From Rhodospirillaceae bacterium SYSU D60007 (GTDB lineage Bacteria; Pseudomonadota; Alphaproteobacteria; Reyranellales; Reyranellaceae): a stretch of 64,000 bases of DNA. Below, in pieces: positions 1 to 64,000 of the stretch. The translations under genes were made by a program, and so were the position numbers. Location of the stretch: NCBI GenBank assembly GCA_003574685.1, contig QOCQ01000025.1, positions 1 to 64,000 on the forward strand. The letters run 5' to 3'. How positions within the stretch are numbered: position 1 is the first letter of the stretch; each line of letters opens with the position of its first letter. A model generated the notes under the pieces. It saw nothing but the letters and a program-made list of their open reading frames with translations. It did not search any database and was not told the DNA's origin.

Positions 1-114
1 ACACCATGCCCACAAACCCACAGGCGCAACCGCATCGACAACCGGCTCGCCTGACGCCATGAATGTGTCACCCATGTCTCCGAACACCTGTCACCCATCT
101 CCCCGGTCCGTACA

Positions 115-234
115 CCCCGGAGGGGGAAGGTGGCGCGCAGCGCCGGAAGGGGGATGCCGCCACAAGCACGGGCCGCGTGTGTTGAGGCATCCCCCTTCCG
201 CCCCTTCGGGGCACCTTCCCCCTCCGGGGGAAGG
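115..234. repeat. Family A palindromic intergenic repeat, copy 1
   Basis: This element has an outer stem of the form CCGGAGGGGGAAGG / CCTTCCCCCTCCGG and an inner stem around GGCGCGCAGCGCCGGAAGG, so the RNA or DNA can fold into a long hairpin. Seven other copies (one split) occur in this window, at about 7697, 15313, 16771, 23997, 25244, 38762 and 51838. It fills the space downstream of the first minus-strand gene. It has no coding capacity of its own. It is probably a REP/MITE-like element; mobility is inference. Confidence 0.85.
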
Positions 235-242
235 ATTTGACC

Positions 243-581
243 TCACGGCAGATCGAGGCTCACCGCGATGGCGGCGCTGGCGATCACGGCGACGTCGCCG
301 ATCTCCTCGTCGGGGACGTCCAGCCCGCCCTTCACGGCGCGCACGCTGACGATGCCATGCGGCAGGGAGGCGCGCACCTTCTCGACATCGACGCGCTCGG
401 GCCGCTGCACGCCGATGATGACCTCGACATGCATCTGCGTCTTCGGGTCGAGCTTCAGCGTGCGCAGCAGGGTGAGCGAGCTGTGGTGCAGGGCGTCCTG
501 CACCGCGCGCAGCGCCGCCTTGGTGTAGTCGCCGCCGTGCAGGTCGTTGCCGGCGCCCAGCTCGAGGAGCACGCGCTTCAT
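243..581 (-). CDS. Lin0512 family protein (paralogue 2 of a tandem pair)
   Basis: This is a 112-residue protein of the conserved but uncharacterised Lin0512 family. The N-terminus reads MKRVLLELGAGNDLHGGDYT, with the family's LELGxGxDxHGxDxTKAA start, and a GGLDVPDEEIGD block lies near residue 85. Its ATG overlaps the TGA of the upstream paralogue by four bases (ATGA), which implies translational coupling. The two proteins are similar along their whole length, so this is a tandem duplication, perhaps forming a hetero-oligomer. The enzymatic function is unknown and I assign none. Confidence 0.85.
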   Translation of the reverse strand: MKRVLLELGAGNDLHGGDYTKAALRAVQDALHHSSLTLLRTLKLDPKTQMHVEVIIGVQRPERVDVEKVRASLPHGIVSVRAVKGGLDVPDEEIGDVAVIASAAIAVSLDLP

Positions 582-919
582 GGCACGTCCAGCCGCACGA
601 CGGCCGCGGCGTGTGCGATGAGGGTGACGTCGGTACCCGCCTCGTTGGGCACCGCCAGCCCGCCTTCGATGACGTTCACCGTGCCGCTGCCGTGCGGCAA
701 CTCGGCGAGCACGGCCTCTCTGTCCACACGCTCCGGCATGGGCACGCCAATGGTGACATCGACGTGCATGGCATCGGCGGGCTGGCCGAGTGCGCCGGCG
801 ACGGTAAGCGCGTTGTGCCACAGCGCATCGCGCAGGGCGCGCACCGCCGCCTTCGTGGGATCGCCGCCGCGAATGTCGGTTCCCATCCCGATCTCCATCA
901 CCATGCGCCTCAACGCCAT
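578..919 (-). CDS. Lin0512 family protein (paralogue 1 of a tandem pair)
   Basis: A 113-residue Lin0512 family protein. MVMEIGMGTDIRGGDPTKAA near the start and EGGLAVPNEAGTD near residue 90 align with the downstream paralogue. I chose the ATG at 919 because homology begins there, although the frame stays open upstream to 994. The gene overlaps its paralogue by four bases and is the first of the two-gene unit. The family is annotated only as conserved hypothetical, so no reaction is proposed. Confidence 0.83.
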   Translation of the reverse strand: MALRRMVMEIGMGTDIRGGDPTKAAVRALRDALWHNALTVAGALGQPADAMHVDVTIGVPMPERVDREAVLAELPHGSGTVNVIEGGLAVPNEAGTDVTLIAHAAAVVRLDVP

Positions 920-1011
920 GACCTGCCTCGCCGCTATTGACGACTGCCCGACCATACGCGCAGGCCGGCACCGGCGCCACGCTCCAGTCGCCAATGACCA
1001 AGGTTCACGCC

Positions 1012-1911
1012 CTACGTTGACGAAGCTCCCTTGACAAAAGACGTTTTCAGAACGACGCCCATTGAACGCATGACCGGTAGCAGCCGGCTCAGCGACGGCT
1101 CGTATGTCTTGCCATTGGCGAGCGATACCAGCCCGCCCTGTTTGGCATTCAGAAAGCCGTCTCTCACGTAAGCACGATACTCGGGTCGGGGATGCGCCGT
1201 CGATTCGCTGCGCAGGATGGTCCAGGCCAGCGCCGATCTCGGGAAAGCCGACTTGAAAACCTCGGAGCCAAGGCCCCGGTTCATGTCGCTTGCAAGATCG
1301 CGCGCAAAATCCATCGTCAGCGCCACCTTGCCGATAAAGCTGATCATCGGGGATGCCATGGTTTCATAGTCGGAAAGCGCGGTCTGAAGAGTCCGGGCCG
1401 CCGGATTGTCAGTGCCTTGATCGGGAATGGGTCGATCCTGGCTCAGAGTGGAGGTAGTGGTGGTGAGTGCAGCCTTGAGGCGGCTCGTACCTTTCCAGGA
1501 ATGTTCACGGATCAGGGTGCGCAGCTCGCCACTGGCATAAATCGCCTCGTACGCCTTGCGGGCATAGGCCTGAAACGGTCCCACCGAGCCGGTGCCGTGC
1601 CCGCCGGGAAAGAACAGGGTGCCTCCTTGCACCGCGCTGTCGAAGCGGCAGGAGTCAACGATGCCGTCGATAAAATCCTTCTGGCACCACTCGTAAATGG
1701 CCGAGACAAAAGACGCATCCGATACCGCCTCGCGCATATGAAACGGAATGCCGTGGTTGCCTGCATAGGATTTGTAGACGGCGGGAAACACCGCCAGGAG
1801 GTGGGCTTCGCGCCAGAACTGCACCGAAAATCCGGTCTCTTTTCTCAGCTCCGAGACTTCCTGTCCCAGCAATTCGTTCTGAATGCTCTTCAGGCGGGAA
1901 ACAAAGGACAT
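1012..1911 (-). CDS. Hypothetical protein
   Basis: A 299-residue soluble protein that I do not recognise. The chosen start is the internal ATG at 1911 (MSFVSRLKSIQNELLGQEV). The frame is open for 69 more codons, but that stretch is low-complexity and looks non-coding. The N-terminus is a predicted amphipathic helix. The middle has a glycine-rich FFPGGHGTGSVGPF segment near residue 110 and a Ser/Thr-rich linker (LTTTTSTLSQ) near 150. No signal peptide or membrane segment is evident. It stands alone, facing the Lin0512 pair. Confidence 0.6.
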   Translation of the reverse strand: MSFVSRLKSIQNELLGQEVSELRKETGFSVQFWREAHLLAVFPAVYKSYAGNHGIPFHMREAVSDASFVSAIYEWCQKDFIDGIVDSCRFDSAVQGGTLFFPGGHGTGSVGPFQAYARKAYEAIYASGELRTLIREHSWKGTSRLKAALTTTTSTLSQDRPIPDQGTDNPAARTLQTALSDYETMASPMISFIGKVALTMDFARDLASDMNRGLGSEVFKSAFPRSALAWTILRSESTAHPRPEYRAYVRDGFLNAKQGGLVSLANGKTYEPSLSRLLPVMRSMGVVLKTSFVKGASST

Positions 1912-2231
1912 GACGAGTACCCCGGAAGCCGACGTGCCGTAGCGTTGCGAGTTTGACACTGCGGCGATGCGCCGAAAATCAGCCGGACGTACCGTCTGAT
2001 CGATTGGGCAAAGCGCGGACGGCGCTGCAATGCCTTGTCCCGCATGCGCTTTCGTCACATGACGCCAGATCACCCGGCGGTGCTTTCGTCCCGGGACTGA
2101 AGTATCCCTTGCAGCCACCTTCGAGTGACATGCATTGGCCGACCGAAAGCGGACCCGGCACCAGCCCTGTCGTGTTGCACGACCGTGTGCGGACTGCGTA
2201 TCCTTTCCCGGAACAGGGGGGAGAAGGCCGA

Positions 2232-2528
2232 ATGACCGCTTTCAATACTGTGCGTTTCCGGGTGAAGCCGGGGCGTGACCAGCAGTTTCTCGATGCCCAC
2301 AAGAACATCGGCTCTGCGTGGCCGGGCCTGGTGCACGCCAACATCATCAAGACCGGCGACCGCGCCTACTGCCTTGTCGCCGAGTGGAAGGACATGGACG
2401 CGTGCATCAAGGCGCGGCCGGACATGATCGCCACCCTCAATTCTTTTCGCGATACCCTTGAAGACCTCGGCGGTGGTCTCGGCGTCACCGATCCCGTGGC
2501 GGGTCCGGTCGTCCTGGCGCTGAAATAG
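2232..2528 (+). CDS. ABM-domain (antibiotic biosynthesis monooxygenase-like) protein
   Basis: A 98-residue protein with the pattern of a dimeric alpha-beta barrel: MTAFNTVRFRVKPGRDQQFL starts the first strand and helix, and AYCLVAEWKDMDACIKARPD follows. Small ABM-fold proteins act as cofactor-free monooxygenases, haem-degrading enzymes or stress proteins. The substrate cannot be read from sequence. A strong purine-rich ribosome site (GGGGGGAGAAGG) precedes the ATG, which is why this start was preferred over the longer open frame. It is monocistronic. Confidence 0.7.
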   Translation: MTAFNTVRFRVKPGRDQQFLDAHKNIGSAWPGLVHANIIKTGDRAYCLVAEWKDMDACIKARPDMIATLNSFRDTLEDLGGGLGVTDPVAGPVVLALK

Positions 2529-2543
2529 GTCACGGCCAGATCA

Positions 2544-2795
2544 TCACTCCGGCGCGCAACCTGCCTTGAGCGCACCCCAAGCGACAGCGCGATAGAGTCG
2601 CATTGGCTCGCTCAATCCCTTGAGCTCGGCCGCGCCCTGTTCAACGACCTTGAGCCCCGCGCCTCGCGCGCACAATGGACTGCCCGCGCCGGGCCGTCGA
2701 ACAGGGCGAGCCCCGGCCACGTTGACTACTGTGCCGGCCGACCGGCTCCACCGGGACGTCTTCATGGTTCGACCTGGTGGATGCGAAGCATCCAC
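2544..2795 (-). pseudogene. Relic of a class III adenylate/guanylate cyclase C-terminus
   Basis: The minus frame contains GTVVNVAGA, like the GDTVNVAARL motif of class III cyclases. About 25 residues later comes GAAELKGLSEPMRLYRAV, like the end of those catalytic domains (G-x-x-x-LKG-x-x-x-P-x-x-x-Y-x-x). Everything upstream of the VNVA block is missing and the intervening helix is scrambled. The 5' side runs into a family C repeat at 2761. I read it as a decayed tail; a real short protein is unlikely. Confidence 0.5.
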
Positions 2796-2815
2796 CTTTG
2801 CTCACCATGAAGGCT
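2761..2815. repeat. Family C inverted repeat (TTCATGGTTCGAC...CTCACCATGAA), copy 1
   Basis: The ends TTCATGGT and ACCATGAA form an inverted pair, and an inner stem GGTGGATGC/GCATCCACC sits between them. Related copies occur at 20249-20335 and 33480-33566, where the longer form with GAGCTTGTCGAACCATGAAG is seen. The element lies between the cyclase relic and a family B repeat. Function is unknown. Confidence 0.65.
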
Positions 2816-2886
2816 CTTTCCGGGCGTTGTACCTCGCCCTACTTTTGCAGCGGAACCAGGCGGGCAATCAGGCTCACATATACACC

Positions 2887-3052
2887 GGTAGCGTTATTTT
2901 CGTCGTCCTGAGCGCAGCGAAGGACCTCGCGGTGGTTCGGTCAAAGACCAGCAGCATCGGTGATACACGACCACCATCGTTCACTGATTGGACGACCGCA
3001 TGGTCCTTCGCTTCGCTCAGGACGACGGCAAATCACCATATGCAAATGCCCT
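2887..3052. repeat. Family B palindromic repeat, copy 1
   Basis: The arms CGTCGTCCTGAGCG(C/A)AGCGAAGGACC and the reverse complement GGTCCTTCGCTTCGCTCAGGACGACG flank a roughly 80-base centre. Copies at 24011-24183 and 41490-41622, and a half copy at 49165, share the arms. Nothing else is coded in the 2796-3110 interval. The position immediately downstream of the minus-strand methyltransferase may let it act as a transcription barrier, but that is inference. Confidence 0.8.
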
Positions 3053-3110
3053 GCGCCGGACGGGCCAGAATCAGACATCCCGCGACGCAGCGATCTGACG
3101 GTCCGCAGGC

Positions 3111-4172
3111 CTACAGTCTCACCTCCAGCACCATGTTGGTTGGCGTTTCAGTGGCACGCCGGACCCGGGTGAAACCGGCCTGATTGAGAACCTCCGTCAG
3201 GCGTTTCTGTCCGGCCTGGGCACCCAGTCCCAGTCCCACTTCCTGTGCGAGAGAGGCTGGTGTGCAAATGGTTGTCGAGAAGGCGTAGTAAATCTGCCCC
3301 AGCGGATGCAGGTTCTCGTTCATCGAATCCCCTGCCAGGGGTTCGATCAGCATGAGCGTCCCGTCTGGCTTCAGTGTCTCGCGTATATGTCGGGCCGCAC
3401 CGACAGGGTCGCCCATGTCATGAAGCGCGTCGAATATGCAGGCGAGATCGAAGTCCTTGCCCGGGAAATCCTGCGCCCTGGCGACGTCAAACTGCACATT
3501 TTTGACGCCGGCAGCCCTGGCCTTTTGCCTCGCCTCGACGATTGAGGGTTCGTGGAAATCGAACGCGAAGACCTGGGACTCAGGATAGGCCTGGGCCAGC
3601 AGGATGGATGAGGATCCGTGTCCACAACCGATATCAGCAATTCTGGCGCCTGACTTGAGTTTGGCGCCAACACCGTCGAGTGCTGGTATCCAGTTGTCGA
3701 TGAGATTGGCAGCATAGCCGGGGCGGAAGAAACGATCCGTGGCGCAGAAGCAGCACTTTGAGTGTTCACCCCAGGGCCGGCCTTTGCCGGATTTGAAGGT
3801 TTCGACAGCCTTTGTATGGGTTTCATACTGGGACATGACGGCCTGGAAGAAGCCTTGCACGCATGCCGGCTGGCCTTCCCTTGTAAAGACAAGGGCTTGC
3901 TCATTTGAAAGCGAAAACCGCTCGTTTGTGCTGTCGTAAGTGACATAGCCAGCCGCGGCGTTTGCGCCAAGCCACTCGTGGAGATACTTCGGGTTGAGAC
4001 CGGTCTTGCCGGACAACTCCTCAACCGTCGAAGGGCCAGCTTCATCCATGGCCTGATAGACACCGGCCTGGTCGCCGAGATAGGCCATGAACACTCCCAT
4101 GGCACCTGCGACATCTCCAACGACCTTGCCGACGAGCTGCTCTAGTATCTGTTGATTCGGGCCATTGTTCAT
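3111..4172 (-). CDS. Class I SAM-dependent methyltransferase with N-terminal winged helix (Rv2258c-like)
   Basis: A 353-residue protein. Residues 1-100 form a winged-helix dimerisation domain (STVEELSGKTGLNPKYLHEW near 48-67). The SAM-binding motif I is IADIGCGHGSSS at residues 178-189, followed by FDFHEP as the acidic motif II and LKPDGTLMLIEP as the post-III strand. A Cys-rich EHSKCCFCATDRFFRPGY segment precedes the fold. The architecture matches Rv2258c-type methyltransferases, whose substrate is unsettled. It is monocistronic. Confidence 0.82.
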   Translation of the reverse strand: MNNGPNQQILEQLVGKVVGDVAGAMGVFMAYLGDQAGVYQAMDEAGPSTVEELSGKTGLNPKYLHEWLGANAAAGYVTYDSTNERFSLSNEQALVFTREGQPACVQGFFQAVMSQYETHTKAVETFKSGKGRPWGEHSKCCFCATDRFFRPGYAANLIDNWIPALDGVGAKLKSGARIADIGCGHGSSSILLAQAYPESQVFAFDFHEPSIVEARQKARAAGVKNVQFDVARAQDFPGKDFDLACIFDALHDMGDPVGAARHIRETLKPDGTLMLIEPLAGDSMNENLHPLGQIYYAFSTTICTPASLAQEVGLGLGAQAGQKRLTEVLNQAGFTRVRRATETPTNMVLEVRL

Positions 4173-4491
4173 TGCTGCCTCCCTCTTTCAGTATATGGCG
4201 GGGCACCTCTCGTTCGACGCTGGGCATTGATCCGGGCAAGTCGAGCATCGCTTGCGCGGCTTGCTCCGTCTCCATATGGCGCCGCCATCCTGACTGAGGT
4301 CTGACAGTCGGCATCGCTTTGACCGCCTGATCAATGTCAGCCCTGAGTCAGGATCGGTCGTTTTCAAGGCCGGGGCTGAGTAATCGTTGACGAGAACTGG
4401 AGAGGGGCGTAGACGATCGCAAAGTAGAGCATAGTCCAGACAGGTATTATTGGCCCTCATGGCCCATCGTCTACTGACGGGGGAGCCTGCC

Positions 4492-6087
4492 ATGTACCGG
4501 ACACTTCGCTCCACAGTGATCGCTGCCGCATTGACCCCGGGCGCCTGGTTCGCACCACAGGCTTTCGCCCAGACGAGCGGTGACCAGCTTGGCACTGTCC
4601 ACTTCCCGACCTCCTGCAGCGCGGAAGCGCAGAAGCTCTTCGACCGGGCGATGCTCTATCAGCACTCTTTCTGGTATCGCGCATCGCAGAGAACGTTCGA
4701 GGACGTGCTGAAGGCGGATCCCGAGTGCGGCATCGCCTACTGGGGCATTGCCCTCAGCCTCCTGTGGAATCCCCATAGCGTACCACCGGCAAAGAATCTC
4801 GCCCAGGGCGCCGAGGCGCTCGCCAGGGGCAAAAGCGTCGGGACCAGGACCCAGCGCGAGCGCGACTATCTCGATGCGCTGGCGATGATGTACGCGGACT
4901 ACGAGAAGGTCGACCATCGTACCCGCCTGCTGGCCTACGCGAAGGCCATGGAACAGCTGGCGCTGCGCTATCCCGATGACGATGAAGCCCAAATTCACTA
5001 CGCGCTGGCTCTCAACACCTCGGCTTCGCCGTCCGACAAGACCTACGCCAACCAGCTCAAGGGCGCGGCGCTGCTCGAACCCATCTTCCAGCGTCAGCCG
5101 AATCATCCCGGCGTGGCGCACTACCTGATCCACCTGTACGACTATCCGGCGATCGCCGCAAAAGGTCTCGATGCCGCGCGCCGCTATGCGAAGATCGCGC
5201 CTGCGGCGGCGCATGCCCAGCACATGCCCTCGCACATCTTCACCCGCCTCGGCCTTTGGGACGATTCGATCGCCTCGAACGTCGAGTCGGCGCGCGTGGC
5301 CAAGGAGGATGGCGAAGCGGGAGACCAGCTGCACGCCATGGACTATCTGGTCTACGCCAACCTGCAGCTCGGGCAGGATCGCAAGGCCCGGGCCGTGATC
5401 GACGAAATGCTGACGCTTGGCGGTCGCTCCGAGTCTTACCTCGCGGGAGCCTATGCACTGGCCGCCTCACCGGCGCGCTACGCCATCGAACGGGCCGACT
5501 GGAAGGCCGCGGCGGCGCTGGAGGTTCGGCCCAGCCCGCTGCCCTACGCCCAGGCCATCACTCATTTCGCACGCGCGCTGGGCGCCGCCCGCCTGGGCGA
5601 TCCGCAAGCCGCCCAAGCCGACATCGCGAAGCTGGAGGCGTTGCGCGACAAGTTGCGTGAGGCCAAAGACCTGTACTGGTCCGAGCAGGTTGATATCCAG
5701 GTGAAGATCGCCAGCGCCTGGGCCCTGTATGCCGAAGGTCGCTTCGACGACGCCCTGACGGCCATGAGCGCCGCCGCCGATGCCGAGGACAGCACGGAAA
5801 AGCACCCGGTCACGCCTGGCACGCCCAAGCCGGCGCGCGAGCTCTACGGCGTGATGTTGCTCGAGCGCGCGAAGCCCGCCGAGGCGCTGGCTGCCTTCGA
5901 GGCGACGCTCAGGAAGGAGCCCAACCGGCTGGGCGCCTATGTCGGCGCCGCCATAGCGGCCGTGAAGGCGGGCGACATGGCCAAGGCCCGTCAGTACTAT
6001 GCCAAGGTCATCGCCATTGCCGACGGTGCCGACGACAGCCGCACCGAAATTGAAGAGGCCCGCGCCTTTCTCGCGAAGAATCCATGA
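4492..6087 (+). CDS. Exported TPR-repeat protein
   Basis: A 531-residue periplasmic protein. Residues 1-26 look like a Sec signal peptide ending AFA|Q. The rest is helical with tetratricopeptide character: an N-terminal YQHSFWYRASQRTFEDVLKA unit, a conserved AAAHAQHMPSHIFTRLGLWD block near residue 240, and a C-terminal pair ending AIAAVKAGDMAKARQYYAKV. TPR proteins of this type act as scaffolds; the partner is unknown. The ATG at 4492 was chosen for the signal peptide and the GGGAG ribosome site. The stop overlaps the next gene by four bases, so the two are co-translated. Confidence 0.8.
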   Translation: MYRTLRSTVIAAALTPGAWFAPQAFAQTSGDQLGTVHFPTSCSAEAQKLFDRAMLYQHSFWYRASQRTFEDVLKADPECGIAYWGIALSLLWNPHSVPPAKNLAQGAEALARGKSVGTRTQRERDYLDALAMMYADYEKVDHRTRLLAYAKAMEQLALRYPDDDEAQIHYALALNTSASPSDKTYANQLKGAALLEPIFQRQPNHPGVAHYLIHLYDYPAIAAKGLDAARRYAKIAPAAAHAQHMPSHIFTRLGLWDDSIASNVESARVAKEDGEAGDQLHAMDYLVYANLQLGQDRKARAVIDEMLTLGGRSESYLAGAYALAASPARYAIERADWKAAAALEVRPSPLPYAQAITHFARALGAARLGDPQAAQADIAKLEALRDKLREAKDLYWSEQVDIQVKIASAWALYAEGRFDDALTAMSAAADAEDSTEKHPVTPGTPKPARELYGVMLLERAKPAEALAAFEATLRKEPNRLGAYVGAAIAAVKAGDMAKARQYYAKVIAIADGADDSRTEIEEARAFLAKNP

Positions 6088-6497
6088 GCGTCCGGCGCCG
6101 CTCCACGTTGGGGCGGGCGGCCGGGATACTGCCGGTGCTCGCCTTGATGGGCCTGTGCGCCACCGCGCGGGCCGAGACGCTGGAAGTCTCAGGCTACGCC
6201 GGCGTGCTCGGCGAATGGGAGGTCACGGCCAGCGTCATCCCGGTCGGGCCAGCCGACAAAAGGGAGTTCGCCGGTCCGTTGAAGATGCGGCACGTCGGCA
6301 TCTGCACCCAGGACGGGCCGGAGGAACGGAATGGCGAGATCCGGCTCAGCCTGGCGGGATCGTCGCGGCTGACGGCGACCCTGCTGATCAACGGTGTCGA
6401 ATGTTCCTATAGCGGCCGCCAGTCGGACACCTGGAGCGGACCGCTCAAATGCCCCGATCGCCGGGCCGTGCCGCTGACCCTCTGGCTCAGGCAGTAG
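6084..6497 (+). CDS. Small periplasmic hypothetical protein
   Basis: A 137-residue protein with a signal peptide of about 30 residues (positively charged MSVRRR start, hydrophobic LPVLALMGLCATARA core). The mature part is beta-rich, with Cys residues in GICTQDG, GVECSYSG and LKCPDRR; one pair could form a disulfide in the periplasm. It overlaps the TPR gene by ATGA and therefore probably works with it. I recognise no family. Confidence 0.65.
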   Translation: MSVRRRSTLGRAAGILPVLALMGLCATARAETLEVSGYAGVLGEWEVTASVIPVGPADKREFAGPLKMRHVGICTQDGPEERNGEIRLSLAGSSRLTATLLINGVECSYSGRQSDTWSGPLKCPDRRAVPLTLWLRQ

Positions 6498-6510
6498 GCA
6501 GGCAGCGCCC

Positions 6511-7565
6511 TTACTCCGCCTGGGCAGCGGCACGGGGCGCCGGCTGCGCCTCGCGCGCCACCAGGCCTTCGAGGATGCGGCGGAAGCGGGTGGGGCCGGC
6601 ATCGAAGCTGGTGGGCAGCATGCGCCGTTCGGGATCGCGGTCGATCACGCGCTGCTGCGCCTCGATGATCGCCTTGTCCTCGTGGAAGGCGGCCTCGAGC
6701 ACGGCGAACATCTTGTCGAGCTGGGCGGGGCTGATATCACCGGTGCGCGCGCCGGTGGCGTAGAAATAGCGCGCCGTGCGGGCGGTGGTCGGCGTCACCG
6801 CCTGCTCATCGCAGCGCAGGAACATCGGCGGCTCGTCTCCGGGCGGCTTGTGCCCCAGCCGCTCGGCCGTGCCCAGCGGATACCACGCCGTGCGCAGCAG
6901 GAAGATGCCGCACGAGGAAATCGTAGGCGTTCCACATGTCGACGGTCTGGTCGCGGCGCAGGTAGCTGCGCTGCTGGTTCGCAAGCCAGCGCTCGACCCT
7001 CACGCCGCGCGCCAGATCGGTGATGCGCGGGCGCTCGTCGGCCCATTGCGGCGAGCCGGCGCCCAGCGTCTTTTCGTGCGCGTAGCTGAGATGCGAGAGG
7101 TCGAGCAGGTTGTCGTCGATGAGCTGGTAGTCGGCGGCGTAGTCGAGCTGGCTTGCCTTCATCCGGTAGCCGGGATCATCGAGCGCAAGCGACGGTGGGA
7201 TCAGGGCCGGGTCGGCCTGCGCTTCGTCGCCCATCCATACCCACAGCCAGCTGCCGCTCTCGACGGCGGGATAGCGGCGCACGCAGGCGCTTTGCGGGAT
7301 CAGCTTCTGGCCGGGGATCTCGATGCAGCGCCCGTCGGCGGCGAATTTCAGGCCGTGATACAATGCAGCGCAGATCGTCGCGCTCGACGCGGCCCATCGA
7401 CAGCGGCGCGAAGCGATGGCAGCAGCGATCCTCGAAAACGACCGGCGTGCCCGCGCTGGTGCGCCAGATGGCCAGCGGCTCGTTGATGATGCTGCGCGCC
7501 AGCACCTGGCCCGCGGCCAGCTCATGCGTCCAGGCGGCGACATACCACGCATTGCGCACCCACAT
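6511..7565 (-). pseudogene. Frameshifted Rieske ring-hydroxylating oxygenase (VanA-like)
   Basis: Three consecutive minus-strand frames together spell one vanillate-demethylase-type oxygenase. Frame one holds MWVRNAWYVAAW and the Rieske CxH motif DRCCHRFAPLS. The second CxYHG motif is broken at about 7365, where four bases instead of three separate TGC from TATCACGGC. Frame two continues with YHGLKFA to the mononuclear-iron region (DDNLLDLSHLSYAHE). A second shift near 6918 moves into FLLRTAWYPLG and the C-terminus. Two independent lesions suggest a pseudogene, although sequencing error is not excluded. It is divergent from the GMC oxidoreductase. Confidence 0.85.
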
Positions 7566-7652
7566 CGCTTCCTCCCGGCGGTTCTGCGACGGCCTGCCGC
7601 CACGCTAGGCCGAGTGCCGCCCCGCCGGAAGGGCCAAAGCGCTCATCCCTCC

Positions 7653-7669
7653 CATAACCGCCGGCTATG
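7653..7669. promoter_or_regulatory. LysR-type operator-like palindrome upstream of GMC and Rieske genes
   Basis: The 17-mer CATAACCGCCGGCTATG has arms CATAAC and GCTATG around five bases, close to the LysR-type box ATAAC-N5-GTTAT. A near twin (CATAACCTGCCGTTATG) lies at 25445 before the HpaB operon. It sits in the divergent Rieske/GMC spacer, where such a box would be expected. Binding by a particular regulator is inference. Confidence 0.4.
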
Positions 7670-7696
7670 TCTGCGCAGGACATCTTGCACTGTCTT

Positions 7697-7836
7697 CCTT
7701 CCCCCGGAGGGGGAAGGTGCCCGAAGGGCGGAAGGGGGATGGCGCAACACCTTCGGCTTCTCGCCTTTGAAGGCCGTGCTTGCGGAGGCATCCCCCTTCC
7801 GGCGCTTCGCGCCACCTTCCCCCTCCGGGGGAAGGC
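7697..7836. repeat. Family A palindromic repeat, copy 2
   Basis: The outer stem CCTTCCCCCGGAGGGGGAAGG is followed by the GTGCCCGAAGGGCGGAAGG arm and the mirror GGCGCTTCGCGCCACC arm, ending with the reverse outer stem. It lies in the 5' region of the GMC oxidoreductase gene, about 70 bases before its start. Confidence 0.85.
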
Positions 7837-7903
7837 CAGAGCCTCTAGGGTTGGCGGGGGCTGCGCTTGCTGTAATTTTCGATGCGGGATTCATGGCGGG
7901 ACG

Positions 7904-9514
7904 GTGAGCGGCGTGGACTATGACTACATCATTGTCGGTGGCGGGTCGGCCGGGTGCGTGCTGGCCAACCGGCTGAGCAGCGATCTCCGCAACCGCGTCC
8001 TGCTGCTGGAGGCGGGTCCCGAGGACCGCAATCTCTGGATCCACATTCCCTTCGGCTTCGGCAAGAACGTCAACAACAGCGCCGTCAACTGGTGCTTTCG
8101 CGGCGAGCCCGACCCGGCGCGCGGCAATCGCCCCTACCTGCTGCCGCGCGGGCGGGTGCTCGGCGGCTCGAGCTCGATCAACGGCATGGTGTATATCCGC
8201 GGCCAGGTCGAGGATTTCGACATGTGGGCGCAGCTCGGCAATCGCGGCTGGTCGTTCGACGACGTGCCGCCTTACTTCCGGCGGATGGAGGACAATTCAC
8301 GCGGGCCGAGCGAGGAGCGCGGCACCGGCGGGCCGCTGGCCGTGTCGGACCTGTCGCATCGTATCGGCCTGTGCGACGCCCTGATCGAGGCCGGAATCCA
8401 GATCGGCATACCGCGCAACGACGATCTCAACGGCCGGGTGCAGGAGGGTATCGGCTATCACCAGGCGACGATCCGCAACGGCCGCCGTTGCAGCGCCGCC
8501 GTTGCCTATCTCAAACCGGCGCGGACGCGGCGCAATCTGCGTGTGGCGACCCACGCCCTTGCGTCGCGTATCCTGTTCGAGGGCAGGCGGGCCACAGGCG
8601 TCGCCTGGTCGAGCCGTGGCGTGGCGCACGAGGCAAGCGCCGGGCGCGCGGTCATCCTGTGCGGCGGCGCCTTCGGCTCGCCCCAGCTTCTGGAGCTGTC
8701 GGGCGTCGGCGCGCCGGCGGTGCTGCAACGCGCGGGCGTTCCTGTGGTGCATGCTCTGCCCGGCGTCGGTCACGATCTGCAGGACCACCAGATCGTGCGC
8801 ATGCGCTGGCGCATTCGCCAGCCGGTCACCTACAACGACGAGGTCCATGGATGGCGCGGCGCTCTCTCGCTGCTGCGCTATGTGGCGTTCCGCAAGGGCA
8901 TCCTCACCATGCCCACCCTGCCGATCAGCGGCTTTGTCCGTACGCGGCCGGAGCTCGCCTCGCCGGACGCGCAGTTCCAGGTGTTCCCCGGCAGCTATGC
9001 CGACATCGAGGCGCGGGTGCTCGACCGCGAGCCCGGGGTGACGATGGGCGTCACGCTGCTGCGCCCCGAGAGTCGCGGCTTCGTGCATGTGCGCTCGCCC
9101 GACCCGGCCATGCAGCCCGCGATCGTTCACAACCTGCTGTCGACCGAGGGCGACCGCCAGGCGATGCTGCGCGCCCTGCGGCTCTGTCGCCGGCTGATGG
9201 CGGCACCGGCCATGACCGCCCTGACGGGCGCGGAGCTGGCGCCGTTCGCCGGGCGCGACAACGACCCGGCGCTGCTGGAGACGGCTTGCGATACGGTTCA
9301 GTCGAACTGGCATCCGGCCGGCAGTTGCCGCATGGGCAACGACCCGCTGGCGGTGGTCGATGCGCGCCTGCGCGTGCGCGGGCTGGAGGGGCTGCGCGTG
9401 GCCGATGCGTCGATCATGCCGACTGTCGTGTCAGGCAACACCAACGCCGCGACCATCATGATCGGCGAAAAGGCCGCCGACATGATTCTCGAGGACGCGG
9501 CGGGCACTGGCTGA
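7904..9514 (+). CDS. GMC-family FAD oxidoreductase (choline-dehydrogenase-like)
   Basis: A 536-residue flavoenzyme. The dinucleotide-binding motif DYIIVGGGSAG is at residues 7-17, and the GMC signature 1 region reads PRGRVLGGSSSINGMVYIRG. Signature 2 is GGAFGSPQLLELSGVG. Near the C-terminus NWHPAGSCRMG supplies the catalytic His and SGNTNAATIMIGEKAAD the final helix. These enzymes oxidise primary alcohols to aldehydes at FAD; BetA is one member, but the substrate here is not established. The GTG at 7904 was chosen because upstream codons run into the family A repeat. Confidence 0.9.
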   Translation: MSGVDYDYIIVGGGSAGCVLANRLSSDLRNRVLLLEAGPEDRNLWIHIPFGFGKNVNNSAVNWCFRGEPDPARGNRPYLLPRGRVLGGSSSINGMVYIRGQVEDFDMWAQLGNRGWSFDDVPPYFRRMEDNSRGPSEERGTGGPLAVSDLSHRIGLCDALIEAGIQIGIPRNDDLNGRVQEGIGYHQATIRNGRRCSAAVAYLKPARTRRNLRVATHALASRILFEGRRATGVAWSSRGVAHEASAGRAVILCGGAFGSPQLLELSGVGAPAVLQRAGVPVVHALPGVGHDLQDHQIVRMRWRIRQPVTYNDEVHGWRGALSLLRYVAFRKGILTMPTLPISGFVRTRPELASPDAQFQVFPGSYADIEARVLDREPGVTMGVTLLRPESRGFVHVRSPDPAMQPAIVHNLLSTEGDRQAMLRALRLCRRLMAAPAMTALTGAELAPFAGRDNDPALLETACDTVQSNWHPAGSCRMGNDPLAVVDARLRVRGLEGLRVADASIMPTVVSGNTNAATIMIGEKAADMILEDAAGTG

Positions 9515-9563
9515 AAGAGCGCGCCATGAATTCAAGGGCTTCGACTACGTGGCCAATTCAGGC
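9513..9563 (+). pseudogene. Short relic of an AMP-ligase gene
   Basis: GAAAGAGCGCGCCATGA here is identical to the bases around the start codon of the AMP ligase at 13679. The next 26 bases match the ligase sequence at about 14068 at 24 of 26 positions (TTCGACTACGTGGCCA is identical). The roughly 390 bases that separate these two blocks in the intact gene are absent. It appears to be an internally deleted duplicate fragment. Confidence 0.45.
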
Positions 9564-9604
9564 ACGATCCGACCACCCATCGAGGTGGGCCAGGCCGGCA
9601 CGTT

Positions 9605-10375
9605 TCAGGCGCTGTCCAAGGGCTTGCGACTACCGCCAGCCCACACGAGAACCCCGGCAAGAATGACCGCCAGGGCACAGACGATGGCCGCGCCCGTCGG
9701 CAGGTCGATGAAGAGCGATGCCAGCAGGCCGGCGATGTAGCCCGCGATCCCCACGCAGTAGGCGAACAACATCGACCGCCGCGTGGCGAGGATCTTGGCG
9801 GCCAACGCGGGCACGATCAACGACGTGAACACGAGAAAGACCCCGACGAGCTGCACCGAAGCCGTCACGGTAACAGCGAAGATCGCGTAGAACACGATGC
9901 GCTGGCGGCCGAGGTCGATCCTCATCGCCAGCGCCAGGACGGCGGCATAGAGCACGGCCACCGGGATCAGATCCTGCGGCGCCACCCAGAGGATCTGGCC
10001 GACCAGCAGTTCCTTGAGATGCTCGGCGCCGTGCGGATTGAATCCGAGCAGGATGATCTCGGCACTCGCCGCCGCGACGAACACCACGCCGATGATCGCC
10101 TCCTGCCATTGCCCCAGCCGGCGCTCAGTCCAGATCAGCAGGCCGGCGCTCAGCAGCGCCGCCACCACGGCGCTCACCTGCCCCGACCAGCCGCCGGGCT
10201 CGAAGCCGAGGAAGTCGGCGGCGACGACACCGAGCCCCGCGACCTGGGCGATGGCGAGGTCGATGAAGACGATGCCGCGCTCCAGCACCAGCCGGCCCAG
10301 CGGCACGTGCGTTGACAGCACGAGAAGGCCGGCGAGGAATGCCGGCCAGACGATGTCAAGACTGTGCGATTCCAC
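9605..10375 (-). CDS. Metal ABC transporter permease (ZnuB/MntB family)
   Basis: A 256-residue inner-membrane protein with seven or eight predicted helices. It begins LDIVWPAFLAGLLVLSTHVPLG and carries the ABC-3 family signature around RGIVFIDLAIAQVAGLGVV, where the cytoplasmic loop meets the ATPase. It would form the channel for Zn2+ or Mn2+ supplied by the binding protein encoded 32 bases upstream. No ATP-binding subunit is encoded in the cluster. The metal cannot be decided from this chain alone. Confidence 0.88.
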   Translation of the reverse strand: MESHSLDIVWPAFLAGLLVLSTHVPLGRLVLERGIVFIDLAIAQVAGLGVVAADFLGFEPGGWSGQVSAVVAALLSAGLLIWTERRLGQWQEAIIGVVFVAAASAEIILLGFNPHGAEHLKELLVGQILWVAPQDLIPVAVLYAAVLALAMRIDLGRQRIVFYAIFAVTVTASVQLVGVFLVFTSLIVPALAAKILATRRSMLFAYCVGIAGYIAGLLASLFIDLPTGAAIVCALAVILAGVLVWAGGSRKPLDSA

Positions 10376-10407
10376 CTTCGATCTCCGGATGAGGTGGTTA
10401 TGTCCGA

Positions 10408-11337
10408 TCAGCGCGCCACGCCCTTCAGGCCGGCGAGCAGACGCCGGATGGTGTCGTCGTAGAAGCTGAAGAGGTCTTTGGCCTCGTCCGTGCCGCCGAC
10501 GGTGAAAGGCAGCATCACGGCCGGGATGCCCGCCTTCTGGGCCACGAAGTTCGCCGCCTTGGGGTCCTGGTAGGCCGCGTAGATGACGGATTGCGCGTTG
10601 CGCTTCGGGATGTCATCCAGCAGCTGCGCCAGCCAGGCGCTGCTGGGCGGCACGCCGGGCTTGGCTTCGATCGTGCCCACCTCGCTGATGCCCAGCCAGG
10701 TGAAGAGATAGACCCAACCCTTGTGGTAGGTGACGGCACGGGTACCCCTCAGCGACGCCGCCGTGGTCTGCCAGCGCGGGATCGCCTGCGCCATCCGGTC
10801 ATCGAAGGCCCGGGCGCGTTGTGCATAGCCTGCCGCGTGGGCAGGGTCGACCTCCTGCATACGCCGGGCGAGCGCGGCCGCGACCGCGCGCACCAGGCGG
10901 GGATCGTTCTGGATATGCGGGTTGCCGGCGGCATGGATGTCGCCCTGGGCGCGGTCGAGGCGTTGCGGCTTGTCCATCAGCGGCACCTGCTGCGTCGCCT
11001 CGAAGTATCCCGGCGCGCCGGCCTGGACCTTGGCGTTGCTGGCCTGGCGCAGCAGGATCGGCAACCAGCCGACCTCGAGTTCGGCGCCGGTGCAGACCAC
11101 GAGATCAGCGCGGCGCATCCGGGCGATCAGCGCCGGCCGCGCCTGGACCTGGTGCGGGTCCTGGCGCGCCGTGGTGGCGGTATAGACGCTGACGTCGCTG
11201 CCGCCGAGCTCCTGCGCCAGCGCGCCCCATTCCGGCTCGCAGGCGAAAACATCGAGCGCCGCGGCCGGCGAGGTGCCGGCGACCACAAGCGCGAGGGCAG
11301 CGGCGATCGCCGCCGGCCCGATGGTGGTGAACCGCAT
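10408..11337 (-). CDS. Periplasmic metal-binding protein (ZnuA-like)
   Basis: A 309-residue cluster A-I substrate-binding protein. Signal peptide residues 1-27 end AAA|L. Candidate metal ligands are H62 (QDPHQ), H135/H141 (DIHAAGNPHIQ) and H205 (TYHKGW), with an acidic residue in AYQDPK near 258. The His-rich insertion loop typical of many ZnuA proteins is short here. It would deliver Zn2+ (or Mn2+) to the permease encoded 32 bases downstream. The outer-membrane barrel gene ends just upstream. Confidence 0.85.
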   Translation of the reverse strand: MRFTTIGPAAIAAALALVVAGTSPAAALDVFACEPEWGALAQELGGSDVSVYTATTARQDPHQVQARPALIARMRRADLVVCTGAELEVGWLPILLRQASNAKVQAGAPGYFEATQQVPLMDKPQRLDRAQGDIHAAGNPHIQNDPRLVRAVAAALARRMQEVDPAHAAGYAQRARAFDDRMAQAIPRWQTTAASLRGTRAVTYHKGWVYLFTWLGISEVGTIEAKPGVPPSSAWLAQLLDDIPKRNAQSVIYAAYQDPKAANFVAQKAGIPAVMLPFTVGGTDEAKDLFSFYDDTIRRLLAGLKGVAR

Positions 11338-11346
11338 GTGTGCCTC

Positions 11347-12876
11347 TCAGTATTGATGGCCACCGTGCGAGCCGAAGCTCACGGTGTACTGGAAGATGAG
11401 CTGGTGGTCGTTCTGCGGCCGCGACTGGTCGAAGTTGTACTGGGTGCGGAAGCGGCCGAATTCGCTGGTCGAGAAGTCGACCATGGCGCTGTAGCGGCGC
11501 AGCGTCCTGCCGTGGTTGTCGAGCGTCGTGCCGGTGAAGTCCGGTCCCAGCGAATCGGCCCGGACCTGGTCGTAGCGCAAGCCGAAGCGCCAGCGCGGCA
11601 TGAACTGGTAGACGCCCTGGATATAGAAGCCCAGCGCCATGTTGTTGGGCAGGCGCGCGTCGTTGAAGGTGCCCGTGAGCCGCTGCGCGAAGATCTCTGC
11701 CTGCAGCTTGAGATAGCGCTCGGCGAAGTTGCCCTCCGGCGCCCATTTGAAGACGGCGTCGAGACCGAAGGTGTGCGCGGTGCCCGAGAACACGTCGTCT
11801 CCCGCCAGGCCTTCGGTCTCGCGCTGACTCGCCTTGGTCTGCAGGTAAGAAAGGCCGACGCGATAACTGGCGCTCGTGTCGATATCGCCGCCGGCATGGA
11901 CGAAGGCGCTCCAGGCGCCGACGCCGAGATGGTGGTTGTCCTTGCCGCCGGCCGGGAACGCCGCGCCACGCAGGACCTCGCCGCCAAATTCGAGGAAGAA
12001 GTCAGTGGGCGCCAGCCAGCGCACCTGCACACCGTCGTCGCCATACTGGTTGCCGAGAAAGGCGCGGTAAACCAGCGGCGCATCGGCAAAATCCCAGGTA
12101 TGCGCGTGCTGCTCGTTGAGGTAGCCGATGCCGGAGAAGAAGCGCCCGGCGCGCACCGTGAAACCGGCGGGAAGCCCCAGCGACTGGATGTAGGCCTCCT
12201 CGAGAGCGACCTCGTTGTCGCGGTCGAGGGCAATGGTCAGATTGCCGAACAGGGCCTGGTCGACGTTGGCCTGAAAATTGATCTCGCTCTCGCCGAGGCT
12301 GAAACCGCGCGGCGGCGGCTTCGCTTCCTCGCCCAGCGCGAAGCCCGGCATGCTGTAGCTGCCGGGGTTGCGCCGCGCGGCCATGAACTTGCCATCGAGC
12401 ACGACGCCGATCGCCGGGTTGAAGGCGCTGGCCCTGGTTTGCGTCCCACCGCCAGGAGCGGGTGTTCCACCGGCTGGGGCTGGCGTCGAGTCGGGCGGCG
12501 GCGCGGATGGCGCTGAAGAAGCCGGTGGGGGTGGCTGGGGTGTCGATGCTGCTGCGGCCGTTTTCTGAGCCTGGTTCGCCTTGGCCTGCGCTGCGGCAGT
12601 AGCCTTCTGTGCGGCGTCGAGGCGCTGCTCCATCCGCTTCAGCCGGGCATTGTAGTCCTGTTCCAGCTTCTTGAGGGCGGAGTCGTACTGCTGGCGCATC
12701 TGCTGCATCTCGCGGCGAATGCTTTGCAGGTCGTCCTGCGTCTGCGCCAATGCCGGCGCGGCGTTGAGCACACCCCAGACCAGCGGCACACTGATTATCA
12801 AATGTCGGGCAAGGCACACGTGGGCCGACGCGCCACGCGGGACGGCCACAGGCGCATCCCATCGCTGATGACTCAT
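11347..12876 (-). CDS. Outer-membrane beta-barrel porin with N-terminal coiled coil
   Basis: A 509-residue protein. A hydrophobic signal segment ends ALA|Q near residue 44. A coiled coil (LQSIRREMQQMRQQYDSALK and onward, about 50-100) and a Pro/Ala linker follow. The rest is alternating aromatic-rich beta strands ending with the barrel terminus SFGSHGGHQY. The layout resembles trimeric porins with periplasmic coiled coils. Placement directly ahead of znuA-like suggests outer-membrane metal passage, which is inference. The ATG at 12876 has an AGGAG ribosome site; the frame is open further upstream but that part looks non-coding. Confidence 0.75.
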   Translation of the reverse strand: MSHQRWDAPVAVPRGASAHVCLARHLIISVPLVWGVLNAAPALAQTQDDLQSIRREMQQMRQQYDSALKKLEQDYNARLKRMEQRLDAAQKATAAAQAKANQAQKTAAAASTPQPPPPASSAPSAPPPDSTPAPAGGTPAPGGGTQTRASAFNPAIGVVLDGKFMAARRNPGSYSMPGFALGEEAKPPPRGFSLGESEINFQANVDQALFGNLTIALDRDNEVALEEAYIQSLGLPAGFTVRAGRFFSGIGYLNEQHAHTWDFADAPLVYRAFLGNQYGDDGVQVRWLAPTDFFLEFGGEVLRGAAFPAGGKDNHHLGVGAWSAFVHAGGDIDTSASYRVGLSYLQTKASQRETEGLAGDDVFSGTAHTFGLDAVFKWAPEGNFAERYLKLQAEIFAQRLTGTFNDARLPNNMALGFYIQGVYQFMPRWRFGLRYDQVRADSLGPDFTGTTLDNHGRTLRRYSAMVDFSTSEFGRFRTQYNFDQSRPQNDHQLIFQYTVSFGSHGGHQY

Positions 12877-12905
12877 CTCTTTCACTCCTGACACGTGGAT
12901 TGGAT

Positions 12906-12928
12906 GCCCCCTCCCGGCGGGAGGGGGC
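12906..12928. other. GC-rich hairpin between DUF2946 and porin genes
   Basis: The arms GCCCCCTCCC and GGGAGGGGGC form a perfect 10-bp stem with a 3-base loop. No T-run follows on the minus strand, so it is more likely an mRNA processing or attenuation hairpin than a classical terminator. It separates the first and second genes of the metal cluster. Confidence 0.5.
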
Positions 12929-12943
12929 TCAACGGCACGATAG

Positions 12944-13345
12944 TCAGGCGTGCGGTGGCCCTCGCGAGACGAACAGGAAATACAGCGGCCAGCTAACGCG
13001 CAGACCGGCCAGTGGGGGCGCCGTTTCCGCGCCGGCGGCTGGTGCAACGGGCAGCGGCGAGGCCGGCAGGTCCGCGCTGCCTGCGAGATGCAGGGCGACG
13101 CAGATCGCGCAGTCGTCGTGTGAGTGTGGAGCCGGTGAATGATTAACCGGTCCAGACGGCGGTAAGGACGATCCACCACTGGCGACCAGGACCGGTGAGC
13201 CGAGATCGCTTGCGCGCCCGACGTCTTCGGAATGGAAATGGCCGAAGCCAGTGACGAGCTGGACTAGAAGAGCAAACAACGCCGCCGCGGGCGCGAGCCG
13301 GCGGCGGCCCCGGTTTACAGATTGTCGTGTGAACCCCCGCCTCAC
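12944..13345 (-). CDS. DUF2946-like membrane protein
   Basis: A 133-residue protein with one N-terminal hydrophobic helix (LAPAAALFALLVQLVTGFGH). A metal-ligand-like block HSHDDCAICVALHLAG lies near residue 75, and a Pro-rich tail ends in a second hydrophobic stretch. The C-x-x-C block with adjacent His fits DUF2946-type proteins, which often sit beside metal-transport genes. It is first in the minus-strand cluster with the porin, ZnuA-like and ZnuB-like genes. A role in metal handling is inferred from motif and position only. Confidence 0.6.
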   Translation of the reverse strand: MRRGFTRQSVNRGRRRLAPAAALFALLVQLVTGFGHFHSEDVGRASDLGSPVLVASGGSSLPPSGPVNHSPAPHSHDDCAICVALHLAGSADLPASPLPVAPAAGAETAPPLAGLRVSWPLYFLFVSRGPPHA

Positions 13346-13678
13346 AGTTCCCCACAGCCGTGCGTTCTCAGTTCCTGAACAGGCCTGCCACGAACGCCGG
13401 GACGTTGTGGCGGAACATCACCGCCGAGCGCGACCTGTTGGGGCGAGCTTACTGCAATCGCTTCAATGGCCGCAACGGCGAGCCACGTCCGATCCGGCGC
13501 CATGATCCAGACGGTCCCGCCTTGCGGGAACGGTTGGCGACGCTGCGACTGCGCAAGATCCAGGCGGTGGTGAGATGATCGTCACATTGCTGGTTTGGCC
13601 CAGAGGGCGCTATATCACAAGGACGGCCATCCAGGTCGGTGGCGGTCCGTTGCGTGGCCTTCGCCGAAAGAGCGCGCC
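13346..13678. other. Gene-poor interval between the metal cluster and the ligase operon
   Basis: No recognisable gene lies here. A plus-strand open frame of 72 codons from a GTG at 13360 has an unremarkable basic composition and no strong ribosome site. The interval must hold the divergent promoters for the DUF2946 gene and the AMP ligase. I could not pick out convincing -35/-10 boxes or a Zur-type palindrome. Confidence 0.5.
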
Positions 13679-15301
13679 ATGACATTCACCACGATCGTGA
13701 AGCCCGGGCTTGCCAAGCGGTGGCGGCGGGAAGGGCATTGGGGCGATGAGACGTTCTTTGACATCCTGGCCCGCCGGGCCCAGAGCCATCCCGACCGCGA
13801 GATGTTCGTCGATGCGCAGGAGCGCATCACCTGCGGGGCGCTGAAGGAGAGGGTGGAGCGGTGCGCGGCCTTTCTGCGGCGCATCGGCATCGGGCGGGGC
13901 GATGTCGTCACCATCCAGCTTCCCAACCGCATCGCGTTCCCGATCGTCTTCTTCGCGCTGGAGCTGATCGGCGCCATCGCCAACAAGGTGAACCCCGATT
14001 TCCGGGTGCGCGAGCTCGACTACATCCTGCGCTTCTCGGGCAGCCGTGCGTTTGTCTGCCCGGCGTCATTCAAAGGGTTCGACTACGTGGCCATGGCACG
14101 CCAGCTCAGGGACGCCATTCCCGCGCTTGAGCACGTCATCGTGGCGGGCGGCGCGGTCGAGGGTGAGTGGAACCTGGAACAGGGGATTGCCGAAACGCCG
14201 CCGCTGGCGCCCGGGGACCGCGTGCGCATGGGTGCGGATGACGTCTTCCGCATGGCCTTCACGTCAGGCACGACGGGCAATCCGAAATGCGTGCTGCATT
14301 CGGTCAACTCGACGCTGCCAGCCGTGCACCAGATCAATGCCGACATGGGGGTCACGGAGAAGGAGGTGCAGCTCGTCTGGCTGCCGGTGTGCCTGAACTG
14401 GGGCTATCTCTGCCTGCTGCAGGCGATCGTTTCCGGCAGCCGCGCGGTGTTGCTGGAGCGCTTCGTCGCGAAGGATGCGCTGGACCTGATCGAGCGCGAG
14501 CGCGTCACCTATATCGCGACGGCGCCGGCGTCGATCGTGGCCCTGCTCAACGAACCCGGACTCGCCGATCATGACGTCTCCTCGCTGCGCGTGGTGATCA
14601 CCGGCGGCGCTTCGGCGGCGATCGAGACCATCCGTGACTGCCAGGCCCGCATGCCGGGGCATCTGATCGAGCTCTACGGCATGCTGGAGACGGGTTTTCA
14701 CACCTACACCCGCTTCAGCGACGATCCGGCGAAGGTCAACGGCACGATCGGGCGCGTGGTTTCGAGCATGGAATTGAAGATCCTCGATGAGGCGGGTCAG
14801 GAGGTGCGGCCGGGCGAGGTCGGGGAGATCGCGGCGCTGGGGCCCAGCGTTCATCTCGGCTACCACGCCAACGAGGCGGCCAATGCCGAGTCCTTTACGG
14901 CGGATGGCTGGTTCCGCACGGGCGACCTTGGCCGCATCGTCGATGCGGCGGGCAATGTCGAGATCGTCGGACGGCGCAAGGAGATCATCAATCGCGGCAG
15001 CAAGAAATTCTTTCCGCGCGAGGTGGAGGAGATTCTTTACACCCATCCCGCGATCATGCATGCCGCCATGGTTGGCGTGCCCGATCCGCGGCTGGGCGAG
15101 CGCAATTGCCTCTGCGTGATCCCGAAGCCCGGGCAATCGGTGACGCTGGCGGAGATGATCGCGTATCTGAAGGGCCAGGTGGCCGACTACAAGCTGCCCG
15201 AGGAGCTGCACATCGTCGAGGAGCTGCCCTTCACCGCCACGGGCAAGCTGCGCCGCCACGTGCTGGCCGAACGGATTGCCAAACAGGGCATTCGCAGATG
15301 A
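13679..15301 (+). CDS. Acyl-CoA/aryl-CoA ligase (AMP-binding family)
   Basis: A 540-residue ANL-superfamily adenylate-forming enzyme. The P-loop is MAFTSGTTGNPK at residues 192-203. The A5 motif region reads LIELYGMLETGFHTYTR, the A7 motif is GWFRTGDLG, the hinge is VGRRKEIINRGSKKFFPREVE and the C-terminal lysine motif is TATGKLRRHVL. It activates a carboxylic acid with ATP and transfers it to CoA. The closest general resemblance is to cyclohexanecarboxylate or aryl-acid ligases. It precedes a Liv-type ABC transporter, which suggests uptake-coupled activation of an organic acid. Confidence 0.88.
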   Translation: MTFTTIVKPGLAKRWRREGHWGDETFFDILARRAQSHPDREMFVDAQERITCGALKERVERCAAFLRRIGIGRGDVVTIQLPNRIAFPIVFFALELIGAIANKVNPDFRVRELDYILRFSGSRAFVCPASFKGFDYVAMARQLRDAIPALEHVIVAGGAVEGEWNLEQGIAETPPLAPGDRVRMGADDVFRMAFTSGTTGNPKCVLHSVNSTLPAVHQINADMGVTEKEVQLVWLPVCLNWGYLCLLQAIVSGSRAVLLERFVAKDALDLIERERVTYIATAPASIVALLNEPGLADHDVSSLRVVITGGASAAIETIRDCQARMPGHLIELYGMLETGFHTYTRFSDDPAKVNGTIGRVVSSMELKILDEAGQEVRPGEVGEIAALGPSVHLGYHANEAANAESFTADGWFRTGDLGRIVDAAGNVEIVGRRKEIINRGSKKFFPREVEEILYTHPAIMHAAMVGVPDPRLGERNCLCVIPKPGQSVTLAEMIAYLKGQVADYKLPEELHIVEELPFTATGKLRRHVLAERIAKQGIRR

Positions 15302-15312
15302 TCCAACCAATA

Positions 15313-15436
15313 CCTTCCCCCGGAGGGGGAAGGTGCCCGAAGGGCGGAAGGGGGATGGTGCAACACCTCCGGTGTCGTGCTTGTTGAGGCATCCCCCATC
15401 CGGCGCTGCGCGCCACCTTCCCCCTCCGGGGGAAGG
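15313..15436. repeat. Family A palindromic repeat, copy 3
   Basis: The element has the same outer stem and the GTGCCCGAAGGGCGGAAGG arm as the other copies. It fills the space between the ligase stop codon and the leader of the binding-protein gene, so it would lie within any shared transcript. Confidence 0.85.
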
Positions 15437-15536
15437 TTCATGAAAACCCAACACTGGTTGCACGGTGCTGCCTGCGCCGATAGCCTGCACTTGCAGCCGC
15501 GCGGTGATGACGCGGCGACTTCAGGGAGGAACCGCG

Positions 15537-16754
15537 ATGACCATCAGGCCGCGTCTTACGCGTCGCGCCGTCGTTGCCGGTACGGGCGCCGCCGTCGCCT
15601 CGCCCTGGGTGTGGACGAGCGCCCGCGCGCAGGCCGGCGGCATGATCAAGATCGGCATGCCGCTTGCGCTCACCGGTCCGCTGGGTTCGGTCGGCCAGCA
15701 GCAAAAGCGCGGCGCCGAGCTCTATGCCAAGCTGCAGAACGAGAAGGGCGGCATTCTCGGCCGCAAGATTGAGCTCTTGATCGAGGACACGGTCGGCAAT
15801 CCCGCGACCTGCGTGCGCAAGGCGCAGGAGATGGTCGAGCGCTACGATTGCCGTCTGCTGACCGGCATCACGCTCTCTTCCGAGGCGCTCGCCATCGTGC
15901 CAAAGCTCGCCGAGTGGAACGCCATCTTCATCTCGTCCGACAATGGCGATGGCCGCCTGACTGCCGAAAGCTTCGTGCCGAATTTCTTCCGCGCCAACAC
16001 ATCGGGACCGATGGGCGCGCGCGTGGTCTCGCTCTATGTCAAGCAGGCGAAGATCAAGAGCTTCTTTGCGCTGGGTCTCGACTATGCCTGGGGGCACAAC
16101 AGCGTCCAGGTGTTCGAGGACGAGATGAAGCGCCTCAAGGTGAATTTCATCGGCAAGGTGTTCGCGCCGACCGGCACCAAGGACTATTCGACCTACATCA
16201 CGAAGATCCGTCAGTCCGGCGCCGAGGGCGTCTACCTCGTGCTGGCCGGCGACGATAACAACGCCTTCCTCGCGCAGGCGGCGCAGTACCAGCTTGCCTC
16301 GAAGATGGCGATGCTCACCGAGCAGATCGAGCTGGTGGCCCTGCGCGCGGTCGGTGACGCTTCCGTCGGGCTTATCGGCTCCGCGCGCTACGCCTTCACG
16401 ATCGATACGCCCGCCAACAAGGAGTTCGTCGAACTGTGGAAGGCGGAGCACAAGACCGTGCCCGACACGTTCGAAGGCGAGCAGTGGCAATGCATGAAGG
16501 TGTTCGAGGCCGGCATCACGAAGGCCGGCGGCATCGAGGCCGACAAGCTGCGGCCGGCGCTGGAGGATCTCACGATCGAGAGCGTTAAGGGCAAGGTGCT
16601 GATGCGCAAGTGCGATCACCAGGGCGTGCAGAAGGGCTTTGCGGTGAAGGTGGTCAAGAAGGAGGGCTTCGATCATCCCATCCCGGAGGTCATCTCAACA
16701 TTCCCCGCCGAGCAAACGACCCCGCCCTGCAACAAGATGACCTACGAAGACTGA
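15537..16754 (+). CDS. Liv-type ABC transporter substrate-binding protein
   Basis: A 405-residue periplasmic binding protein of the type I fold used by LivJ/LivK and aromatic-acid systems. The N-terminus has a Tat-like signal (RLTRRAVVAGTGAAVASP) ending ARA|Q. The domain begins MIKIGMPLALTGPLGSVGQQ, and ligand-loop sequences such as GITLSSEALAIVPKL are present. An AGGGAGGA ribosome site sits 7 bases before the ATG. The ligand may be an amino acid or an aromatic or aliphatic acid; the upstream CoA ligase favours an acid. Confidence 0.88.
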   Translation: MTIRPRLTRRAVVAGTGAAVASPWVWTSARAQAGGMIKIGMPLALTGPLGSVGQQQKRGAELYAKLQNEKGGILGRKIELLIEDTVGNPATCVRKAQEMVERYDCRLLTGITLSSEALAIVPKLAEWNAIFISSDNGDGRLTAESFVPNFFRANTSGPMGARVVSLYVKQAKIKSFFALGLDYAWGHNSVQVFEDEMKRLKVNFIGKVFAPTGTKDYSTYITKIRQSGAEGVYLVLAGDDNNAFLAQAAQYQLASKMAMLTEQIELVALRAVGDASVGLIGSARYAFTIDTPANKEFVELWKAEHKTVPDTFEGEQWQCMKVFEAGITKAGGIEADKLRPALEDLTIESVKGKVLMRKCDHQGVQKGFAVKVVKKEGFDHPIPEVISTFPAEQTTPPCNKMTYED

Positions 16755-16770
16755 CACGCACTTCATGGGA

Positions 16771-16910
16771 CCTTCCCCCGGAGGGGGAAGGTGGCGCGCA
16801 GCGCCGGAAGGGGGATGCCTCAACATGCACGGCGTCAATGGCGAGACACCGAACGCGTTGCACCATCCCCCTTCCGCCCCTTCGGGGCACCTTCCCCCTC
16901 CGGGGGAAGG
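16771..16910. repeat. Family A palindromic repeat inside the Liv-type operon, copy 4
   Basis: This copy ends 15 bases before the livH-like ATG, so its 3' arm overlaps the place where the ribosome site should be. It separates the highly expressed binding-protein gene from the permease genes. That is a location where hairpins often stabilise upstream mRNA; the effect here is inference. Confidence 0.82.
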
Positions 16911-16925
16911 TCGTTTTCCGGGCAT

Positions 16926-17795
16926 ATGAGTACGCTGGCGCTGCTTCTGACGCAGGTGGTCAATGCGCTGTCGCAGAGCGCGTTGCTGTTCTTTCTCGGC
17001 GTCGGGCTGACGCTGATCTTCGGCATCATGCGCATCGTCAACTTTGCGCATGGCGCGCTCTACATGCTGGGCGCCTTCGTCGGCTACTCGCTGGCGCATT
17101 GGGCCGGCACGTTCTGGCTGGCCCTTGTACTGGCGCCGCTCATTGTCGGCGCGGTGGGCGCGGCGTTCGAGCTCGGCATCCTGCGCCGGCTCTACCGGCG
17201 CGACGCATCGGCCTTCCTGCTGGTGACGTTCGGCCTGGCGCTGGTCGTCACCGAAGCGGTGCGGCTGATCTGGGGTCCTGACGCGCTCCAGGTGCCGGCC
17301 CCGAAGCTGTTCTCCGGCGTCGTCTTCCTGCTGGGCGAGCCGTTCCCGGCCTACCGGCTGTTCCTCGTGGCCGCCGGCGCCGTGATGGCCATCGCCATCT
17401 GGCAGGCGCTGGAGCGCACGCGGCTTGGCCTGCTGATCCGCGCCACCTCGCAGAATGCCGAGATGGTGCATGCGCTGGGCATCGACGTGAACCTCGTGCG
17501 CTCGGGCGTGTTCGGCATCGGCTGCGGGCTCGCGGCGCTGGGCGGCGTGCTCGCGGCACCGCTGGTCACCGCATCGCACGCCATGGCGTCGACAGTGATC
17601 ATCGATGCCTTCGTCATCGTCATCATCGGCGGCATGGGCAGCTTCGCGGGCTCGCTGATCGGCGCGCTGCTCGTCGGCTTCGTCCAGGTGTTCGGCAACT
17701 ACTACCTGCCGGATTTCGCGCTGGCCTTCATGTACCTGCTGATGCTGCTGGTGCTGGTCGTGCGGCCCGGCGGCCTGCTCGGCAAGGAGGCGTGA
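16926..17795 (+). CDS. Liv-type ABC transporter permease 1 (LivH family)
   Basis: A 289-residue inner-membrane permease with about eight helices. The conserved LivH start LGVGLTLIFGIMRIVNFAHGALYMLGAF and a C-terminal ADVVRPxGL-like ending (VLVVRPGGLLGKEA) are present. It forms half of the translocation channel with the LivM-like protein encoded four bases downstream. The start at 16926 follows the repeat closely, and the best visible ribosome site is only a weak purine run. Confidence 0.9.
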   Translation: MSTLALLLTQVVNALSQSALLFFLGVGLTLIFGIMRIVNFAHGALYMLGAFVGYSLAHWAGTFWLALVLAPLIVGAVGAAFELGILRRLYRRDASAFLLVTFGLALVVTEAVRLIWGPDALQVPAPKLFSGVVFLLGEPFPAYRLFLVAAGAVMAIAIWQALERTRLGLLIRATSQNAEMVHALGIDVNLVRSGVFGIGCGLAALGGVLAAPLVTASHAMASTVIIDAFVIVIIGGMGSFAGSLIGALLVGFVQVFGNYYLPDFALAFMYLLMLLVLVVRPGGLLGKEA

Positions 17796-17799
17796 GCGA

Positions 17800-18765
17800 A
17801 TGCGCTGGCCGCGGGCGCTCGGGTTGGCGTTCGTGGCGCTGCTGATCGCGGCGCCGTTCGGCCTGCCCGCCTTCGCCATGACGCTGCTGACCGAGCTGGT
17901 GATTCTCGGGCTGTTCGCCATGAGCCTCGACCTGATGGTGGGCTACACGCGGCTTATTTCCTTCGGGCATGTGGCTGCCTATGGGCTGGGCGCCTACGCC
18001 TCGGGCTACATGCTGCTCAACACGTCGCTCCCCTTGCCCTTCGTCGTGATCCTCGCGACCTTGCTGACGGGTGTCATTGCCATCGGCGTCGGCTGGGTGT
18101 GCACGCTCGCCACCGGCGTGTCGTTCGCCATGCTGACGCTCGCCTTCGCGCAACTGCTCTACGCCATCGCCTTCAAGTGGACATCCGTCACCGGCGGCTC
18201 CGACGGGCTGGCCGGCATTCCGCGCCGCGCGGGTCCGATGGGCCTGACGCTGCTGACCACCAAAACCGGGTTCTACTATTTCGCGCTGGCCTGCCTGATC
18301 GGATCGTTCCTGCTGTGTCGCAAGCTTGTCGCCTCGCCGTTCGGCGCGGTGCTGCGCGGCATTCGCGAGAACGAGGCCAAGACGGTGTCGCTGGGCTTCA
18401 ACACGCGGCTGTACAAGATCGCCGTCGTTGCCATTGCCTACGCGCTTGGCGGGCTGGCCGGCGCTCTGTATGCGCCGTTCGCCGGCTTCGCCAATACCGA
18501 GCTGCTGTTCTGGCTGCTGTCCGGCCAGGTGCTGATCATGGTGATCGTCGGCGGGTCGGGCACCCTGATCGGCCCGATCCTGGGCGCTGCCTTTTTCCTC
18601 CTTCTGGAGCATCAGCTCTCGTCCGTTACCGAAGCGTGGGCGCTGTTCTTCGGCCTCATCTTCATCGGCTTCGTGCTTTTTGCCCCCGAGGGCATCTGGG
18701 GTCTCGCCACGGGCTGGGTGAAGCGCCGAGAGAAGCCGCTGGCGAAGGTCCGCCTGCGTGACTGA
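17800..18765 (+). CDS. Liv-type ABC transporter permease 2 (LivM family)
   Basis: A 321-residue permease. The LivM hallmark SLDLMVGYTRLISFGHVAAYGLGAYASGY occurs near residue 40. The EAA-like loop lies around GIRENEAKTVSLGFNTRLYKIAVVA, and the end reads LFAPEGIWGL. It pairs with the upstream LivH-like subunit. Its last codons overlap the ATPase gene by eight bases, so the transporter genes are tightly coupled. Confidence 0.9.
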   Translation: MRWPRALGLAFVALLIAAPFGLPAFAMTLLTELVILGLFAMSLDLMVGYTRLISFGHVAAYGLGAYASGYMLLNTSLPLPFVVILATLLTGVIAIGVGWVCTLATGVSFAMLTLAFAQLLYAIAFKWTSVTGGSDGLAGIPRRAGPMGLTLLTTKTGFYYFALACLIGSFLLCRKLVASPFGAVLRGIRENEAKTVSLGFNTRLYKIAVVAIAYALGGLAGALYAPFAGFANTELLFWLLSGQVLIMVIVGGSGTLIGPILGAAFFLLLEHQLSSVTEAWALFFGLIFIGFVLFAPEGIWGLATGWVKRREKPLAKVRLRD

Positions 18766-19522
18766 TGCAGGCGCAGCGTTAATCGGGATCGCGGGTCTGA
18801 CCCGGCGCTATGGCGCGCTGGTTGCCGTCGACAATGTCAGCATGGATGTTGGCGCCGGCGAAATCCGGGCGGTGATCGGTCCCAACGGCGCCGGCAAGAC
18901 GACGCTGTTCCATCTCATTACCGGGGTGGTGAAGCCGACGGCGGGCCATGTCCGCTTCGCCGGCGAGGACATCACAGGATTGCCGGCGCACGCCATCTGC
19001 CAGCGCGGTCTGTCGCGAACCTTCCAGCTCACGGCACTGTTTCCGCAGATGTCGGCACGGGAGAATGCGACGCTGGCGGCGCAGGCACGCAACCCGCGGC
19101 GCTGGCTGCCTTTCGGCGGCGGCAACGTCTTCACGCAGGCGCGCCGCGCGGGCGGCGCGGCGCTGGAGCTGCTGGGTCTCGCCGGTGTCGCGGACCGCCC
19201 GGCCGGTCTTCTCAGCCACGGCGATCAGCGGCTTCTGGAGGTCGCGATGGCGGTGGCGCAGGAGCCCACGGTGCTGCTGCTCGACGAGCCGACGCAGGGG
19301 CTCTCGGTCGAGGAGACGGCGCAGGTGGTGGAGACGCTGTCGCGGTTCCTCGAACAATCGCACGTCACGGCGCTGCTGGTCGAGCATGACATGGAGGTGG
19401 TGTTCCGCCTCGCGCACAAGATCACGGTGCTGCATCGGGGCGCCGTGATCGCCGACGGCACGCCCGAGGCCGTCAAGGCCGATGCGCGCGTCCAGGAGGC
19501 CTATCTCGGGGGCATCGAGTGA
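18758..19522 (+). CDS. Liv-type ABC transporter ATPase (LivG family)
   Basis: A 254-residue ATPase. The Walker A motif is GPNGAGKTT near residue 46, the signature is LSHGDQRLLEVAMA, and Walker B is VLLLDEPTQGLS followed by the H-loop in VEHDMEVV. The signature His in place of the usual Tyr (LSYGxQR) is a modest deviation. It starts at a GTG inside the end of the livM-like gene. Together with LivF it powers import. Confidence 0.92.
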   Translation: MTDAGAALIGIAGLTRRYGALVAVDNVSMDVGAGEIRAVIGPNGAGKTTLFHLITGVVKPTAGHVRFAGEDITGLPAHAICQRGLSRTFQLTALFPQMSARENATLAAQARNPRRWLPFGGGNVFTQARRAGGAALELLGLAGVADRPAGLLSHGDQRLLEVAMAVAQEPTVLLLDEPTQGLSVEETAQVVETLSRFLEQSHVTALLVEHDMEVVFRLAHKITVLHRGAVIADGTPEAVKADARVQEAYLGGIE

Positions 19523-20217
19523 TGCTGAGCATCCGTGGACTCAACACGCATTACGGCGCCAGCCATGTCCTGCAAGGAGTCGATCTCGAGCTGCCGGCGG
19601 GCCGCATCGCCGCGGTGCTCGGCCGCAACGGCGTCGGCAAGACCACGACCGTGAAGACCATCATGGGGCTGGTGCGGCCGACCGCAGGCGAGATCGCGCT
19701 GGAGAACAGGGCGATCACCGCGTGGGCGCCGCACCAGGTGGCGCGGGCGGGTGTCGCTTACGTGCCGGAAGGGCGGCTGATCTTTCCCGACCTCACCGTC
19801 GTCGAGAATATCCGCGTCGCGGAAAGGACCCCGGCCAAAGCGTGGCCGCTCGAACGGCTGCTCGGGCTGTTCCCGTCGCTGGGCGAGCGGCAGCGCCACA
19901 AGGGCGCGCAACTCTCCGGCGGCGAGCAGCAGATGCTGGCGATCGCGCGCGCGCTGGTCAGCGACCCGAAGGTGCTGCTGCTGGACGAGCCCAGCCAGGG
20001 GCTGGCGCCGCTGGTCGTGCGCGAGCTGGCGCGCGTCATCCGGCTGCTGCGCGAGGCAGGGGTCACCATCCTGCTGATCGAGCAGAACATGAAGCTCGCC
20101 GAGGCGGTCGCCGACGCGCTGCACATCATGGTGAAGGGACGCATCGTCTACTCCGCCGACCCCGAGCGCTTCCGGAATGAGGAAGCCCAGATCCGCTCAC
20201 GGTATCTGACGGTGTGA
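19522..20217 (+). CDS. Liv-type ABC transporter ATPase (LivF family)
   Basis: A 231-residue ATPase. Walker A is GRNGVGKTTT, the signature is LSGGEQQMLAIARAL, Walker B is VLLLDEPSQGLAP and the H-loop lies in LIEQNMKLAEAVAD, where Q replaces the usual H-region residue, as is normal for LivF. The ATG overlaps the upstream stop as TGATG; a GTG three bases earlier is an alternative. It is the last gene of the operon that runs from 15537. Confidence 0.92.
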   Translation: MLSIRGLNTHYGASHVLQGVDLELPAGRIAAVLGRNGVGKTTTVKTIMGLVRPTAGEIALENRAITAWAPHQVARAGVAYVPEGRLIFPDLTVVENIRVAERTPAKAWPLERLLGLFPSLGERQRHKGAQLSGGEQQMLAIARALVSDPKVLLLDEPSQGLAPLVVRELARVIRLLREAGVTILLIEQNMKLAEAVADALHIMVKGRIVYSADPERFRNEEAQIRSRYLTV

Positions 20218-20248
20218 GCCGTGCAGGGCGAGCGGGCTGGAGAACCGC

Positions 20249-20335
20249 TTCATGGTGAGCTTTGTCGAACCATGAAGCGGCCGGCGCTGCGGCTGTCCGA
20301 CGCCTTCATGGTTCGACAAGCTCACCATGAAGGCT
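20249..20335. repeat. Family C inverted repeat, copy 2
   Basis: The element starts CTTCATGGTGAGCTTTGTCG and ends CGACAAGCTCACCATGAAGG, giving near-perfect 20-base arms around a central GCGGCCGGCGCTGCGG. It lies between the convergent livF-like gene and a small minus-strand gene. It could serve as a bidirectional terminator, which is inference. Confidence 0.75.
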
Positions 20336-20559
20336 CAGTGCGCGTTGGCTTTGTCGGTGAGGGGGTCAGGCGCCAGGTCGTCGTCTTCGGCGATGCCGTG
20401 CGGGGCGGGGACGCACTCCACGATCTCGCCGCGCGCCTGCCTTGGCGCCGCCAGCATGCGGCATTCGGTTTCGCTCAATTGATGGGCCAGCATGCGGTCC
20501 TCGCAGGTGCTGGCGTCGGACGGCACCGTGCACAGGACCAGCAGCAGGACCCAGGTCAT
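20335..20559 (-). CDS. Small secreted hypothetical protein
   Basis: A 74-residue protein whose first 17 residues (MTWVLLLVLCTVPSDAS) look like a signal peptide. The mature part has Cys residues in STCEDRM, ETECRML and IVECVPA and an acidic C-terminal half. No family is recognised. Its stop codon abuts the family C repeat. It may be transcribed together with the PRC-barrel gene just upstream. Confidence 0.5.
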   Translation of the reverse strand: MTWVLLLVLCTVPSDASTCEDRMLAHQLSETECRMLAAPRQARGEIVECVPAPHGIAEDDDLAPDPLTDKANAH

Positions 20560-20572
20560 GGCGGCCGCGGGG

Positions 20573-21034
20573 TCAGCCGCTGGAGGGGATGTAACTCGGG
20601 TCCGGCGGCGGCTTGCCCTTGTCCTTCACGGGATCGGTACCCGGCCGCGGCCCGCCCGGCGGCGCGGCCTCGCCATAGTGCTCCTCGACATTGCGCGCGT
20701 AGTCGGCAGTCCATTCGCCGCCCGGCGCGTGGGTCGGGGCCGCCTCAAGCTGCTTGCGGTCGAGGTTCACCACGTACCCGCCCTTGCTGTCGTCATATTT
20801 CAACAGGCGCCAGGGCAGGGGATGGAACCGCTCGCCGATTCCGAGAAAGCCGCCAAACGACATGATGGCGTAGACCGCCTGGCCGCTCACCTTGTCGATC
20901 ATCACGTGATCGACGGTGCCCAGCTTGTCGCCGGCCGGGTTGTAGACGCTGGTGCCCTCGACCTTGTCGGCGGCAATCAGCGGCCCCGAGGTCATCTGTG
21001 CCTGGGCGTTCAGTTCCGCGGTCTGCCGGTCCAT
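20573..21034 (-). CDS. PRC-barrel domain protein
   Basis: A 153-residue protein. Residues about 20-95 form a PRC-barrel: GTSVYNPAGDKLGTVDHVMI, then VYAIMSFGGFLGIGERFHPL and the short strands to residue 90. PRC-barrels occur in the photosynthetic reaction centre H subunit, RimM and many stress or envelope proteins. This stand-alone form with a Pro-rich tail is common in Alphaproteobacteria. The start at 21034 was chosen because the barrel begins shortly after and upstream codons are non-coding in character. Confidence 0.82.
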   Translation of the reverse strand: MDRQTAELNAQAQMTSGPLIAADKVEGTSVYNPAGDKLGTVDHVMIDKVSGQAVYAIMSFGGFLGIGERFHPLPWRLLKYDDSKGGYVVNLDRKQLEAAPTHAPGGEWTADYARNVEEHYGEAAPPGGPRPGTDPVKDKGKPPPDPSYIPSSG

Positions 21035-21092
21035 GGCTTGCCTCCCGCCGGTGCCACAAAAAAGTAACGGCAGGGTGCGACTTCGGTTCCCC

Positions 21093-21443
21093 TCACCAGA
21101 AGGCGCGGCGGCGCGGGGCGGGGGCGGCCGGGCCGCCGCCGGCAGCCGGATGGCCGACCGGTTCGCGCAGCCTTGCGGTGCAGCGCACCATGTCCTCCAT
21201 GATGCCGAGCACGTTCTCCATCGCCTCCTGCATCTCTGCGGCCACGTGGTCCGACCAGACGGCATCGGTACCGGGGATGGTCTGCTGCCGGAGGTTATCG
21301 CGCAGCTTGTCGTTGGCGGCCTTCAGCTCGGCCTCGGCGTCCGCGCGCTGCCCGAACACGGCGGCATACATGTTGGCGACCAGATATTCCGTGGCCGCCA
21401 GGCGCACCTCGATTTTGAACAGCCGCTCCTCGATCCTGTCCAT
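21093..21443 (-). CDS. Small coiled-coil hypothetical protein
   Basis: A 116-residue protein beginning MDRIEERLFKIEVRLAATEY. The N-terminal 55 residues form a predicted coiled coil, followed by a helical segment (AAEMQEAMENVLGIMEDMVR) and a Gly/Pro/Ala-rich tail. GAGGGC upstream of the ATG at 21443 supports this start; an ATG at 21470 is possible. I recognise no family. Confidence 0.5.
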   Translation of the reverse strand: MDRIEERLFKIEVRLAATEYLVANMYAAVFGQRADAEAELKAANDKLRDNLRQQTIPGTDAVWSDHVAAEMQEAMENVLGIMEDMVRCTARLREPVGHPAAGGGPAAPAPRRRAFW

Positions 21444-21565
21444 GGCGCCCTCGCTGACATGACCCGCCATACAATGCACGGGAGCGCCAAAGGCTGCCTG
21501 CCGGTCGCCGGGTCACGGCGATATCGCCAGGGGAACGATTGCCCGCTTCCGGCCTTGAAGGGGCG

Positions 21566-23545
21566 ATGCTCGATACCGAAAAACCGCGCGCCGCCATGGT
21601 CGAGCGGCAGCTTGAACGGCGCGGCATTCGCGACCGGCATGTGCTGGACGCCATGCGCCGCGTACCGCGCGAGGCTTTCGTACCTGCCGGTCTGGCCGAG
21701 TTCGCCTATGAGGATGCGCCGCTACCGATCGAGGCTGGCCAGACGATCTCGCAGCCCTGGATCGTGGCGCTGATGATCGAGGCCGCTTCCGTACGGCCCG
21801 GCGATCGGGTGCTGGAGGTGGGCGCCGGCTCAGGCTACGCCGCCGCCGTGCTGAGCCGCATTGCCGCTGCCGTGTTCACCATCGACCGGCATGGCGAGCT
21901 GGCCGCCAGCGCCGCGCAACGGCTGGCGTCGCTGGGCTACGACAACGTCAAGGTGCGCACCGGCGATGGCACGCTGGGCTGGCCCGAGGCCGCGCCCTTC
22001 GATGCCATCCTCGTGGCCGCGGGCGGTCCGCGCGTGCCCGAGGCGCTGACCGAACAGCTTGCGGAAGGCGGTCGGCTGGTGATGCCGCTGGAGGAAGAGC
22101 CCGGCCGCCAGAACCTGATCCGCCTGACGCGCGGCGCCGGCGGCGAGCTCGCACGCGACGATCTCGGCGCGGTGATGTTCGTGCCGCTGATCGGCGTGCA
22201 GGGCTGGGAAGAGCGGACGCCGGCCACGCCGGCACAGGCCCAGCCGCTGGAGGCACCGCAGCCGCAGGTGCGGCGCGACCTGCCGGCGCTCATTCGTGAG
22301 GCGGCGGTGGCGCTGCCGCAAATCGCCAGCCCGGATTTCGCCCGCCATTTCGATGCGATTGCCGCGCAGGCCCGTGTCGTGCTGCTGGGCGAGGCCTCGC
22401 ACGGCACCTCGGAGTTCTATCGCGCGCGGCATGTCATCACGCAGCACCTGATCGAGCGTCATGGCTTCTCCATCGTGGCCGTCGAGGCGGACTGGCCGGA
22501 TGCCGCCAGCATCGACCGGCTGGTGCGCCAGCGTCCGGCGCCGGATGGGGCCGAGCCGCCCTTCCAGCGCTTCCCCACGTGGATGTGGCGCAACATTGAT
22601 GTGGCAGCTTTCGTCGAATGGCTGAGCGCGTGGAATGCCGGCCGCAAACCGCAGGAACGCGCCGCCTTCTACGGTCTCGATCTCTACAACCTCTCGGCGT
22701 CGATCCGCGCGGTGCTGGACTATCTCGACCGCGTCGATCCCGAGGCGGCCCGGGTGGCGCGCCAGCGCTATGGCTGCCTCACGCCGTGGAGCCGCGATCC
22801 CGCCGCGTACGGGCGCATGGCGCTGGGCTCGGGCTACGCCGCCTGCGAGAAGGCGGTGGTGCGCATGCTGGCCGATCTGCAGGCGCGCGAGCTGGCCTAT
22901 ACCACGCAGGACGGCGAAGCCTTCCTCGATGCCGCGTCCAATGCGCGGCTGGTGAAGAACGCCGAGGCCTATTACCGCGCGATGTACTATGGTGGCGCCG
23001 AAAGCTGGAACCTGCGCGACCGGCACATGTTCGACACCCTTGAGGCGATCCTGCGCGCGCGGGGAACCAACGCAAAGGCGGTGGTGTGGGCGCACAACTC
23101 GCATATCGGCGATGCCGCGCACACCGAGATGGGTCTGGTGCGCGACGAGATCAATCTCGGCCAGCTCTGCCGCGAACGCTTCGGCCGCGAGGCCATGCTG
23201 ATCGGGTTCGGCACGCATGCCGGCAAGGTGGCGTGCGCATCGGACTGGGACGGCCCGATGGAGATCAAGGCCGTGCTGCCCTCGCGTGAGGGTTCATACG
23301 AGCGGCTGTCGCATGAGGCGGGCCTGCCGCGCTTCCTCCTCGACCTGCGCGGCGGTGCCGTGCGCGAGCCGTTGCTCCCGCCGCGGCTGGAGCGCTTCAT
23401 CGGTGTGATCTATCGGCCCGAAAGCGAGCGCTGGAGTCACTACGCCGAATGTTCCCTGCCGCAGCAATTCGATGCCTGGCTGTGGTTCGACGAGACCAGC
23501 CCGGTCAGCCCAACGGACAGGAACCTGTGGCGCGGCGGTGCGTAG
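21566..23545 (+). CDS. Protein-L-isoaspartate methyltransferase / erythromycin esterase fusion
   Basis: A 659-residue two-domain protein. Residues 1-215 are a PCMT domain: the AMVERQLERRGIRD start, the substrate region AYEDAPLPIEAGQTISQP (about 47-64) and the SAM-binding VLEVGAGSG (82-90). Residues about 238-655 form an erythromycin-esterase-type domain with GEASHGTSEFY (E276, H279, E283) and AVEADWPDA. PCMT repairs isoaspartate in aged proteins; the second domain hydrolyses macrolide lactones in resistance enzymes but most chromosomal members have unknown substrates. The fusion is seen directly; drug resistance should not be assumed. Confidence 0.88.
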   Translation: MLDTEKPRAAMVERQLERRGIRDRHVLDAMRRVPREAFVPAGLAEFAYEDAPLPIEAGQTISQPWIVALMIEAASVRPGDRVLEVGAGSGYAAAVLSRIAAAVFTIDRHGELAASAAQRLASLGYDNVKVRTGDGTLGWPEAAPFDAILVAAGGPRVPEALTEQLAEGGRLVMPLEEEPGRQNLIRLTRGAGGELARDDLGAVMFVPLIGVQGWEERTPATPAQAQPLEAPQPQVRRDLPALIREAAVALPQIASPDFARHFDAIAAQARVVLLGEASHGTSEFYRARHVITQHLIERHGFSIVAVEADWPDAASIDRLVRQRPAPDGAEPPFQRFPTWMWRNIDVAAFVEWLSAWNAGRKPQERAAFYGLDLYNLSASIRAVLDYLDRVDPEAARVARQRYGCLTPWSRDPAAYGRMALGSGYAACEKAVVRMLADLQARELAYTTQDGEAFLDAASNARLVKNAEAYYRAMYYGGAESWNLRDRHMFDTLEAILRARGTNAKAVVWAHNSHIGDAAHTEMGLVRDEINLGQLCRERFGREAMLIGFGTHAGKVACASDWDGPMEIKAVLPSREGSYERLSHEAGLPRFLLDLRGGAVREPLLPPRLERFIGVIYRPESERWSHYAECSLPQQFDAWLWFDETSPVSPTDRNLWRGGA

Positions 23546-23575
23546 AGGAGGGGGACGTTGGCTAAGGAGGACGTC

Positions 23576-23773
23576 ATGCGCACTGCTGCTGCCCTTTGTG
23601 CGTTCGTATTGTTCAGCACGCTCGCTGGTGCGTGCACCTACAAATCTGAGCGGGTTGTGACGCCGGCAGCGGCGCCGGCCAGCGCCAGCGACGTGTGCGT
23701 CAGCCGCGGCTATCCTTCGGGAACCCCGGCCTACGACTCCTGCGTCGCGCGCGAAACCGCGCTCCGCCGTTAA
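23576..23773 (+). CDS. Small lipoprotein, tandem copy 1
   Basis: A 65-residue protein with a lipoprotein signal (LAGAC lipobox, Cys at about residue 19). The mature chain is short and ends with SDVCVSRGYPSGTPAYDSCV then a charged tail. The next gene repeats this sequence almost exactly. Both have the leader GGAGGACGTCATGCGCAC, so the ribosome site was duplicated too. A role in the envelope is likely; no family is recognised. Confidence 0.7.
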   Translation: MRTAAALCAFVLFSTLAGACTYKSERVVTPAAAPASASDVCVSRGYPSGTPAYDSCVARETALRR

Positions 23774-23799
23774 CAGCTTCCCTGCTTACGGAGGACGTC

Positions 23800-23988
23800 A
23801 TGCGCACAGCCCTTTGTGCGATCGTGTTTTTGAGCACCGTGATCGGTGCGTGCAGCTACAAGGAAGAGCGGGTCGTGACGCCGGCACCGACGGCGAGCGC
23901 CAGCGACGTCTGTGTCAGCCGCGGCTATCCGTCGGGAACCCCGGCCTACGACGCCTGCGTGCAGCGCGAAACCGCCCTGCGGCGGTAG
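23800..23988 (+). CDS. Small lipoprotein, tandem copy 2
   Basis: A 62-residue duplicate of the preceding lipoprotein, with the lipobox VIGAC and the same C-terminal block (SDVCVSRGYPSGTPAYDACV). Differences cluster in the signal peptide and just after the lipid-attached Cys. The gene starts 27 bases after the stop of copy 1. The pair most likely arose by a roughly 220-bp tandem duplication. Confidence 0.7.
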   Translation: MRTALCAIVFLSTVIGACSYKEERVVTPAPTASASDVCVSRGYPSGTPAYDACVQRETALRR

Positions 23989-23996
23989 TAAATAAC

Positions 23997-24200
23997 CTTC
24001 CCCCGGAGGGCAGGGTATTCGCGGTGTTTTCGTCGTCCTGAGCGAAGCGAAGGACCTTGCGGTGTTTCGGTCGAGCAGTGGCAGTATCGGTGATTCACCG
24101 CTACCACCTTTCACGGATCGGACGACCGCAAGGTCCTTCGCTTCGCTCAGGACGACGGTAAATTGCCGTATGTGAATGCCCTGCCCCTCCGGGGGAAGGG
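23997..24200. repeat. Family A repeat split by a nested family B element
   Basis: The left half-stem CCTTCCCCCGGAGGG (23997-24010) and the right half-stem CCCCTCCGGGGGAAGG (24184-24200) are the ends of a family A element. Its normal middle is replaced by a complete family B element at 24011-24183. The join is clean on both sides, so this is one repeat inserted in another. Confidence 0.75.
24011..24183. repeat. Family B palindromic repeat with terminal inverted repeats, copy 2
   Basis: This 173-bp copy has ends CAGGGTATTC and GAATGCCCTG, a 10-base terminal inverted repeat with one mismatch. Inside are the GTCGTCCTGAGCGAAGCGAAGG arms. Because its flanks are family A sequence, its borders can be read exactly, which is not possible for the other copies. 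Confidence 0.78.
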
Positions 24201-24203
24201 AGA

Positions 24204-25139
24204 TCACCTCAGCCGGGCGGCGGCGCGAGCCAGCAGGTTGCGGAACCAGCGGTGGCCGCGCTTGCCGTCGGCGGCAAGACTCCAATAGGCGTCGATGAAC
24301 AGACGCTTGCGGGGCCAGACCAGCTCCACCTGGCGCAGCGCGCGCGTGGCCTGCAGGGCCTGCGCCACCTTGCGCGGCACCAGCGCCACGCAGTCGGTCT
24401 TCTCGACGATCGCGCCCAGCACCAGAAAGTCCGGTCCGACGCAGACCGGCGCCGCCTCCAGCATCGCCGTGGGTTGCAGCAGCACGCGGTCGGCCATCGA
24501 CATGCGCGGATCGCGCTGGAACGCCACATGCCGCGCACGGCGGAACTGCTCCGGCGTGATGCGCGCGCCGATATCCTTGTTGCCGGCAGCGGCGATGCAC
24601 ACCATGTCGTCGCGCCACAGCGGCATGGCTCCGATACGCTTGCCCAGCTTCTCGCCATAGGCGCGCGGGCCGATCAGGAAATCGATGCGCGCCAGATCCT
24701 CGGCCTTGCGCACGCCTGCCAGCGTGAACTCCATGCTCACATGCGGCGCCTCGGCGGCGCACATCTCCGCCAGCGTCGGCGCCAGCAGCAGGCTGACATA
24801 GTCGGCGGTGGTGATCACGATATGCACCGCCTCGCGTGAGGGATCGAACGGCAGCGGCGGCTCCAAGAGCACGTCGAGCTCGCCCAGCGCGCGCTGCAGC
24901 GGGCCGGCCAGCCCCTGGGCGCGGGCGGTCAGGCGCACTTCGCGCCCGGCCGTCACCAGCAGCGGATCGGCGAAGGCGGCGCGAAGCTGGCGCAACGCCC
25001 GGCTGATCGCCGGCTGGGTCATGTTGAAAGCGCGCGCCGTGCGTGTGACGCTGCGCGTGCGCAACAGCTCGTGCAGGATCGGCAGCAGGTCGAGATTGAC
25101 CCGGTGCAGCCGCGCCGCCAGCTCCCGCTCGTCCGCCAT
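24204..25139 (-). CDS. LysR-family transcriptional regulator
   Basis: A 311-residue LysR-type regulator. The helix-turn-helix spans about residues 14-60 (LPILHELLRTRSVTRTARAF then MTQPAISRALRQLRAAFADP), and the co-inducer domain follows from about 90. The sequence style (VNLDLLPILHELL) is that of the NodD/NahR-like subgroup, which often senses aromatic compounds. It is divergent from the HpaB-VOC-RidA-DoxX operon and a LysR-like box lies at 25445, so it is the probable regulator of that operon. Confidence 0.88.
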   Translation of the reverse strand: MADERELAARLHRVNLDLLPILHELLRTRSVTRTARAFNMTQPAISRALRQLRAAFADPLLVTAGREVRLTARAQGLAGPLQRALGELDVLLEPPLPFDPSREAVHIVITTADYVSLLLAPTLAEMCAAEAPHVSMEFTLAGVRKAEDLARIDFLIGPRAYGEKLGKRIGAMPLWRDDMVCIAAAGNKDIGARITPEQFRRARHVAFQRDPRMSMADRVLLQPTAMLEAAPVCVGPDFLVLGAIVEKTDCVALVPRKVAQALQATRALRQVELVWPRKRLFIDAYWSLAADGKRGHRWFRNLLARAAARLR

Positions 25140-25155
25140 CGCCTGTCCTTTCTTC

Positions 25156-25424
25156 CCTTCTCCCCGCCTTCGCGCTACGGGGTGGACACATCTCTTCGTC
25201 GCTGCAAAAGCGCAGTGGGCATTCGCAATGAGACCTGAAATTCCCTTCCCCCGGAGGGGGAAGGTGCCCGAAGGGCGGAAGGGGGATGGTGCAACACCTG
25301 CGGCGTCGTCCTTGTTGAGGCATCCCCCTTCCGGCGCTTCGCGCCACCTTCCCCCTCCGGGGGAAGGCAAGACCCGACCCTCTGGAGATGTGTCCACGCC
25401 GTAGCGCCTTCGCGGGGAGAAGGG
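25156..25424. repeat. Composite inverted repeat with a family A element nested inside
   Basis: The outer arms CCTTCTCCCCGCC...CTACGGGGTGGACACA and the mirror TGTCCACGCCGTAGCGCC...GGGGAGAAGGG form a roughly 34-base imperfect inverted repeat related to family D. Inside lies a complete family A element (25244-25367) plus a 50-base unique stretch. A half copy of the outer arm (CCGCTACGGCGTGGAC) occurs at about 28640. This fills the LysR/HpaB divergent region. Confidence 0.72.
25244..25367. repeat. Family A palindromic repeat, copy 6
   Basis: This is a full-length copy with both outer stems and the GTGCCCGAAGGGCGGAAGG arm. It is nested in the composite repeat around it. The 50 bases before it (from CTCTTCGTCGCTGCAAAAGC) also precede the family A copy at 51838. 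Confidence 0.85.
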
Positions 25425-25444
25425 AAGATGCGATGCCTCCCCCT

Positions 25445-25461
25445 CATAACCTGCCGTTATG
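25445..25461. promoter_or_regulatory. LysR-type operator-like palindrome before the HpaB operon
   Basis: CATAACCTGCCGTTATG is a perfect inverted repeat with arms CATAAC/GTTATG and a 5-base centre. It contains the classical ATAAC-N5-GTTAT (T-N11-A) LysR box. It lies 81 bases upstream of the monooxygenase ATG and between divergent lysR and target genes, as expected for the regulator's binding site. Confidence 0.6.
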
Positions 25462-25541
25462 GATCGCATGATCGCTTTCTGCGTTCCGGCGAGTCCATGG
25501 CGCGGTTAGGCTGAACGAAAACGATTCCGGGAGGAACTGCA

Positions 25542-26978
25542 ATGCCCGCGCGCACCGGTGCGCAATTCCTGCGCGATCTGGCGGATGGCCGCGAGATCTG
25601 GGTGGGCGGCGAGAAGATTTCGGCGGTGGCGGAGCATCCGGCGCTGACCGGCGCGGCACAGGCGCTGGCGGAGGTATTCGACCTGCAGCACCAGGCGGCC
25701 GATGTCTGCCTGATGCCCGATCCGGAGACAGGCGAACAGATCAACGTCAGCCACATCATCCCGCGCTCCGCTGACGATTTGCAGCGTCGGCACCGGGCGC
25801 TGGAGCGCATCGCCGAATACTCCGTCGGCCTGATGGGCCGCACGCCCGACTACATGAACGTCACCTATGCCGGCTTTGCCGGGCGCTGCGACGAATGGGC
25901 GGTCAATGGCAACGAGGTGGGGGCGGAGAACCTCGTGCGCTACCAGAAGAAGCTGGCGCGCGAGGACATCGCGCTCACCCACACCATCGTGCACGCCACC
26001 GTCGATCTGGCGAAGGGCAAGTATCCGGTGGGCTTCGATCCGGTGCAGCTCCACAAGGTCGAGGACACCGCGCACGGCATCATCGTGCGCGGCGCGCGTA
26101 TTCTGGCGACGCTGGCGCCCTTTGCCGACGAGATCGCGGTCTATCCCGGCGCGGCCATGCCCGACGCGGCGCCGGCGCATGCGCTCAGCTTCTGCATTCC
26201 CGTGAATTCGCCGGGGCTGAAATTCATCTGCCGCGACAGCGTGGCGGTGAACACCAACCGCTTCGAGCATCCCTTCTCCAGCCGCTTCGACGAGCAGGAT
26301 GCGTTCGTGATCTTCGACAATGTCGAGGTGCCGCGCGAGCGGCTGTTCATCGACGCCAACCTGGCCGTCTACAACAGCGTGATGAAGACGACGTGGTGGC
26401 CCAACATCATGCAGCAGACCATGATCCGGGCGCAGACCAAGCTGGAATTCGCCTGGGGGCTGGCGAGCCGCATCGCCGAGGCGATCGGCATGGCGCAGCC
26501 GCAGACGCAGCAGATGCTGGGCGAGATCGCGATGTTCGCGGAGTTCGCGCGCGCCGCGGTGTTCGCCGCCGAGCAGGGCGCGCGCGAGTACGGCAACGGC
26601 ATGTGGGCCTGCGATGCGCGGCCGCTGATCGCGTTGCGCGCCGCGCTGCCGGCGTGGTTTCCGCGCGTCAATGACATCATCCGCCAGATCGGCGCGCACA
26701 ATCTTTTGACCACGCCCGCGCGCGCGGCGCTGACCGACCGGCAGCTTCGCCCGCTGCTGGACCTGTACCTGCCCGGTGTGGGCATCGATGCCGAGCAGCG
26801 CAGCCGGCTGTTCCGGATGGCGTGGGATTTCACCGGCACGGCGCTGGCCAGCCGCAACGAGCAGTACGAGCGGTTTTATCTTGGCTCGATCGGCCGCAAC
26901 CTGACGATGGCGCAGACGCTGCTGGAACGGACCCGCGCCAACCGCCTGGTCGACCGCTTCCTGCTGGAGGACTCATAG
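25542..26978 (+). CDS. HpaB-family FAD-dependent aromatic monooxygenase
   Basis: A 478-residue protein of the 4-hydroxyphenylacetate 3-monooxygenase oxygenase (HpaB/PvcC) family. It starts RTGAQFLRDLADGREIWVGG and carries the acyl-CoA-dehydrogenase-like fold motifs VGLMGRTPDYMNVTYAGFAG and FIFDNVEVPRERLF-type segment near residue 260. These enzymes hydroxylate phenols with reduced flavin supplied by a separate reductase, which is not in this window. The start has a strong GGGAGGAA ribosome site. It heads an operon with VOC, RidA and DoxX genes, consistent with aromatic catabolism. Confidence 0.88.
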   Translation: MPARTGAQFLRDLADGREIWVGGEKISAVAEHPALTGAAQALAEVFDLQHQAADVCLMPDPETGEQINVSHIIPRSADDLQRRHRALERIAEYSVGLMGRTPDYMNVTYAGFAGRCDEWAVNGNEVGAENLVRYQKKLAREDIALTHTIVHATVDLAKGKYPVGFDPVQLHKVEDTAHGIIVRGARILATLAPFADEIAVYPGAAMPDAAPAHALSFCIPVNSPGLKFICRDSVAVNTNRFEHPFSSRFDEQDAFVIFDNVEVPRERLFIDANLAVYNSVMKTTWWPNIMQQTMIRAQTKLEFAWGLASRIAEAIGMAQPQTQQMLGEIAMFAEFARAAVFAAEQGAREYGNGMWACDARPLIALRAALPAWFPRVNDIIRQIGAHNLLTTPARAALTDRQLRPLLDLYLPGVGIDAEQRSRLFRMAWDFTGTALASRNEQYERFYLGSIGRNLTMAQTLLERTRANRLVDRFLLEDS

Positions 26979-27020
26979 AGTATGGTGAGGGCCTGAATCG
27001 CAAAAGGGTGGGAAAACGCC

Positions 27021-27671
27021 ATGGACACGGCAAACCCGAAGATTGCTGCGACCCCGGACCGGCCGGTCACGCCGCGCGGAATCAACCACCTCGTGCTCAA
27101 CGTGCGCGACATCGAGGAGTCGCACCGCTTCTGGACCGAGATCATCGGCTTCCGGCAAGTCGGCGAGCTCAAGCCCACGGCGCAGCGGTCCAATCCGCCG
27201 AAGATGCGCTTCTACAGCGGCGACCGCGAGGGCCAGACGCATCACCACGACCTGGCGCTGGTCGAGAACCGCAACCTGCCCGAGCCGCCCAAGGAGTGGA
27301 GCATGTTCGGCGCGGCGCTGGCCGTGAACCATATCGCGATCACCTTGCCCGACCGCGAGTCCTGGCAGCGCCAGCTTGCCTATCTCCAGGCGAAGGGCGT
27401 GAAGTTCGACCGCCGCGTCGAGCACGGCATGACGCACAGCCTCTACATTCACGATCCCAACGGCTATGGCGTGGAGCTGCTCTACGACCTGCCGCGCGAA
27501 GTGTGGGAGGGCGACATCGACGCGGCGCTGAACTGGGTGAAGGTGCTGCCCACCGAAGGCGCCGAGGCGCTCGACGACCGCACCGAAGGCCTGCCCACCT
27601 TCCGCCGCGAGCCCGCTTCCAGTCCTTCTCCCCGCGAAGGCGGGGAGAAGGTGGCGCGCAGCGCCGGATGA
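27021..27671 (+). CDS. VOC-family extradiol-dioxygenase-like protein with repeat-derived C-terminus
   Basis: A 216-residue two-module VOC protein. Metal-ligand candidates are the His in GINHLVLNVRD, the His in VNHIAITLPD and the Glu in NGYGVELLYD, the pattern of Fe(II) extradiol dioxygenases. Real homology appears to end near TEGLPTFRREP. The last 16 codons (SPSPREGGEKVARSAG) are translated from a family D repeat, and the stop lies inside it. It follows the HpaB-like gene and probably cleaves its dihydroxylated product, which is inference. Confidence 0.85.
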   Translation: MDTANPKIAATPDRPVTPRGINHLVLNVRDIEESHRFWTEIIGFRQVGELKPTAQRSNPPKMRFYSGDREGQTHHHDLALVENRNLPEPPKEWSMFGAALAVNHIAITLPDRESWQRQLAYLQAKGVKFDRRVEHGMTHSLYIHDPNGYGVELLYDLPREVWEGDIDAALNWVKVLPTEGAEALDDRTEGLPTFRREPASSPSPREGGEKVARSAG

Positions 27672-27776
27672 GGGGCTTTTCGGCGGCGCGATAAACACGA
27701 CGGCTCGATGAGGAGCGGCTGCAAAGCCCCTCATCCGCCCTTCGGGCACCTTCTCCCCGCCTTCGCGGGGAGAAGG
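27624..27776. repeat. Family D palindromic repeat, copy 1
   Basis: The outer stem CCTTCTCCCCGCGAAGGCGG / CCGCCTTCGCGGGGAGAAGG and an inner GCGCGCAGCGCCGGATGAGG / CCTCATCCGCCCTTCGGGC pair flank about 50 variable bases. A second complete copy lies at 34487. The 5' part overlaps the VOC coding sequence. Confidence 0.83.
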
Positions 27777-27808
27777 ACTGAATCACCACCACCGGAGCGC
27801 GACGTTAC

Positions 27809-28201
27809 ATGGCGAAACGCAAGAGCGTGAATTTCCCCGGCTTCAGCCACCAGAACCCGATCCCCAACGCCAGCCGAATCGGCAACATCTTCATGTCGAG
27901 CGTGATCAGCGGCGTCGATCCGGGCACGCGCAACATGCCGGCGGAGCTTTCGCAGCAGATCGCCAACATCTTCACGCATATCCGCAACGCCATCGGCGCC
28001 GCCGGCGGCACGCCCGACGACATCCTCAAGATCACCTTCTGGATGAAGAACCCCGCCACCGGCCGCGCCGCGATCAACGAGGAGTGGGTGAAGATGTTCC
28101 CCGACCCCGAGTCGCGTCCGGCGCGCCACACGCTGCCGCTGACCGGTGACGGCCCCTCCCAGATCACCTGCGATTTCGTTGCCGTAGTGGATGAGCGTTG
28201 A
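27809..28201 (+). CDS. RidA (YjgF/YER057c) family protein
   Basis: A 130-residue Rid-family protein with the conserved SSVISGVDPGTR, IFTHIRNAIGAAGGTPDDILKIT and C-terminal RPARHTLPL blocks. The Arg in RPARHT corresponds to the ligand-binding Arg of RidA. RidA deaminates reactive enamine/imine intermediates, but members inside catabolic operons often act on pathway intermediates. Its stop overlaps the DoxX start as TGATG. Confidence 0.85.
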   Translation: MAKRKSVNFPGFSHQNPIPNASRIGNIFMSSVISGVDPGTRNMPAELSQQIANIFTHIRNAIGAAGGTPDDILKITFWMKNPATGRAAINEEWVKMFPDPESRPARHTLPLTGDGPSQITCDFVAVVDER

Positions 28202-28602
28202 TGAACCTTGCTTCGATGGGCGGCGCGCTGGCGCCGCACGCGCTGAGTGCGCTGCGTATCGTGTCCGGCCTGCTGTTCCTGCAGCACGGCACGGCGAAAT
28301 ACCTGAACTTTCCCGCCACGCAGTTCGCGAACGCGCAGGTGTTCACGCGCGGGGGCATCGCTGGCCTGTTCGAGCTGGTGGGGGGCGCGCTGCTGGTGAT
28401 CGGCCTGTTCACGCGGCCCGTCGCCTTCCTGTGCTCGGGTGTGATGGCCTTCGCCTATTTCATGGCGCATGCGCCGCGCGGCTTCTACCCGATCCTGAAC
28501 GCCGGCGAGCTGGCGATCCTTTACTGCTTCGTGTTCCTCTACCTCGCCTTCGCCGGCGGCGGCCCCTGGAGCGCCGACGCCATCATCCGCCGGAAGGCAT
28601 GA
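28201..28602 (+). CDS. DoxX-family inner-membrane protein
   Basis: A 133-residue protein with four predicted transmembrane helices. The family start LSALRIVSGLLFLQHGTAKYLNFP and the LFELVGGALLVIGLFTRPVA segment are present. DoxX-type proteins are implicated in redox or thiol stress at the membrane, and many have no assigned role. It is the last gene of the HpaB operon. Translational coupling to RidA is seen in the TGATG overlap. Confidence 0.85.
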   Translation: MNLASMGGALAPHALSALRIVSGLLFLQHGTAKYLNFPATQFANAQVFTRGGIAGLFELVGGALLVIGLFTRPVAFLCSGVMAFAYFMAHAPRGFYPILNAGELAILYCFVFLYLAFAGGGPWSADAIIRRKA

Positions 28603-28628
28603 CGACTGCCACTGACGTCCCTCTCACC

Positions 28629-28680
28629 TTCTCCCCGCGCAGCCGCTACGGCGTGGACGCTACGGCGAAGCAACGTGCGG
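28629..28680. repeat. Fragment of a family D-related repeat arm
   Basis: CCTTCTCCCCGCGCAGCCGC followed by TACGGCGTGGAC matches one outer arm of the composite repeat at 25156-25424. The mate is absent, so this is a half element left between the DoxX gene and the acetyltransferase. Confidence 0.5.
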
Positions 28681-28790
28681 CTCTCGTGATGCCCCATCCG
28701 ACGCAAACTTCACACCGGCTCAGGCGGCTTCCGTACCATGGCTCAGGCTGCAATGCTCACGGTCGGCCGGATGGCGTAGGATGCCGCGCC

Positions 28791-29327
28791 ATGAGCATCC
28801 TGCCCGATTTCACGCTGCGGACGCCACGCCTCCTGCTGCGCGCCTTCACGCCGCAGGACGCCCAGCGCGTCTTCGAGATCCGGTCGGACTTCGAGGTCAC
28901 GCGCATGCTGGTGTTCCCGGCCTACCCGCCAGTGCTGGAACACGTCGCCGCCTGGCTGAGAGAGCACGCGGTCGAATGGCGGGCGGGCACGGCCTATCGT
29001 TTCGCCGTCGTGGCCGACGGCCGGGTCATCGGCTGCGCCGATGTCGACGAGATCAAGGACGGGTGCGGTGAGCTAGGTTACTGGCTCGAGCGGGACTACT
29101 GGGGTCGCGGCCTGGCCAGCGAAGCCGCCGGCGCGGTGCACGATTTCGCGACCCGGACTCTGGGCCTCCGCCGGCTGGTGGCCGGCCACGCCGCCGACAA
29201 TCCCGCCTCGGGCCGGATCCTTCTGCGGCTCGGTTTCCGTCACGTCGCGGACCGCTCCCGCTTGTACCGCTCGCGCGGCGCGGAGGTGGTGCGCCGCGAG
29301 TACGTGTTCGACGCCGACGGTCCGTGA
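28791..29327 (+). CDS. GNAT-family N-acetyltransferase (RimJ/RimL type)
   Basis: A 178-residue GNAT enzyme. It begins with the RimJ/RimL start LRTPRLLLRAFTPQDAQRVF. Strand beta-4 and the acetyl-CoA loop read ELGYWLERDYWGRGLASEAA near residue 95. The AGHAADNPASGRILLRLGFR helix is the conserved SxxVLEKxGF-like motif. Substrates of such enzymes include ribosomal-protein N-termini and small amines; none can be chosen here. Confidence 0.88.
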   Translation: MSILPDFTLRTPRLLLRAFTPQDAQRVFEIRSDFEVTRMLVFPAYPPVLEHVAAWLREHAVEWRAGTAYRFAVVADGRVIGCADVDEIKDGCGELGYWLERDYWGRGLASEAAGAVHDFATRTLGLRRLVAGHAADNPASGRILLRLGFRHVADRSRLYRSRGAEVVRREYVFDADGP

Positions 29328-29368
29328 ACCAAAGTCGTGCTGCGAAACATCCGGCCGATCCGCACGGG

Positions 29369-29405
29369 GTAGTGTCTCAGTCAGATATTCAAACTGAGAC
29401 ACTAC
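29369..29405. other. 13-bp hairpin (GTAGTGTCTCAGT/ACTGAGACACTAC)
   Basis: The arms are perfect 13-base inverted repeats with an 11-base loop. It follows the acetyltransferase by 41 bases and immediately precedes the first 214-bp direct repeat. No T-run is present. It could be a terminator or the end of an inserted element; its placement at the island border is notable. Confidence 0.6.
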
Positions 29406-29417
29406 CGGATTCTGCTG

Positions 29418-29631
29418 CACGGAGCGCGGTCGTCTCGCCCGCATCGGCGCGCCAGCGCCGAAGAGGTTTCGCCCTCCGCTTTGCCCTACGGGCGATGCGG
29501 GCGAGACGCCTGCGCTCCCAGCGGAGCTACGTGCGTTGGGGGACGTGGGCGGCGAGGCGGGTGCCGACGGCGGCCAGCAGCAGCTCGTGGGCGCGGTCGA
29601 CGATGTCGTCCAGCGAGGGCTTGCGCGCGAA
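29418..29631. repeat. 214-bp direct repeat, left copy (includes desaturase 3' fragment)
   Basis: The segment matches 30984-31197 almost base for base. The first 100 bases are a hairpin element with GGGCGTCTCGCCC(G)CATCG arms and a central GGCGCGCCAGCGCC. The remainder (29527-29631) is a minus-strand copy of the last 35 codons of the desaturase (SLDDIVDRAHELLLAAVGTR), truncated upstream. No start codon for this fragment is plausible, so it is a pseudogene piece within a duplication. Confidence 0.8.
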
Positions 29632-29690
29632 TGTTTCCGCCTGATTGGGGAGGGTTTGGAGGTGAACCGCAAGAACCGGCCGCAGGATCT

Positions 29691-30512
29691 CTACGCTGGG
29701 CACACGCCGTCCATCGATACCGAACGTCCAGCGGCTCGCAAGGTCAACCGCTCCCGAACGGCCTGACTGGCTGGTAGAACCATGTAGCCAGTTGTGAGAT
29801 CTCCAAGCAGCAGGCAAGCGCTACGCGGTCGCAACCGCCAGCAGAGCGCGATCAGTACGCACAATGCAGAGTCCAGCATGTCTTGGTCTGCCTTGCGTGG
29901 CTGTGCGGTCTTCGCTTTCTCGCGACACCATCCGGCCAGTTGTTCGCACCCCAGCTCCTGGGCTTGTAGCGCTGCGGCTTCTGCAACTCGGGTCCAATCG
30001 GCAGGTCGAAACGTTTTTCGCCGATCAGGATTGTACCTGGGCGCGCTCAGCCGGCCGAAGAACTCAGTGCCGAAGGACGCGAGAGCGAGGGCTGGAAATA
30101 CCTCGATAAGGTAAAGGCCTTCTACAGCGGTTCTGGCTTGCTCCGGATCTTCGAGTGCATCCAGCTTCTTCAAAAAGCGCCAAATCGGCGACGCATCACA
30201 AAACATGCCCAGCCTTCTTCTGTTCGATGGCTGGACACCGCCGCCGAGCCAACTGATTAAGGAAGCAGCTACTCGTTCCACTGGGCGCATTCCGGTTTGG
30301 TTAGGCACTACCGTAGGCTGATCCAGTGCTACGAGAGTGTTGCCGTCCTTGCTACGGACCTCCTGAATGAACGTCAGCGCCTGATCAAATGAAGCCAATC
30401 GTGGTGCATGGAATTGCACCACCTCGCCCTCTTTAATTCCGACAGCGCAAATGGCTCCGGGATTTTCCGCGCGATCTGTCCAGGCCGAGTCGAAGCCAAC
30501 GTAGACGTCCAT
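29691..30512 (-). CDS. DUF429-family protein (predicted RNase H-like fold)
   Basis: A 273-residue protein with the DUF429 start DVYVGFDSAWTDRAENPGAI, an acidic LVALDQPTVVPNQTGMRPVE block near residue 62 and the late ADQDMLDSALCVLIALCW helix. Conserved Asp residues fit an RNase H-like nuclease fold; activity is unproven. Codon use is less G+C-biased than in neighbouring genes. It lies between two 214-bp direct repeats beside an orphan HigA gene, which suggests acquisition as part of a small island. Confidence 0.82.
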   Translation of the reverse strand: MDVYVGFDSAWTDRAENPGAICAVGIKEGEVVQFHAPRLASFDQALTFIQEVRSKDGNTLVALDQPTVVPNQTGMRPVERVAASLISWLGGGVQPSNRRRLGMFCDASPIWRFLKKLDALEDPEQARTAVEGLYLIEVFPALALASFGTEFFGRLSAPRYNPDRRKTFRPADWTRVAEAAALQAQELGCEQLAGWCREKAKTAQPRKADQDMLDSALCVLIALCWRLRPRSACLLLGDLTTGYMVLPASQAVRERLTLRAAGRSVSMDGVCPA

Positions 30513-30631
30513 AGAGGTCCAACCTCTGCTTGGTTCTTGCCGACAAGTATACTTGCCGGGTTTGTCATTACATCATGCCCAGCTAGGGCGTGCTTTCATC
30601 AATTTCTATCCGACGGAGGCTCCACACCGAG

Positions 30632-30910
30632 TCAGGCCACTGTCCGCACCTCGCGCCTGACCCGCTCCCCAACGTCGCGTTGGGCGACCGCGAGTTCGTA
30701 TTGTCCCTGCAGATTCATCCAGAACTGGGCATCGTTGCCGAAATAGCGACCCAGCCGCAGCGCGGTTTCGGCGCTGATGGCGCGCTTGCCATTGAGGATG
30801 TCAACGATGCGCCCCGACGGCACGTGCAGTGCCCGCGACAGGGCATTGGCCGACAGGCCGCGGGCCGCCAGCTCACGCCGCAGGATTCGGCCGGGATGAA
30901 TGGGAACCAT
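30632..30910 (-). CDS. higA: HigA-family antitoxin (XRE DNA-binding), orphan
   Basis: A 92-residue antitoxin. It starts VPIHPGRILRRELAARGLSA, the HigA signature, and the helix-turn-helix reads NALSRALHVPSGRIVDILNG (about 21-40), followed by AISAETALRLGRYFG. HigA represses its own promoter and neutralises the HigB mRNA interferase. Only the last codons of a possible higB remain just upstream (30920-30934), so no toxin partner is encoded here. A 17-bp palindrome at 30941 could be its operator. Confidence 0.88.
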   Translation of the reverse strand: MVPIHPGRILRRELAARGLSANALSRALHVPSGRIVDILNGKRAISAETALRLGRYFGNDAQFWMNLQGQYELAVAQRDVGERVRREVRTVA

Positions 30911-30919
30911 GATGCGCCC

Positions 30920-30934
30920 TCAATGATAATCGAC
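30920..30934 (-). pseudogene. Possible remnant of higB toxin C-terminus
   Basis: On the minus strand, nine bases before the higA ATG, one frame reads V-D-Y-H-stop. HigB toxins commonly end ...EIVDYH and stop at this distance from higA. The codons before it (LAYYVLRSGM) do not match HigB and lead into the direct repeat. Four residues are weak evidence, so this is tentative. Confidence 0.35.
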
Positions 30935-30940
30935 CATTCC

Positions 30941-30957
30941 ACTACGTAACACGTAGT
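30941..30957. promoter_or_regulatory. Palindrome, candidate HigA operator
   Basis: ACTACGTAACACGTAGT has perfect 7-base arms and a 3-base centre. It lies 31 bases upstream of the higA start, a normal place for autorepression by a dimeric XRE antitoxin. Binding is inferred only. Confidence 0.45.
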
Positions 30958-30983
30958 ACGCCAAATGGAGCGGGACTTTGCCA

Positions 30984-31197
30984 CACGGAGCGCGGGCGTC
31001 TCGCCCCGCATCGGCGCGCCAGCGCCGAAGAGGTTTCGCCCTCCGCTTGCCCTACGGGCGATGCGGGCGAGACGCCCGTGCTCCCAGCGGAGCTACGTGC
31101 GTTGGGGGACGTGGGCGGCGAGGCGGGTGCCGACGGCGGCCAGCAGCAGGTCGTGGGCGCGGTCGACGATGTCGTCGAGCGACGGCGTGCGCGCGAA
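30984..31197. repeat. 214-bp direct repeat, right copy (parental)
   Basis: This copy comprises the hairpin element (30984-31083, arms ending GGAGCGCGGGCGTCTCG and CGAGACGCCCGTGCTCC) and the genuine 3' end of the desaturase gene. Because the gene is intact here, this is the parental copy and 29418-29631 is the duplicate. Confidence 0.8.
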
Positions 31198-32247
31198 GCG
31201 TGCCCGTGCCTCGGCCAGCAGCTCCTCGCGGCTGGGCAGGTGCGGCAGGTGCAGGCCGGCCAGCGCCTCGCTGGCGCGGCCGCGGGCACGGGCCAGCGCC
31301 TCCTGCAGCGCCGAAATATCGGGCGCGTGCAGCGTGGCGACGATGGCCTGGGCGATGCGCTCGGGGTTGAACTGGGCTGCAAGCTGCTCGGCGGCCCGCG
31401 CGATCACGCGCGCGCCCAGCCGCTGCTCGTTCTGCACCACCGGCCGCGGCGGGGCCTTGAGGTCCCACACCAGCCCCAGCCATGACAGCAGCTTCAGCAG
31501 CCAGAAGGTCGGATCATATTCCCACCAGCGGAAGCCCTGGCGCACGCTTGCCTGCCAGGCGTGGTGGTTGTTGTGCCAGCCCTCACCCATGGTGATGACG
31601 GCCAGCAGGGCATTGTTGCGCGAGTCATCGCCGGTGACGTAGCGCCGGCTGCCGCGCACGTGCGCCAGCGAATTGATGCAGAAGGTGGCGTGATAGAGCA
31701 GCACCGTGCTCCACAGGAAGCCCACCACCAGGCCGGACCAGCCGGCGATCAGGAAACACAGCCCGGCCAGCACGAAGGCGGGCACCAGTTCGAAGCGGTG
31801 CAGCCAGCGCAGCTCGGGATAGCGCGCGAGATCGGGCACCTTCGCAAGATCGGCGGAATCGTAGCGACGGTCGAAGATCCAGCCGACATGGCTATAGAGG
31901 AAGCCGCGGTGGCGCGGCGAATGCACGTCCTGCGCGGTGTCGGAATGCGCATGATGGTGGCGGTGCATGGACGCCCACCACAGCACGCTCTTCTGCGCCG
32001 TGCTCTGCGCCAGCACCGCCAGCACGAACTGGAAGGCGCGGCTGGTGGCATAGGCGCGGTGCGAGAAATAGCGGTGGTAGCCGGCGCCGATAGCGAAGAT
32101 GCGCAGCCAGTAGAGACCGAAGCCCAGCGCCAGCGCCTGCCACGTCACGCCGGTCCAGAGGGCCGCGAGGCAGCCCAGATGCACCAGCACGAAGGGCAGG
32201 GCGGCAGGCCAGGCGATATCGCCATGGGCGGCGCGGCCGCCAGCCAT
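31093..32247 (-). CDS. Membrane fatty-acid desaturase (acyl-CoA delta-9 type)
   Basis: A 384-residue integral-membrane di-iron enzyme. The three histidine boxes are YHRYFSH (57-63), HRHHH (95-99) and HNNHH (225-229), each in the expected spacing between hydrophobic segments. It introduces a double bond into saturated acyl chains using O2 and an electron donor. A helical C-terminal extension of about 90 residues (from QNEQRLGARVI) is longer than the core family needs. The start at 32247 is one base from the stop of a small upstream gene. The final 35 codons are duplicated at 29527. Confidence 0.9.
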   Translation of the reverse strand: MAGGRAAHGDIAWPAALPFVLVHLGCLAALWTGVTWQALALGFGLYWLRIFAIGAGYHRYFSHRAYATSRAFQFVLAVLAQSTAQKSVLWWASMHRHHHAHSDTAQDVHSPRHRGFLYSHVGWIFDRRYDSADLAKVPDLARYPELRWLHRFELVPAFVLAGLCFLIAGWSGLVVGFLWSTVLLYHATFCINSLAHVRGSRRYVTGDDSRNNALLAVITMGEGWHNNHHAWQASVRQGFRWWEYDPTFWLLKLLSWLGLVWDLKAPPRPVVQNEQRLGARVIARAAEQLAAQFNPERIAQAIVATLHAPDISALQEALARARGRASEALAGLHLPHLPSREELLAEARARFARTPSLDDIVDRAHDLLLAAVGTRLAAHVPQRT

Positions 32248-32248
32248 G

Positions 32249-32482
32249 TCAGCGGCCCTCCCTGGCCTTCTTCCCAGCCCGGGCGCGCTCCGCGTCTGCC
32301 GCGTCCCGCGCGAGGCGCAGGGCACGCAGGCGGGCTGTACGGGCATCGACTTCACGCGCCGCGGCCCGGTATTCTTCCATGGCCCGTGCGCCCTCCCGGT
32401 CGCGCTGCTCCTTCAGCGCGGCCTTTCGCGCTGTGGCCGGGCTCTCGCTGTCTGGCTTCTTGTGCACGGCCGCCTCATCCAT
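32249..32482 (-). CDS. Small charged helical hypothetical protein
   Basis: A 77-residue, strongly charged, Ala/Arg/Glu-rich protein (KAALKEQRDREGARAMEEYR) predicted to be a single long helix. Similar short proteins are widespread in Alphaproteobacteria without known function. Its stop lies one base from the desaturase ATG, so the two are probably co-transcribed and coupled. The ATG at 32482 was preferred over one four codons upstream. Confidence 0.6.
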   Translation of the reverse strand: MDEAAVHKKPDSESPATARKAALKEQRDREGARAMEEYRAAAREVDARTARLRALRLARDAADAERARAGKKAREGR

Positions 32483-32521
32483 GCATATCGACACGACAGG
32501 TCAATAGCAGACCCTCAATAG

Positions 32522-32554
32522 AACAAACCCCGCGACCGGCAAGCGGACGCGGGG
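32522..32554 (-). terminator. Rho-independent terminator of the cold-shock gene
   Basis: Read on the minus strand, CCCCGCG and CGCGGGG form a 7-bp stem with a 13-base loop, directly followed by TTTGTT. It lies about 60 bases past the cspA-like stop codon. Confidence 0.6.
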
Positions 32555-32613
32555 CGGCTGGCCGCCGGCCCTGCCAGTACATCCGTGGTCAGGGCCCTGC
32601 GGCCATGTATTGG

Positions 32614-32823
32614 TTACTCGGCGCGCAGGTTGTCGGCCGAGGACTTGCCCGTCCGGCGATCGGCGACGATGTCGAAGGACACCTTCTGGCCCTCGTTCAG
32701 CGTGCGCAGGCCGGCGCGCTCGACGGCGCTGATATGGACGAAAACGTCCTTGCCGCCATTGTCCGGCTGGATGAAGCCGAAGCCCTTCTGGCCGTTAAAC
32801 CACTTCACAGTTCCCGTATTCAT
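32614..32823 (-). CDS. Cold-shock protein (CspA family)
   Basis: A 69-residue single cold-shock domain. RNP1 is KGFGFI (13-18) and RNP2 is VFVHI (27-31), on the usual five-stranded OB-fold. It binds single-stranded RNA/DNA and melts mRNA structure. The roughly 175 bases between this start and the rhodanese gene end may hold a long 5' leader as in other csp genes, but I could not identify a cold box. A terminator follows at 32522. Confidence 0.93.
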
Positions 32824-33000
32824 GGGAAGTCTTTCCTTCAGGTCGTGTAGAGATGGGCCGCGCCACAGGACGCAACCCGGTTCGTCGAGATTTTGGGAGA
32901 GGTCGTCAGCAGCCGCTCCATGCGCGGCAAGGCCAAGTCGTTCGGCCGAAACTCGATGTCGCCTACATGGGCCTTCGTCAGGCGAAAAGCAAGGGCCGTA

Positions 33001-33375
33001 TTATTCGACCGCGCCGCCGGCGTCGACCCAGTCCTTGAAGCCGCCGAGGTTGTAAACCTCGCGATAGCCCATATCCTGCAACAGCTTGCCGGCCAGCGCC
33101 GAACGTCCGCCCGAGGCGCAATAGAGGATCACGGGCTTGTCCTTCGCCAGCGCCTTGTCATGCGAGGGCAGGTCGGGATCGGCGCGGAACTCCAGCATGC
33201 CGCGTGAAATATGGACGGCGCCCTTGACCTTGCCGCCACCCTGAAGCTCGGGCGCGTCGCGCACGTCCACCACCACGACATTGCCTTTCGCCATCATCTC
33301 GCGCGCCTGCTCGGGGCTGATGCGCGGCACGGCGGCATTGGCAGCCGCCAGCATCTCTTTCACGGAAGTCGGCAT
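33001..33375 (-). CDS. Rhodanese-like sulfurtransferase
   Basis: A 124-residue single rhodanese domain. The catalytic loop is YCASGGRSA with Cys86. The CH2A-type strand VVVVDVRDAPELQGGGKVKG and a C-terminal VYNLGGFKDWVDAGG are typical. It transfers sulfane sulfur via a Cys persulfide to an unknown acceptor, in the cytoplasm. It is monocistronic between cspA-like and a family C repeat. Confidence 0.9.
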   Translation of the reverse strand: MPTSVKEMLAAANAAVPRISPEQAREMMAKGNVVVVDVRDAPELQGGGKVKGAVHISRGMLEFRADPDLPSHDKALAKDKPVILYCASGGRSALAGKLLQDMGYREVYNLGGFKDWVDAGGAVE

Positions 33376-33479
33376 GTGGGGTCTCCCTCGATGGGCGATA
33401 TCCAGTCTGGCCGCCCCGGCCCCGCCGATCAACGGGGGCAAGGCGCATTTCACAAGCTGCGCCCGATGTCAGGGAACCA

Positions 33480-33566
33480 CTTCATGGTGAGCTTGTCGAA
33501 CCATGAAGTGGCCCGCACTGCCGATCGTGCGTCGGCTTCATGGTTGGACAAGCTCACCTGAAGGCT
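33480..33566. repeat. Family C inverted repeat, copy 3
   Basis: The arms CTTCATGGTGAGCTTGTCG and CGACAAGCTCACC..TGAAGG resemble copy 2 with small changes. The element ends three bases before the amidohydrolase stop codon. Confidence 0.72.
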
Positions 33567-33569
33567 GCT

Positions 33570-34442
33570 CTACGCTGCCGCCTCCAGCCTCAGGGCGCGG
33601 ATGGCGTTTTCCTTCAGGATCAGGGGCTGCACGTCGGGCTTGAAGCCGGCGTTCTCGAAATCCTTCAGCCAGCGGTCGGGCGCGATCAGGGGATAGTCGG
33701 AGCCGAACAGCATCTTCTGTTTGAGCTGGCTGTTGGCGTACTGCACGAGCTGGGCGGGGAAGTATTTCGGCGACCAGCCCGACAGATCTATATAGACGTT
33801 GGGCTTGTGCAGGCATACCGACAGCGCCTCGTCCTGCCATGGCCAGGACGGGTGCGCCATGATGATGGTCATGTCGGGGAAGTCGGCGGCCACGTCATCG
33901 AGATAGATCGGGTTGGAGTATTTCAGCCGCAGCCCGCCGCCGCCCGGCATGCCGGTGCCGATGCCGGAATGCCCGGTGTGGAAGATCGCGGTCAGCCGGT
34001 GTTCGGCGATCACCTCGTAGAGCGGATACGCCATGCGGTCGTTGGGGAAGAAGCCCTGCACCGTGGGGTGGAACTTGAAGCCCTTGACGATGCCGCCCTT
34101 CACCAGTGCCTCGGCCTCGCGCACGCCCATGCGGCCCTTGTGCGGATCGATGCTGGCAAACGCGATCATAATGTCGCTGTTTTCCGCTGCGGCTTCGGCC
34201 ACCTCCTCGTTGGAGATTCGCCTGGCGCCGATCTGGAACTCCGAATCGACGGTGAACATCACCAGCCCGATCCTGCGCTCGCGGTAATAGGCGATGGTGT
34301 CGGTGATGGTCGGGCGCTTGCCGGCCTTGAAATAGACGTTGGCCGCTTCCTCGAAGGGCTGCCACAGCACGTCAGGCGGCTGGCGTGACGACACCTCGGC
34401 ATGCGTATGCACGTCGATCGCGATCAGGTCCCTGACGTTCAT
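33570..34442 (-). CDS. Amidohydrolase-2 family metal-dependent hydrolase/decarboxylase
   Basis: A 290-residue TIM-barrel protein. The metal motif is AIDVHTHAE near residue 8. Later strands carry GFKFHPTVQGFFPND, TAIFHTGHSGIG, IIMAHPSWPW and the catalytic-Asp strand KMLFGSDYPLIAP. The set matches the ACMSD-like amidohydrolase-2 group, whose members decarboxylate or hydrolyse aromatic acids. The exact substrate is not known. An SDR gene lies upstream on the same strand, with a family D repeat in between. Confidence 0.88.
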   Translation of the reverse strand: MNVRDLIAIDVHTHAEVSSRQPPDVLWQPFEEAANVYFKAGKRPTITDTIAYYRERRIGLVMFTVDSEFQIGARRISNEEVAEAAAENSDIMIAFASIDPHKGRMGVREAEALVKGGIVKGFKFHPTVQGFFPNDRMAYPLYEVIAEHRLTAIFHTGHSGIGTGMPGGGGLRLKYSNPIYLDDVAADFPDMTIIMAHPSWPWQDEALSVCLHKPNVYIDLSGWSPKYFPAQLVQYANSQLKQKMLFGSDYPLIAPDRWLKDFENAGFKPDVQPLILKENAIRALRLEAAA

Positions 34443-34486
34443 GACTGCTCCTCGTTGGCGGCCCTGTCTGTCATTAGACCATCTTC

Positions 34487-34639
34487 CCTTCTCCCCGCGA
34501 AGGCGGGGAGAAGGTGGCGCGCAGCGCCGGATGAGGGGCTTCGCGGCGTCGTGACAAGCACGAGGGCTAGACGGGAGAAGGCGTGGAAGCCCCTCATCCG
34601 CCCTTCGGGCACCTTCTCCCCGCCTTCGCGGGGAGAAGG
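34487..34639. repeat. Family D palindromic repeat, copy 2
   Basis: The same outer and inner stems as the 27624 copy are present, with a different 45-base centre. It separates the amidohydrolase and SDR genes. Confidence 0.83.
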
Positions 34640-34651
34640 AAAAAGAAGACG

Positions 34652-35467
<816 letters not shown>

Positions 35468-35531
35468 GACGGGTTCCCGAAGCTGCTTCCTGGCAAAAGC
35501 AACACGTTGGCGAATGGCCGGTTCCGTCAAG

Positions 35532-37463
35532 TCAGGCGGTGCGACGACGCCATAACAAATTGACGCCATAGACGGCGGCCGCCAGACCGACGCCGATCAG
35601 GTCCGTCACAATGCCGGGCGTGAGAAGGCCGAACGCGCCCACGATCAGCGGCACGCGGAAGAACCATCCGATGCGCCCGATGCCATAGAGCCAGCCTTCC
35701 AGACCAGCCGCCAGCAGCCAGACCGCAAAACAGGCGGTGAGCACGTCATGGAGGATATGCCAGGGATCGCCGATCAGCAGCAGGGTCGGGTTGAGCACGA
35801 AGAGGAAGGGCAGCACGAAATTCACAATCCCGAGCCGCATCGCCCAGATGCCGGTTTGCCAGGGATTGGACTTCGCGATGCTGGCGGCGGTAATGGCCGC
35901 CAGCGCGACGGGCGGCGTGATGAAGCTGATCAGGCCCCAGTAGAGAATAAAGAGATGCGCCGCGATGGGGTTCAGGCCGCCTTCGATCAGGGCAGGCCCC
36001 AGCGTGACGGCGAGGAAGATGTAACAGGCGCTCGACGTCATGCCCATGCCGAGCACGAAGCTCGTCAGCGCGCCCAGCACCAGCAGCAGGTAGACGTTGC
36101 CGCCGGCGAATTGCAGCAGCTCGCGCGAAAAGGCGCCGCCGACCCCGGTGTACGACAGCGCCCCCACGATGAAACCGATGCCGGCCAGGATGGCGACGAT
36201 GTTGATGATGTTGCGCGTCGTGTCGATGGCAAGATCGCGCAGGCCCGCCAGCCCGAAACGCCTGCTGCCGAAAACGATGGTGGTGCCGACCAGCACGAGG
36301 GTCGCGATGTAGGGCGCCAGCGCCTCGCGCTTCATGACCAGCAGCAGATACGTGAGCAGGCCAAGGCTGAACAGGAAATGCCAGCCCTCCTTCAGCACCG
36401 CCCCGAGTTTCGGAATCTCCTCCGCCGGCTGGCCGCGCAGGCCGTTCTGGGCGGCAAAGTGGTCGGCCTGCAGCAGCAGGGCGCCGTAGTACAAAAGCGC
36501 GGGCACGACGGCGGCCACCATCACCGTGGCGTAGGGCACGTTCAGGAACTCGGCCATGATGAAGGCAACGGCCCCCATCACTGGCGGCATCAGGGCGCCG
36601 CCGGTTGAAGCGCACGCCTCGACGGCGCCGGCGTAGTGCGCGGGATAGCCGATGCGCTTCATGGTGGGGATGGTGATCTGCCCGGTCGTCACGACGTTGG
36701 AGATGACGCTGCCCGAGAGCGAGCCGAAGAAGCCGCTGGAGAGCACCGCCACCTTTGCCGGCCCGCCGCGCGAACGGCCCATCAGCGCCACGGCCAGCGC
36801 CATGAAGAACTCGCCGCCGCCGGTGACCACCAGGGCCGAGCCGAAGATCAGAAAGCCCACCAGCAGCGACGCCACCGTGCGCATGGGAACACCGATGATG
36901 CTCTCCACGCCCATGGCATGCGCACTGATCGTCTGCGCCAGGCTGCTGCCGGGACCCCAGAGGAATCCCGGCATTCCGTCGGCAAAGGTCGGATAGAACG
37001 CGAAGATCACGCAGAGTCCGAAAAGCACCGGACCGCCGGCGCGGCGAACGCCCTCCAGTGCCAGCACGCACACGATGCCCGCTACCACGACCGCCGGCAG
37101 CGGTGCCGCGAGGTCCCAGCCCTCGGCCACGATGCGCCCGCCATGCCATGCGAGATAGGCCGTCGTGCCGACGGTCGCCGCGAACAGCAGCCAGTCGTAC
37201 CACGGGATGGCGCCGCGATCGGCGGCCCGCGCCGGGTAGGCGAGGAAGGCCAGCGAGAGGAAGAAGCCGAGGATCAGATAGTAGAACGACGTGTCGATGA
37301 TCGGTTCGCCGAAGAGATGCAGATTGAAAGTCTGGTTGATCGTGAGCAACACGCCGGCACTGCCCATGACCAGCGCCAGCCAATACGACGAACCGACGAG
37401 ACGGTCCCTGCCGCCATCTTCCGGCGCAAGCTCAAGCGGCACGGCATCTGCTGATCCAGTCAT
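35532..37463 (-). CDS. Fused TRAP transporter permease (DctQ-DctM, TAXI-associated)
   Basis: A 643-residue membrane protein. The N-terminal 4-helix DctQ-like part and the C-terminal 12-helix DctM part are fused, as in TAXI-TRAP systems. DctM motifs include VLSSGFFGSLSGSVISNVVT, ASTGGALMPPVMGAVAFIMA and LGMGMTSSACYIFLAVTLGP. It uses a Na+/H+ gradient for uptake of an organic acid. The start at 37463 gives a short cytoplasmic N-terminus. The TAXI binding-protein gene is divergent, 137 bases away. Confidence 0.92.
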   Translation of the reverse strand: MTGSADAVPLELAPEDGGRDRLVGSSYWLALVMGSAGVLLTINQTFNLHLFGEPIIDTSFYYLILGFFLSLAFLAYPARAADRGAIPWYDWLLFAATVGTTAYLAWHGGRIVAEGWDLAAPLPAVVVAGIVCVLALEGVRRAGGPVLFGLCVIFAFYPTFADGMPGFLWGPGSSLAQTISAHAMGVESIIGVPMRTVASLLVGFLIFGSALVVTGGGEFFMALAVALMGRSRGGPAKVAVLSSGFFGSLSGSVISNVVTTGQITIPTMKRIGYPAHYAGAVEACASTGGALMPPVMGAVAFIMAEFLNVPYATVMVAAVVPALLYYGALLLQADHFAAQNGLRGQPAEEIPKLGAVLKEGWHFLFSLGLLTYLLLVMKREALAPYIATLVLVGTTIVFGSRRFGLAGLRDLAIDTTRNIINIVAILAGIGFIVGALSYTGVGGAFSRELLQFAGGNVYLLLVLGALTSFVLGMGMTSSACYIFLAVTLGPALIEGGLNPIAAHLFILYWGLISFITPPVALAAITAASIAKSNPWQTGIWAMRLGIVNFVLPFLFVLNPTLLLIGDPWHILHDVLTACFAVWLLAAGLEGWLYGIGRIGWFFRVPLIVGAFGLLTPGIVTDLIGVGLAAAVYGVNLLWRRRTA

Positions 37464-37600
37464 ACGTCGGCTTCCTCCACTTCCTTCGCGACTCACGTCT
37501 GCATGCACAGCGCATCTAGTCGGTTGGGCGCGTTTGACCCTCATGGGTCTTTTTGCCAGTCTTTGAACATCAACGAAAGAAGTGGTGAAGGAGAAGTGTC

Positions 37601-38734
37601 ATGGTGACGCGACGCGACGTGCTTGTGGGATCGGCGGCAACGGTGCTTGCCGGCAAAACCGCGCACGCCAAATTGCCCGCAAGTTCGGTATGGACGGCAT
37701 ACGATCTCGGATCGTCGGGCTACGCCGAGGCCTCCGGCATCGCCGATGCCATCATGAAGAAGCAGCCGATGCGCGTGCGCATCGTGCCGTCAGGAACATC
37801 GATCGGGCGCCTGCTGCCGCTGAAGCAGGGCAGGGCCAGCTACGGGTTTCTCGCCAACGAACTCTACTTCGCGGCCGAAGGCACGTTCGATTTCGCAGCG
37901 CAAACGTGGGGTCCGCAGGATGTGCGCGTCGTGCTGGCACGACCGGCCAGCAACGCCATGGCGACGGCCGGCGACATCGGCGTGAAGGAGGTGAAGGACC
38001 TGCGCGGCAAGCGCATCGGCTATGTGAAGGGAAATCCCTCGGTCAACGTCAAGACGGACGCTTACCTCGCGTTCGCCGGCCTCACGCGCAAGGACGTCGA
38101 GGTCGTGTGGTTCGGCAGCTATAACGCGATGAAAACGGCCGTCATCAACAACCAGCTCGACTCGTTCTCGAGCGTCACGACGTCGGCCAACATGCGCGAG
38201 CTGGAGGCCAGTCCGCGCGGCCTGACGTATCCGCCGTTTCCGCCCTCGGACAAGGAGGGCTGGGCGCGCATCCGGAAAGTTGCCGACTTCTTCGAGCCCT
38301 ATCGCGAAACCGCCGGCGCGGGCATCTCTAAGGACAAGCCGATCGATCTGGTGGGCTACCGCTATCCGATCATCGCGACCTATGCGAACACGGATGCCGA
38401 GGAGGTCTACTCGCTCGTCGAGGCGGTCGACGGCTCGATGGATCTGATCCGCAACCTGACGGGCAGTGCCGGCAACTGGGCGCCGAACATTTCCGGCAAG
38501 CCGCCGGCGGACGCGCCCTGGCACGACGGCGCCATCCGGTACCTCAAGGAGAAGGGCATCTGGACGGCCGAGCACCAGGCCTGGCAGGACCAGCGCCTGG
38601 CTCGGCTGAAGAAGCTGCAGGCGGGCTGGGCCGACGCGCGCAAGGGCTTCAAGGGCGAGGGCGATGACGAATGGCTCAAGCACTGGGAGGACTACCGCGT
38701 CGGGAAACTTGGCCTGCCGCCCAGCGAGGGCTGA
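37601..38734 (+). CDS. TAXI-family TRAP transporter solute-binding protein
   Basis: A 377-residue periplasmic protein. A Tat-like signal (TRRDVLVGSAATVLAG) ends AHA|K. The TAXI fold is recognised from VPSGTSIGRLLPLKQGRASYGFLANELY and VKDLRGKRIGYVKGNP. It captures a small acid for the divergent fused permease. The ribosome site GAAGGAG lies just before the ATG. Shared regulation from the 137-bp divergent spacer is likely. Confidence 0.88.
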   Translation: MVTRRDVLVGSAATVLAGKTAHAKLPASSVWTAYDLGSSGYAEASGIADAIMKKQPMRVRIVPSGTSIGRLLPLKQGRASYGFLANELYFAAEGTFDFAAQTWGPQDVRVVLARPASNAMATAGDIGVKEVKDLRGKRIGYVKGNPSVNVKTDAYLAFAGLTRKDVEVVWFGSYNAMKTAVINNQLDSFSSVTTSANMRELEASPRGLTYPPFPPSDKEGWARIRKVADFFEPYRETAGAGISKDKPIDLVGYRYPIIATYANTDAEEVYSLVEAVDGSMDLIRNLTGSAGNWAPNISGKPPADAPWHDGAIRYLKEKGIWTAEHQAWQDQRLARLKKLQAGWADARKGFKGEGDDEWLKHWEDYRVGKLGLPPSEG

Positions 38735-38761
38735 CGCGGCGGCAGAAGGCCACCCGAACAA

Positions 38762-38880
38762 CCTTCCCCCGGAGGGGGAAGGTGCCCGAAGGGCGGAAGG
38801 GGGATAGTGCAACAGGCACCGTACATGTTGAGGCATCCCCCTTCCGGCGCTGCGCGCCACCTTCCCCCTCCGGGGGAAGG
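38762..38880. repeat. Family A palindromic repeat, copy 7
   Basis: This is a full copy between the TAXI gene and the methyltransferase, with the right arm ending 32 bases before the methyltransferase start. Confidence 0.85.
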
Positions 38881-38912
38881 ACCATGAATGCCTGGCCCGA
38901 TTCCATAGGCGG

Positions 38913-39731
38913 ATGTCCTGCCCGCAGCACGAGGGCGGCGTGAGCTCGTTCTACGACGGCGAAGGCTCGCTCTTTGTCGAGGCGTATGACGCGTTCTACG
39001 CCGCCGAGCCGCCGCCGATGCTGGCGGGCGACGTGGCGTTCTACGAGCGGCTCGCGCGCGAGACCGGCGGGCCGGTGCTGGAGCTGGCCTGCGGCACCGC
39101 TCGCGTGGCGCTGCCGCTGGCGGAACGCGGGCTCGACGTGACGGCAGTCGACAGCGCGCCGGCCATGCTGGCGATCGCGCGGCGCAAGGCCGAGGCGGCG
39201 CCGGCCGGCACCCGCGAACGCCTGACCCTGGTGCAGGGCGATATGACCGCGCTGGAGCTGGGCCGGCGCTTCGGGCTGGTGTTCATCGCCTTCCGCGGCT
39301 TTCAGCTCTTGCTCACCGTCGCGCGCCAGCGCCAGGCGCTCGACGTGATGCGCCGCCACCTGGCACCCGGTGGACGCATCGCGCTGCACCTGTTCGATCC
39401 GCGGCTGGAGCTGCTGGTGGGCGATGGCGGCGCTGGCCACATGATGTCGGGCACGCACCCGGTGACCGGCCGTCGCTATGCCGCCGAGGTCCTGCGCTGC
39501 GACATCGATCCGCTGACGCAAGTGCGCTGGGATCTCTGGCGCTACACCGAGCTGGGCGCGGACGACGCCGTGCTGGCCGAGGCGACGCGGCAAATGGCGT
39601 TGCGCTGGACATACCGCTGGGAGCTGCACCACCTGCTGAAAGCCTGCGGCTTCACGGTCGAGGCTGAGTACAGCGACTTCGCCGGCACCCCGCCCGCCTA
39701 TGGCCACGAGCTGATCGTGGTGGCGCGGTGA
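38913..39731 (+). CDS. Class I SAM-dependent methyltransferase
   Basis: A 272-residue enzyme. SAM motif I is VLELACGTARVALPL (about residues 54-68), motif II is VTAVDSAPAMLAIAR, and the post-motif strand LAPGGRIALHLFDP follows. The N-terminal SSFYDGEGSLFVEAYDAFY helix resembles those of small-molecule O/N/C-methyltransferases. No substrate can be assigned. It is monocistronic, and its end nearly meets the convergent DUF1801 gene. Confidence 0.85.
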   Translation: MSCPQHEGGVSSFYDGEGSLFVEAYDAFYAAEPPPMLAGDVAFYERLARETGGPVLELACGTARVALPLAERGLDVTAVDSAPAMLAIARRKAEAAPAGTRERLTLVQGDMTALELGRRFGLVFIAFRGFQLLLTVARQRQALDVMRRHLAPGGRIALHLFDPRLELLVGDGGAGHMMSGTHPVTGRRYAAEVLRCDIDPLTQVRWDLWRYTELGADDAVLAEATRQMALRWTYRWELHHLLKACGFTVEAEYSDFAGTPPAYGHELIVVAR

Positions 39732-39740
39732 AAGCGCCTC

Positions 39741-40202
39741 TTACATCCGTTCGCCGGGCAATTGGCTGGCTTGCTTCACCCAGTCGGCGAGCCGGGCTTC
39801 GTCGAGCGGGTCGTCTTCGCGGATGTCGAGGTAGCGCACGTCCCTGTGTTTGGATTCGCCGGGCGGGACAGGTCGCAGCGACGTGCCGCGGAAGAAAGCC
39901 ACTTTGACGTACTTCGTGAAGCAATGGAAATTGAGGAACCAGACATCGTCTTCGATTCCGTAGAACGGCGAATTCCATTTGACCGCCTTGCGTACGCCGG
40001 GGACGGTGCGCACGATCAGTGCGTCGAGGCGACGTCCGACGTCGCGTTTCCAGCCCGGCATGGCCGCGATGTAGGCCTGCACGGGGGCATCACCGTAACC
40101 CTTCGCGATCTGCGGGTTGCCACCTGAGAGCAGGGTTGGCTTTGCAGCGCTTCGCTTTGCGGCGGCTTTCTTTGCCGTCTTCCCGGACGTCTTGCCGGCC
40201 AT
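39741..40202 (-). CDS. DUF1801-family protein
   Basis: A 153-residue protein with a basic N-terminal tail (KTSGKTAKKAAAKRSAAKP) and a DUF1801 (YdhG-like) fold. Recognisable blocks are YIAAMPGWKRDVGRRLDALI, VRKAVKWNSPFYGIEDD and VKVAFFRGTSLRPVPPGESK. The family is structurally related to the iron-chaperone frataxin fold. No reaction is known. It is 28 bases downstream of the RES toxin gene and may share its transcript. Confidence 0.85.
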   Translation of the reverse strand: MAGKTSGKTAKKAAAKRSAAKPTLLSGGNPQIAKGYGDAPVQAYIAAMPGWKRDVGRRLDALIVRTVPGVRKAVKWNSPFYGIEDDVWFLNFHCFTKYVKVAFFRGTSLRPVPPGESKHRDVRYLDIREDDPLDEARLADWVKQASQLPGERM

Positions 40203-40230
40203 TGCGTTTACTCCATCTGTCAATGCGGCG

Positions 40231-40731
40231 TTACGCCGGGTGCAGGCGGGGGTCCAGCGCGAAGCGCTCCTGCGTGACGCTGTCGTAGAGGCCGCGGGCA
40301 TGCGCCGGATCAAAGACCACGTTCCAGCTATGCGTCGATACCACGCTGGGAATCAGCACGAAGGCGTGCGCCTTGAGCAGGGCATCGCCGAATGCCTGCT
40401 GGCCGGCGCTGACGATGCCGGGCCGCAGCCAGTTGGGGTTGGGTACCTGCGCGCGGTCCACCACATGCACGCGCGCGGGCTCGGTGATGCGCGCGGAGCT
40501 CAGCACGTGCGCCACGGTGTCGAGCGCCCTGAACGTCTTGTGCACGGCCACCTCGAGGATGGCCGTGGCGGGATCGAGCGCCGCATAGACCGCGCGCCTG
40601 CCACGCCCGTTCCAGCGTCCGCCCGCCAGATAGCTGCCCTCGCCGCTGTCCCAAGCGGGCGCGAAGCGGGCCTGGTCGAGGCGCCAGAAAACCAGCTCGC
40701 CCGTGCCCAGGGGCGGCGGCAACGGCGTCAC
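40231..40731 (-). CDS. RES-domain toxin (NAD-targeting type)
   Basis: A 166-residue RES-domain protein. The conserved residues are Arg17 (FWRLDQARFAP), Glu60 (ATAILEVAVH) and Ser132/135 (VVSTHSWNVVFDP), plus the SYLAGGRWNGRGRRAVYAA block. RES toxins degrade NAD+ or ADP-ribosylate targets and are blocked by a partner Xre/DUF2384 antitoxin. The start is a GTG overlapping the antitoxin stop (GTGA), which ties expression of toxin to antitoxin. Confidence 0.9.
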   Translation of the reverse strand: MTPLPPPLGTGELVFWRLDQARFAPAWDSGEGSYLAGGRWNGRGRRAVYAALDPATAILEVAVHKTFRALDTVAHVLSSARITEPARVHVVDRAQVPNPNWLRPGIVSAGQQAFGDALLKAHAFVLIPSVVSTHSWNVVFDPAHARGLYDSVTQERFALDPRLHPA

Positions 40732-41216
40732 GTATAGACGCCGTATTCGAGGCGCGTGAGATGCTCTTCCACCATCTCGACGCCGGCGGGCGTCGACAGC
40801 AGGTCGATCGGCTTGCGCTGCTCCAGCGCCATGGCCGGACGTTCCAGCCACTCCTCGGCCTCGGCCTGGGTGCCGAACAGGGCCGTGGCGCGCCCCAGGA
40901 TCTCGGCGAACTTCCAGGCGCGGCTGCTCTGTTCCGGGCTGAGGGGACGGTCGGGGGAGTCCTTGCGCCGCTGGTAGGTGCGCAGGCTGATGCCGACCAC
41001 CTTTTCGAGGCTGTCCTGTTGCGGCGTGCGCAGCAGCGACACGCGGTTCACGAGATGCGTCAGCACATGGCCGGGCAGCCCCTTGCGCAGCAGGTCGTGC
41101 GCGTCCAGCCGGCTGCGCACCGCCCGGCGCAGCGTGCGCCGTCCGCCCAGCAGGCTCACCGTGCGGCCGACATCGATATCCGCCTCGTCATCATTGGCAG
41201 GCCGCGCCAGCGCCAT
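40728..41216 (-). CDS. Xre/MbcA/ParS-type antitoxin (DUF2384)
   Basis: A 162-residue antitoxin with an N-terminal Xre-like region (VSLLRTPQQDSLEKVVGISLRTYQRRK) and the C-terminal DUF2384 toxin-binding domain (LGRATALFGTQAEAEEWLER). It should bind and inhibit the overlapping RES toxin and repress the operon. A 19-base inverted repeat lies 18 bases upstream of its ATG. Confidence 0.9.
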   Translation of the reverse strand: MALARPANDDEADIDVGRTVSLLGGRRTLRRAVRSRLDAHDLLRKGLPGHVLTHLVNRVSLLRTPQQDSLEKVVGISLRTYQRRKDSPDRPLSPEQSSRAWKFAEILGRATALFGTQAEAEEWLERPAMALEQRKPIDLLSTPAGVEMVEEHLTRLEYGVYT

Positions 41217-41233
41217 CGTCCGCTCCCGTCACG

Positions 41234-41252
41234 TGTCGCTTAATGTACGACA
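41234..41252. promoter_or_regulatory. Inverted repeat, candidate operator of the RES-Xre pair
   Basis: TGTCG-N9-CGACA is a perfect 5-base inverted repeat whose centre, read on the minus strand, contains TACATT, a plausible -10. It lies 18-36 bases before the antitoxin start. The rest of the 41253-41731 interval holds no gene; a family B repeat occupies part of it. Confidence 0.45.
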
Positions 41253-41489
41253 TCTGTCAGCCGCGTTCAAGCCGGGCAGCGATCGATTCCCAGCCAGCTT
41301 GTGCCATCCTGGGATCGCATCGCTGGGGGCCCAGAGGAGGAAATGCTGCGCAAGCCAGCTAAGGATGAGGGTTGTCCCTCCAAGCCACTCGGCACGCGGT
41401 TGGCCGCACGCTTCCGCCGCGCAGGACTTGATGCGGATATTCGGAACTGCGTGGACAGCCGGCCCGGCCCGCGCACTTCGCATGGTGAT

Positions 41490-41622
41490 TTACCGTCGTC
41501 CTGAGCGAAGCGAAGGACCTTGCGGTCGTGCGATCCATGAACGAGGGTGGCGGTGAATCACCGATGCTGCCAGTCTTTGGCCGCACCATCGCAAGGTTCC
41601 TTCGCTTCGCTCAGGACGACGA
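41490..41622. repeat. Family B palindromic repeat, copy 3
   Basis: The arms CGTCGTCCTGAGCGAAGCG and CGCTTCGCTCAGGACGACG flank a centre unlike the other copies. The terminal inverted repeats seen at 24011 are not clearly preserved here. Confidence 0.8.
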
Positions 41623-41731
41623 AAAGATCCGTGCAACGCCTTGTGTGATGGCCGCCCAGCAGCCCGTCCGCGGTTGATTCGCTGCCGCCTTGTGGCACGC
41701 TTGCAGCAGGAGCGTGCAGCAAGAGGGGGAG

Positions 41732-42298
41732 ATGATGCGGCGGTTGGCAGTGTGGTTTGTCGGGCTGGTGCTGGCGGGCATGCTGGCCTGCGGCGTTGCG
41801 CACCCGGTGCAGGCGCAGCCGCGCGACGGCTATGGCGTCGAGACCTACGACGACGGCGGCCGCTACGAGGGCGACTTCGCCAACGGCCTGCGGCACGGGC
41901 GCGGCATCTACCGCTTCCCCAGCGGCAATCGCTACGAGGGGGAGTACCGCAACGGCCAGCGCAACGGGCACGGCGTATTCTTCTTTGCCAACGGCGATCG
42001 CTACGAGGGCGAGTTCCGCAACAACCAGCGCACCGGCAGCGGCGTTTTCATCTGGGCCAACGGCGATCGCTACGAGGGCGAGTGGCTGAACGGCAAGTCG
42101 CACGGCCACGGCGTGCAGATCTGGGCCAACGGCGATCGCTACGAGGGCGAGTGGGTGGAGGACCGCGCCCATGGCCAGGGCACCCGCACCAACGCCAAGA
42201 CCGGCGCCACCTATAGCGGGCAGTGGACCAACGGCTGCTTCCGCGACGGCGATCGCTGGGCCACCGCCGGCGCCACCCGCGAGGAATGCGGCTTCTAG
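41732..42298 (+). CDS. Exported MORN-repeat protein
   Basis: A 188-residue protein with a signal peptide of about 29 residues ending VQA|Q. It then carries five or six MORN repeats of the form GDRYEGE(F/W)xNxxxxGxG, the clearest being YEGEYRNGQRNGHGVF and YEGEFRNNQRTGSGVF. MORN arrays form extended beta-hairpin stacks that bind lipids or proteins. A periplasmic location is implied by the signal. The ATG at 41732 follows AAGAGGGGGAG; a second ATG is the next codon. Confidence 0.85.
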   Translation: MMRRLAVWFVGLVLAGMLACGVAHPVQAQPRDGYGVETYDDGGRYEGDFANGLRHGRGIYRFPSGNRYEGEYRNGQRNGHGVFFFANGDRYEGEFRNNQRTGSGVFIWANGDRYEGEWLNGKSHGHGVQIWANGDRYEGEWVEDRAHGQGTRTNAKTGATYSGQWTNGCFRDGDRWATAGATREECGF

Positions 42299-42468
42299 GC
42301 CTGCACCGCACCGCAAGTCGTACGAGCCGGGCGGATACAGAACCCCTCCGCTTTGGACCGGATCGCTCGGCTTCAAACACGATATTAGTGTACAACTCCG
42401 TGGTTCGATTAGTGATGTGTCCATCAAGTAATAGGCTTGCCTACATTTCTCGAACCCCGGAAAAAACC

Positions 42469-43851
42469 ATGAATGCGTTCAGCTTAGCGGCCACAATATC
42501 CCGCTGCTTTCGTGGGCTGGCTCGCGACCGCCGGGGCGGCACCTTCGTGCTGACGGCGGTGGCCACGCCTGTCGTATTGGGGGGCCTGACGCTCGCCGTC
42601 GACACGGGCCACATCTACCTGAGCCAGCGCAAGGTCCAGCAGCAGGCCGATGCGGCGGCGGCCGGCACCGCGATCGCAAGGGGCAACGGCGCACGTGACC
42701 TTGCGGTGCTGAAGGCGGTGGCGGGGCGCGACGCGGCGCGCAACGGGTATGTGGAGCAGGCGGGCAGCAGCCTGACAGTGAACGTCCCGCCCACCTCGGG
42801 CTCGCACACCGGCAGCACCACGGCCGTCGAGGTCATCATCGAGGCCACGGCGGACACCTTCTTCGCGCGCTATTTCAACATCTTCTCGGTTACCGTTCGC
42901 GGCCGGGCGGTCGTCGGCTATGGTGGCGAGGGCAGCGCTGGCGGCGGCGGTTGCGTGCTGGCGCTGAGCGGGACGGCGGCGCGGGCGCTGCGCTTTCAGG
43001 GTTCGGGCACTATCCAGGCGCCGACCTGCACCATGGTTTCGAATTCGAATGCCGCCGATGCCGTCTATGTCGGCGGCAGCGGCAAGCTCGTTGCGCTGGG
43101 CGTGTATGCCGTGGGCGGCATGGAACGGGGGCCCTCGGTCACCATGCAGCTAACCCAGGAGCCGCAGGTCAACACCGGGGCGAAGGTGACGGATCCCTAT
43201 GCCAGGACCAACATCGAGGTGTCGGCGGCCGACCCTTGCAGCCATACCGGCTATTCGGTAAGCGGCAGTCAGGATAAATACGCGCGCCCCGGCATCTACT
43301 GCGATGGCCTCGAGATCGGCGGCTCGGGTACGCAGTACCTGCTGCCGGGCACCTACGTCGTGAGGGGAGGCGACTTCAAGGTCACTGGCTCGGCAAAGGT
43401 GCGTTGCAGCCTTACGTCCGGCACCTATACCCCTTGCGGCACCGGCGATGGCATCACAATCCTGCTGGTTGCGGGCAGCAGCGGCACGGTCGGCACCGTG
43501 TCGATCGCGGGCACCACCGACGTCCAGTTCACGGCCCCGAGTGTCGACACCTTCTATAATGGAACCAATCTGCGGGGCATTGCGGTGTACCAGGATCGCA
43601 ACGCTGCGCTGGGCAATGCCGCCAACCTTACCGGCTCATCGGCGATGAAGATCAGCGGTGCGATCTACCTGCCGTCTGCCCAGATCAACTACAGCGGTAC
43701 CGCCGACCTGCCCGAAGGAAAGAAGTGCGTGCTGGTCATCGGCCACGTCGTCGAGATCCAGGGAAACTCGCGCCTCAACATATCCGATTGCCCCAGCATG
43801 GGCGTGCAGGCCATCGACGCCAATGGCGGACGTCTGGTGATGCTCGAATAG
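42469..43851 (+). CDS. TadG-like pilus-associated protein (Flp/Tad type)
   Basis: A 460-residue protein. The N-terminus has a TadE/TadG-type single membrane helix (TFVLTAVATPVVLGGLTLAV) followed by DTGHIYLSQRKVQQQADAAA, the family's hallmark. The remaining 350 residues are Gly/Ser/Thr-rich beta repeats with several Cys and no von Willebrand domain. Tad systems assemble Flp pili, but no other tad gene is in this window. The 170-bp upstream gap is less G+C-rich and probably holds its promoter. Confidence 0.78.
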   Translation: MNAFSLAATISRCFRGLARDRRGGTFVLTAVATPVVLGGLTLAVDTGHIYLSQRKVQQQADAAAAGTAIARGNGARDLAVLKAVAGRDAARNGYVEQAGSSLTVNVPPTSGSHTGSTTAVEVIIEATADTFFARYFNIFSVTVRGRAVVGYGGEGSAGGGGCVLALSGTAARALRFQGSGTIQAPTCTMVSNSNAADAVYVGGSGKLVALGVYAVGGMERGPSVTMQLTQEPQVNTGAKVTDPYARTNIEVSAADPCSHTGYSVSGSQDKYARPGIYCDGLEIGGSGTQYLLPGTYVVRGGDFKVTGSAKVRCSLTSGTYTPCGTGDGITILLVAGSSGTVGTVSIAGTTDVQFTAPSVDTFYNGTNLRGIAVYQDRNAALGNAANLTGSSAMKISGAIYLPSAQINYSGTADLPEGKKCVLVIGHVVEIQGNSRLNISDCPSMGVQAIDANGGRLVMLE

Positions 43852-43877
43852 CGTAGGCCGTTGCGCTCTCGCTGAAC

Positions 43878-43914
43878 GGCAGGCGTCCGTAAGGCCCGAC
43901 CGCGGACGCCTGCC
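43878..43914. other. 12-bp hairpin downstream of the TadG-like gene
   Basis: GGCAGGCGTCCG and CGGACGCCTGCC form a perfect 12-bp stem with a 13-base loop, 27 bases after the stop codon. No T-run follows, so it is a possible but not classical terminator. Confidence 0.5.
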
Positions 43915-43979
43915 AGCATGATCTTCCCTGTGCGTGGTTGTTTCAGGAACCGCCGGCGGATCGCGGCGTTGGCGGCCGC

Positions 43980-44267
43980 ATGGCATTCGAGATCAGCACC
44001 CGCACGATCGAGCAGTTGCGGCACGACATCGACTCGCGCCGCACCGGCGACAAGGTGGCCGTGGGCGATCCGGCCGCCGCACCGCTGGGCACGGATGACG
44101 GGGCGGCCGGCGCGCCTGTCTCCCGCGGGCGGCTGGCGCGTGCACAGGTCGAGCTTGAAGGACGACCGCCGCCGCCGCGCGGCGCGCGCGAGCGGCTGTG
44201 CGTCGCGGTCCTGGGGGTGGGCGCAATCGTAGTCGTGCTGGTTCTCGTCGCGCTTGCCCTGGGATGA
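43980..44267 (+). CDS. Small membrane-anchored hypothetical protein
   Basis: A 95-residue protein. The N-terminal half is charged (STRTIEQLRHDIDSRRTGDK), a Pro/Gly-rich linker follows, and the last 25 residues form one transmembrane helix (LCVAVLGVGAIVVVLVLVAL) at the very C-terminus. This tail-anchored layout is seen directly; the function is unknown. Confidence 0.55.
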   Translation: MAFEISTRTIEQLRHDIDSRRTGDKVAVGDPAAAPLGTDDGAAGAPVSRGRLARAQVELEGRPPPPRGARERLCVAVLGVGAIVVVLVLVALALG

Positions 44268-44427
44268 GCGCCGGCGGGCGGTGACATTTCCGTGACGCGG
44301 CAACGCTGGCGCTTGCCGTGCGTAAGCACGCAAGCCCGCAGGCCGAAGTCCCCAACGGCCATATTGCGGTGAGGCCGGGCATCGCATCCTCCCCCAGCGG
44401 TGCCCGGCCATGCCGCCAGGGATTTCG

Positions 44428-45108
44428 ATGCGACGCGAGCTCTCCCGCAAGCCGACCCTCGCCAATCCGCTGCCCTTTCTGCGCGGCTGGTCACGCAACC
44501 CCGTGGCCGTGGGCTGGCCGTTCGCCACCAGCTACTGGACGGCGCGGCGCCTGGCACTCGCAACGCTGGCGGCGGCCGTGCCCGGCGACGGGCACGTGCT
44601 GGAGCTGGGCCCTGGCACGGGGCCGACAACGCAGGCGCTGATCGAGCTTGGCTGCCCCGCGGCACGGATCGTGGTGGTCGAGCGCGACGGGGAGCTGTGC
44701 CGACTGCTGGAGCGCCGCTTTGCCGGGCTGTGCGTGGTGCAGGGCGATGCGCTGCGGCTGCGCGAGGTGCTGGGCCGCGCCGGCATTGGCCGTGCGTGCG
44801 CCGTGCTCAGCGGCTTGCCGATGCGAACGGTCGCGCCGGCCGACGCGGCGCGCTGCTACCGCGATGCCTTCCGGGCGATGCCGCCGGGCGGCGCCATCAT
44901 CCAGTACACCTACGGCTTTCGTCCGTCGGTCGATCCCGATGCCGGCGGGCTGAAGCTCGAGGCCACCTTCCTCGGCCGCGAGTGGCGCAACATGCCGCCG
45001 ATGGCCATCTGGCGCTACCGGTTGCCGGCGCACCACGGCAACAGGGCCGGGGACAATGCCGCGAGGACAATGCCCGCCGGCCCTGCGCACGGGAGGGCGA
45101 TCCCATGA
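44428..45108 (+). CDS. PmtA-like SAM-dependent methyltransferase
   Basis: A 226-residue protein resembling phospholipid N-methyltransferase PmtA and related rRNA-adenine-dimethylase-fold enzymes. SAM motif I is VLELGPGTGPTTQALIELG, and a strand reading CAVLSGLPMRTV is the family's SGLP motif (here in place of NLPY). It could methylate phosphatidylethanolamine to phosphatidylcholine at the inner membrane. I chose the ATG with AGGGAT upstream; 44410 is an alternative. The Ala/Arg-rich C-terminal tail looks dispensable. Confidence 0.75.
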   Translation: MRRELSRKPTLANPLPFLRGWSRNPVAVGWPFATSYWTARRLALATLAAAVPGDGHVLELGPGTGPTTQALIELGCPAARIVVVERDGELCRLLERRFAGLCVVQGDALRLREVLGRAGIGRACAVLSGLPMRTVAPADAARCYRDAFRAMPPGGAIIQYTYGFRPSVDPDAGGLKLEATFLGREWRNMPPMAIWRYRLPAHHGNRAGDNAARTMPAGPAHGRAIP

Positions 45109-45313
45109 GTTCCCTCCCACCCGCGGCACCGCTCGGACGGCGCACGCAAGCCGAGGTCAACGGCCCCGCGGCGAAGGCCGTTGCGCGGCATTTTCATGCC
45201 GCTTCGATGGCAGCAGCCCGGCCTCGCCGCGGCGAAGCCACGGAAAGGCCACAAGCGCCCCCTGTGCGGTACGCTAGCCTTGCCGCCACAGGGAGCCACT
45301 GCCATTGCGCGAC

Positions 45314-45351
45314 AAAAGTGGCCGGGGCGCGCCACGGTGGTGGCGCGCCCC
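45314..45351 (-). terminator. Hairpin terminator downstream of the selenoprotein gene
   Basis: GGGGCGCGCCAC and GTGGCGCGCCCC pair over 12 bases with a 4-base loop. On the minus strand the hairpin is followed by GGCCACTTTTG, a short T-run. It lies six bases beyond the GrdB-like stop codon. The stem resembles the arms of the large inverted repeat at 46312. Confidence 0.5.
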
Positions 45352-45356
45352 CAGCT

Positions 45357-46226
45357 TCATTTCACGCGCGGCTTCTGGCCGCGCTGGGCGCGGCGCGCAT
45401 CGCCGATGGCCAGCAGCCGCTCGCGGTCCTCGGGCCTCACGCGGTTGTAGCGCTCGCGCCAGTCCGGATCGTGTTTCCATTCGAAGGGTGCACGCACTGT
45501 CGTGCGCGGGCCGGTGGCGCTCTCCAGCAGGCGCAGCGCCAGGCCTACGATCGCTGCCTGCATGTCGCGCTGCCAGGGATGGCCGCACGGGTTACCCAGC
45601 GGGAAATCCGTGAAGACGAAGCGCGCAACGCCGCAATGCTCGACGATGTCGCGGGCCGAGCCGATGATGACCGTCGGCAAACCATTTTCCTCGAGATGTC
45701 GGGCGACCAGACTCACGGTCTGGTGACAGACGGGTCAAAGCGCTGTCAGCAGCGCCGCGTCGGCTCCGTCCGCGCGCAGGCGGCGCAACAGCTCGGGCGC
45801 ATCCTGCTCCATTGTCTTGCGGTGGCTGTAGTCGGTGGGCGCGTGATGGAAGCGCGGGCAGAGCGTCCCGAACAACCCCTCGGCACAGAGCCGCCGCGCC
45901 GCGTCGATCGGCAGGAACGTCTCGCGGTCATCGGTGTGGGTGGCCTCGCGGTCCCACGCGACATCGGTATCGTAGGTGAGGGGCGGCGCCGCGACCTCGC
46001 CCGACCACACCTGCTTGCGTCCGCGCGCGTCGCGGTTGGAGCGGTCGGGCGGCCCTGCCGTGGTGATCAGTCCGATGCGCGCATCACGCAGCTTCTTGCC
46101 CAGCCGCGCAAACGGCACTTCGTCGAAATGCGCCCAGACGTAATCGCTGTCATAGCCCAGCGCGCGATAATAGCGCCGCGTACGCTCCATATAGCCAACG
46201 GGCTGGCCGGCGGAATTCTGCTCCAT
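45357..46226 (-). CDS. Predicted selenoprotein of the glycine/sarcosine/betaine reductase B (GrdB) family
   Basis: A 289-residue chain if the TGA at 45735-45737 is read as selenocysteine (U164). Both flanks are one protein: upstream YYRALGYDSDYVWAHFDEVP and GADAALLTAL, downstream PVCHQTVSLVARHLEENGLP and FPLGNPCGHPWQRDMQ. The joined text AL-U-PVCHQTV places U in a UxxC redox pair where relatives have Cys or Sec. A 7-bp hairpin with loop CGTGA begins 10 bases after the TGA, fitting bacterial SECIS rules. No restart codon with a ribosome site follows the TGA. The role may be a thiol/selenol reductase. A plain nonsense mutation is the alternative. Confidence 0.8.
45706..45724 (-). promoter_or_regulatory. 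Bacterial SECIS-like hairpin
   Basis: On the minus strand ACCAGAC pairs perfectly with GTCTGGT around the 5-base loop CGTGA. The loop starts 17 bases after the TGA and has G at its second position. These fit the published bacterial SECIS model (16-37 bases to the apical loop, G in the first two loop positions). Confidence 0.65.
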
Positions 46227-46311
46227 GATGCGCGTCCTCTCCTCAACTGGTGTAGCTAACCACGCACGCCGCCGACGAGCCATGCCGGCAGACGCAAGCC
46301 GGCATGCATGT

Positions 46312-46393
46312 CGCCGGGGGCGCGCCACTCCAGTGGCGCGTCATGGGCTCGCGTGGGCGGAAGACGCGCCACTGGAGTGGCGCGCCCCCGGCG
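46312..46393. repeat. 31-bp perfect inverted repeat (family E)
   Basis: The arms at 46312-46342 and 46363-46393 are perfect reverse complements, with a 20-base spacer. Each arm itself contains the small palindrome GCGCCACTCCAGTGGCGC. A further hairpin CATGCCGGC/GCCGGCATG lies just upstream at 46281. It separates the selenoprotein start from the split-barrel gene end. Confidence 0.85.
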
Positions 46394-46394
46394 C

Positions 46395-47025
46395 TCAATA
46401 CAGGTTGGTCTTGTAGTCGCGGTCGATGCCGCGCTGCATCAGGCCGGGGACGGCGACGGCGGCGCGCAGCAGTGTGGCCCCAAGCCCGCGTGTCCTGTTC
46501 AGCCGGACATGGGCAGCGAACATCGCGGCGGGATTGATGTCATGCGGCTGCGGTCGGGCCGGCCAGAGCCGCGCCCGCAGCAACGCGGCGCTGGTACGGA
46601 CAACAAGCTGCGGCTCCTCGATGCAGGTCGCGAGCAGCGGTGTCTTGCCGTTCACGGCGAAGCTCTGGCGCAGCGCCATATCGGCGGTAAGACGCGCCCT
46701 GCCCGTGAGGATCGCGACCTGCGGCGCACCGGGGATCAGCGCGGCGGCGGCGATGCGGGGCTGGACCAGGATGTTGCGGAAGCTGTCGGCGCGGCGGTTG
46801 CCCGGCCGCTCGGCATAGCAGGCGACGCCGTCCTGCAGGCGGATCAGCGCACCTGACGGATCGCCCTTGGGGCTGACATCGGCGCTCCCGTGACTGTCGA
46901 TCGTGGCCAGCGCCAGAAAGCGGCTCGCCGTGAGGAAGAGGGCGGCATCGCCCGGGATGGATCGCCGCCGGAGTCCGGCCGATGCACGCCTCCAGCGCGG
47001 CCACATCATTGATCGTCGTTCCCAT
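46395..47025 (-). pseudogene. Damaged FMN-binding split-barrel protein (pyridoxamine 5'-phosphate oxidase-like)
   Basis: The main frame carries FLTASRFLALATIDSHGSAD and VSPKGDPSGALIRLQDG, then CYAERPGNRRADSFRNILVQ, typical of MSMEG_1061-like flavin split-barrel proteins. The expected N-terminus (MGTTINDVAALEACIGRTPA) is in another frame, joined near 46965. The residues that should link them are also short. A small deletion with a frameshift explains both. A shorter functional start inside the main frame cannot be ruled out. Confidence 0.6.
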
Positions 47026-47087
47026 CCCGCCCCGATACCGCAATTGCGAGTGACTCGCAACCTGCCGGGGCGGGCGCGCCAGCAGCG

Positions 47088-47504
47088 TCAGGCTTTGCCG
47101 CAACCGGCCACGGCGACGGCGCGGATCTCGACGGATAACTCGGGAAGCGCGAGCTGCGTTACGCCCACCGCGGTCCACGACGGATACCGGTCGGGAAAGA
47201 ACTCGTCCTTCACCCGCGCGAAGGCCCGCATTTCGCCGCGCAGATCGGTATGAAACGTCGTCAGCTCGACGACGTCCGCCAGGCTCGCGCCCGCCGCCTC
47301 AAGGACCGATTGCAGGGCCTGAAAGGCAAGCCGCGCCTGCGCTTCCATGCCCTTTCCTGCAGTCATGGTGGCGTCGATTCCGACTTGGCCGGAAACCCAG
47401 ATGGTATCTCCCACACGCGTCGCCTGCGAAAAGTGAAGGCGGTCGTACATCTTCTCGGTGCCGGGCGGGTTAATGGATTGCCGGCGCAGGCTCTCGGAGC
47501 TCAT
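47088..47504 (-). CDS. RidA-family protein
   Basis: A 138-residue Rid protein with RVGDTIWVSGQVGID, AFQALQSVLEAAGASLADVV and the late PSWTAVGVTQLALPELSVEI. The Arg of the canonical RidA active site (xRxxV) is replaced by the SWTAVGV segment, so it probably belongs to a Rid subfamily other than true RidA. It lies 15 bases downstream of the dioxygenase gene and is probably co-transcribed with it. Confidence 0.82.
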   Translation of the reverse strand: MSSESLRRQSINPPGTEKMYDRLHFSQATRVGDTIWVSGQVGIDATMTAGKGMEAQARLAFQALQSVLEAAGASLADVVELTTFHTDLRGEMRAFARVKDEFFPDRYPSWTAVGVTQLALPELSVEIRAVAVAGCGKA

Positions 47505-47519
47505 GGCGTCATTCTCCCG

Positions 47520-48344
47520 TTACACGAGCTGGCGGAAAACTGGCGAACGGTAAGGATCGCCGTCCTTCAGCGCCGCCAATTCCTTGCCAAAGAGAAGGCC
47601 GTTGCGGGTGAAACGCGAATCCGGCAGCGAGCGCCAGGTCGCGTCATCGCCAAAGAAGCGCAGCACAAGCGTATGGCGCTCGGGGAAATCCGCATCGACC
47701 GGCGCGCCGCCGTGCAGCGAACCGGGATGCAGCACCACCACATCGCCGGGCTCCGTCGCCCACGAGAGAATGTCCCAGGCATCGGGATCGGCCTTGCGCT
47801 CGGCTTCGATGTCCGGAAGCCGGGGCAAGGCATCGCCGCCATGCAGGGGCTGAGTCGGATCGTTGGGATCGCGGAAGGTGGTGCCGTCGTAGCGTGTGCC
47901 GCGGTGCGAGCCGCGAACGATCTCCAGCGCATTCTGCTTCGGGACGGATTCGAAGCTGATCCAGGCATTGCCCCAATGCATGCCGTTCCACGGAAGGTAG
48001 GACGTGTCCTGGTGCCAGAGCGTGCGTGCACCGCATCCGCCCGCCTTGAGGAACACTTCCTCGGCGAAATACCAGACGTGCTGCGAGCCCCAGAGATCGG
48101 CGAACAACCGGCCAAAGGGCAGCGAAGACACCAGGTCGTCCAGCCGCGCCTTCGCAGCCGGATTGGCGTTGTCGACATGCGACTGCTGCGCGGTGCCCTT
48201 GTACATCCGGGAGGCGTGAAGGCCGGGGTTCTCGATGGCCCAGTCGAAGGCCGCCCGGCATTGCGCCAACTGCGTCTCGTTCAGGCAGCCTTTGATGAGG
48301 ACGGCTCCGTCCTCCAGGAACGCTTTCCGTACCGGGTCCTGCAT
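47520..48344 (-). CDS. Phytanoyl-CoA dioxygenase (PhyH)-like Fe(II)/2-oxoglutarate enzyme
   Basis: A 274-residue enzyme. The HxD pair is H111/D113 in TLWHQDTSYLPW; the distal His is in VVLHPGSLHGG (206 or 211), and Arg in PERHTLVLRF anchors 2-oxoglutarate. PhyH-type enzymes hydroxylate diverse small molecules. The gene heads a unit with RidA and is divergent from a TetR regulator, which probably controls it. Confidence 0.88.
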   Translation of the reverse strand: MQDPVRKAFLEDGAVLIKGCLNETQLAQCRAAFDWAIENPGLHASRMYKGTAQQSHVDNANPAAKARLDDLVSSLPFGRLFADLWGSQHVWYFAEEVFLKAGGCGARTLWHQDTSYLPWNGMHWGNAWISFESVPKQNALEIVRGSHRGTRYDGTTFRDPNDPTQPLHGGDALPRLPDIEAERKADPDAWDILSWATEPGDVVVLHPGSLHGGAPVDADFPERHTLVLRFFGDDATWRSLPDSRFTRNGLLFGKELAALKDGDPYRSPVFRQLV

Positions 48345-48379
48345 GGGCGCCTTCTCCCTGATCGCGTGACGGATGGGAC

Positions 48380-48447
48380 AATAGCGGGTCGCTCGATTTA
48401 ACGCAACACTTGTTATTATAATTGATGCAGGCGGCGAACCCGCTATT
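48380..48447. promoter_or_regulatory. Inverted repeat pair in the PhyH/TetR divergent spacer
   Basis: AATAGCGGGT (48380-48389) and ACCCGCTATT (48438-48447) are exact reverse complements 48 bases apart. Each lies close to one of the two divergent start codons. They could be paired half-sites for the TetR regulator or border a looped repressor complex. The spacer is A+T-rich compared with its surroundings. Confidence 0.5.
48417..48422 (+). promoter_or_regulatory. Candidate -10 box of the tetR-like gene
   Basis: TATAAT is an exact match to the sigma-70 -10 consensus, 35 bases before the tetR-like ATG. No clean -35 is visible at 16-18 bases upstream. Confidence 0.4.
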
Positions 48448-48456
48448 TTCATTGCC

Positions 48457-49158
48457 ATGACCCGCGATCACGACCCCTCGACGAATGCCGGCCGCCACGC
48501 GGCCGACAGTGAAGCCGAACCGGTGGTCCGCGGACGGGGTCGGCCCGTGGGCGACCGCGAGGCGAAGCGCGCCGGGTTGCTGAAGGCGGCAATCTCGGTG
48601 ATCGCGCAGGAGGGCTTTGCCGGGGCCTCGCTGCGCAAGGTGGCGCAGCGCGCGGGATGCACGACGGGCGCGGTGACCTATTACTTCGCGAACAAGGAGG
48701 CGATGGTCATCGCCGTCGCCGAAAGCCTGTTCGACCAGTTCGACGCCCAGCTCGGCAGGGGCCAGGACCGGATCGACGTCAGGGCCGGCTTCCAGCGCTG
48801 GCTGGACTGGACGAAGGCCGACGATCCTGACCCGTGGCTGGCGGTGCTTCAGTTGCTGGCCCATGCGCGCCACGAGCCGGCATTCGCCGCCGTCTATCAG
48901 CGGCGCTACGCGCAGTATCGCGAGAAGCTGGCGGCGATACTGGCGCGGGGGCAGGGCCAGGGCCTGATCCGCGGCGACATCCCTGCCGACCTGCTCGCCG
49001 ACCAGCTCAGTGCGATGGCCGATGGCTGGATGATGCTGCTGCCGATCGAACCTGAAAGGTTCAGGCCGGCCCGCATCCGGGCCCTGCTGGACGCAACCGT
49101 CGCCATGATCTCGCCCCCCTCGATGCGCACCCGACCGCGCCGAACAAGCGGCCGTTAA
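48457..49158 (+). CDS. TetR-family transcriptional regulator (BetI-like)
   Basis: A 233-residue regulator. The helix-turn-helix spans about residues 38-82 (LLKAAISVIAQEGFAGASLR then KVAQRAGCTTGAVTYYFANK). The ligand domain that follows contains WLDWTKADDPDPWLAVLQLL. The GRGRP-like N-terminal arm (VRGRGRPVGDREAK) may contact DNA minor groove. It is divergent from the PhyH-like gene and probably represses it and itself. Confidence 0.9.
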   Translation: MTRDHDPSTNAGRHAADSEAEPVVRGRGRPVGDREAKRAGLLKAAISVIAQEGFAGASLRKVAQRAGCTTGAVTYYFANKEAMVIAVAESLFDQFDAQLGRGQDRIDVRAGFQRWLDWTKADDPDPWLAVLQLLAHARHEPAFAAVYQRRYAQYREKLAAILARGQGQGLIRGDIPADLLADQLSAMADGWMMLLPIEPERFRPARIRALLDATVAMISPPSMRTRPRRTSGR

Positions 49159-49164
49159 GCAGCG

Positions 49165-49205
49165 ACCGCAGGCTCCTTCGCTTTGCCCAGGACGACGGCA
49201 AAATC
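49165..49205. repeat. Half copy of a family B repeat
   Basis: CCGCAGGCTCCTTCGCTTTG followed by CCCAGGACGACGGCAAA matches the right arm of family B elements; the left arm is missing. Confidence 0.6.
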
Positions 49206-49287
49206 TCCGCGCCGCCGCAACGATGCCTCGATGGAATGGCCGCCGGTGCGGGTTGTTGATGGGGCAGGCCGGTTCCGGAGCAGCCCC

Positions 49288-49893
49288 ATGGCCGTGCGCG
49301 ACGATCTCGGGAATTTGTGCGATCGCAGGATCCGCCTGAACTTCATCAGGATCGCAAAGCCTGTCATCGATGAATGGGCGGCGTTGCGCTACGCCCAGCA
49401 GGTTTTCGGCCCTTACGGCATCTGCGTCGCGCAGGGGTGGGGCGGCTATTGCGCGGCGCTTTCCGAGGCGGACGCCAAACGCCTGCGTTACGTCGAGGGC
49501 GATTGCCAGAGCGAGCCGGCGTCGGAGGAGCACGACCTGCTGTTCAGCATCAAGCCGCGCCTGTCGCTGCCGTCGGACATCACGGTGTACTGCGTGCAGG
49601 GCATCCGCGAGGCGCCCAAGGGCAGCTACCTCGTCGGCCGGCAGATTGCCGGCTGCTCGGTTCACCCGCCTGGCCGGCCGGCCGTCATGATCGCGGCCAC
49701 GAACTACAAATGGGTGCTGCCGCACGAGCTCGGCCACGTGCTGCTGCGCTCGGCCGGGGAGGGCTTCCCGCACAGCACCGACAAGAACAACGTGATGTAC
49801 GGGACAGCCGCCGACATCACTGGCGACCCGCCTGTCCTGAACAAGTACCAGGCCGAAGCAATGCGCCGCAGTCCGTACTGCCACCCCTGCTGA
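49288..49893 (+). CDS. Zincin-like metalloprotease-fold protein
   Basis: A 201-residue protein with the zinc-binding motif HELGH (H146, E147, H150) and a possible third ligand H162 in FPHSTDKNNVMYGT, whose NVMY resembles a Met-turn. The N-terminal part has a beta-rich region with paired Cys (GICVAQGWGGYC). It may be a protease or a zincin without protease activity. The ATG at 49288 was preferred over 49183 because the upstream stretch overlaps repeat sequence. Confidence 0.7.
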   Translation: MAVRDDLGNLCDRRIRLNFIRIAKPVIDEWAALRYAQQVFGPYGICVAQGWGGYCAALSEADAKRLRYVEGDCQSEPASEEHDLLFSIKPRLSLPSDITVYCVQGIREAPKGSYLVGRQIAGCSVHPPGRPAVMIAATNYKWVLPHELGHVLLRSAGEGFPHSTDKNNVMYGTAADITGDPPVLNKYQAEAMRRSPYCHPC

Positions 49894-49927
49894 CGGGCCG
49901 CGCTCAACCCTGTTGATCATGGCCGTC

Positions 49928-49947
49928 ATGTCGATTAGTCTCGACAT
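49928..49947. promoter_or_regulatory. ArsR operator palindrome abutting the start codon
   Basis: ATGTCGA and TCGACAT form perfect 7-base arms around TTAGTC. The palindrome ends on the base before the arsR ATG, so repressor binding would also cover the translation start. Confidence 0.65.
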
Positions 49948-50322
49948 ATGGAATCAGAGCAAGCCATTCTCGCCTTCGCAGCACTCGCGCAGCCGACCCG
50001 GCTCGAGGTTTTCCGCCTGTTGATGCAGCACGAGCCCGACGGGCTGCCAGCCGGGGAAGTCGCCCGGCATCTGGCGGTGCCACACAACACCATGTCTACC
50101 CATCTGGCAGTCCTCAATCGCGCCGGGCTGATTGACGCTGAACGCCAGAGCCGGTCGATCGTCTACCGGGCAAATCTCGATGCCGTCCGCATGCTCACCA
50201 GTTTCCTCGTCAAGGACTGCTGCGGGGGCCGTCCGGAGATCTGTGCTCCGCTCGTCACCGACCTTTCGTCCTGTCGTGCGTCCATGAAGATCACTGCGAG
50301 GAAGGCGGCCACACATGCGTGA
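49948..50322 (+). CDS. arsR: ArsR-family metalloregulator
   Basis: A 124-residue winged-helix repressor. The recognition region is AGEVARHLAVPHNTMSTHLA. Cys91, Cys92 and Cys99 (VKDCCGGRPEIC), near the C-terminal helix, form a candidate As(III)-binding triad in an alternative position to the canonical CVC. It should repress the downstream arsC-aqpS genes until arsenite binds. It overlaps arsC by eight bases. Confidence 0.9.
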   Translation: MESEQAILAFAALAQPTRLEVFRLLMQHEPDGLPAGEVARHLAVPHNTMSTHLAVLNRAGLIDAERQSRSIVYRANLDAVRMLTSFLVKDCCGGRPEICAPLVTDLSSCRASMKITARKAATHA

Positions 50323-50824
50323 CCACGTCTTCAACGTCCTGTTTCTCTGCACGGGGAACTCGGCCCGCTCGATCCTTGCGGAGGCCATCCTGAACCGGCA
50401 AGGACAAGGCCGCTTCAGGGGATTCTCCGCCGGCTCGTACCCCAAGGGGACGGTCCACCCCTACACGCTCCAGCTTCTGAAGATGATGAACCACGACACA
50501 TCCTTCGCGCGGTCGAAAAGCTGGGACGAATTCGCGGCGCCCGGCGCTCCGGCGATGGATTTCGTGTTCACCGTCTGCGACGACGCGGCCAGCGAGGTTT
50601 GCCCGATCTGGCCGGGACAGCCGATGACCGCGCACTGGGGTGTTCCGGACCCTGCCGCCGTGGAAGGCACCGACGCGGAAAGGCACTTCGCCTTCGCCGA
50701 CGCCTACAGGATGCTGTCCAACCGCATATCGATCCTTGTCAGCCTGCCGATGACGTCGCTCGACAGACTGGCCTTGCAAAGGCGGCTCGACGAGATCGGC
50801 CGCAGCCTGCCCAGGGCGGGCTGA
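50315..50824 (+). CDS. arsC: Arsenate reductase (low-molecular-weight phosphatase family)
   Basis: A 169-residue LMW protein-tyrosine-phosphatase-fold protein. The P-loop is LFLCTGNSARS with Cys12 to Ser19. A further Cys pair sits in VFTVCDDAASEVCPIW, fitting the thioredoxin-coupled ArsC mechanism. It reduces arsenate to arsenite, which then leaves through the aquaporin. A role purely as a phosphatase is less likely in this operon. Confidence 0.9.
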   Translation: MRDHVFNVLFLCTGNSARSILAEAILNRQGQGRFRGFSAGSYPKGTVHPYTLQLLKMMNHDTSFARSKSWDEFAAPGAPAMDFVFTVCDDAASEVCPIWPGQPMTAHWGVPDPAAVEGTDAERHFAFADAYRMLSNRISILVSLPMTSLDRLALQRRLDEIGRSLPRAG

Positions 50825-50829
50825 GGCGC

Positions 50830-51534
50830 ATGGCGGCAGACCTGCAACGCCGCCTTGCGGCGGAGGCGCTCGGTACCGGCATGCTTGTCGCGACCGTCGT
50901 GGGCTCGGGCATCATGGCCGACCGGCTGACGGATGACGTCGCCCTCGCGCTGCTCGGCAATACACTGCCGACCGGCGCGATCCTCGTCGTGCTGATCTCG
51001 ACCCTTGGACCCGTCTCCGGCGCCCATTTCAATCCGGCGGTGACGCTCGCCTTTGCGCTCCGCCGGGAGATCGGGACCAACGTCGCACTTGCCTACGTCG
51101 CCGTGCAGGTGGCGAGCGGCGTTGCCGGGACGCTGCTTGCGCACGCCATGTTCGGCCTTCCGCTGCTGCAGGCGTCGCAGACCGCAAGAACAGGACCGGG
51201 GCAATGGATTGCCGAGCTCGTCGCCGCCTTCGGCCTCGTCTTCTTCATCCTTGCGGGCCGGCGCTCCCGGCCGGATGCCGTTGCATGGCTGGTCGGGCTC
51301 TACATCACCGCGGCCTACTGGTTCACCGCTTCCACTTCATTTGCCAATCCGGCAGTGGCGATTGCGCGCGCCTTCACCGACACGTTCTCCGGCATTCGCC
51401 CGCTCGACGCGCCGGCATTCATCGTCGCCGAGATCCTCGGCGCCGTCCTCGCCATGGCTGTGGCCGGCTGGCTTGGCGCCGAAAGGAAACCTGCCGTGGC
51501 CCTCGCCAGGGAGGAGCCGAAAGCAGCGGAATGA
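50830..51534 (+). CDS. aqpS: Aquaglyceroporin AqpS-like arsenite channel
   Basis: A 234-residue six-helix major intrinsic protein. The two NPA motifs are at residues 68-70 (AHFNPAVTLAF) and 173-175 (FANPAVAIAR). In Sinorhizobium meliloti the arsR-aqpS-arsC operon uses such a channel for passive arsenite exit instead of the ArsB pump. The same set is found here, with arsC before aqpS. It begins six bases after the arsC stop. Confidence 0.88.
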   Translation: MAADLQRRLAAEALGTGMLVATVVGSGIMADRLTDDVALALLGNTLPTGAILVVLISTLGPVSGAHFNPAVTLAFALRREIGTNVALAYVAVQVASGVAGTLLAHAMFGLPLLQASQTARTGPGQWIAELVAAFGLVFFILAGRRSRPDAVAWLVGLYITAAYWFTASTSFANPAVAIARAFTDTFSGIRPLDAPAFIVAEILGAVLAMAVAGWLGAERKPAVALAREEPKAAE

Positions 51535-51595
51535 AGATCGCCGCTGCGCCGTGCGCGGCCCGTCCTGCGTGCGGCGACATGCTTGACGCATCACC

Positions 51596-51765
51596 TCATG
51601 TCTGTGCGGGCGATCCCAAAAACCGCTCCTCGACTGTGGGGACGGAATGGTGCTCGTGGACAATGCTCCATTCACCGTCGACTTTCTTCAATCCGGTGGT
51701 CAGCCGGAAATCGAGCGGGCCCGCCGATGTGCCGTCGCAATGGACGAGGCCCCGCGAGCCGTGAG
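51596..51765 (-). pseudogene. C-terminal relic of a SnoaL/NTF2-like protein
   Basis: The minus frame reads GPLDFRLTTGLKKVDGEWSI then VHEHHSVPTV, the last strands of SnoaL-like (DUF4440) proteins. The N-terminal two thirds of the domain are missing; upstream the frame enters the segment preceding a family A repeat. Truncation by the repeat is the simplest reading. The remaining 51535-51977 interval is repeat sequence. Confidence 0.6.
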
Positions 51766-51837
51766 TGGAACAGGCGCACCGCAATCTCTTCGTCGTTGCA
51801 AAGGCGCAGTGGACATTCGCAAAGAAGGCTTGAAACC

Positions 51838-51958
51838 CCTTTCCCCGGAGGGGGAAGGTGCCCGAAGGGCGGAAGGGGGATGGCGCGCCTTGAAGGCCGT
51901 GCTTGCGGAGGCATCCCCCTTCCGGCGCTTCGCGCCACCTTCCCCCTCCGGGGGAAGG
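51838..51958. repeat. Family A palindromic repeat, copy 8
   Basis: The outer stem is slightly degraded on the left (CCTTTCCCCGGAGGGGGAAGG). It lies between the SnoaL relic and the O-methyltransferase stop codon. It shares about 55 bases of upstream flank with the 25244 copy. Confidence 0.83.
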
Positions 51959-51977
51959 CAAGACCAGACTTTGCGCC

Positions 51978-53060
51978 TTACGGCTTGCGGCCGATCACGG
52001 CGCCGTTCGCGGCGGGTGCGTCGAACCAGACCGTCTCGACGTGCCGGAATCCGGCTTCCTCGAGCCACGCCGAATATTCGGCCGGCGTGTAGTTTCGTCC
52101 TTCCGTCTCGATCAGCATGTTGAGGCTCATCAGCGCGGCCGGCGCCGGTCCGGTCTTTTCGTCATTGACGAGAAGCTCGCTGATGACGACTGCCCCGCCG
52201 CCCGGCAAAGCCTCGAAGGACCGGCGCAGCAGGGCGCGGTTCTTCGCTTCGTCCCAATCGTGCAGGATCATCGACAGCAGATGCACGTCGTGATCCTTCG
52301 GCAACGGCTCGAAGAAGCTGCCGCCTGCGGTCTCGATCCGGTCGGTCAGGCCGGCCTCGGCAATCTTTCTCGCGGCGATCGCCGCCACATGCGGCAAGTC
52401 AAGCACGGTTGCACGCAGCGCCCCATACTGTTTGCAAAGCTCGATGTCGTAGGCGCCCGATCCGCCGCCGATGTCCAGGAGGCGGCGGAAACGTCCGAGC
52501 TCCACCGCTTCGCCGAGCTTGCGCGCGGTCATCGTGGAAAGCGAATGCATCGCCTCCCAGAAGAGCGCCAGCATCGTCGGATCCTCGCCGTCGAAGATCG
52601 AGGATTGCACTGCCGGGTCCCACGTGGTTGGCCGGTTCGTGCGCAGCGCCTCTGCAAGTCTTCCCCAGCCCGCGTAGAGCCGCTTGTCGGCCATCTGCAC
52701 GAAGCCGCCGAAGTAATACGGTTTCCCGCGCACGAGATAGGCGTCACTTAACGGCGTATTGCGATAGCGGCCGTCCGCTTTCTCCAGAAGCCCGAGCGCC
52801 GCGCAGCCGGTCAACAGCATCTCGGCCGGTCGTGGATGCAGGCCGAGCGCTTCCGCCAGCCCGGCAGCCGTGATGCCGGCGCCGCCCGCCAGGCGGCTGA
52901 AGAGGTCCAGCTCGTGCGCCGCGGCCAGGGTCTTGAAGGCCCAGAATCCGGTCGAAAGCGCCATCAGCGGCACGGCGGAAGGAAGCTCCGGCGTGGCGGC
53001 ACTCGGCCGGGCGTTTGCCTGCTTGGCCGGAGGCGCTGTCCGCGAAGGCTGACTGGCCAT
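51978..53060 (-). CDS. O-methyltransferase (acetylserotonin/hydroxyneurosporene type)
   Basis: A 360-residue enzyme. The winged-helix dimerisation part includes GITAAGLAEALGLHPRPAEM (about 65-84). The SAM motif is LLDIGGGSGAYDIELC, followed by the acidic ATVLDLPHVAAIA. The catalytic-base region is SMILHDWDEAKNRALLRRSF, with His as the general base. Family members methylate hydroxyl groups of aromatic or carotenoid substrates. The start at 53060 has GGAGAGGTGATC before it. It is monocistronic. Confidence 0.85.
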   Translation of the reverse strand: MASQPSRTAPPAKQANARPSAATPELPSAVPLMALSTGFWAFKTLAAAHELDLFSRLAGGAGITAAGLAEALGLHPRPAEMLLTGCAALGLLEKADGRYRNTPLSDAYLVRGKPYYFGGFVQMADKRLYAGWGRLAEALRTNRPTTWDPAVQSSIFDGEDPTMLALFWEAMHSLSTMTARKLGEAVELGRFRRLLDIGGGSGAYDIELCKQYGALRATVLDLPHVAAIAARKIAEAGLTDRIETAGGSFFEPLPKDHDVHLLSMILHDWDEAKNRALLRRSFEALPGGGAVVISELLVNDEKTGPAPAALMSLNMLIETEGRNYTPAEYSAWLEEAGFRHVETVWFDAPAANGAVIGRKP

Positions 53061-53295
53061 GATCACCTCTCCTTCAGAGCGAGTCGCAGCCGCAACCGGC
53101 CGGTGGCCATTTACCCGGCGAGCCGCGGCTAGTCTGCTGAGGGGCGAATCTGGCGGTGCGGGGGTTACGCTTCGATTTCAAAAGGAGAAACTTCGGTTAC
53201 GCTTGAAACTTCCATTACTGTGCGCGGCGCCGGCTGACTTTCTCGACGTTTGTCTCGCCGTGAGGGTGGTTTGCACGTGCGCGACAAGTCGTTCG

Positions 53296-53365
53296 GCGCG
53301 CCGCCCACGTCGGCACCATCCCGGCCAATGGCGATGAGGAGATCGGCAAGTTCCTCGCCAGCGTT
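53296..53365 (+). pseudogene. Small GroEL-like relic
   Basis: One plus frame reads VGTIPANGDEEIGKFLA, matching the GroEL block V-x-T-I-S-A-N-G-D-x-x-I-G-x-x-I-A. Nothing else in that frame resembles GroEL. The rest of 53061-53477 has no gene. Chance similarity is possible, but seven consecutive conserved positions are suggestive. Confidence 0.45.
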
Positions 53366-53423
53366 CGCTCGGCGGAGCCAGCCGGACAACCAGGTACGCT
53401 CGCACTATTTGTGCTCACAGTTG

Positions 53424-53448
53424 GGAACCCGGGCGAAGGTGAGCAGTT
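53424..53448 (+). promoter_or_regulatory. Candidate EcfG-type general-stress promoter
   Basis: GGAAC at 53424-53428 and GTT at 53446-53448 are separated by 17 bases, matching the alphaproteobacterial EcfG consensus GGAAC-N16/17-(C)GTT. The ferritin-like ATG is 30 bases downstream. The downstream genes are of the kind commonly found in this regulon. Confidence 0.55.
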
Positions 53449-53477
53449 GCAAGGCCACCTATTCGCCGGAGATCTCT

Positions 53478-54734
53478 ATGGGATTCAATCCATTTAAGGA
53501 GCGGGGCATTCCGCTCGAAAAGCAACTGCGCACCTGGACGGAGCTTAACCTTCAGCCTTACGACAAGGAGGCCGTCCATCCGTTCAGCCGTTGCCGGGGA
53601 ATCCTGGCGAACGGCATCGAGGTCGAGGCCGTCATGTTCTCTCACAGCATGGCGCGCAATGTGATCGATCCCGAGCTCAGGAAGAAGCTGGCCATGGTGC
53701 GCCGCGTGGAGGCGCAGCAGCAGAAGGCGATCAACTGGCTGATCCCCGGCAACGAAAGCACGCTGGAGGTCACCATCGGCTACGAGCAGGTGGCGGTCGA
53801 TCTGACCGCGTGGGTAGCGCAAAACGAGCCGGACCCGTATTTGCGCCAGGTCTATGAGTTCGGCCTGCTTGAGGACTTCGATCACCTCTACCGCTACGCG
53901 AACATCCTCGACATGCTCGAAGGCAAGAAAGCCGCGAAGATCGTCGGCGAGCTCACCGAGATCACACCCGGCCGGCCGACCATCTTCGAGCATCGCGATC
54001 CGCGAGACGACGTGCGGCGGCCGATGACCGCCATGGCGGCGCACCCGCAGTCGGTCCTCAATGCGCTCACGGTCATGTCGGCCGAACAGCAGACCATGAA
54101 TTTCTACATGACCATCGGCAACCGCTACATGGAGCCGCTGGCCCGCGCGCTGTATCTGGAGATCGGCATGATCGAGGAACAGCATGTCACGCAGTACGAA
54201 TCCATCCTCGATCCCGCCTGCAGCCTGATCGAGAACCTGCTGCTCCATGAATACAACGAGTGCTGGATCTATTGGTCCTTCATGCAGGAGGAGCCCGACC
54301 CGCGGGTGCGTGCGCTCTATGAGAAGCATCTGGCGATGGAGATCGAGCATCTGCGTATCGCCGGCGAGCTGATGCGCCAGATCGAACGGCGCGATCCCGA
54401 AGAGCTTCTCGCGGCCGGCTTCGACAAGCCGATGGTGTTCAAGGAGAACAAGAAATATGTCCGCAGCGTGCTCGAAAAGCAGGTCGACCTGACCGCCAGG
54501 GACACCGACTTCGTACCCATCACGGACCTTCCGGCGGATCATCGCTACTTCGTGTACCAGTCCAGCGTCAACGCCGGCGAGAATCCGTCTGAAACCGTTA
54601 TCAACGAAGCGATCGCTGCCAACGGTGAGGAGTATCGCTACGAGTCCGAAGGCGACAATCCCGTCCCCGGTCTGTGCCGCGAGAAAAAGCGCAAGGACCG
54701 CAGCACTGAGTACGCGAAGCGTCTGGCAGCCTGA
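53478..54734 (+). CDS. Ferritin-like di-iron protein with two similar halves
   Basis: A 418-residue helical protein that I place in the ferritin-like superfamily. The second half has AEQQ (E203), ExxH in EEQH (E233/H236), E258 and a second ExxH in EIEH (E288/H291), the ligand set of a di-iron four-helix bundle. The first half echoes it: NEPDPYLRQVYEFGLLEDFDHL parallels EEPDPRVRALYEKHLAMEIEHL. It may bind iron or act in oxidative-stress defence. The hemerythrin gene follows 14 bases later. The start has GGAG and lies under an EcfG-like promoter. Confidence 0.72.
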   Translation: MGFNPFKERGIPLEKQLRTWTELNLQPYDKEAVHPFSRCRGILANGIEVEAVMFSHSMARNVIDPELRKKLAMVRRVEAQQQKAINWLIPGNESTLEVTIGYEQVAVDLTAWVAQNEPDPYLRQVYEFGLLEDFDHLYRYANILDMLEGKKAAKIVGELTEITPGRPTIFEHRDPRDDVRRPMTAMAAHPQSVLNALTVMSAEQQTMNFYMTIGNRYMEPLARALYLEIGMIEEQHVTQYESILDPACSLIENLLLHEYNECWIYWSFMQEEPDPRVRALYEKHLAMEIEHLRIAGELMRQIERRDPEELLAAGFDKPMVFKENKKYVRSVLEKQVDLTARDTDFVPITDLPADHRYFVYQSSVNAGENPSETVINEAIAANGEEYRYESEGDNPVPGLCREKKRKDRSTEYAKRLAA

Positions 54735-54748
54735 CGCGGGAGGAGGCC

Positions 54749-55309
54749 ATGAGCACCATCGTCGGATCAAAGCGGCCGAAAGCCGATCCGATCAACCTGC
54801 CGGCCGTCATCTCGGCCGGCAAGAAGGTCCCGCCCGACGCCTTCAACCTCCTGATGCAGGATCATCGCGAGGTGCTGGAGCTGTTCCGGTGCTACGACCT
54901 CACGACCGATCCGAAGGCGCGCCGCGCCATTGCGGCGCGGATCTGCATGGACCTGAAGGTCCACATGGAGTTCGAGGAGGAGCTCTTTTACGAAGCGGCC
55001 CGCGACGTTCTGGATGATGAGGACCTCGTCGAGGACGCCGAAGAGGAGCATGACGAGGCAAAGGCCATTGTCGAGCGGCTGGAGGAACGCACCACTGTCG
55101 ACGCTGCCTTCACGCGCGACGTTCATGCCCTGAAGGCTGCGATCGAGCAGCATGTCACGGTCGAGGAGACGGAACTCTTTCCCCGGCTCAGGCAAGCGTC
55201 TCTCGACAGTATCGCCCTTGGTGTCCCGCTATTCGTCCGGCGTGCAGAGCTGTTCGCGGCCCTCACTGGCAAGCCTCTGCCGGGCGTGGCTGCTCCAGCC
55301 AGTCAGTGA
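54749..55309 (+). CDS. Hemerythrin HHE-domain protein
   Basis: A 186-residue protein with the HHE pattern for an oxo-bridged di-iron site. Ligand candidates are H39 (QDHREV), H72 and E76 (VHMEFEEELF), H101 (EEHDEAK), H126 and H135/E139 (EQHVTVEETELF). Such proteins bind O2 or NO, or repair iron-sulfur clusters. A basic N-terminal arm precedes the bundle. It is encoded 14 bases after the ferritin-like gene, so the two probably work together in iron or redox stress. Confidence 0.88.
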   Translation: MSTIVGSKRPKADPINLPAVISAGKKVPPDAFNLLMQDHREVLELFRCYDLTTDPKARRAIAARICMDLKVHMEFEEELFYEAARDVLDDEDLVEDAEEEHDEAKAIVERLEERTTVDAAFTRDVHALKAAIEQHVTVEETELFPRLRQASLDSIALGVPLFVRRAELFAALTGKPLPGVAAPASQ

Positions 55310-55359
55310 TCTGACCTGTGGGGGCGGCGATCGTCTCGCGCGCCCCCACGGAAGCTGTC

Positions 55360-55662
55360 ATGGTAAGGATATTCCTCGCGCTGCCACTCGCGGCTGGAAT
55401 CTTTCTGCTCGCGGCACCCTCGGAAACAGGCCGCGGCCCGAGGATCAACCCTGTCGGTGCTTGGTGCCTCGTGGCTGGAGCCGGAGCGTGGCCCCTGCTT
55501 CCACCGCAGGGCCAACCTTTGACCACGATTGCGTTGTGGCCCGGTACTGAGACGAAGGACGTCCTCGCTGCCATTAACGCAACAGACGTCCGGCTTGTAT
55601 GGGCGGATTCCACCATGGGCGTGGTCGTTGTGCATACAGCCCCACCTGCCGACGCAGGCTGA
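55360..55662 (+). CDS. Small membrane-anchored hypothetical protein
   Basis: A 100-residue protein with an N-terminal hydrophobic anchor (MVRIFLALPLAAGIFLLAAP). A second apolar segment (GAWCLVAGAGAWPLLPP) and a soluble C-terminal half ending ADSTMGVVVVHTAPPADAG follow. No family is recognised. It overlaps the reading frame of the next gene by about 60 bases, and the start of that gene is uncertain. Confidence 0.5.
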   Translation: MVRIFLALPLAAGIFLLAAPSETGRGPRINPVGAWCLVAGAGAWPLLPPQGQPLTTIALWPGTETKDVLAAINATDVRLVWADSTMGVVVVHTAPPADAG

Positions 55663-56309
55663 TCGCCAGCCGCGCTCCAAGGCTTCACCAGCAAACCCGC
55701 AAAGACAAGCAGGCCGAGGAATTACGCGAGCTCCTGCTGCGCGAGCTCAATCACCGGGTCAGGAACCAATTCGGAGTCATCCGGACGCTCGTGATGCAAG
55801 GCAGCAGCAGCGGCCCTGAGGTGGAGGAGTACAAGAATATTCTCAGGGGCCGTCTGGAAGCGCTCGTCAGGGCTCATTCGCTGGCGATCGACAGCCGCCG
55901 GGGCAGCATCGACCTGACAACGCTTGCCGCGCGCACGCTGGAGCCTTACGCCACCGGAAAGCCCGACGCAATCCAGATCGAGGGCGAGCCGCTGCTGCTC
56001 GAAGCAGGGCATGCGCTCTCGCTCAGTCTCATCCTGCATGAACTCGCGACCAACGCGGTCAAGTACGGCGCGCTCTCTGCACCCGAAGGAACGATGAGGC
56101 TGACCTGGCGTACCCTGCGGGACAACACGGGCAGTCGGGTGGAGCTGGCATGGGTCGAGAGCGGCGGGCCTGCCGTCCGGCGGCCGGAACGGCGTGGTTT
56201 TGGAACGAAGCTCATCGAGCGAGCGTTTTCCTACGATCTGGGGGGCGAGGCAGAGATCGAGTTCCGACCGGAAGGCCTGCGCGTCAGGGCCTGGTTTCCG
56301 GCCTCCTGA
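55599..56309 (+). CDS. HWE-family histidine kinase core without sensor domain
   Basis: Up to 236 residues. The H-box is LLLRELNHRVRNQFGVIRTL with the phospho-acceptor His in LNHRVRN. The N-box is LSLSLILHELATNAVKYGAL and the G-box region reads RRGFGTKLIERAFSYDLGGE. The WxE motif is present as WVESGG. No PAS or transmembrane segment precedes the kinase, so either it is cytosolic with a partner sensor or its 5' part was lost. The ATG at 55599 is only the longest option. A stand-alone receiver follows. Confidence 0.78.
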   Translation: MGGFHHGRGRCAYSPTCRRRLIASRAPRLHQQTRKDKQAEELRELLLRELNHRVRNQFGVIRTLVMQGSSSGPEVEEYKNILRGRLEALVRAHSLAIDSRRGSIDLTTLAARTLEPYATGKPDAIQIEGEPLLLEAGHALSLSLILHELATNAVKYGALSAPEGTMRLTWRTLRDNTGSRVELAWVESGGPAVRRPERRGFGTKLIERAFSYDLGGEAEIEFRPEGLRVRAWFPAS

Positions 56310-56339
56310 GGTGGCGCCGCGTGCAAAAAATGGTGAGGC

Positions 56340-56729
56340 GTGCAGGGTGATGTCGCCAAGAGTGCGTTGGGTCTGCGCGTGCTGGTCGTGGAGGACGAGT
56401 TCCTGATCGCGATGGAAACCGAGCAGATGCTAGCCGATCTCGGCTGCATCGTGATCGGGCCAGTCCCCACCGTGGCGCGCGCGCTCGCACTGTTCGACCG
56501 CGAGAAGCCGGACTTCGCGATCCTCGACGTAAACCTGGGCAGGGAGCGATCAACCCCGGTCGCCGAGGCGCTCAGGGCGGGCGGTGTGCCGTTCGCGCTT
56601 GCCACCGGCTACAACGGCTCCCAGTTGCCCGAGAAGGCGTTCCGCAATGCGCCGCACCTCGGAAAACCCCTCGACCGCAATCTGCTCGTTCGCGCCCTCG
56701 CTCGTGTCAGGGACCGGCCGGGCGGATAA
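56340..56729 (+). CDS. Stand-alone response-regulator receiver domain
   Basis: A 129-residue CheY-like protein. The acidic pair is VVEDEFLIAME, the phospho-acceptor Asp is in FAILDVNLGRE, the switch Thr is in ATGYNGS and the Lys is in HLGKPLD. There is no output domain. It starts at a GTG 30 bases after the HWE kinase core and is its probable partner. It resembles the receiver fused to the hybrid kinase at 57707. Confidence 0.88.
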   Translation: MQGDVAKSALGLRVLVVEDEFLIAMETEQMLADLGCIVIGPVPTVARALALFDREKPDFAILDVNLGRERSTPVAEALRAGGVPFALATGYNGSQLPEKAFRNAPHLGKPLDRNLLVRALARVRDRPGG

Positions 56730-57205
56730 CTTCGAGGATCTCGGATATTCGTCTGAGAGGGTGAGGACTCGTGCTTCTTCTTGTGGAAAGGATGCGTCTT
56801 GCTGCTCAAATCGGTCAGTATCGCGCTCCCGCCATAGCCCCCGCTACGGACTATGTCAAAGAAGCCGACCTGCGCTTGTCATCGGTACTGCCACGACGAT
56901 CAGCGCAGCACGCCTACCGCCGATACTAACCGCTCAGACCAACGGCGTGGCACGCTCTCGCAACGGTTGCTGGCAGCCGGTGGACCCGACTGCTGGCGAG
57001 CGGACGGCAATGCCTAACGTTGAGCAGCGACCCAAGTATCTGGTCGGGATCACTTTATTCGCGCGCCAGCTATGCTGCTCTTCGATCCACAGTCTTGCGT
57101 GATCGAATAGGCCTGTTCTTTTTCACGATGTATTCGCAATGAGCCGTAGTACCGCGCTGTAGTCTTGGGCTCCCAACAACAATACCAAAAGGGCAGCATC
57201 CCGAG
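56730..57205. other. Gene-free interval
   Basis: No open frame here has coding character, and no repeat of families A-E is present. The last 100 bases are less G+C-rich and probably hold the promoter of the small gene at 57206. Confidence 0.5.
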
Positions 57206-57529
57206 ATGAAATACGTGAACCTGTTTCCGCGGCCGGTGGAGTGGAACATCGGCCTCGGACCGCGGCATTTGAACTCGATCGACGAAGCTATCAGTGCCAT
57301 CGAGATGTGGCTTGCGGTGACCCCGGACCTGCCACGCTACCGTGCGCTGCGCCAGCGCATGCTGACAGTACTGGAGATGCTGCTGCATGTTCGGATCGAG
57401 CCTCTCGATGCCGACCTCGCTTCGGCCAAGCTGGCCTTGAAGGGCCTAGTGCGTTACACGCGGACGGTCGAGGCGCGCCAGCGTGCCGCGGGAACCCCAC
57501 CGAGGACGTTCACCCACGTCACCCATTGA
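57206..57529 (+). CDS. DUF982-like small protein
   Basis: A 107-residue protein beginning MKYVNLFPRPVEWNIGLGPR, then NSIDEAISAIEMWLAV and a helical C-terminal half. The PV-x5-G-x-G start and the EA...W helix fit DUF982, a short family mostly from Rhizobiales and relatives with no known function. The assignment is by pattern only. It stands between two HWE-kinase units. Confidence 0.6.
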   Translation: MKYVNLFPRPVEWNIGLGPRHLNSIDEAISAIEMWLAVTPDLPRYRALRQRMLTVLEMLLHVRIEPLDADLASAKLALKGLVRYTRTVEARQRAAGTPPRTFTHVTH

Positions 57530-57706
57530 GGCCAGCATCACTGCGGCCGACAAGCAGCGCTTCATAGCAACAGCTTCGGCATGGGGTCTGCTCGAGGGCA
57601 TTAATCACCCCATGCTTCTCGCCTGTCGGCAATGTATGGGCAGCCATGTGCGTCGGCGCTTTGGCGGGCGCACCGACATGACGTAGGCTGGCCCGAAGAG
57701 GTCGAG

Positions 57707-59512
57707 ATGACCGTTGACAACCTACTGGAAGCCTTGCCCGTTGCCGTCTACACGACGGACAGCGCCGGGCGGATCACGTTTTACAACAGCGCTGCCGCCG
57801 AGCTGTGGGGCTGCCGGCCGGAACTGGGCAGCGCCCGGTGGTGCGGCTCCTGGAGGCTCTACTGGCCGGACGGCCGGCTGCTGCCATACGACGATTGCCC
57901 CATGGCGGTGACGCTGAAGACCGGCGAGCCCGTGCGCGGAGTCGAGGCGGTCGCGGAACGGCCAGACGGCACCTGGGTGCCCTTTATGCCCTACCCGACA
58001 CCGCTGAGGGACGCGGATGGCAAGCTCACGGGGGCGATCAACCTGCTGATGCCGCTGCAGGACAAGAAGGAGCACGAGATCGGGCGGGCACGCCTTGCGA
58101 CAATTGTCGAGAATTCCAGCGACGCCATCATGAGCAAGACGCTGCAAGGCATCATTGAGACGTGGAATGCTGGCGCGGTCCGCATTTTCGGCTACGCGCC
58201 CGGGGAAATCATCGGCCAGCACATCACGCGCATCATCCCGCCGGAACTGCACGCGGAAGAAGAAGACATCCTTGCAAGGCTGCGGCGCGGCGAACGGATC
58301 GAACATTACGAGACGGTCCGGATCGCCAGGGACGGACGCCGCATCAACATCTCCCTGACCGCCTCACCGGTGCGCGATCCGGCCGGCCGGATCGTCGGCG
58401 CCTCCTCAATTGCTCGCGACATCACGGAACAGACGCAGACGCGGCAGACGCAGGACCTGCTTCTGCAGGAGCTGAATCACCGGGTGAAGAATATGCTGGC
58501 GACAATCCAGGCGATCGCCACGCAGTCGCTGTCACGGTCGAGCAGTCCGGCGGCTTTCGTCACGAGCTTCGTTGGTCGCGTGCAGGCGCTGGCCCGCGCC
58601 CATGACCTTCTGGTGCAAGGGGAGCTGCGGGGCGCCTGGCTGGCGGACATCGTGCGCGAGCAGGTGCTGCTGGGCGAAACGACCACTCGCATTGCCTTCT
58701 CCGGGCCGCCGGTCCGATTGGGCGCCCGGCTGGCAACGCATGTCGCGCTGGTGCTGCACGAACTGGCTACCAATGCCCGCAAGCATGGCGGACTCGCAAC
58801 GCAGGAGGGCGGCCTTTCGATCGCATGGCGGGTGGAAGACGGACCGGAGCGCACCCTCGTGGTGGAATGGCGCGAAACCGGCGGGCGCGATGTGCGCCCT
58901 CCCGACCGGCGTGGCTTCGGAACGACCCTGATCGAGAAGACCCTCGATTCCAGCGGCGGCGGGGCAACGATGCGCTATGACCCTGATGGCCTGAGCTGCG
59001 ACATCAGGTTGCCCCTGCCCGAAGCCGAGGAGCCCTCCCTGCCGCAACGGCTAAACAGGTCGCCGGAGGAACCAAAAGAACGCAATTGGCCGGCCTCGCG
59101 ACACGCCGCGTTGGCGGGCAAGCGCGTGCTGGTGATCGAGGACGAGCCGCTGATTGCCATGCAAATCCTGAGGGACCTTGCCGACGCGGGTGCGCGTGTC
59201 GTCGGGCCTGCGGGGAACCTCGATGCGGCCCGACGCCTGGTGAATGAGGCGCAATTCGATTTGGCGCTGCTGGACGTCAATATCGCTGGCCAAGCGGTGG
59301 ACGAACTGGCCGTCATGCTGAGTCACAAGCAAGTGCCGTTCGCCTTTGCCACCGGCTACCATCCTGACGCCGTCCCGCCGCGATTCCGGCACCGACCGCT
59401 GCTGGTCAAGCCTTTTCTTTCCGAACAGCTCCTCTCGCTGCTGGAACGCTTGCTGCGCGCGCCTGAGCAAGCCGCCGTTCGTGCCGCTAGGAACGAGCTG
59501 ACGCACTCGTGA
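57707..59512 (+). CDS. Hybrid HWE histidine kinase (PAS-PAS-kinase-receiver)
   Basis: A 601-residue cytosolic sensor. PAS 1 covers about residues 1-120 (LPVAVYTTDSAGRITFYNSA) and PAS 2 about 125-245 (IVENSSDAIMSKTLQGIIET). The HWE H-box is LLLQELNHRVKNMLATIQAI, the N-box is ALVLHELATNARKHGGLATQ, and the WxE motif is VVEWRETGG. A C-terminal receiver (from KRVLVIEDEPLIAM) carries the acceptor Asp in ALLDVNIAGQ and Lys in LVKPFL. PAS domains of this type bind light- or redox-sensing cofactors. A terminator follows. Confidence 0.9.
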   Translation: MTVDNLLEALPVAVYTTDSAGRITFYNSAAAELWGCRPELGSARWCGSWRLYWPDGRLLPYDDCPMAVTLKTGEPVRGVEAVAERPDGTWVPFMPYPTPLRDADGKLTGAINLLMPLQDKKEHEIGRARLATIVENSSDAIMSKTLQGIIETWNAGAVRIFGYAPGEIIGQHITRIIPPELHAEEEDILARLRRGERIEHYETVRIARDGRRINISLTASPVRDPAGRIVGASSIARDITEQTQTRQTQDLLLQELNHRVKNMLATIQAIATQSLSRSSSPAAFVTSFVGRVQALARAHDLLVQGELRGAWLADIVREQVLLGETTTRIAFSGPPVRLGARLATHVALVLHELATNARKHGGLATQEGGLSIAWRVEDGPERTLVVEWRETGGRDVRPPDRRGFGTTLIEKTLDSSGGGATMRYDPDGLSCDIRLPLPEAEEPSLPQRLNRSPEEPKERNWPASRHAALAGKRVLVIEDEPLIAMQILRDLADAGARVVGPAGNLDAARRLVNEAQFDLALLDVNIAGQAVDELAVMLSHKQVPFAFATGYHPDAVPPRFRHRPLLVKPFLSEQLLSLLERLLRAPEQAAVRAARNELTHS

Positions 59513-59590
59513 TGGGAACCTCACGGCAGTAACACCGTCGGTGCGTAGCCGATCCGGCGACGATCGGCCCATCCTTCTCTCTCTACCCTC

Positions 59591-59616
59591 GCCCCGCTTC
59601 GCGGGGCGCCTTTCTT
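59591..59616 (+). terminator. Rho-independent terminator of the hybrid kinase gene
   Basis: GCCCCGC and GCGGGGC form a 7-bp stem with the loop TTC, followed by GCCTTTCTT. It lies about 80 bases past the stop codon. Confidence 0.7.
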
Positions 59617-59696
59617 GGTGCGCTGCGGGGCCTGATCGAATTCACCACCTGGCTATGTGTTCACGGCAGCCTCCACGATGAACGCGCACAAGCCTC

Positions 59697-61214
59697 TCAG
59701 ACAACCGTATTCCGCTTGGCCGCCTCGCGGAACCACCGCGCGCTCATCTTGGGCGTGCGCTTCTGTGTCTTGAAGTCCACGTAGACCAAGCCGAAACGAT
59801 TGCCGAAGCCGGCGGTCCACTCCAGGTTGTCCATCGTGCTCCAATAGAAATAGCCCATGACAGGAACGCCGTCTGCTGCGGCGCGCTGAAGCTGCGTCAG
59901 GTGGGCGCGAATGAACGTGATGCGGTCGGTGTCATAGATGTTGCCGTCGCCAACGAGCACGTCTTCGCCTGCGCACCCGTTCTCCGTGATAAAGATCTCC
60001 TTCGGCCCCCAAAGCGATTGCACGAATTTCGATGCCCAGTACAAACACTCCGGGGCGATGGGGAAATTGTTGATCGCCGCCTTCGGGTGTCCCTTGGCGT
60101 AGGGCACCGCCCGCCAACCGGGAGCCTGATCCGAGGCCAACACGTAGAACCTCGGCGCGTAGACGTTGATCCCGACGAAGTCGAGCGGCGCACCGATGAT
60201 CCTGAGGTCCTCGTCGGTGAACCTCGGCGCATCCTTGCCGGTCTCCTTTAAGTAACCGTCGGTGTACTTGCCTTCGAGCATGACCGTGAGGAAGGGCGCG
60301 TTCATTTCACGCGTGGTCAGTTTCGCGGCCGCGATGTGTTCGGGAGACTCGATCAACGGGACGGCGGTGTCGATGTTCTCTGCCGGCCCGACCTTGGTGC
60401 CTGACTTGGCTTTCGCCCGGATCGCCTGCACGGCCAGTCCATGCGCGAGCACGGCGTGATGCCGAACCTGGTGGAACTCGGCCGGCGACAGCTTCAGGCC
60501 CGGCGCGAGATGGACGGTTCTTGGCACCGGACCCGGGACCTCGAAACCCCGATAGCCCGCGTCGGTGAACGAGCGGAACTCGTTGATGGTAAAGATGTGC
60601 TTCATGCGGTCGGAAAGCTTGTCGGCGATATATCCGGCGTACTCTCCGAAGGCTTTGGCCGTGTCGCGCGACTGCCAGCCACCCTTGTCCTGCAAGGCCT
60701 GCGGCAGGTCCCAATGGTATAGCGTGGCGAACGGCTCGATGCCGGCCGCCTTCAACTCGTCGATGAGACGGTCGTAGAAATCGAGACCCTTCGCATTGGG
60801 CTGGCCGGTTCCCTGCGGAAACACGCGTGGCCAGGAGATGGAGAAGCGATAGGCCTTCGCGCCCATGTCCTTCATCAGCGCCACGTCTTCCTTGTACCGG
60901 TGGTAGTGGTCATTGGCGACGTCACCGGTGTCGCCGTTTCGGATGTTGCCCGGCGTATGTGCGAAGCGGTCCCAGATCGATTCGCCCTTGCCGTCCTCGT
61001 TCCACGCGCCCTCGATCTGGTAGGCCGATGTAGCAGTGCCCCAATAGAAACCGTCGGGGAATGTTCGCGCCGAAGCGGGTGCCGTGCCTGACTGGGCACC
61101 AGGCGACTGCGCTGGTGCTTCACCGCTGAATGTCGCGAACGACAAGCCAATAGCCGCAGCACCAGCCGCCTTGAGTGCGTCGCGCCTGGCGAGTTCGGTA
61201 TCTGAGTATTTCAT
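59697..61214 (-). CDS. Tat-exported GH1 beta-glucosidase, copy 2
   Basis: A 505-residue glycoside hydrolase family 1 enzyme. The N-terminus has a Tat-type signal ([20 protein letters not shown]). The GH1 start [20 protein letters not shown] follows at residue 52. The acid/base Glu is E212 in TINEF (usually TFNEP) and the nucleophile is E411 in ITENG. It should hydrolyse beta-glucosides in the periplasm. A near twin lies 162 bases upstream. The Pro-to-Phe change after the acid/base Glu is shared by both copies. Confidence 0.9.
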
Positions 61215-61376
61215 GTCTTCCCCCTTTCAAACGCCCGTGGCGTGAAAAGAAAAGCGCGTTCCTGCCGGTTGCCGACCGGCGTCTGCCTGGGTGCCACGGG
61301 GCTGGAGTTCGGGCAGCGGAGGGTGGCCGGAACTATTGAGGAAATGGCACCGGTCACCGGCGCATCGGCTAGCGGA

Positions 61377-62900
61377 TCAGACAACGGCATTGCGCCGCGC
61401 CGCCTCCTTGAACCACTGCGCACTGAGCTTCGGCGTGCGCTTCTGTGTCTTGAAGTCCACGTGCACGATCCCGAAGCGGTCGCCATAACCGTTGATCCAC
61501 TCGAAATTATCCATCGCGCTCCACACGAAACTCCCCTTCAACGGAACGCCTTCGGCGGCGGCACGTTGCTGCCACATCATGCCGTTTCTCAAGTACGTCA
61601 GCCGATCCGAGTCATAGATCTTGCCATCGGCCGCCACCTCGTCGCTCGCCGCGCATCCGTTCTCGGTGATGTAGATCTCCTTCGGCTGCCAGATCGAGTG
61701 CAGGAGCTTTGGTGCCCAGTATTGGGACTCTGGCGCGAGCCGATGCCAATCCGAGAACATCTTTGGCTGCGAGACGCTGAATGGCACCTCTCGGTACCCT
61801 GGCGGCTCATCCGACGCCATGACGAGAAGCAGCGGGATGTAGACGTTGATGCCGACGAAATCCACCGGCGCCCCGATGATCTTCATCTCGCCGTCGGTAA
61901 ACTTTGGCGCGTCTTTTCCGGCCGCCGTCAGGTAGGCGTTGTCATACCGGCCCTCGAGCATTGGTCCGAGAAAGTATTTATTCAAAGCCTTGGTGGCCGC
62001 TTCCGCGGCTCTGACGTGTTCGGGCGAGTCGATGATCGGGAGGGCGTGACCCATGTTTTCGGCGGGCCCTACTTTCGTGCCGGCGCGGCCCATCGCGCGG
62101 ATCGCCTGCACGGCAAGGCCGTGGCCTAGCACCGCGTGGTGTCGTACCTGATTGAGCGGCCCGTCTTCAAGGAGGATGCCAGGAGCGGTCATCAGGCGAA
62201 CCGCCTTGCCCTGCACATGCAGCTCCACGCCGCGGTGCGCTGTTTCCGTTAGCTGCTTGAACTCGTTGATGGTGAAGAAGTAGCTCACCCGGTCGCTGAG
62301 GACCTTCGCGACCGCGCCGGCGTACTCGCCGAACGCTTTGGCGGTCTCGGCGGACTGCCAGCCTCCGTATCTGTCCTGCAGGACCTGCGGCAGGTCCCAG
62401 TGGTAAAGCGTTGCAAATGGCTCGATGCCGGCTGCCTTCAGCTCGTCCACCAGCCGATTGTAGAAGTCGAGCCCCTTTTGATTGAGCTGTCCAGTGCCGC
62501 CCGGAAAGATGCGCGGCCAGGAAATGGAGAACCGATAGGCCTTCGCGCCGATGTCCTTCATCAGCGCAACGTCTTCCTTGTAACGGTGATAGTGGTCGAT
62601 GGCGACATCGCCGGTGTCGCCGTTTCGGATGTTGCCCGGCGTATGTGCGAAGCGGTCCCAGATCGATTCCCCTTTGCCGTCCTCGTTCCAGGCTCCTTCG
62701 ATCTGGTATGCCGACGTGGCTGTGCCCCAATAAAAGCCGTCCGGAAACTTACGGGCTGCACCGCGTGCAGCATTCTGCTGAACACTTGTAGACTGCGCAT
62801 GCCCACGATCGCCAATCGCTACCAAGGGCAAGCTCGCTGCGGCGGCGCCGGCGAACTTGATCGAGTCGCGCCTTGTGAACTCGGTCTTCTCCTCTTTCAC
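61377..62900 (-). CDS. Tat-exported GH1 beta-glucosidase, copy 1
   Basis: A 507-residue GH1 enzyme very similar to the downstream copy. The Tat signal is [20 protein letters not shown]. Acid/base E213 is in TINEF and the nucleophile is in ITENG near residue 413. The start is a GTG preceded by GGAGAG; the open frame continues upstream but without coding character. It lies next to an OprB-like porin on the same strand, which may admit the sugar substrate. Confidence 0.9.
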
Positions 62901-63129
62901 GGCAACTCTCCTATTTCTCTCAAGAAACCGTCGCAGAAGAAGGAAATGCTCGCTCCTCACCCCGGATCACGCGCGTGCGCCCGGTGACATCGCATCTTCT
63001 TTCAGCGTCATCTGACGCAGAAGGTCATTGGCCCGCCGCATTGCTGCGTCCGATGCGTTTTTGGCGGGACCGGGCTCGGGCAACGCGTGAAAGACATGCG
63101 TTTCTCCCATTCAGCGACCTCGACAGCCC

Positions 63130-64000
63130 CTAGAACCGAACATGTGTTCCCAGGCCCATATAGATTGACTTCGCAACACCTCCAGAGGCCGGCTCAATGA
63201 ACTGCAAGTTGCCGATGATCCGGAACCACGGTGTCACCGCCACATTGTAGAAGGCTTCCACGCCGGACTCATTCTTGACCTTGAAGAACGGCGCCAGCTC
63301 GTCCTTCAAAGCCTGGCTCACTCCCAGGTGGAAATAGGCAATGCCAAAGCGATCGTCGGGCCGCCCCGGAATGAAGCTGCTGCCGCCAATCCCGAGGAAA
63401 GCGGTCCATTCCATCAAATTCGGATTGCCGTCGCCCTTGTCGATCTCGCCGAATACACCCCAGCCTCGCGCCGAATTCGCCGGGTCCTGCACCACATACT
63501 GCTGGAATGAAAAGCCGACCAGCCAGGAGCCTTTCTTTGTACCGGGGCTGGCGCCCGGCGGCTGAATGATCTCGCTGAAATCTGTCCCCCGCCTGGTGCT
63601 ATAGATGCCTTTAACTCCATAGTAGCCAGTCAATCCAGCGATCGACGTTTTGAGCGTGGCGCTGCCGTTGAACGTGACGCCATTTTCAAACAGGTCTGAA
63701 AACAAAGGGCGGTTTGTTGCATCCAGCGGGTCGTAGATCATCAACGAGAAGCTGACGGGCCGTGTACCGATTCTTATCTGCGCTCCGTTGAGCGTCGGTG
63801 GCGTGATGCCGGTGACGGGGCCGAGATTGACATTCCAGAACGTATCGGGGCCGATGCCCCCCACCAGGGGTCTGGCGCGCACGAATTCGATCGTGTTGAA
63901 CTTGCCGAGACTGACGCTGACCAGATCACCGAATCTCTGCGTGACATACAGCGCCATGATGTCCGATCGATTACGACCCTCGATGCCCGGGAAAGCAAGC
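63130..64000 (-). CDS. Carbohydrate-selective porin OprB-like protein (5' end beyond the window)
   Basis: At least 289 codons are present. The frame stays open to the last base of the window, so the N-terminus is outside. Barrel-like segments include MALYVTQRFGDLVSVSLGKF, GVFGEIDKGDGNPNLMEWTA and RFGIAYFHLGVSQALKDELA. The end is YMGLGTHVRF, with the terminal Phe typical of outer-membrane barrels. OprB-family porins pass sugars. The two GH1 genes follow on the same strand, so uptake and hydrolysis of beta-glucosides is a reasonable joint role. Confidence 0.8.
   Translation of the reverse strand, partial: LAFPGIEGRNRSDIMALYVTQRFGDLVSVSLGKFNTIEFVRARPLVGGIGPDTFWNVNLGPVTGITPPTLNGAQIRIGTRPVSFSLMIYDPLDATNRPLFSDLFENGVTFNGSATLKTSIAGLTGYYGVKGIYSTRRGTDFSEIIQPPGASPGTKKGSWLVGFSFQQYVVQDPANSARGWGVFGEIDKGDGNPNLMEWTAFLGIGGSSFIPGRPDDRFGIAYFHLGVSQALKDELAPFFKVKNESGVEAFYNVAVTPWFRIIGNLQFIEPASGGVAKSIYMGLGTHVRF

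Follow-up and report, generated by a model that had tools for sequence, protein, structure and literature searches.

Glycine reductase and D-proline reductase are the described systems closest to the gene reported here. In both, a pyruvoyl subunit activates the substrate, and D-proline reduction requires PrdA. Ocean surveys have listed 'PrdB' selenoproteins since 2005 (PMC1088965, PMC2398784). In the available text of these surveys, PrdB-type selenoproteins rank among the commonest of the surface ocean: 'proline reductase PrdB', with 42 sequences, came third in abundance among the known selenoprotein families of the Sargasso Sea (PMC1088965), and the GOS data held 235 Sec and 110 Cys PrdB members, assigned to pfam07355 and carrying UxxC (PMC2398784). 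A 2006 table, in its accessible part, also places 'proline reductase' in Anaeromyxobacter and Geobacter (PMC1794560). No title listed in searches of an open-access library names the UPVC clade reported below, and a description may exist elsewhere.

The window (the whole stretch of DNA analyzed, 64,000 nt) contains a gene that is, as judged from its sequence and that of its relatives, a well-supported selenoprotein gene and one more member of a widespread clade within the GrdB/PrdB superfamily. The points of interest are what this clade does and whether it may help to maintain the Sec trait.

The gene and its in-frame UGA codon

The features of the locus are as follows.

45357..46226, minus strand: predicted selenoprotein gene of the orphan (UPVC) clade of the GrdB/PrdB superfamily, from translation with TGA as U, a PF07355 match of 27 bits (cut-off 22) and its clade in the tree
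45735..45737, minus strand: in-frame TGA, the predicted Sec164 codon, with TGA in 133 of 149 matching places among homologues
45726..45737, minus strand: predicted UxxC redox motif Sec164-Pro-Val-Cys167, with columns 164-169 invariant in two alignments
46236..46244, minus strand: possible ribosome-binding site GAGGAGAGG, purine-rich, 9 nt 5' of the ATG, read from the sequence
45706..45724, minus strand: candidate bSECIS hairpin ACCAGAC-CGUGA-GUCUGGU, 7 bp, 5-nt loop, 17 nt from TGA to loop, with seven pairs kept in 95 of 112 Sec genes and both-sided changes at three pairs

The gene runs from an ATG at 46226 to a TGA stop at 45357-45359, giving 290 codons including the stop and a product of 289 residues with Sec at 164. 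Codon 164 and the terminal stop are the only in-frame TGA codons in the translation, and the peptide across codon 164 reads ALLTAL-U-PVCHQTVSLVARHLEENGLPTV. An earlier sequence-only reading had given the same coordinates, and its description of two same-frame pieces split by a single TGA at 45735-45737 and joined as TAL-U-PVCHQTV agrees with our translation; the strand, unstated there, is minus. Under the standard code, the gene splits into ORFs of 197 and 119 aa, as expected if the TGA were an ordinary stop in a pseudogene, a sequencing error or a boundary between two short proteins. Against this explanation stands the constraint on either half of the gene. The GC3 of the two pieces was 0.80 and 0.82, a gene-like codon bias on either side of the TGA. 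In comparisons with seven of seven chosen relatives, position 3 was the least conserved codon position on either side of the TGA, which is the pattern expected from one continuous protein.

Homologues were collected from 388 related genomes, 112 of which gave matches at E 0.001 (weak ones included), and from a scan of named genomes, of which the best 80 loci of a longer list were used. Codon 164 was TGA in 133 of the 149 matching places, TGC in 10, TGT in 4 and within ambiguous sequence in 2; these places include the window's own gene and some loci counted twice. Once duplicates were removed, 126 distinct related genes remained, 112 with TGA and 14 with a Cys codon at position 164. The placement of TGA at codon 164 was checked for the fetched loci, and the other rows from the genome search are genes with an in-frame TGA. 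Homologues with Cys or Sec at position 164, which the sequence-only reading had proposed to look for, are thus at hand. The same reading had allowed for a miscalled TGA; since the codon recurs in 112 distinct genes, it is no sequencing error of this window. The spread of these TGA genes over several phyla also argues against an ordinary stop.

With Sec written as C, two alignments, one of 25 and one of 55 chosen rows, showed no variation in columns 164-169 (Sec/Cys-P-V-C-H-Q), and 32 columns were invariant over the 55 rows. Cys rows were scattered among Sec rows in a 107-row tree, in which well-supported branches force at least five changes of the Cys label. Three of the named loci (L101, L106 and L109) come from Reyranella, and Bradyrhizobium pachyrhizi (L105) has the Cys form. 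Sec and Cys forms in related bacteria allow a direct comparison of the two. The genome of the window organism also holds a second TGA-containing paralogue, 53% identical (G000:C12:262616-263419, L050). A third match in this genome was counted by the genome search, with coordinates outside the matches listed.

The hairpin and the selenocysteine machinery

Bacterial SECIS elements have a loop of 3-9 nt, a stem of 4-16 bp, a G in the first two loop positions, a UGA-to-loop distance of 16-37 nt and an MFE of -7.5 kcal/mol or lower, according to the available text of a 2026 review (PMC13188914). The hairpin past codon 164 falls within all of these limits, with a 5-nt loop, a 7-bp stem, G at loop position 2, a distance of 17 nt and -11.2 kcal/mol. 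Its stem begins at base 14 counted from the T of the TGA, that is, 10 bases past the TGA. The sequence-only reading had noted a 7-bp hairpin with a G in its loop at this place as fitting the bacterial SECIS model, and both these values and the retention of the stem among Sec genes bear this out. The folding energy was unremarkable alone, being matched by 21 of 200 shuffles over 36 nt and by 35 of 200 over 40 nt, so the case for the hairpin is evolutionary and not energetic.

All seven pairs were intact in 95 of the 112 Sec genes, against a mean of 3.05 and a maximum of 10 in a simulation that resampled synonymous codons 500 times from the pooled usage of these genes. None of the 14 Cys genes kept all seven (simulated mean 0.07); they averaged 4.29 pairs against 4.11 simulated, no better than simulation. 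AGT occupied the +25 to +27 codon in 106 of the 112 Sec genes and in none of the Cys genes; at other places in the 126 genes, it accounted for 106 of 1525 Ser codons. Across 67 distinct hairpins, 96.4% of cells paired, compared with 14-33% when the stem was slid by 1-3 bases. Compensatory changes on both sides were present at three of the seven pairs, in 22 cells. Neither these 22 cells nor the covariation score was reached by any of 500 shuffles, and three such pairs were reached by 39 of 500; because related sequences enter the shuffle and simulation tests repeatedly, these counts are not probabilities.

The genome of the window organism (5.34 Mb, 58 contigs, 99.81% complete) carries selC (tRNA-Sec, 75.6 bits), selB (449.7 bits) and selA (566.8 bits) side by side on contig C7, as found by model searches. 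A SelD-like ORF of 741 aa lies near these genes (L049 14804-17029, contig C7), read by eye. All four genes that the sequence-only reading had named for a check, selA, selB, selC and selD, are therefore accounted for, the first three by model and selD by eye from the ORF. By eye, the SelD-like domain of this ORF appears to be fused behind an N-terminal FAD/NAD-type oxidoreductase domain. A tRNA-Sec nested in selB has been reported in alphaproteobacteria, in the available text of one study (PMC8124441). Nesting was rejected for this genome, since the tRNA sits just past the selB stop.

SelA was found in 110 of 388 related genomes; within the window organism's family, 69 of 75 genomes have it. 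Outside this family, SelA is present in 10 of 11 genomes whose listed strong match is of the TGA form and in 1 of 5 whose listed strong match has no TGA; this comparison was counted by hand, with weaker and unlisted matches left out. SelA was not found at E 1e-60 in seven genomes with the TGA form, all drafts that are 60-100% complete, six in the family (G011, G033, G034, G047, G054, G069) and one outside it (G086).

An ordinary stop would have to account for a full stem that many TGA genes keep and all Cys genes lack, and for Sec machinery in the same genome; together with the recurrence of TGA in 112 of 126 distinct genes, this makes it extremely improbable. We predict with strong sequence support, and with little doubt, that UGA codon 164 is read as selenocysteine. 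SelB and tRNA-Sec would decode UGA164 as Sec, directed by the hairpin just downstream.

Formate dehydrogenase and a possible role of the clade in upkeep of the Sec trait

Reyranella is aerobic. The sequence-only reading had regarded Sec in an aerobic alphaproteobacterium, with a UPVC motif, as unusual compared with clostridial GrdB. Sec in alphaproteobacteria is not in itself unusual: in the available text of two reports, alphaproteobacterial selABC lies beside a Sec formate dehydrogenase (PMC1794560, PMC8124441), and a 2016 survey, as far as its text is available, found that 40.4% of Sec users are aerobic (PMC5029168). Selenoproteins are rarely retained in aerobic bacteria according to the accessible part of the 2026 review (PMC13188914). 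In its available text, the 2006 survey names formate dehydrogenase as the sole selenoprotein of alpha- and betaproteobacterial Sec users, and its table gives Alphaproteobacteria one selenoprotein family (PMC1794560).

No FdhA over the cut-off was found in a model search of the whole genome of the window organism, where the best match scored 125 bits against a cut-off of 814.2. There was also no formate dehydrogenase at C7:28000-40000. A remnant of a formate dehydrogenase operon was seen by eye at the sel locus (L049 13310-13845, G000 contig C7), consisting of a 5'-truncated fdhB-like gene beside crcB-like genes. Genes resembling fdhC and fdhE persist there with selA, selB and selC, and fdhA was not seen by eye at this locus. 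In the sister genome G001, a Sec-type fdhA lies next to the sel genes.

FdhA matches at E 1e-70 were present in 52 of the 75 family genomes, a few of them fragmentary, and TGA is present in those listed matches that extend to the Sec site. The other 23 genomes, many of which are drafts, had no FdhA match at this threshold, and all 23 had a SelA match (as fragments in G058 and G072). A homologue of the window gene with an in-frame TGA was present in 21 of these 23, among the matches listed, including the single-contig genomes G005 and G022. The two exceptions were G029, with the Cys form alone, and G037, with a listed match without TGA and one unlisted match. These 21 genomes, which have SelA and no FdhA match, provide a testable reason for keeping Sec, and they suggest that the UPVC clade may help keep the Sec machinery where formate dehydrogenase is absent.

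Family placement, likely chemistry and comparison with PrdB and GrdB

An AlphaFold model of the protein, with Cys in place of Sec, had a mean pLDDT of 94.6. No credible match to solved structures was found by sequence (best E 0.35), and a fold search gave 0 PDB matches at E 0.001 or better, with unlisted folds possible. A second fold comparison matched LacI-type and sugar-binding domains with Z up to 9.1, 34 chains having Z of at least 8; the match to the LacI core had Z 9.1 over 145 residues at 4.0 Å. In the model, this is a general likeness that would reflect a common alpha/beta arrangement and carries no functional inference.

The gene neighborhood was compared across loci. Neighbor clustering over 117 loci, several of them present twice, placed CoA-transferase family III in 31, along with other acyl-CoA enzymes, with names assigned by eye. 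An operon reading from these acyl-CoA neighbors was set aside, as the clustering counts had no background control. The direct same-strand neighbors were diverse in 43 loci chosen for comparison, where a simple GC3 rule served to call the genes. A conserved operon was not found: 10 of 11 window genes, including those for the PPOX flavoprotein, RidA-like, PhyH and TetR proteins, had no match in the compared loci, and one methyltransferase-like window gene about 6 kb away had 2 matches. With neighbors this variable among loci, nothing in the surroundings of the gene points to a substrate.

Several further observations concern the surroundings of the gene. A TPR protein of about 430 aa is encoded directly 3' of the gene in 4 of the 43 loci (L071, L078, L105 and L110) and is a possible partner. 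Upstream of the selenoprotein gene, at 46395-48458 and 48457-49158, the minus strand carries consecutive genes for PPOX-type flavoprotein, RidA-like and PhyH-like proteins, accompanied by a TetR-family gene in divergent orientation. A perfect 31-nt inverted repeat lies just upstream of the selenoprotein gene, with arms at 46312-46342 and 46363-46393 that are 20 nt apart, and a similar palindrome lies just downstream at 45324-45355. The repeat pattern has 6 matches in the window (3 places, both strands) against 0.24 expected, which makes it a candidate REP-like element or terminator.

The sequence-only reading had assigned the protein to the GrdB family. This stands at the level of Pfam, where PF07355 (GRDB) scores 27 bits against a gathering cut-off of 22 over profile positions 202-346 of 347, and fails at the level of the curated GrdB and PrdB models; a pyruvoyl-type partner was not found. 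The best NCBIfam match was PrdB (TIGR04483, E 1.1e-24), whose cut-off of 300 bits compares with a score of 87.2. The matching GrdB-type models TIGR01917, TIGR01918, NF040795 and NF040794 scored 38.8-44.2 bits against cut-offs of 65.45-800, all below threshold; for gly_red_sel_B, the score was 39.5 bits against 602.2. In the 107-row tree, built by a quick search with SH-aLRT supports and no bootstrap, 98 UPVC rows formed one clade (SH-aLRT 95), apart from PrdB (five rows, 94) and GrdB (98), with long branches. PrdA (TIGR04480) had 0 matches in the genome of the window organism, in a search that had no positive control for this model. PF09338 (Gly_reductase) had no match in this genome or in any of 29 other carriers, a selection from the 80 named loci, and matched in 5 of 5 PrdB-bearing records used as a positive control. 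It was likewise found in 0 of 2 plasmid records (Roseomonas, Haematobacter) that bear Cys members of the UPVC clade.

A true D-proline reductase PrdB, or a B subunit of glycine, betaine or sarcosine reductase in a Stickland-type pathway, would fit the PF07355 score, the best NCBIfam match and a Sec in the same column. The scores below the PrdB and gly_red_sel_B cut-offs, the separate clade with its different motif and the missing PrdA/PF09338 partner make such a subunit very unlikely. Taken together, the scores, the clade of its own and the lack of a PF09338 partner lead to the reading that the window protein is most likely an orphan GrdB/PrdB relative and, by these tests, not a proline or glycine reductase subunit. 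UPVC-clade proteins are likely to work without a pyruvoyl partner, a partner unrelated to PF09338 remaining conceivable.

We consider redox chemistry at the UxxC motif to be likely. A non-catalytic Sec/Cys pair, in a protein that senses redox state, acts as a redox carrier or binds a metal, selenium or a ligand, is in keeping with the lack of a conserved operon and, weakly, with the likeness to ligand-binding domains such as the LacI core. Sec is usually retained for catalysis, the 32 invariant columns are enzyme-like, and PrdB and GrdB, which have a related Sec site, are enzymes; we regard non-catalytic roles as unlikely. The orphan relative most likely acts as a stand-alone selenol/thiol reductase. 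Sec164 as the selenolate would attack an electrophilic or disulfide-like substrate, and Cys167 would resolve the adduct by forming a selenenylsulfide, which a thioredoxin-like donor would then reduce. These steps would proceed without the pyruvoyl subunit, and the conserved N-terminal region, longer than that of PrdB, may supply substrate binding. Overall, a Sec-inserted alpha/beta protein of the GrdB/PrdB superfamily that acts as a stand-alone selenol/thiol reductase without a pyruvoyl subunit is probably the best explanation of the locus.

More broadly, we see an even chance that the UPVC clade forms a separate kind of selenoenzyme, independent of a pyruvoyl group and catalyzing a reaction not yet described, which occurs in proteobacteria, myxobacteria, Acidimicrobiia, Chloroflexota and Binatia and has long passed as 'proline reductase', and that this clade is the main known reason for Sec machinery in some alphaproteobacteria without FdhA (the window organism and the single-contig genomes G005 and G022).

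Compared with PrdB (TIGR04483; Bacillota), the window protein is homologous over about 210-230 residues, with 25-32% identity to 22 PrdB-type records, and its Sec is in the same column of a common U-x-x-C-H in the PrdB of five Bacillota plasmid records. PrdB reads UGTCHR, whereas the window protein reads UPVCHQ, has a longer N-terminal region and C-terminal tail, and no PrdA/PF09338 partner was found for it. With GrdB/GrdF/GrdH (PF07355) it has in common the Pfam family and the Sec site. Four GrdB proteins read UGTCTRC, but the window protein reads UPVCHQT and so is missing the last Cys of UxxCxxC; it also lacks the N-terminal half of GrdB and a GrdE-type partner. Proteins named 'glycine/sarcosine/betaine reductase selenoprotein B family protein' in RefSeq, on Roseomonas and Haematobacter plasmids, are Cys members of the UPVC clade, and this name implies a function not shown for the clade. 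The 'PrdB' of the marine surveys, reported as proline reductase in their available text (PMC1088965, PMC2398784), has UxxC like the UPVC clade. Going by the survey tables and not by their sequences, these marine entries likely belong to the UPVC clade. If they do, the name in use for a common selenoenzyme is wrong.
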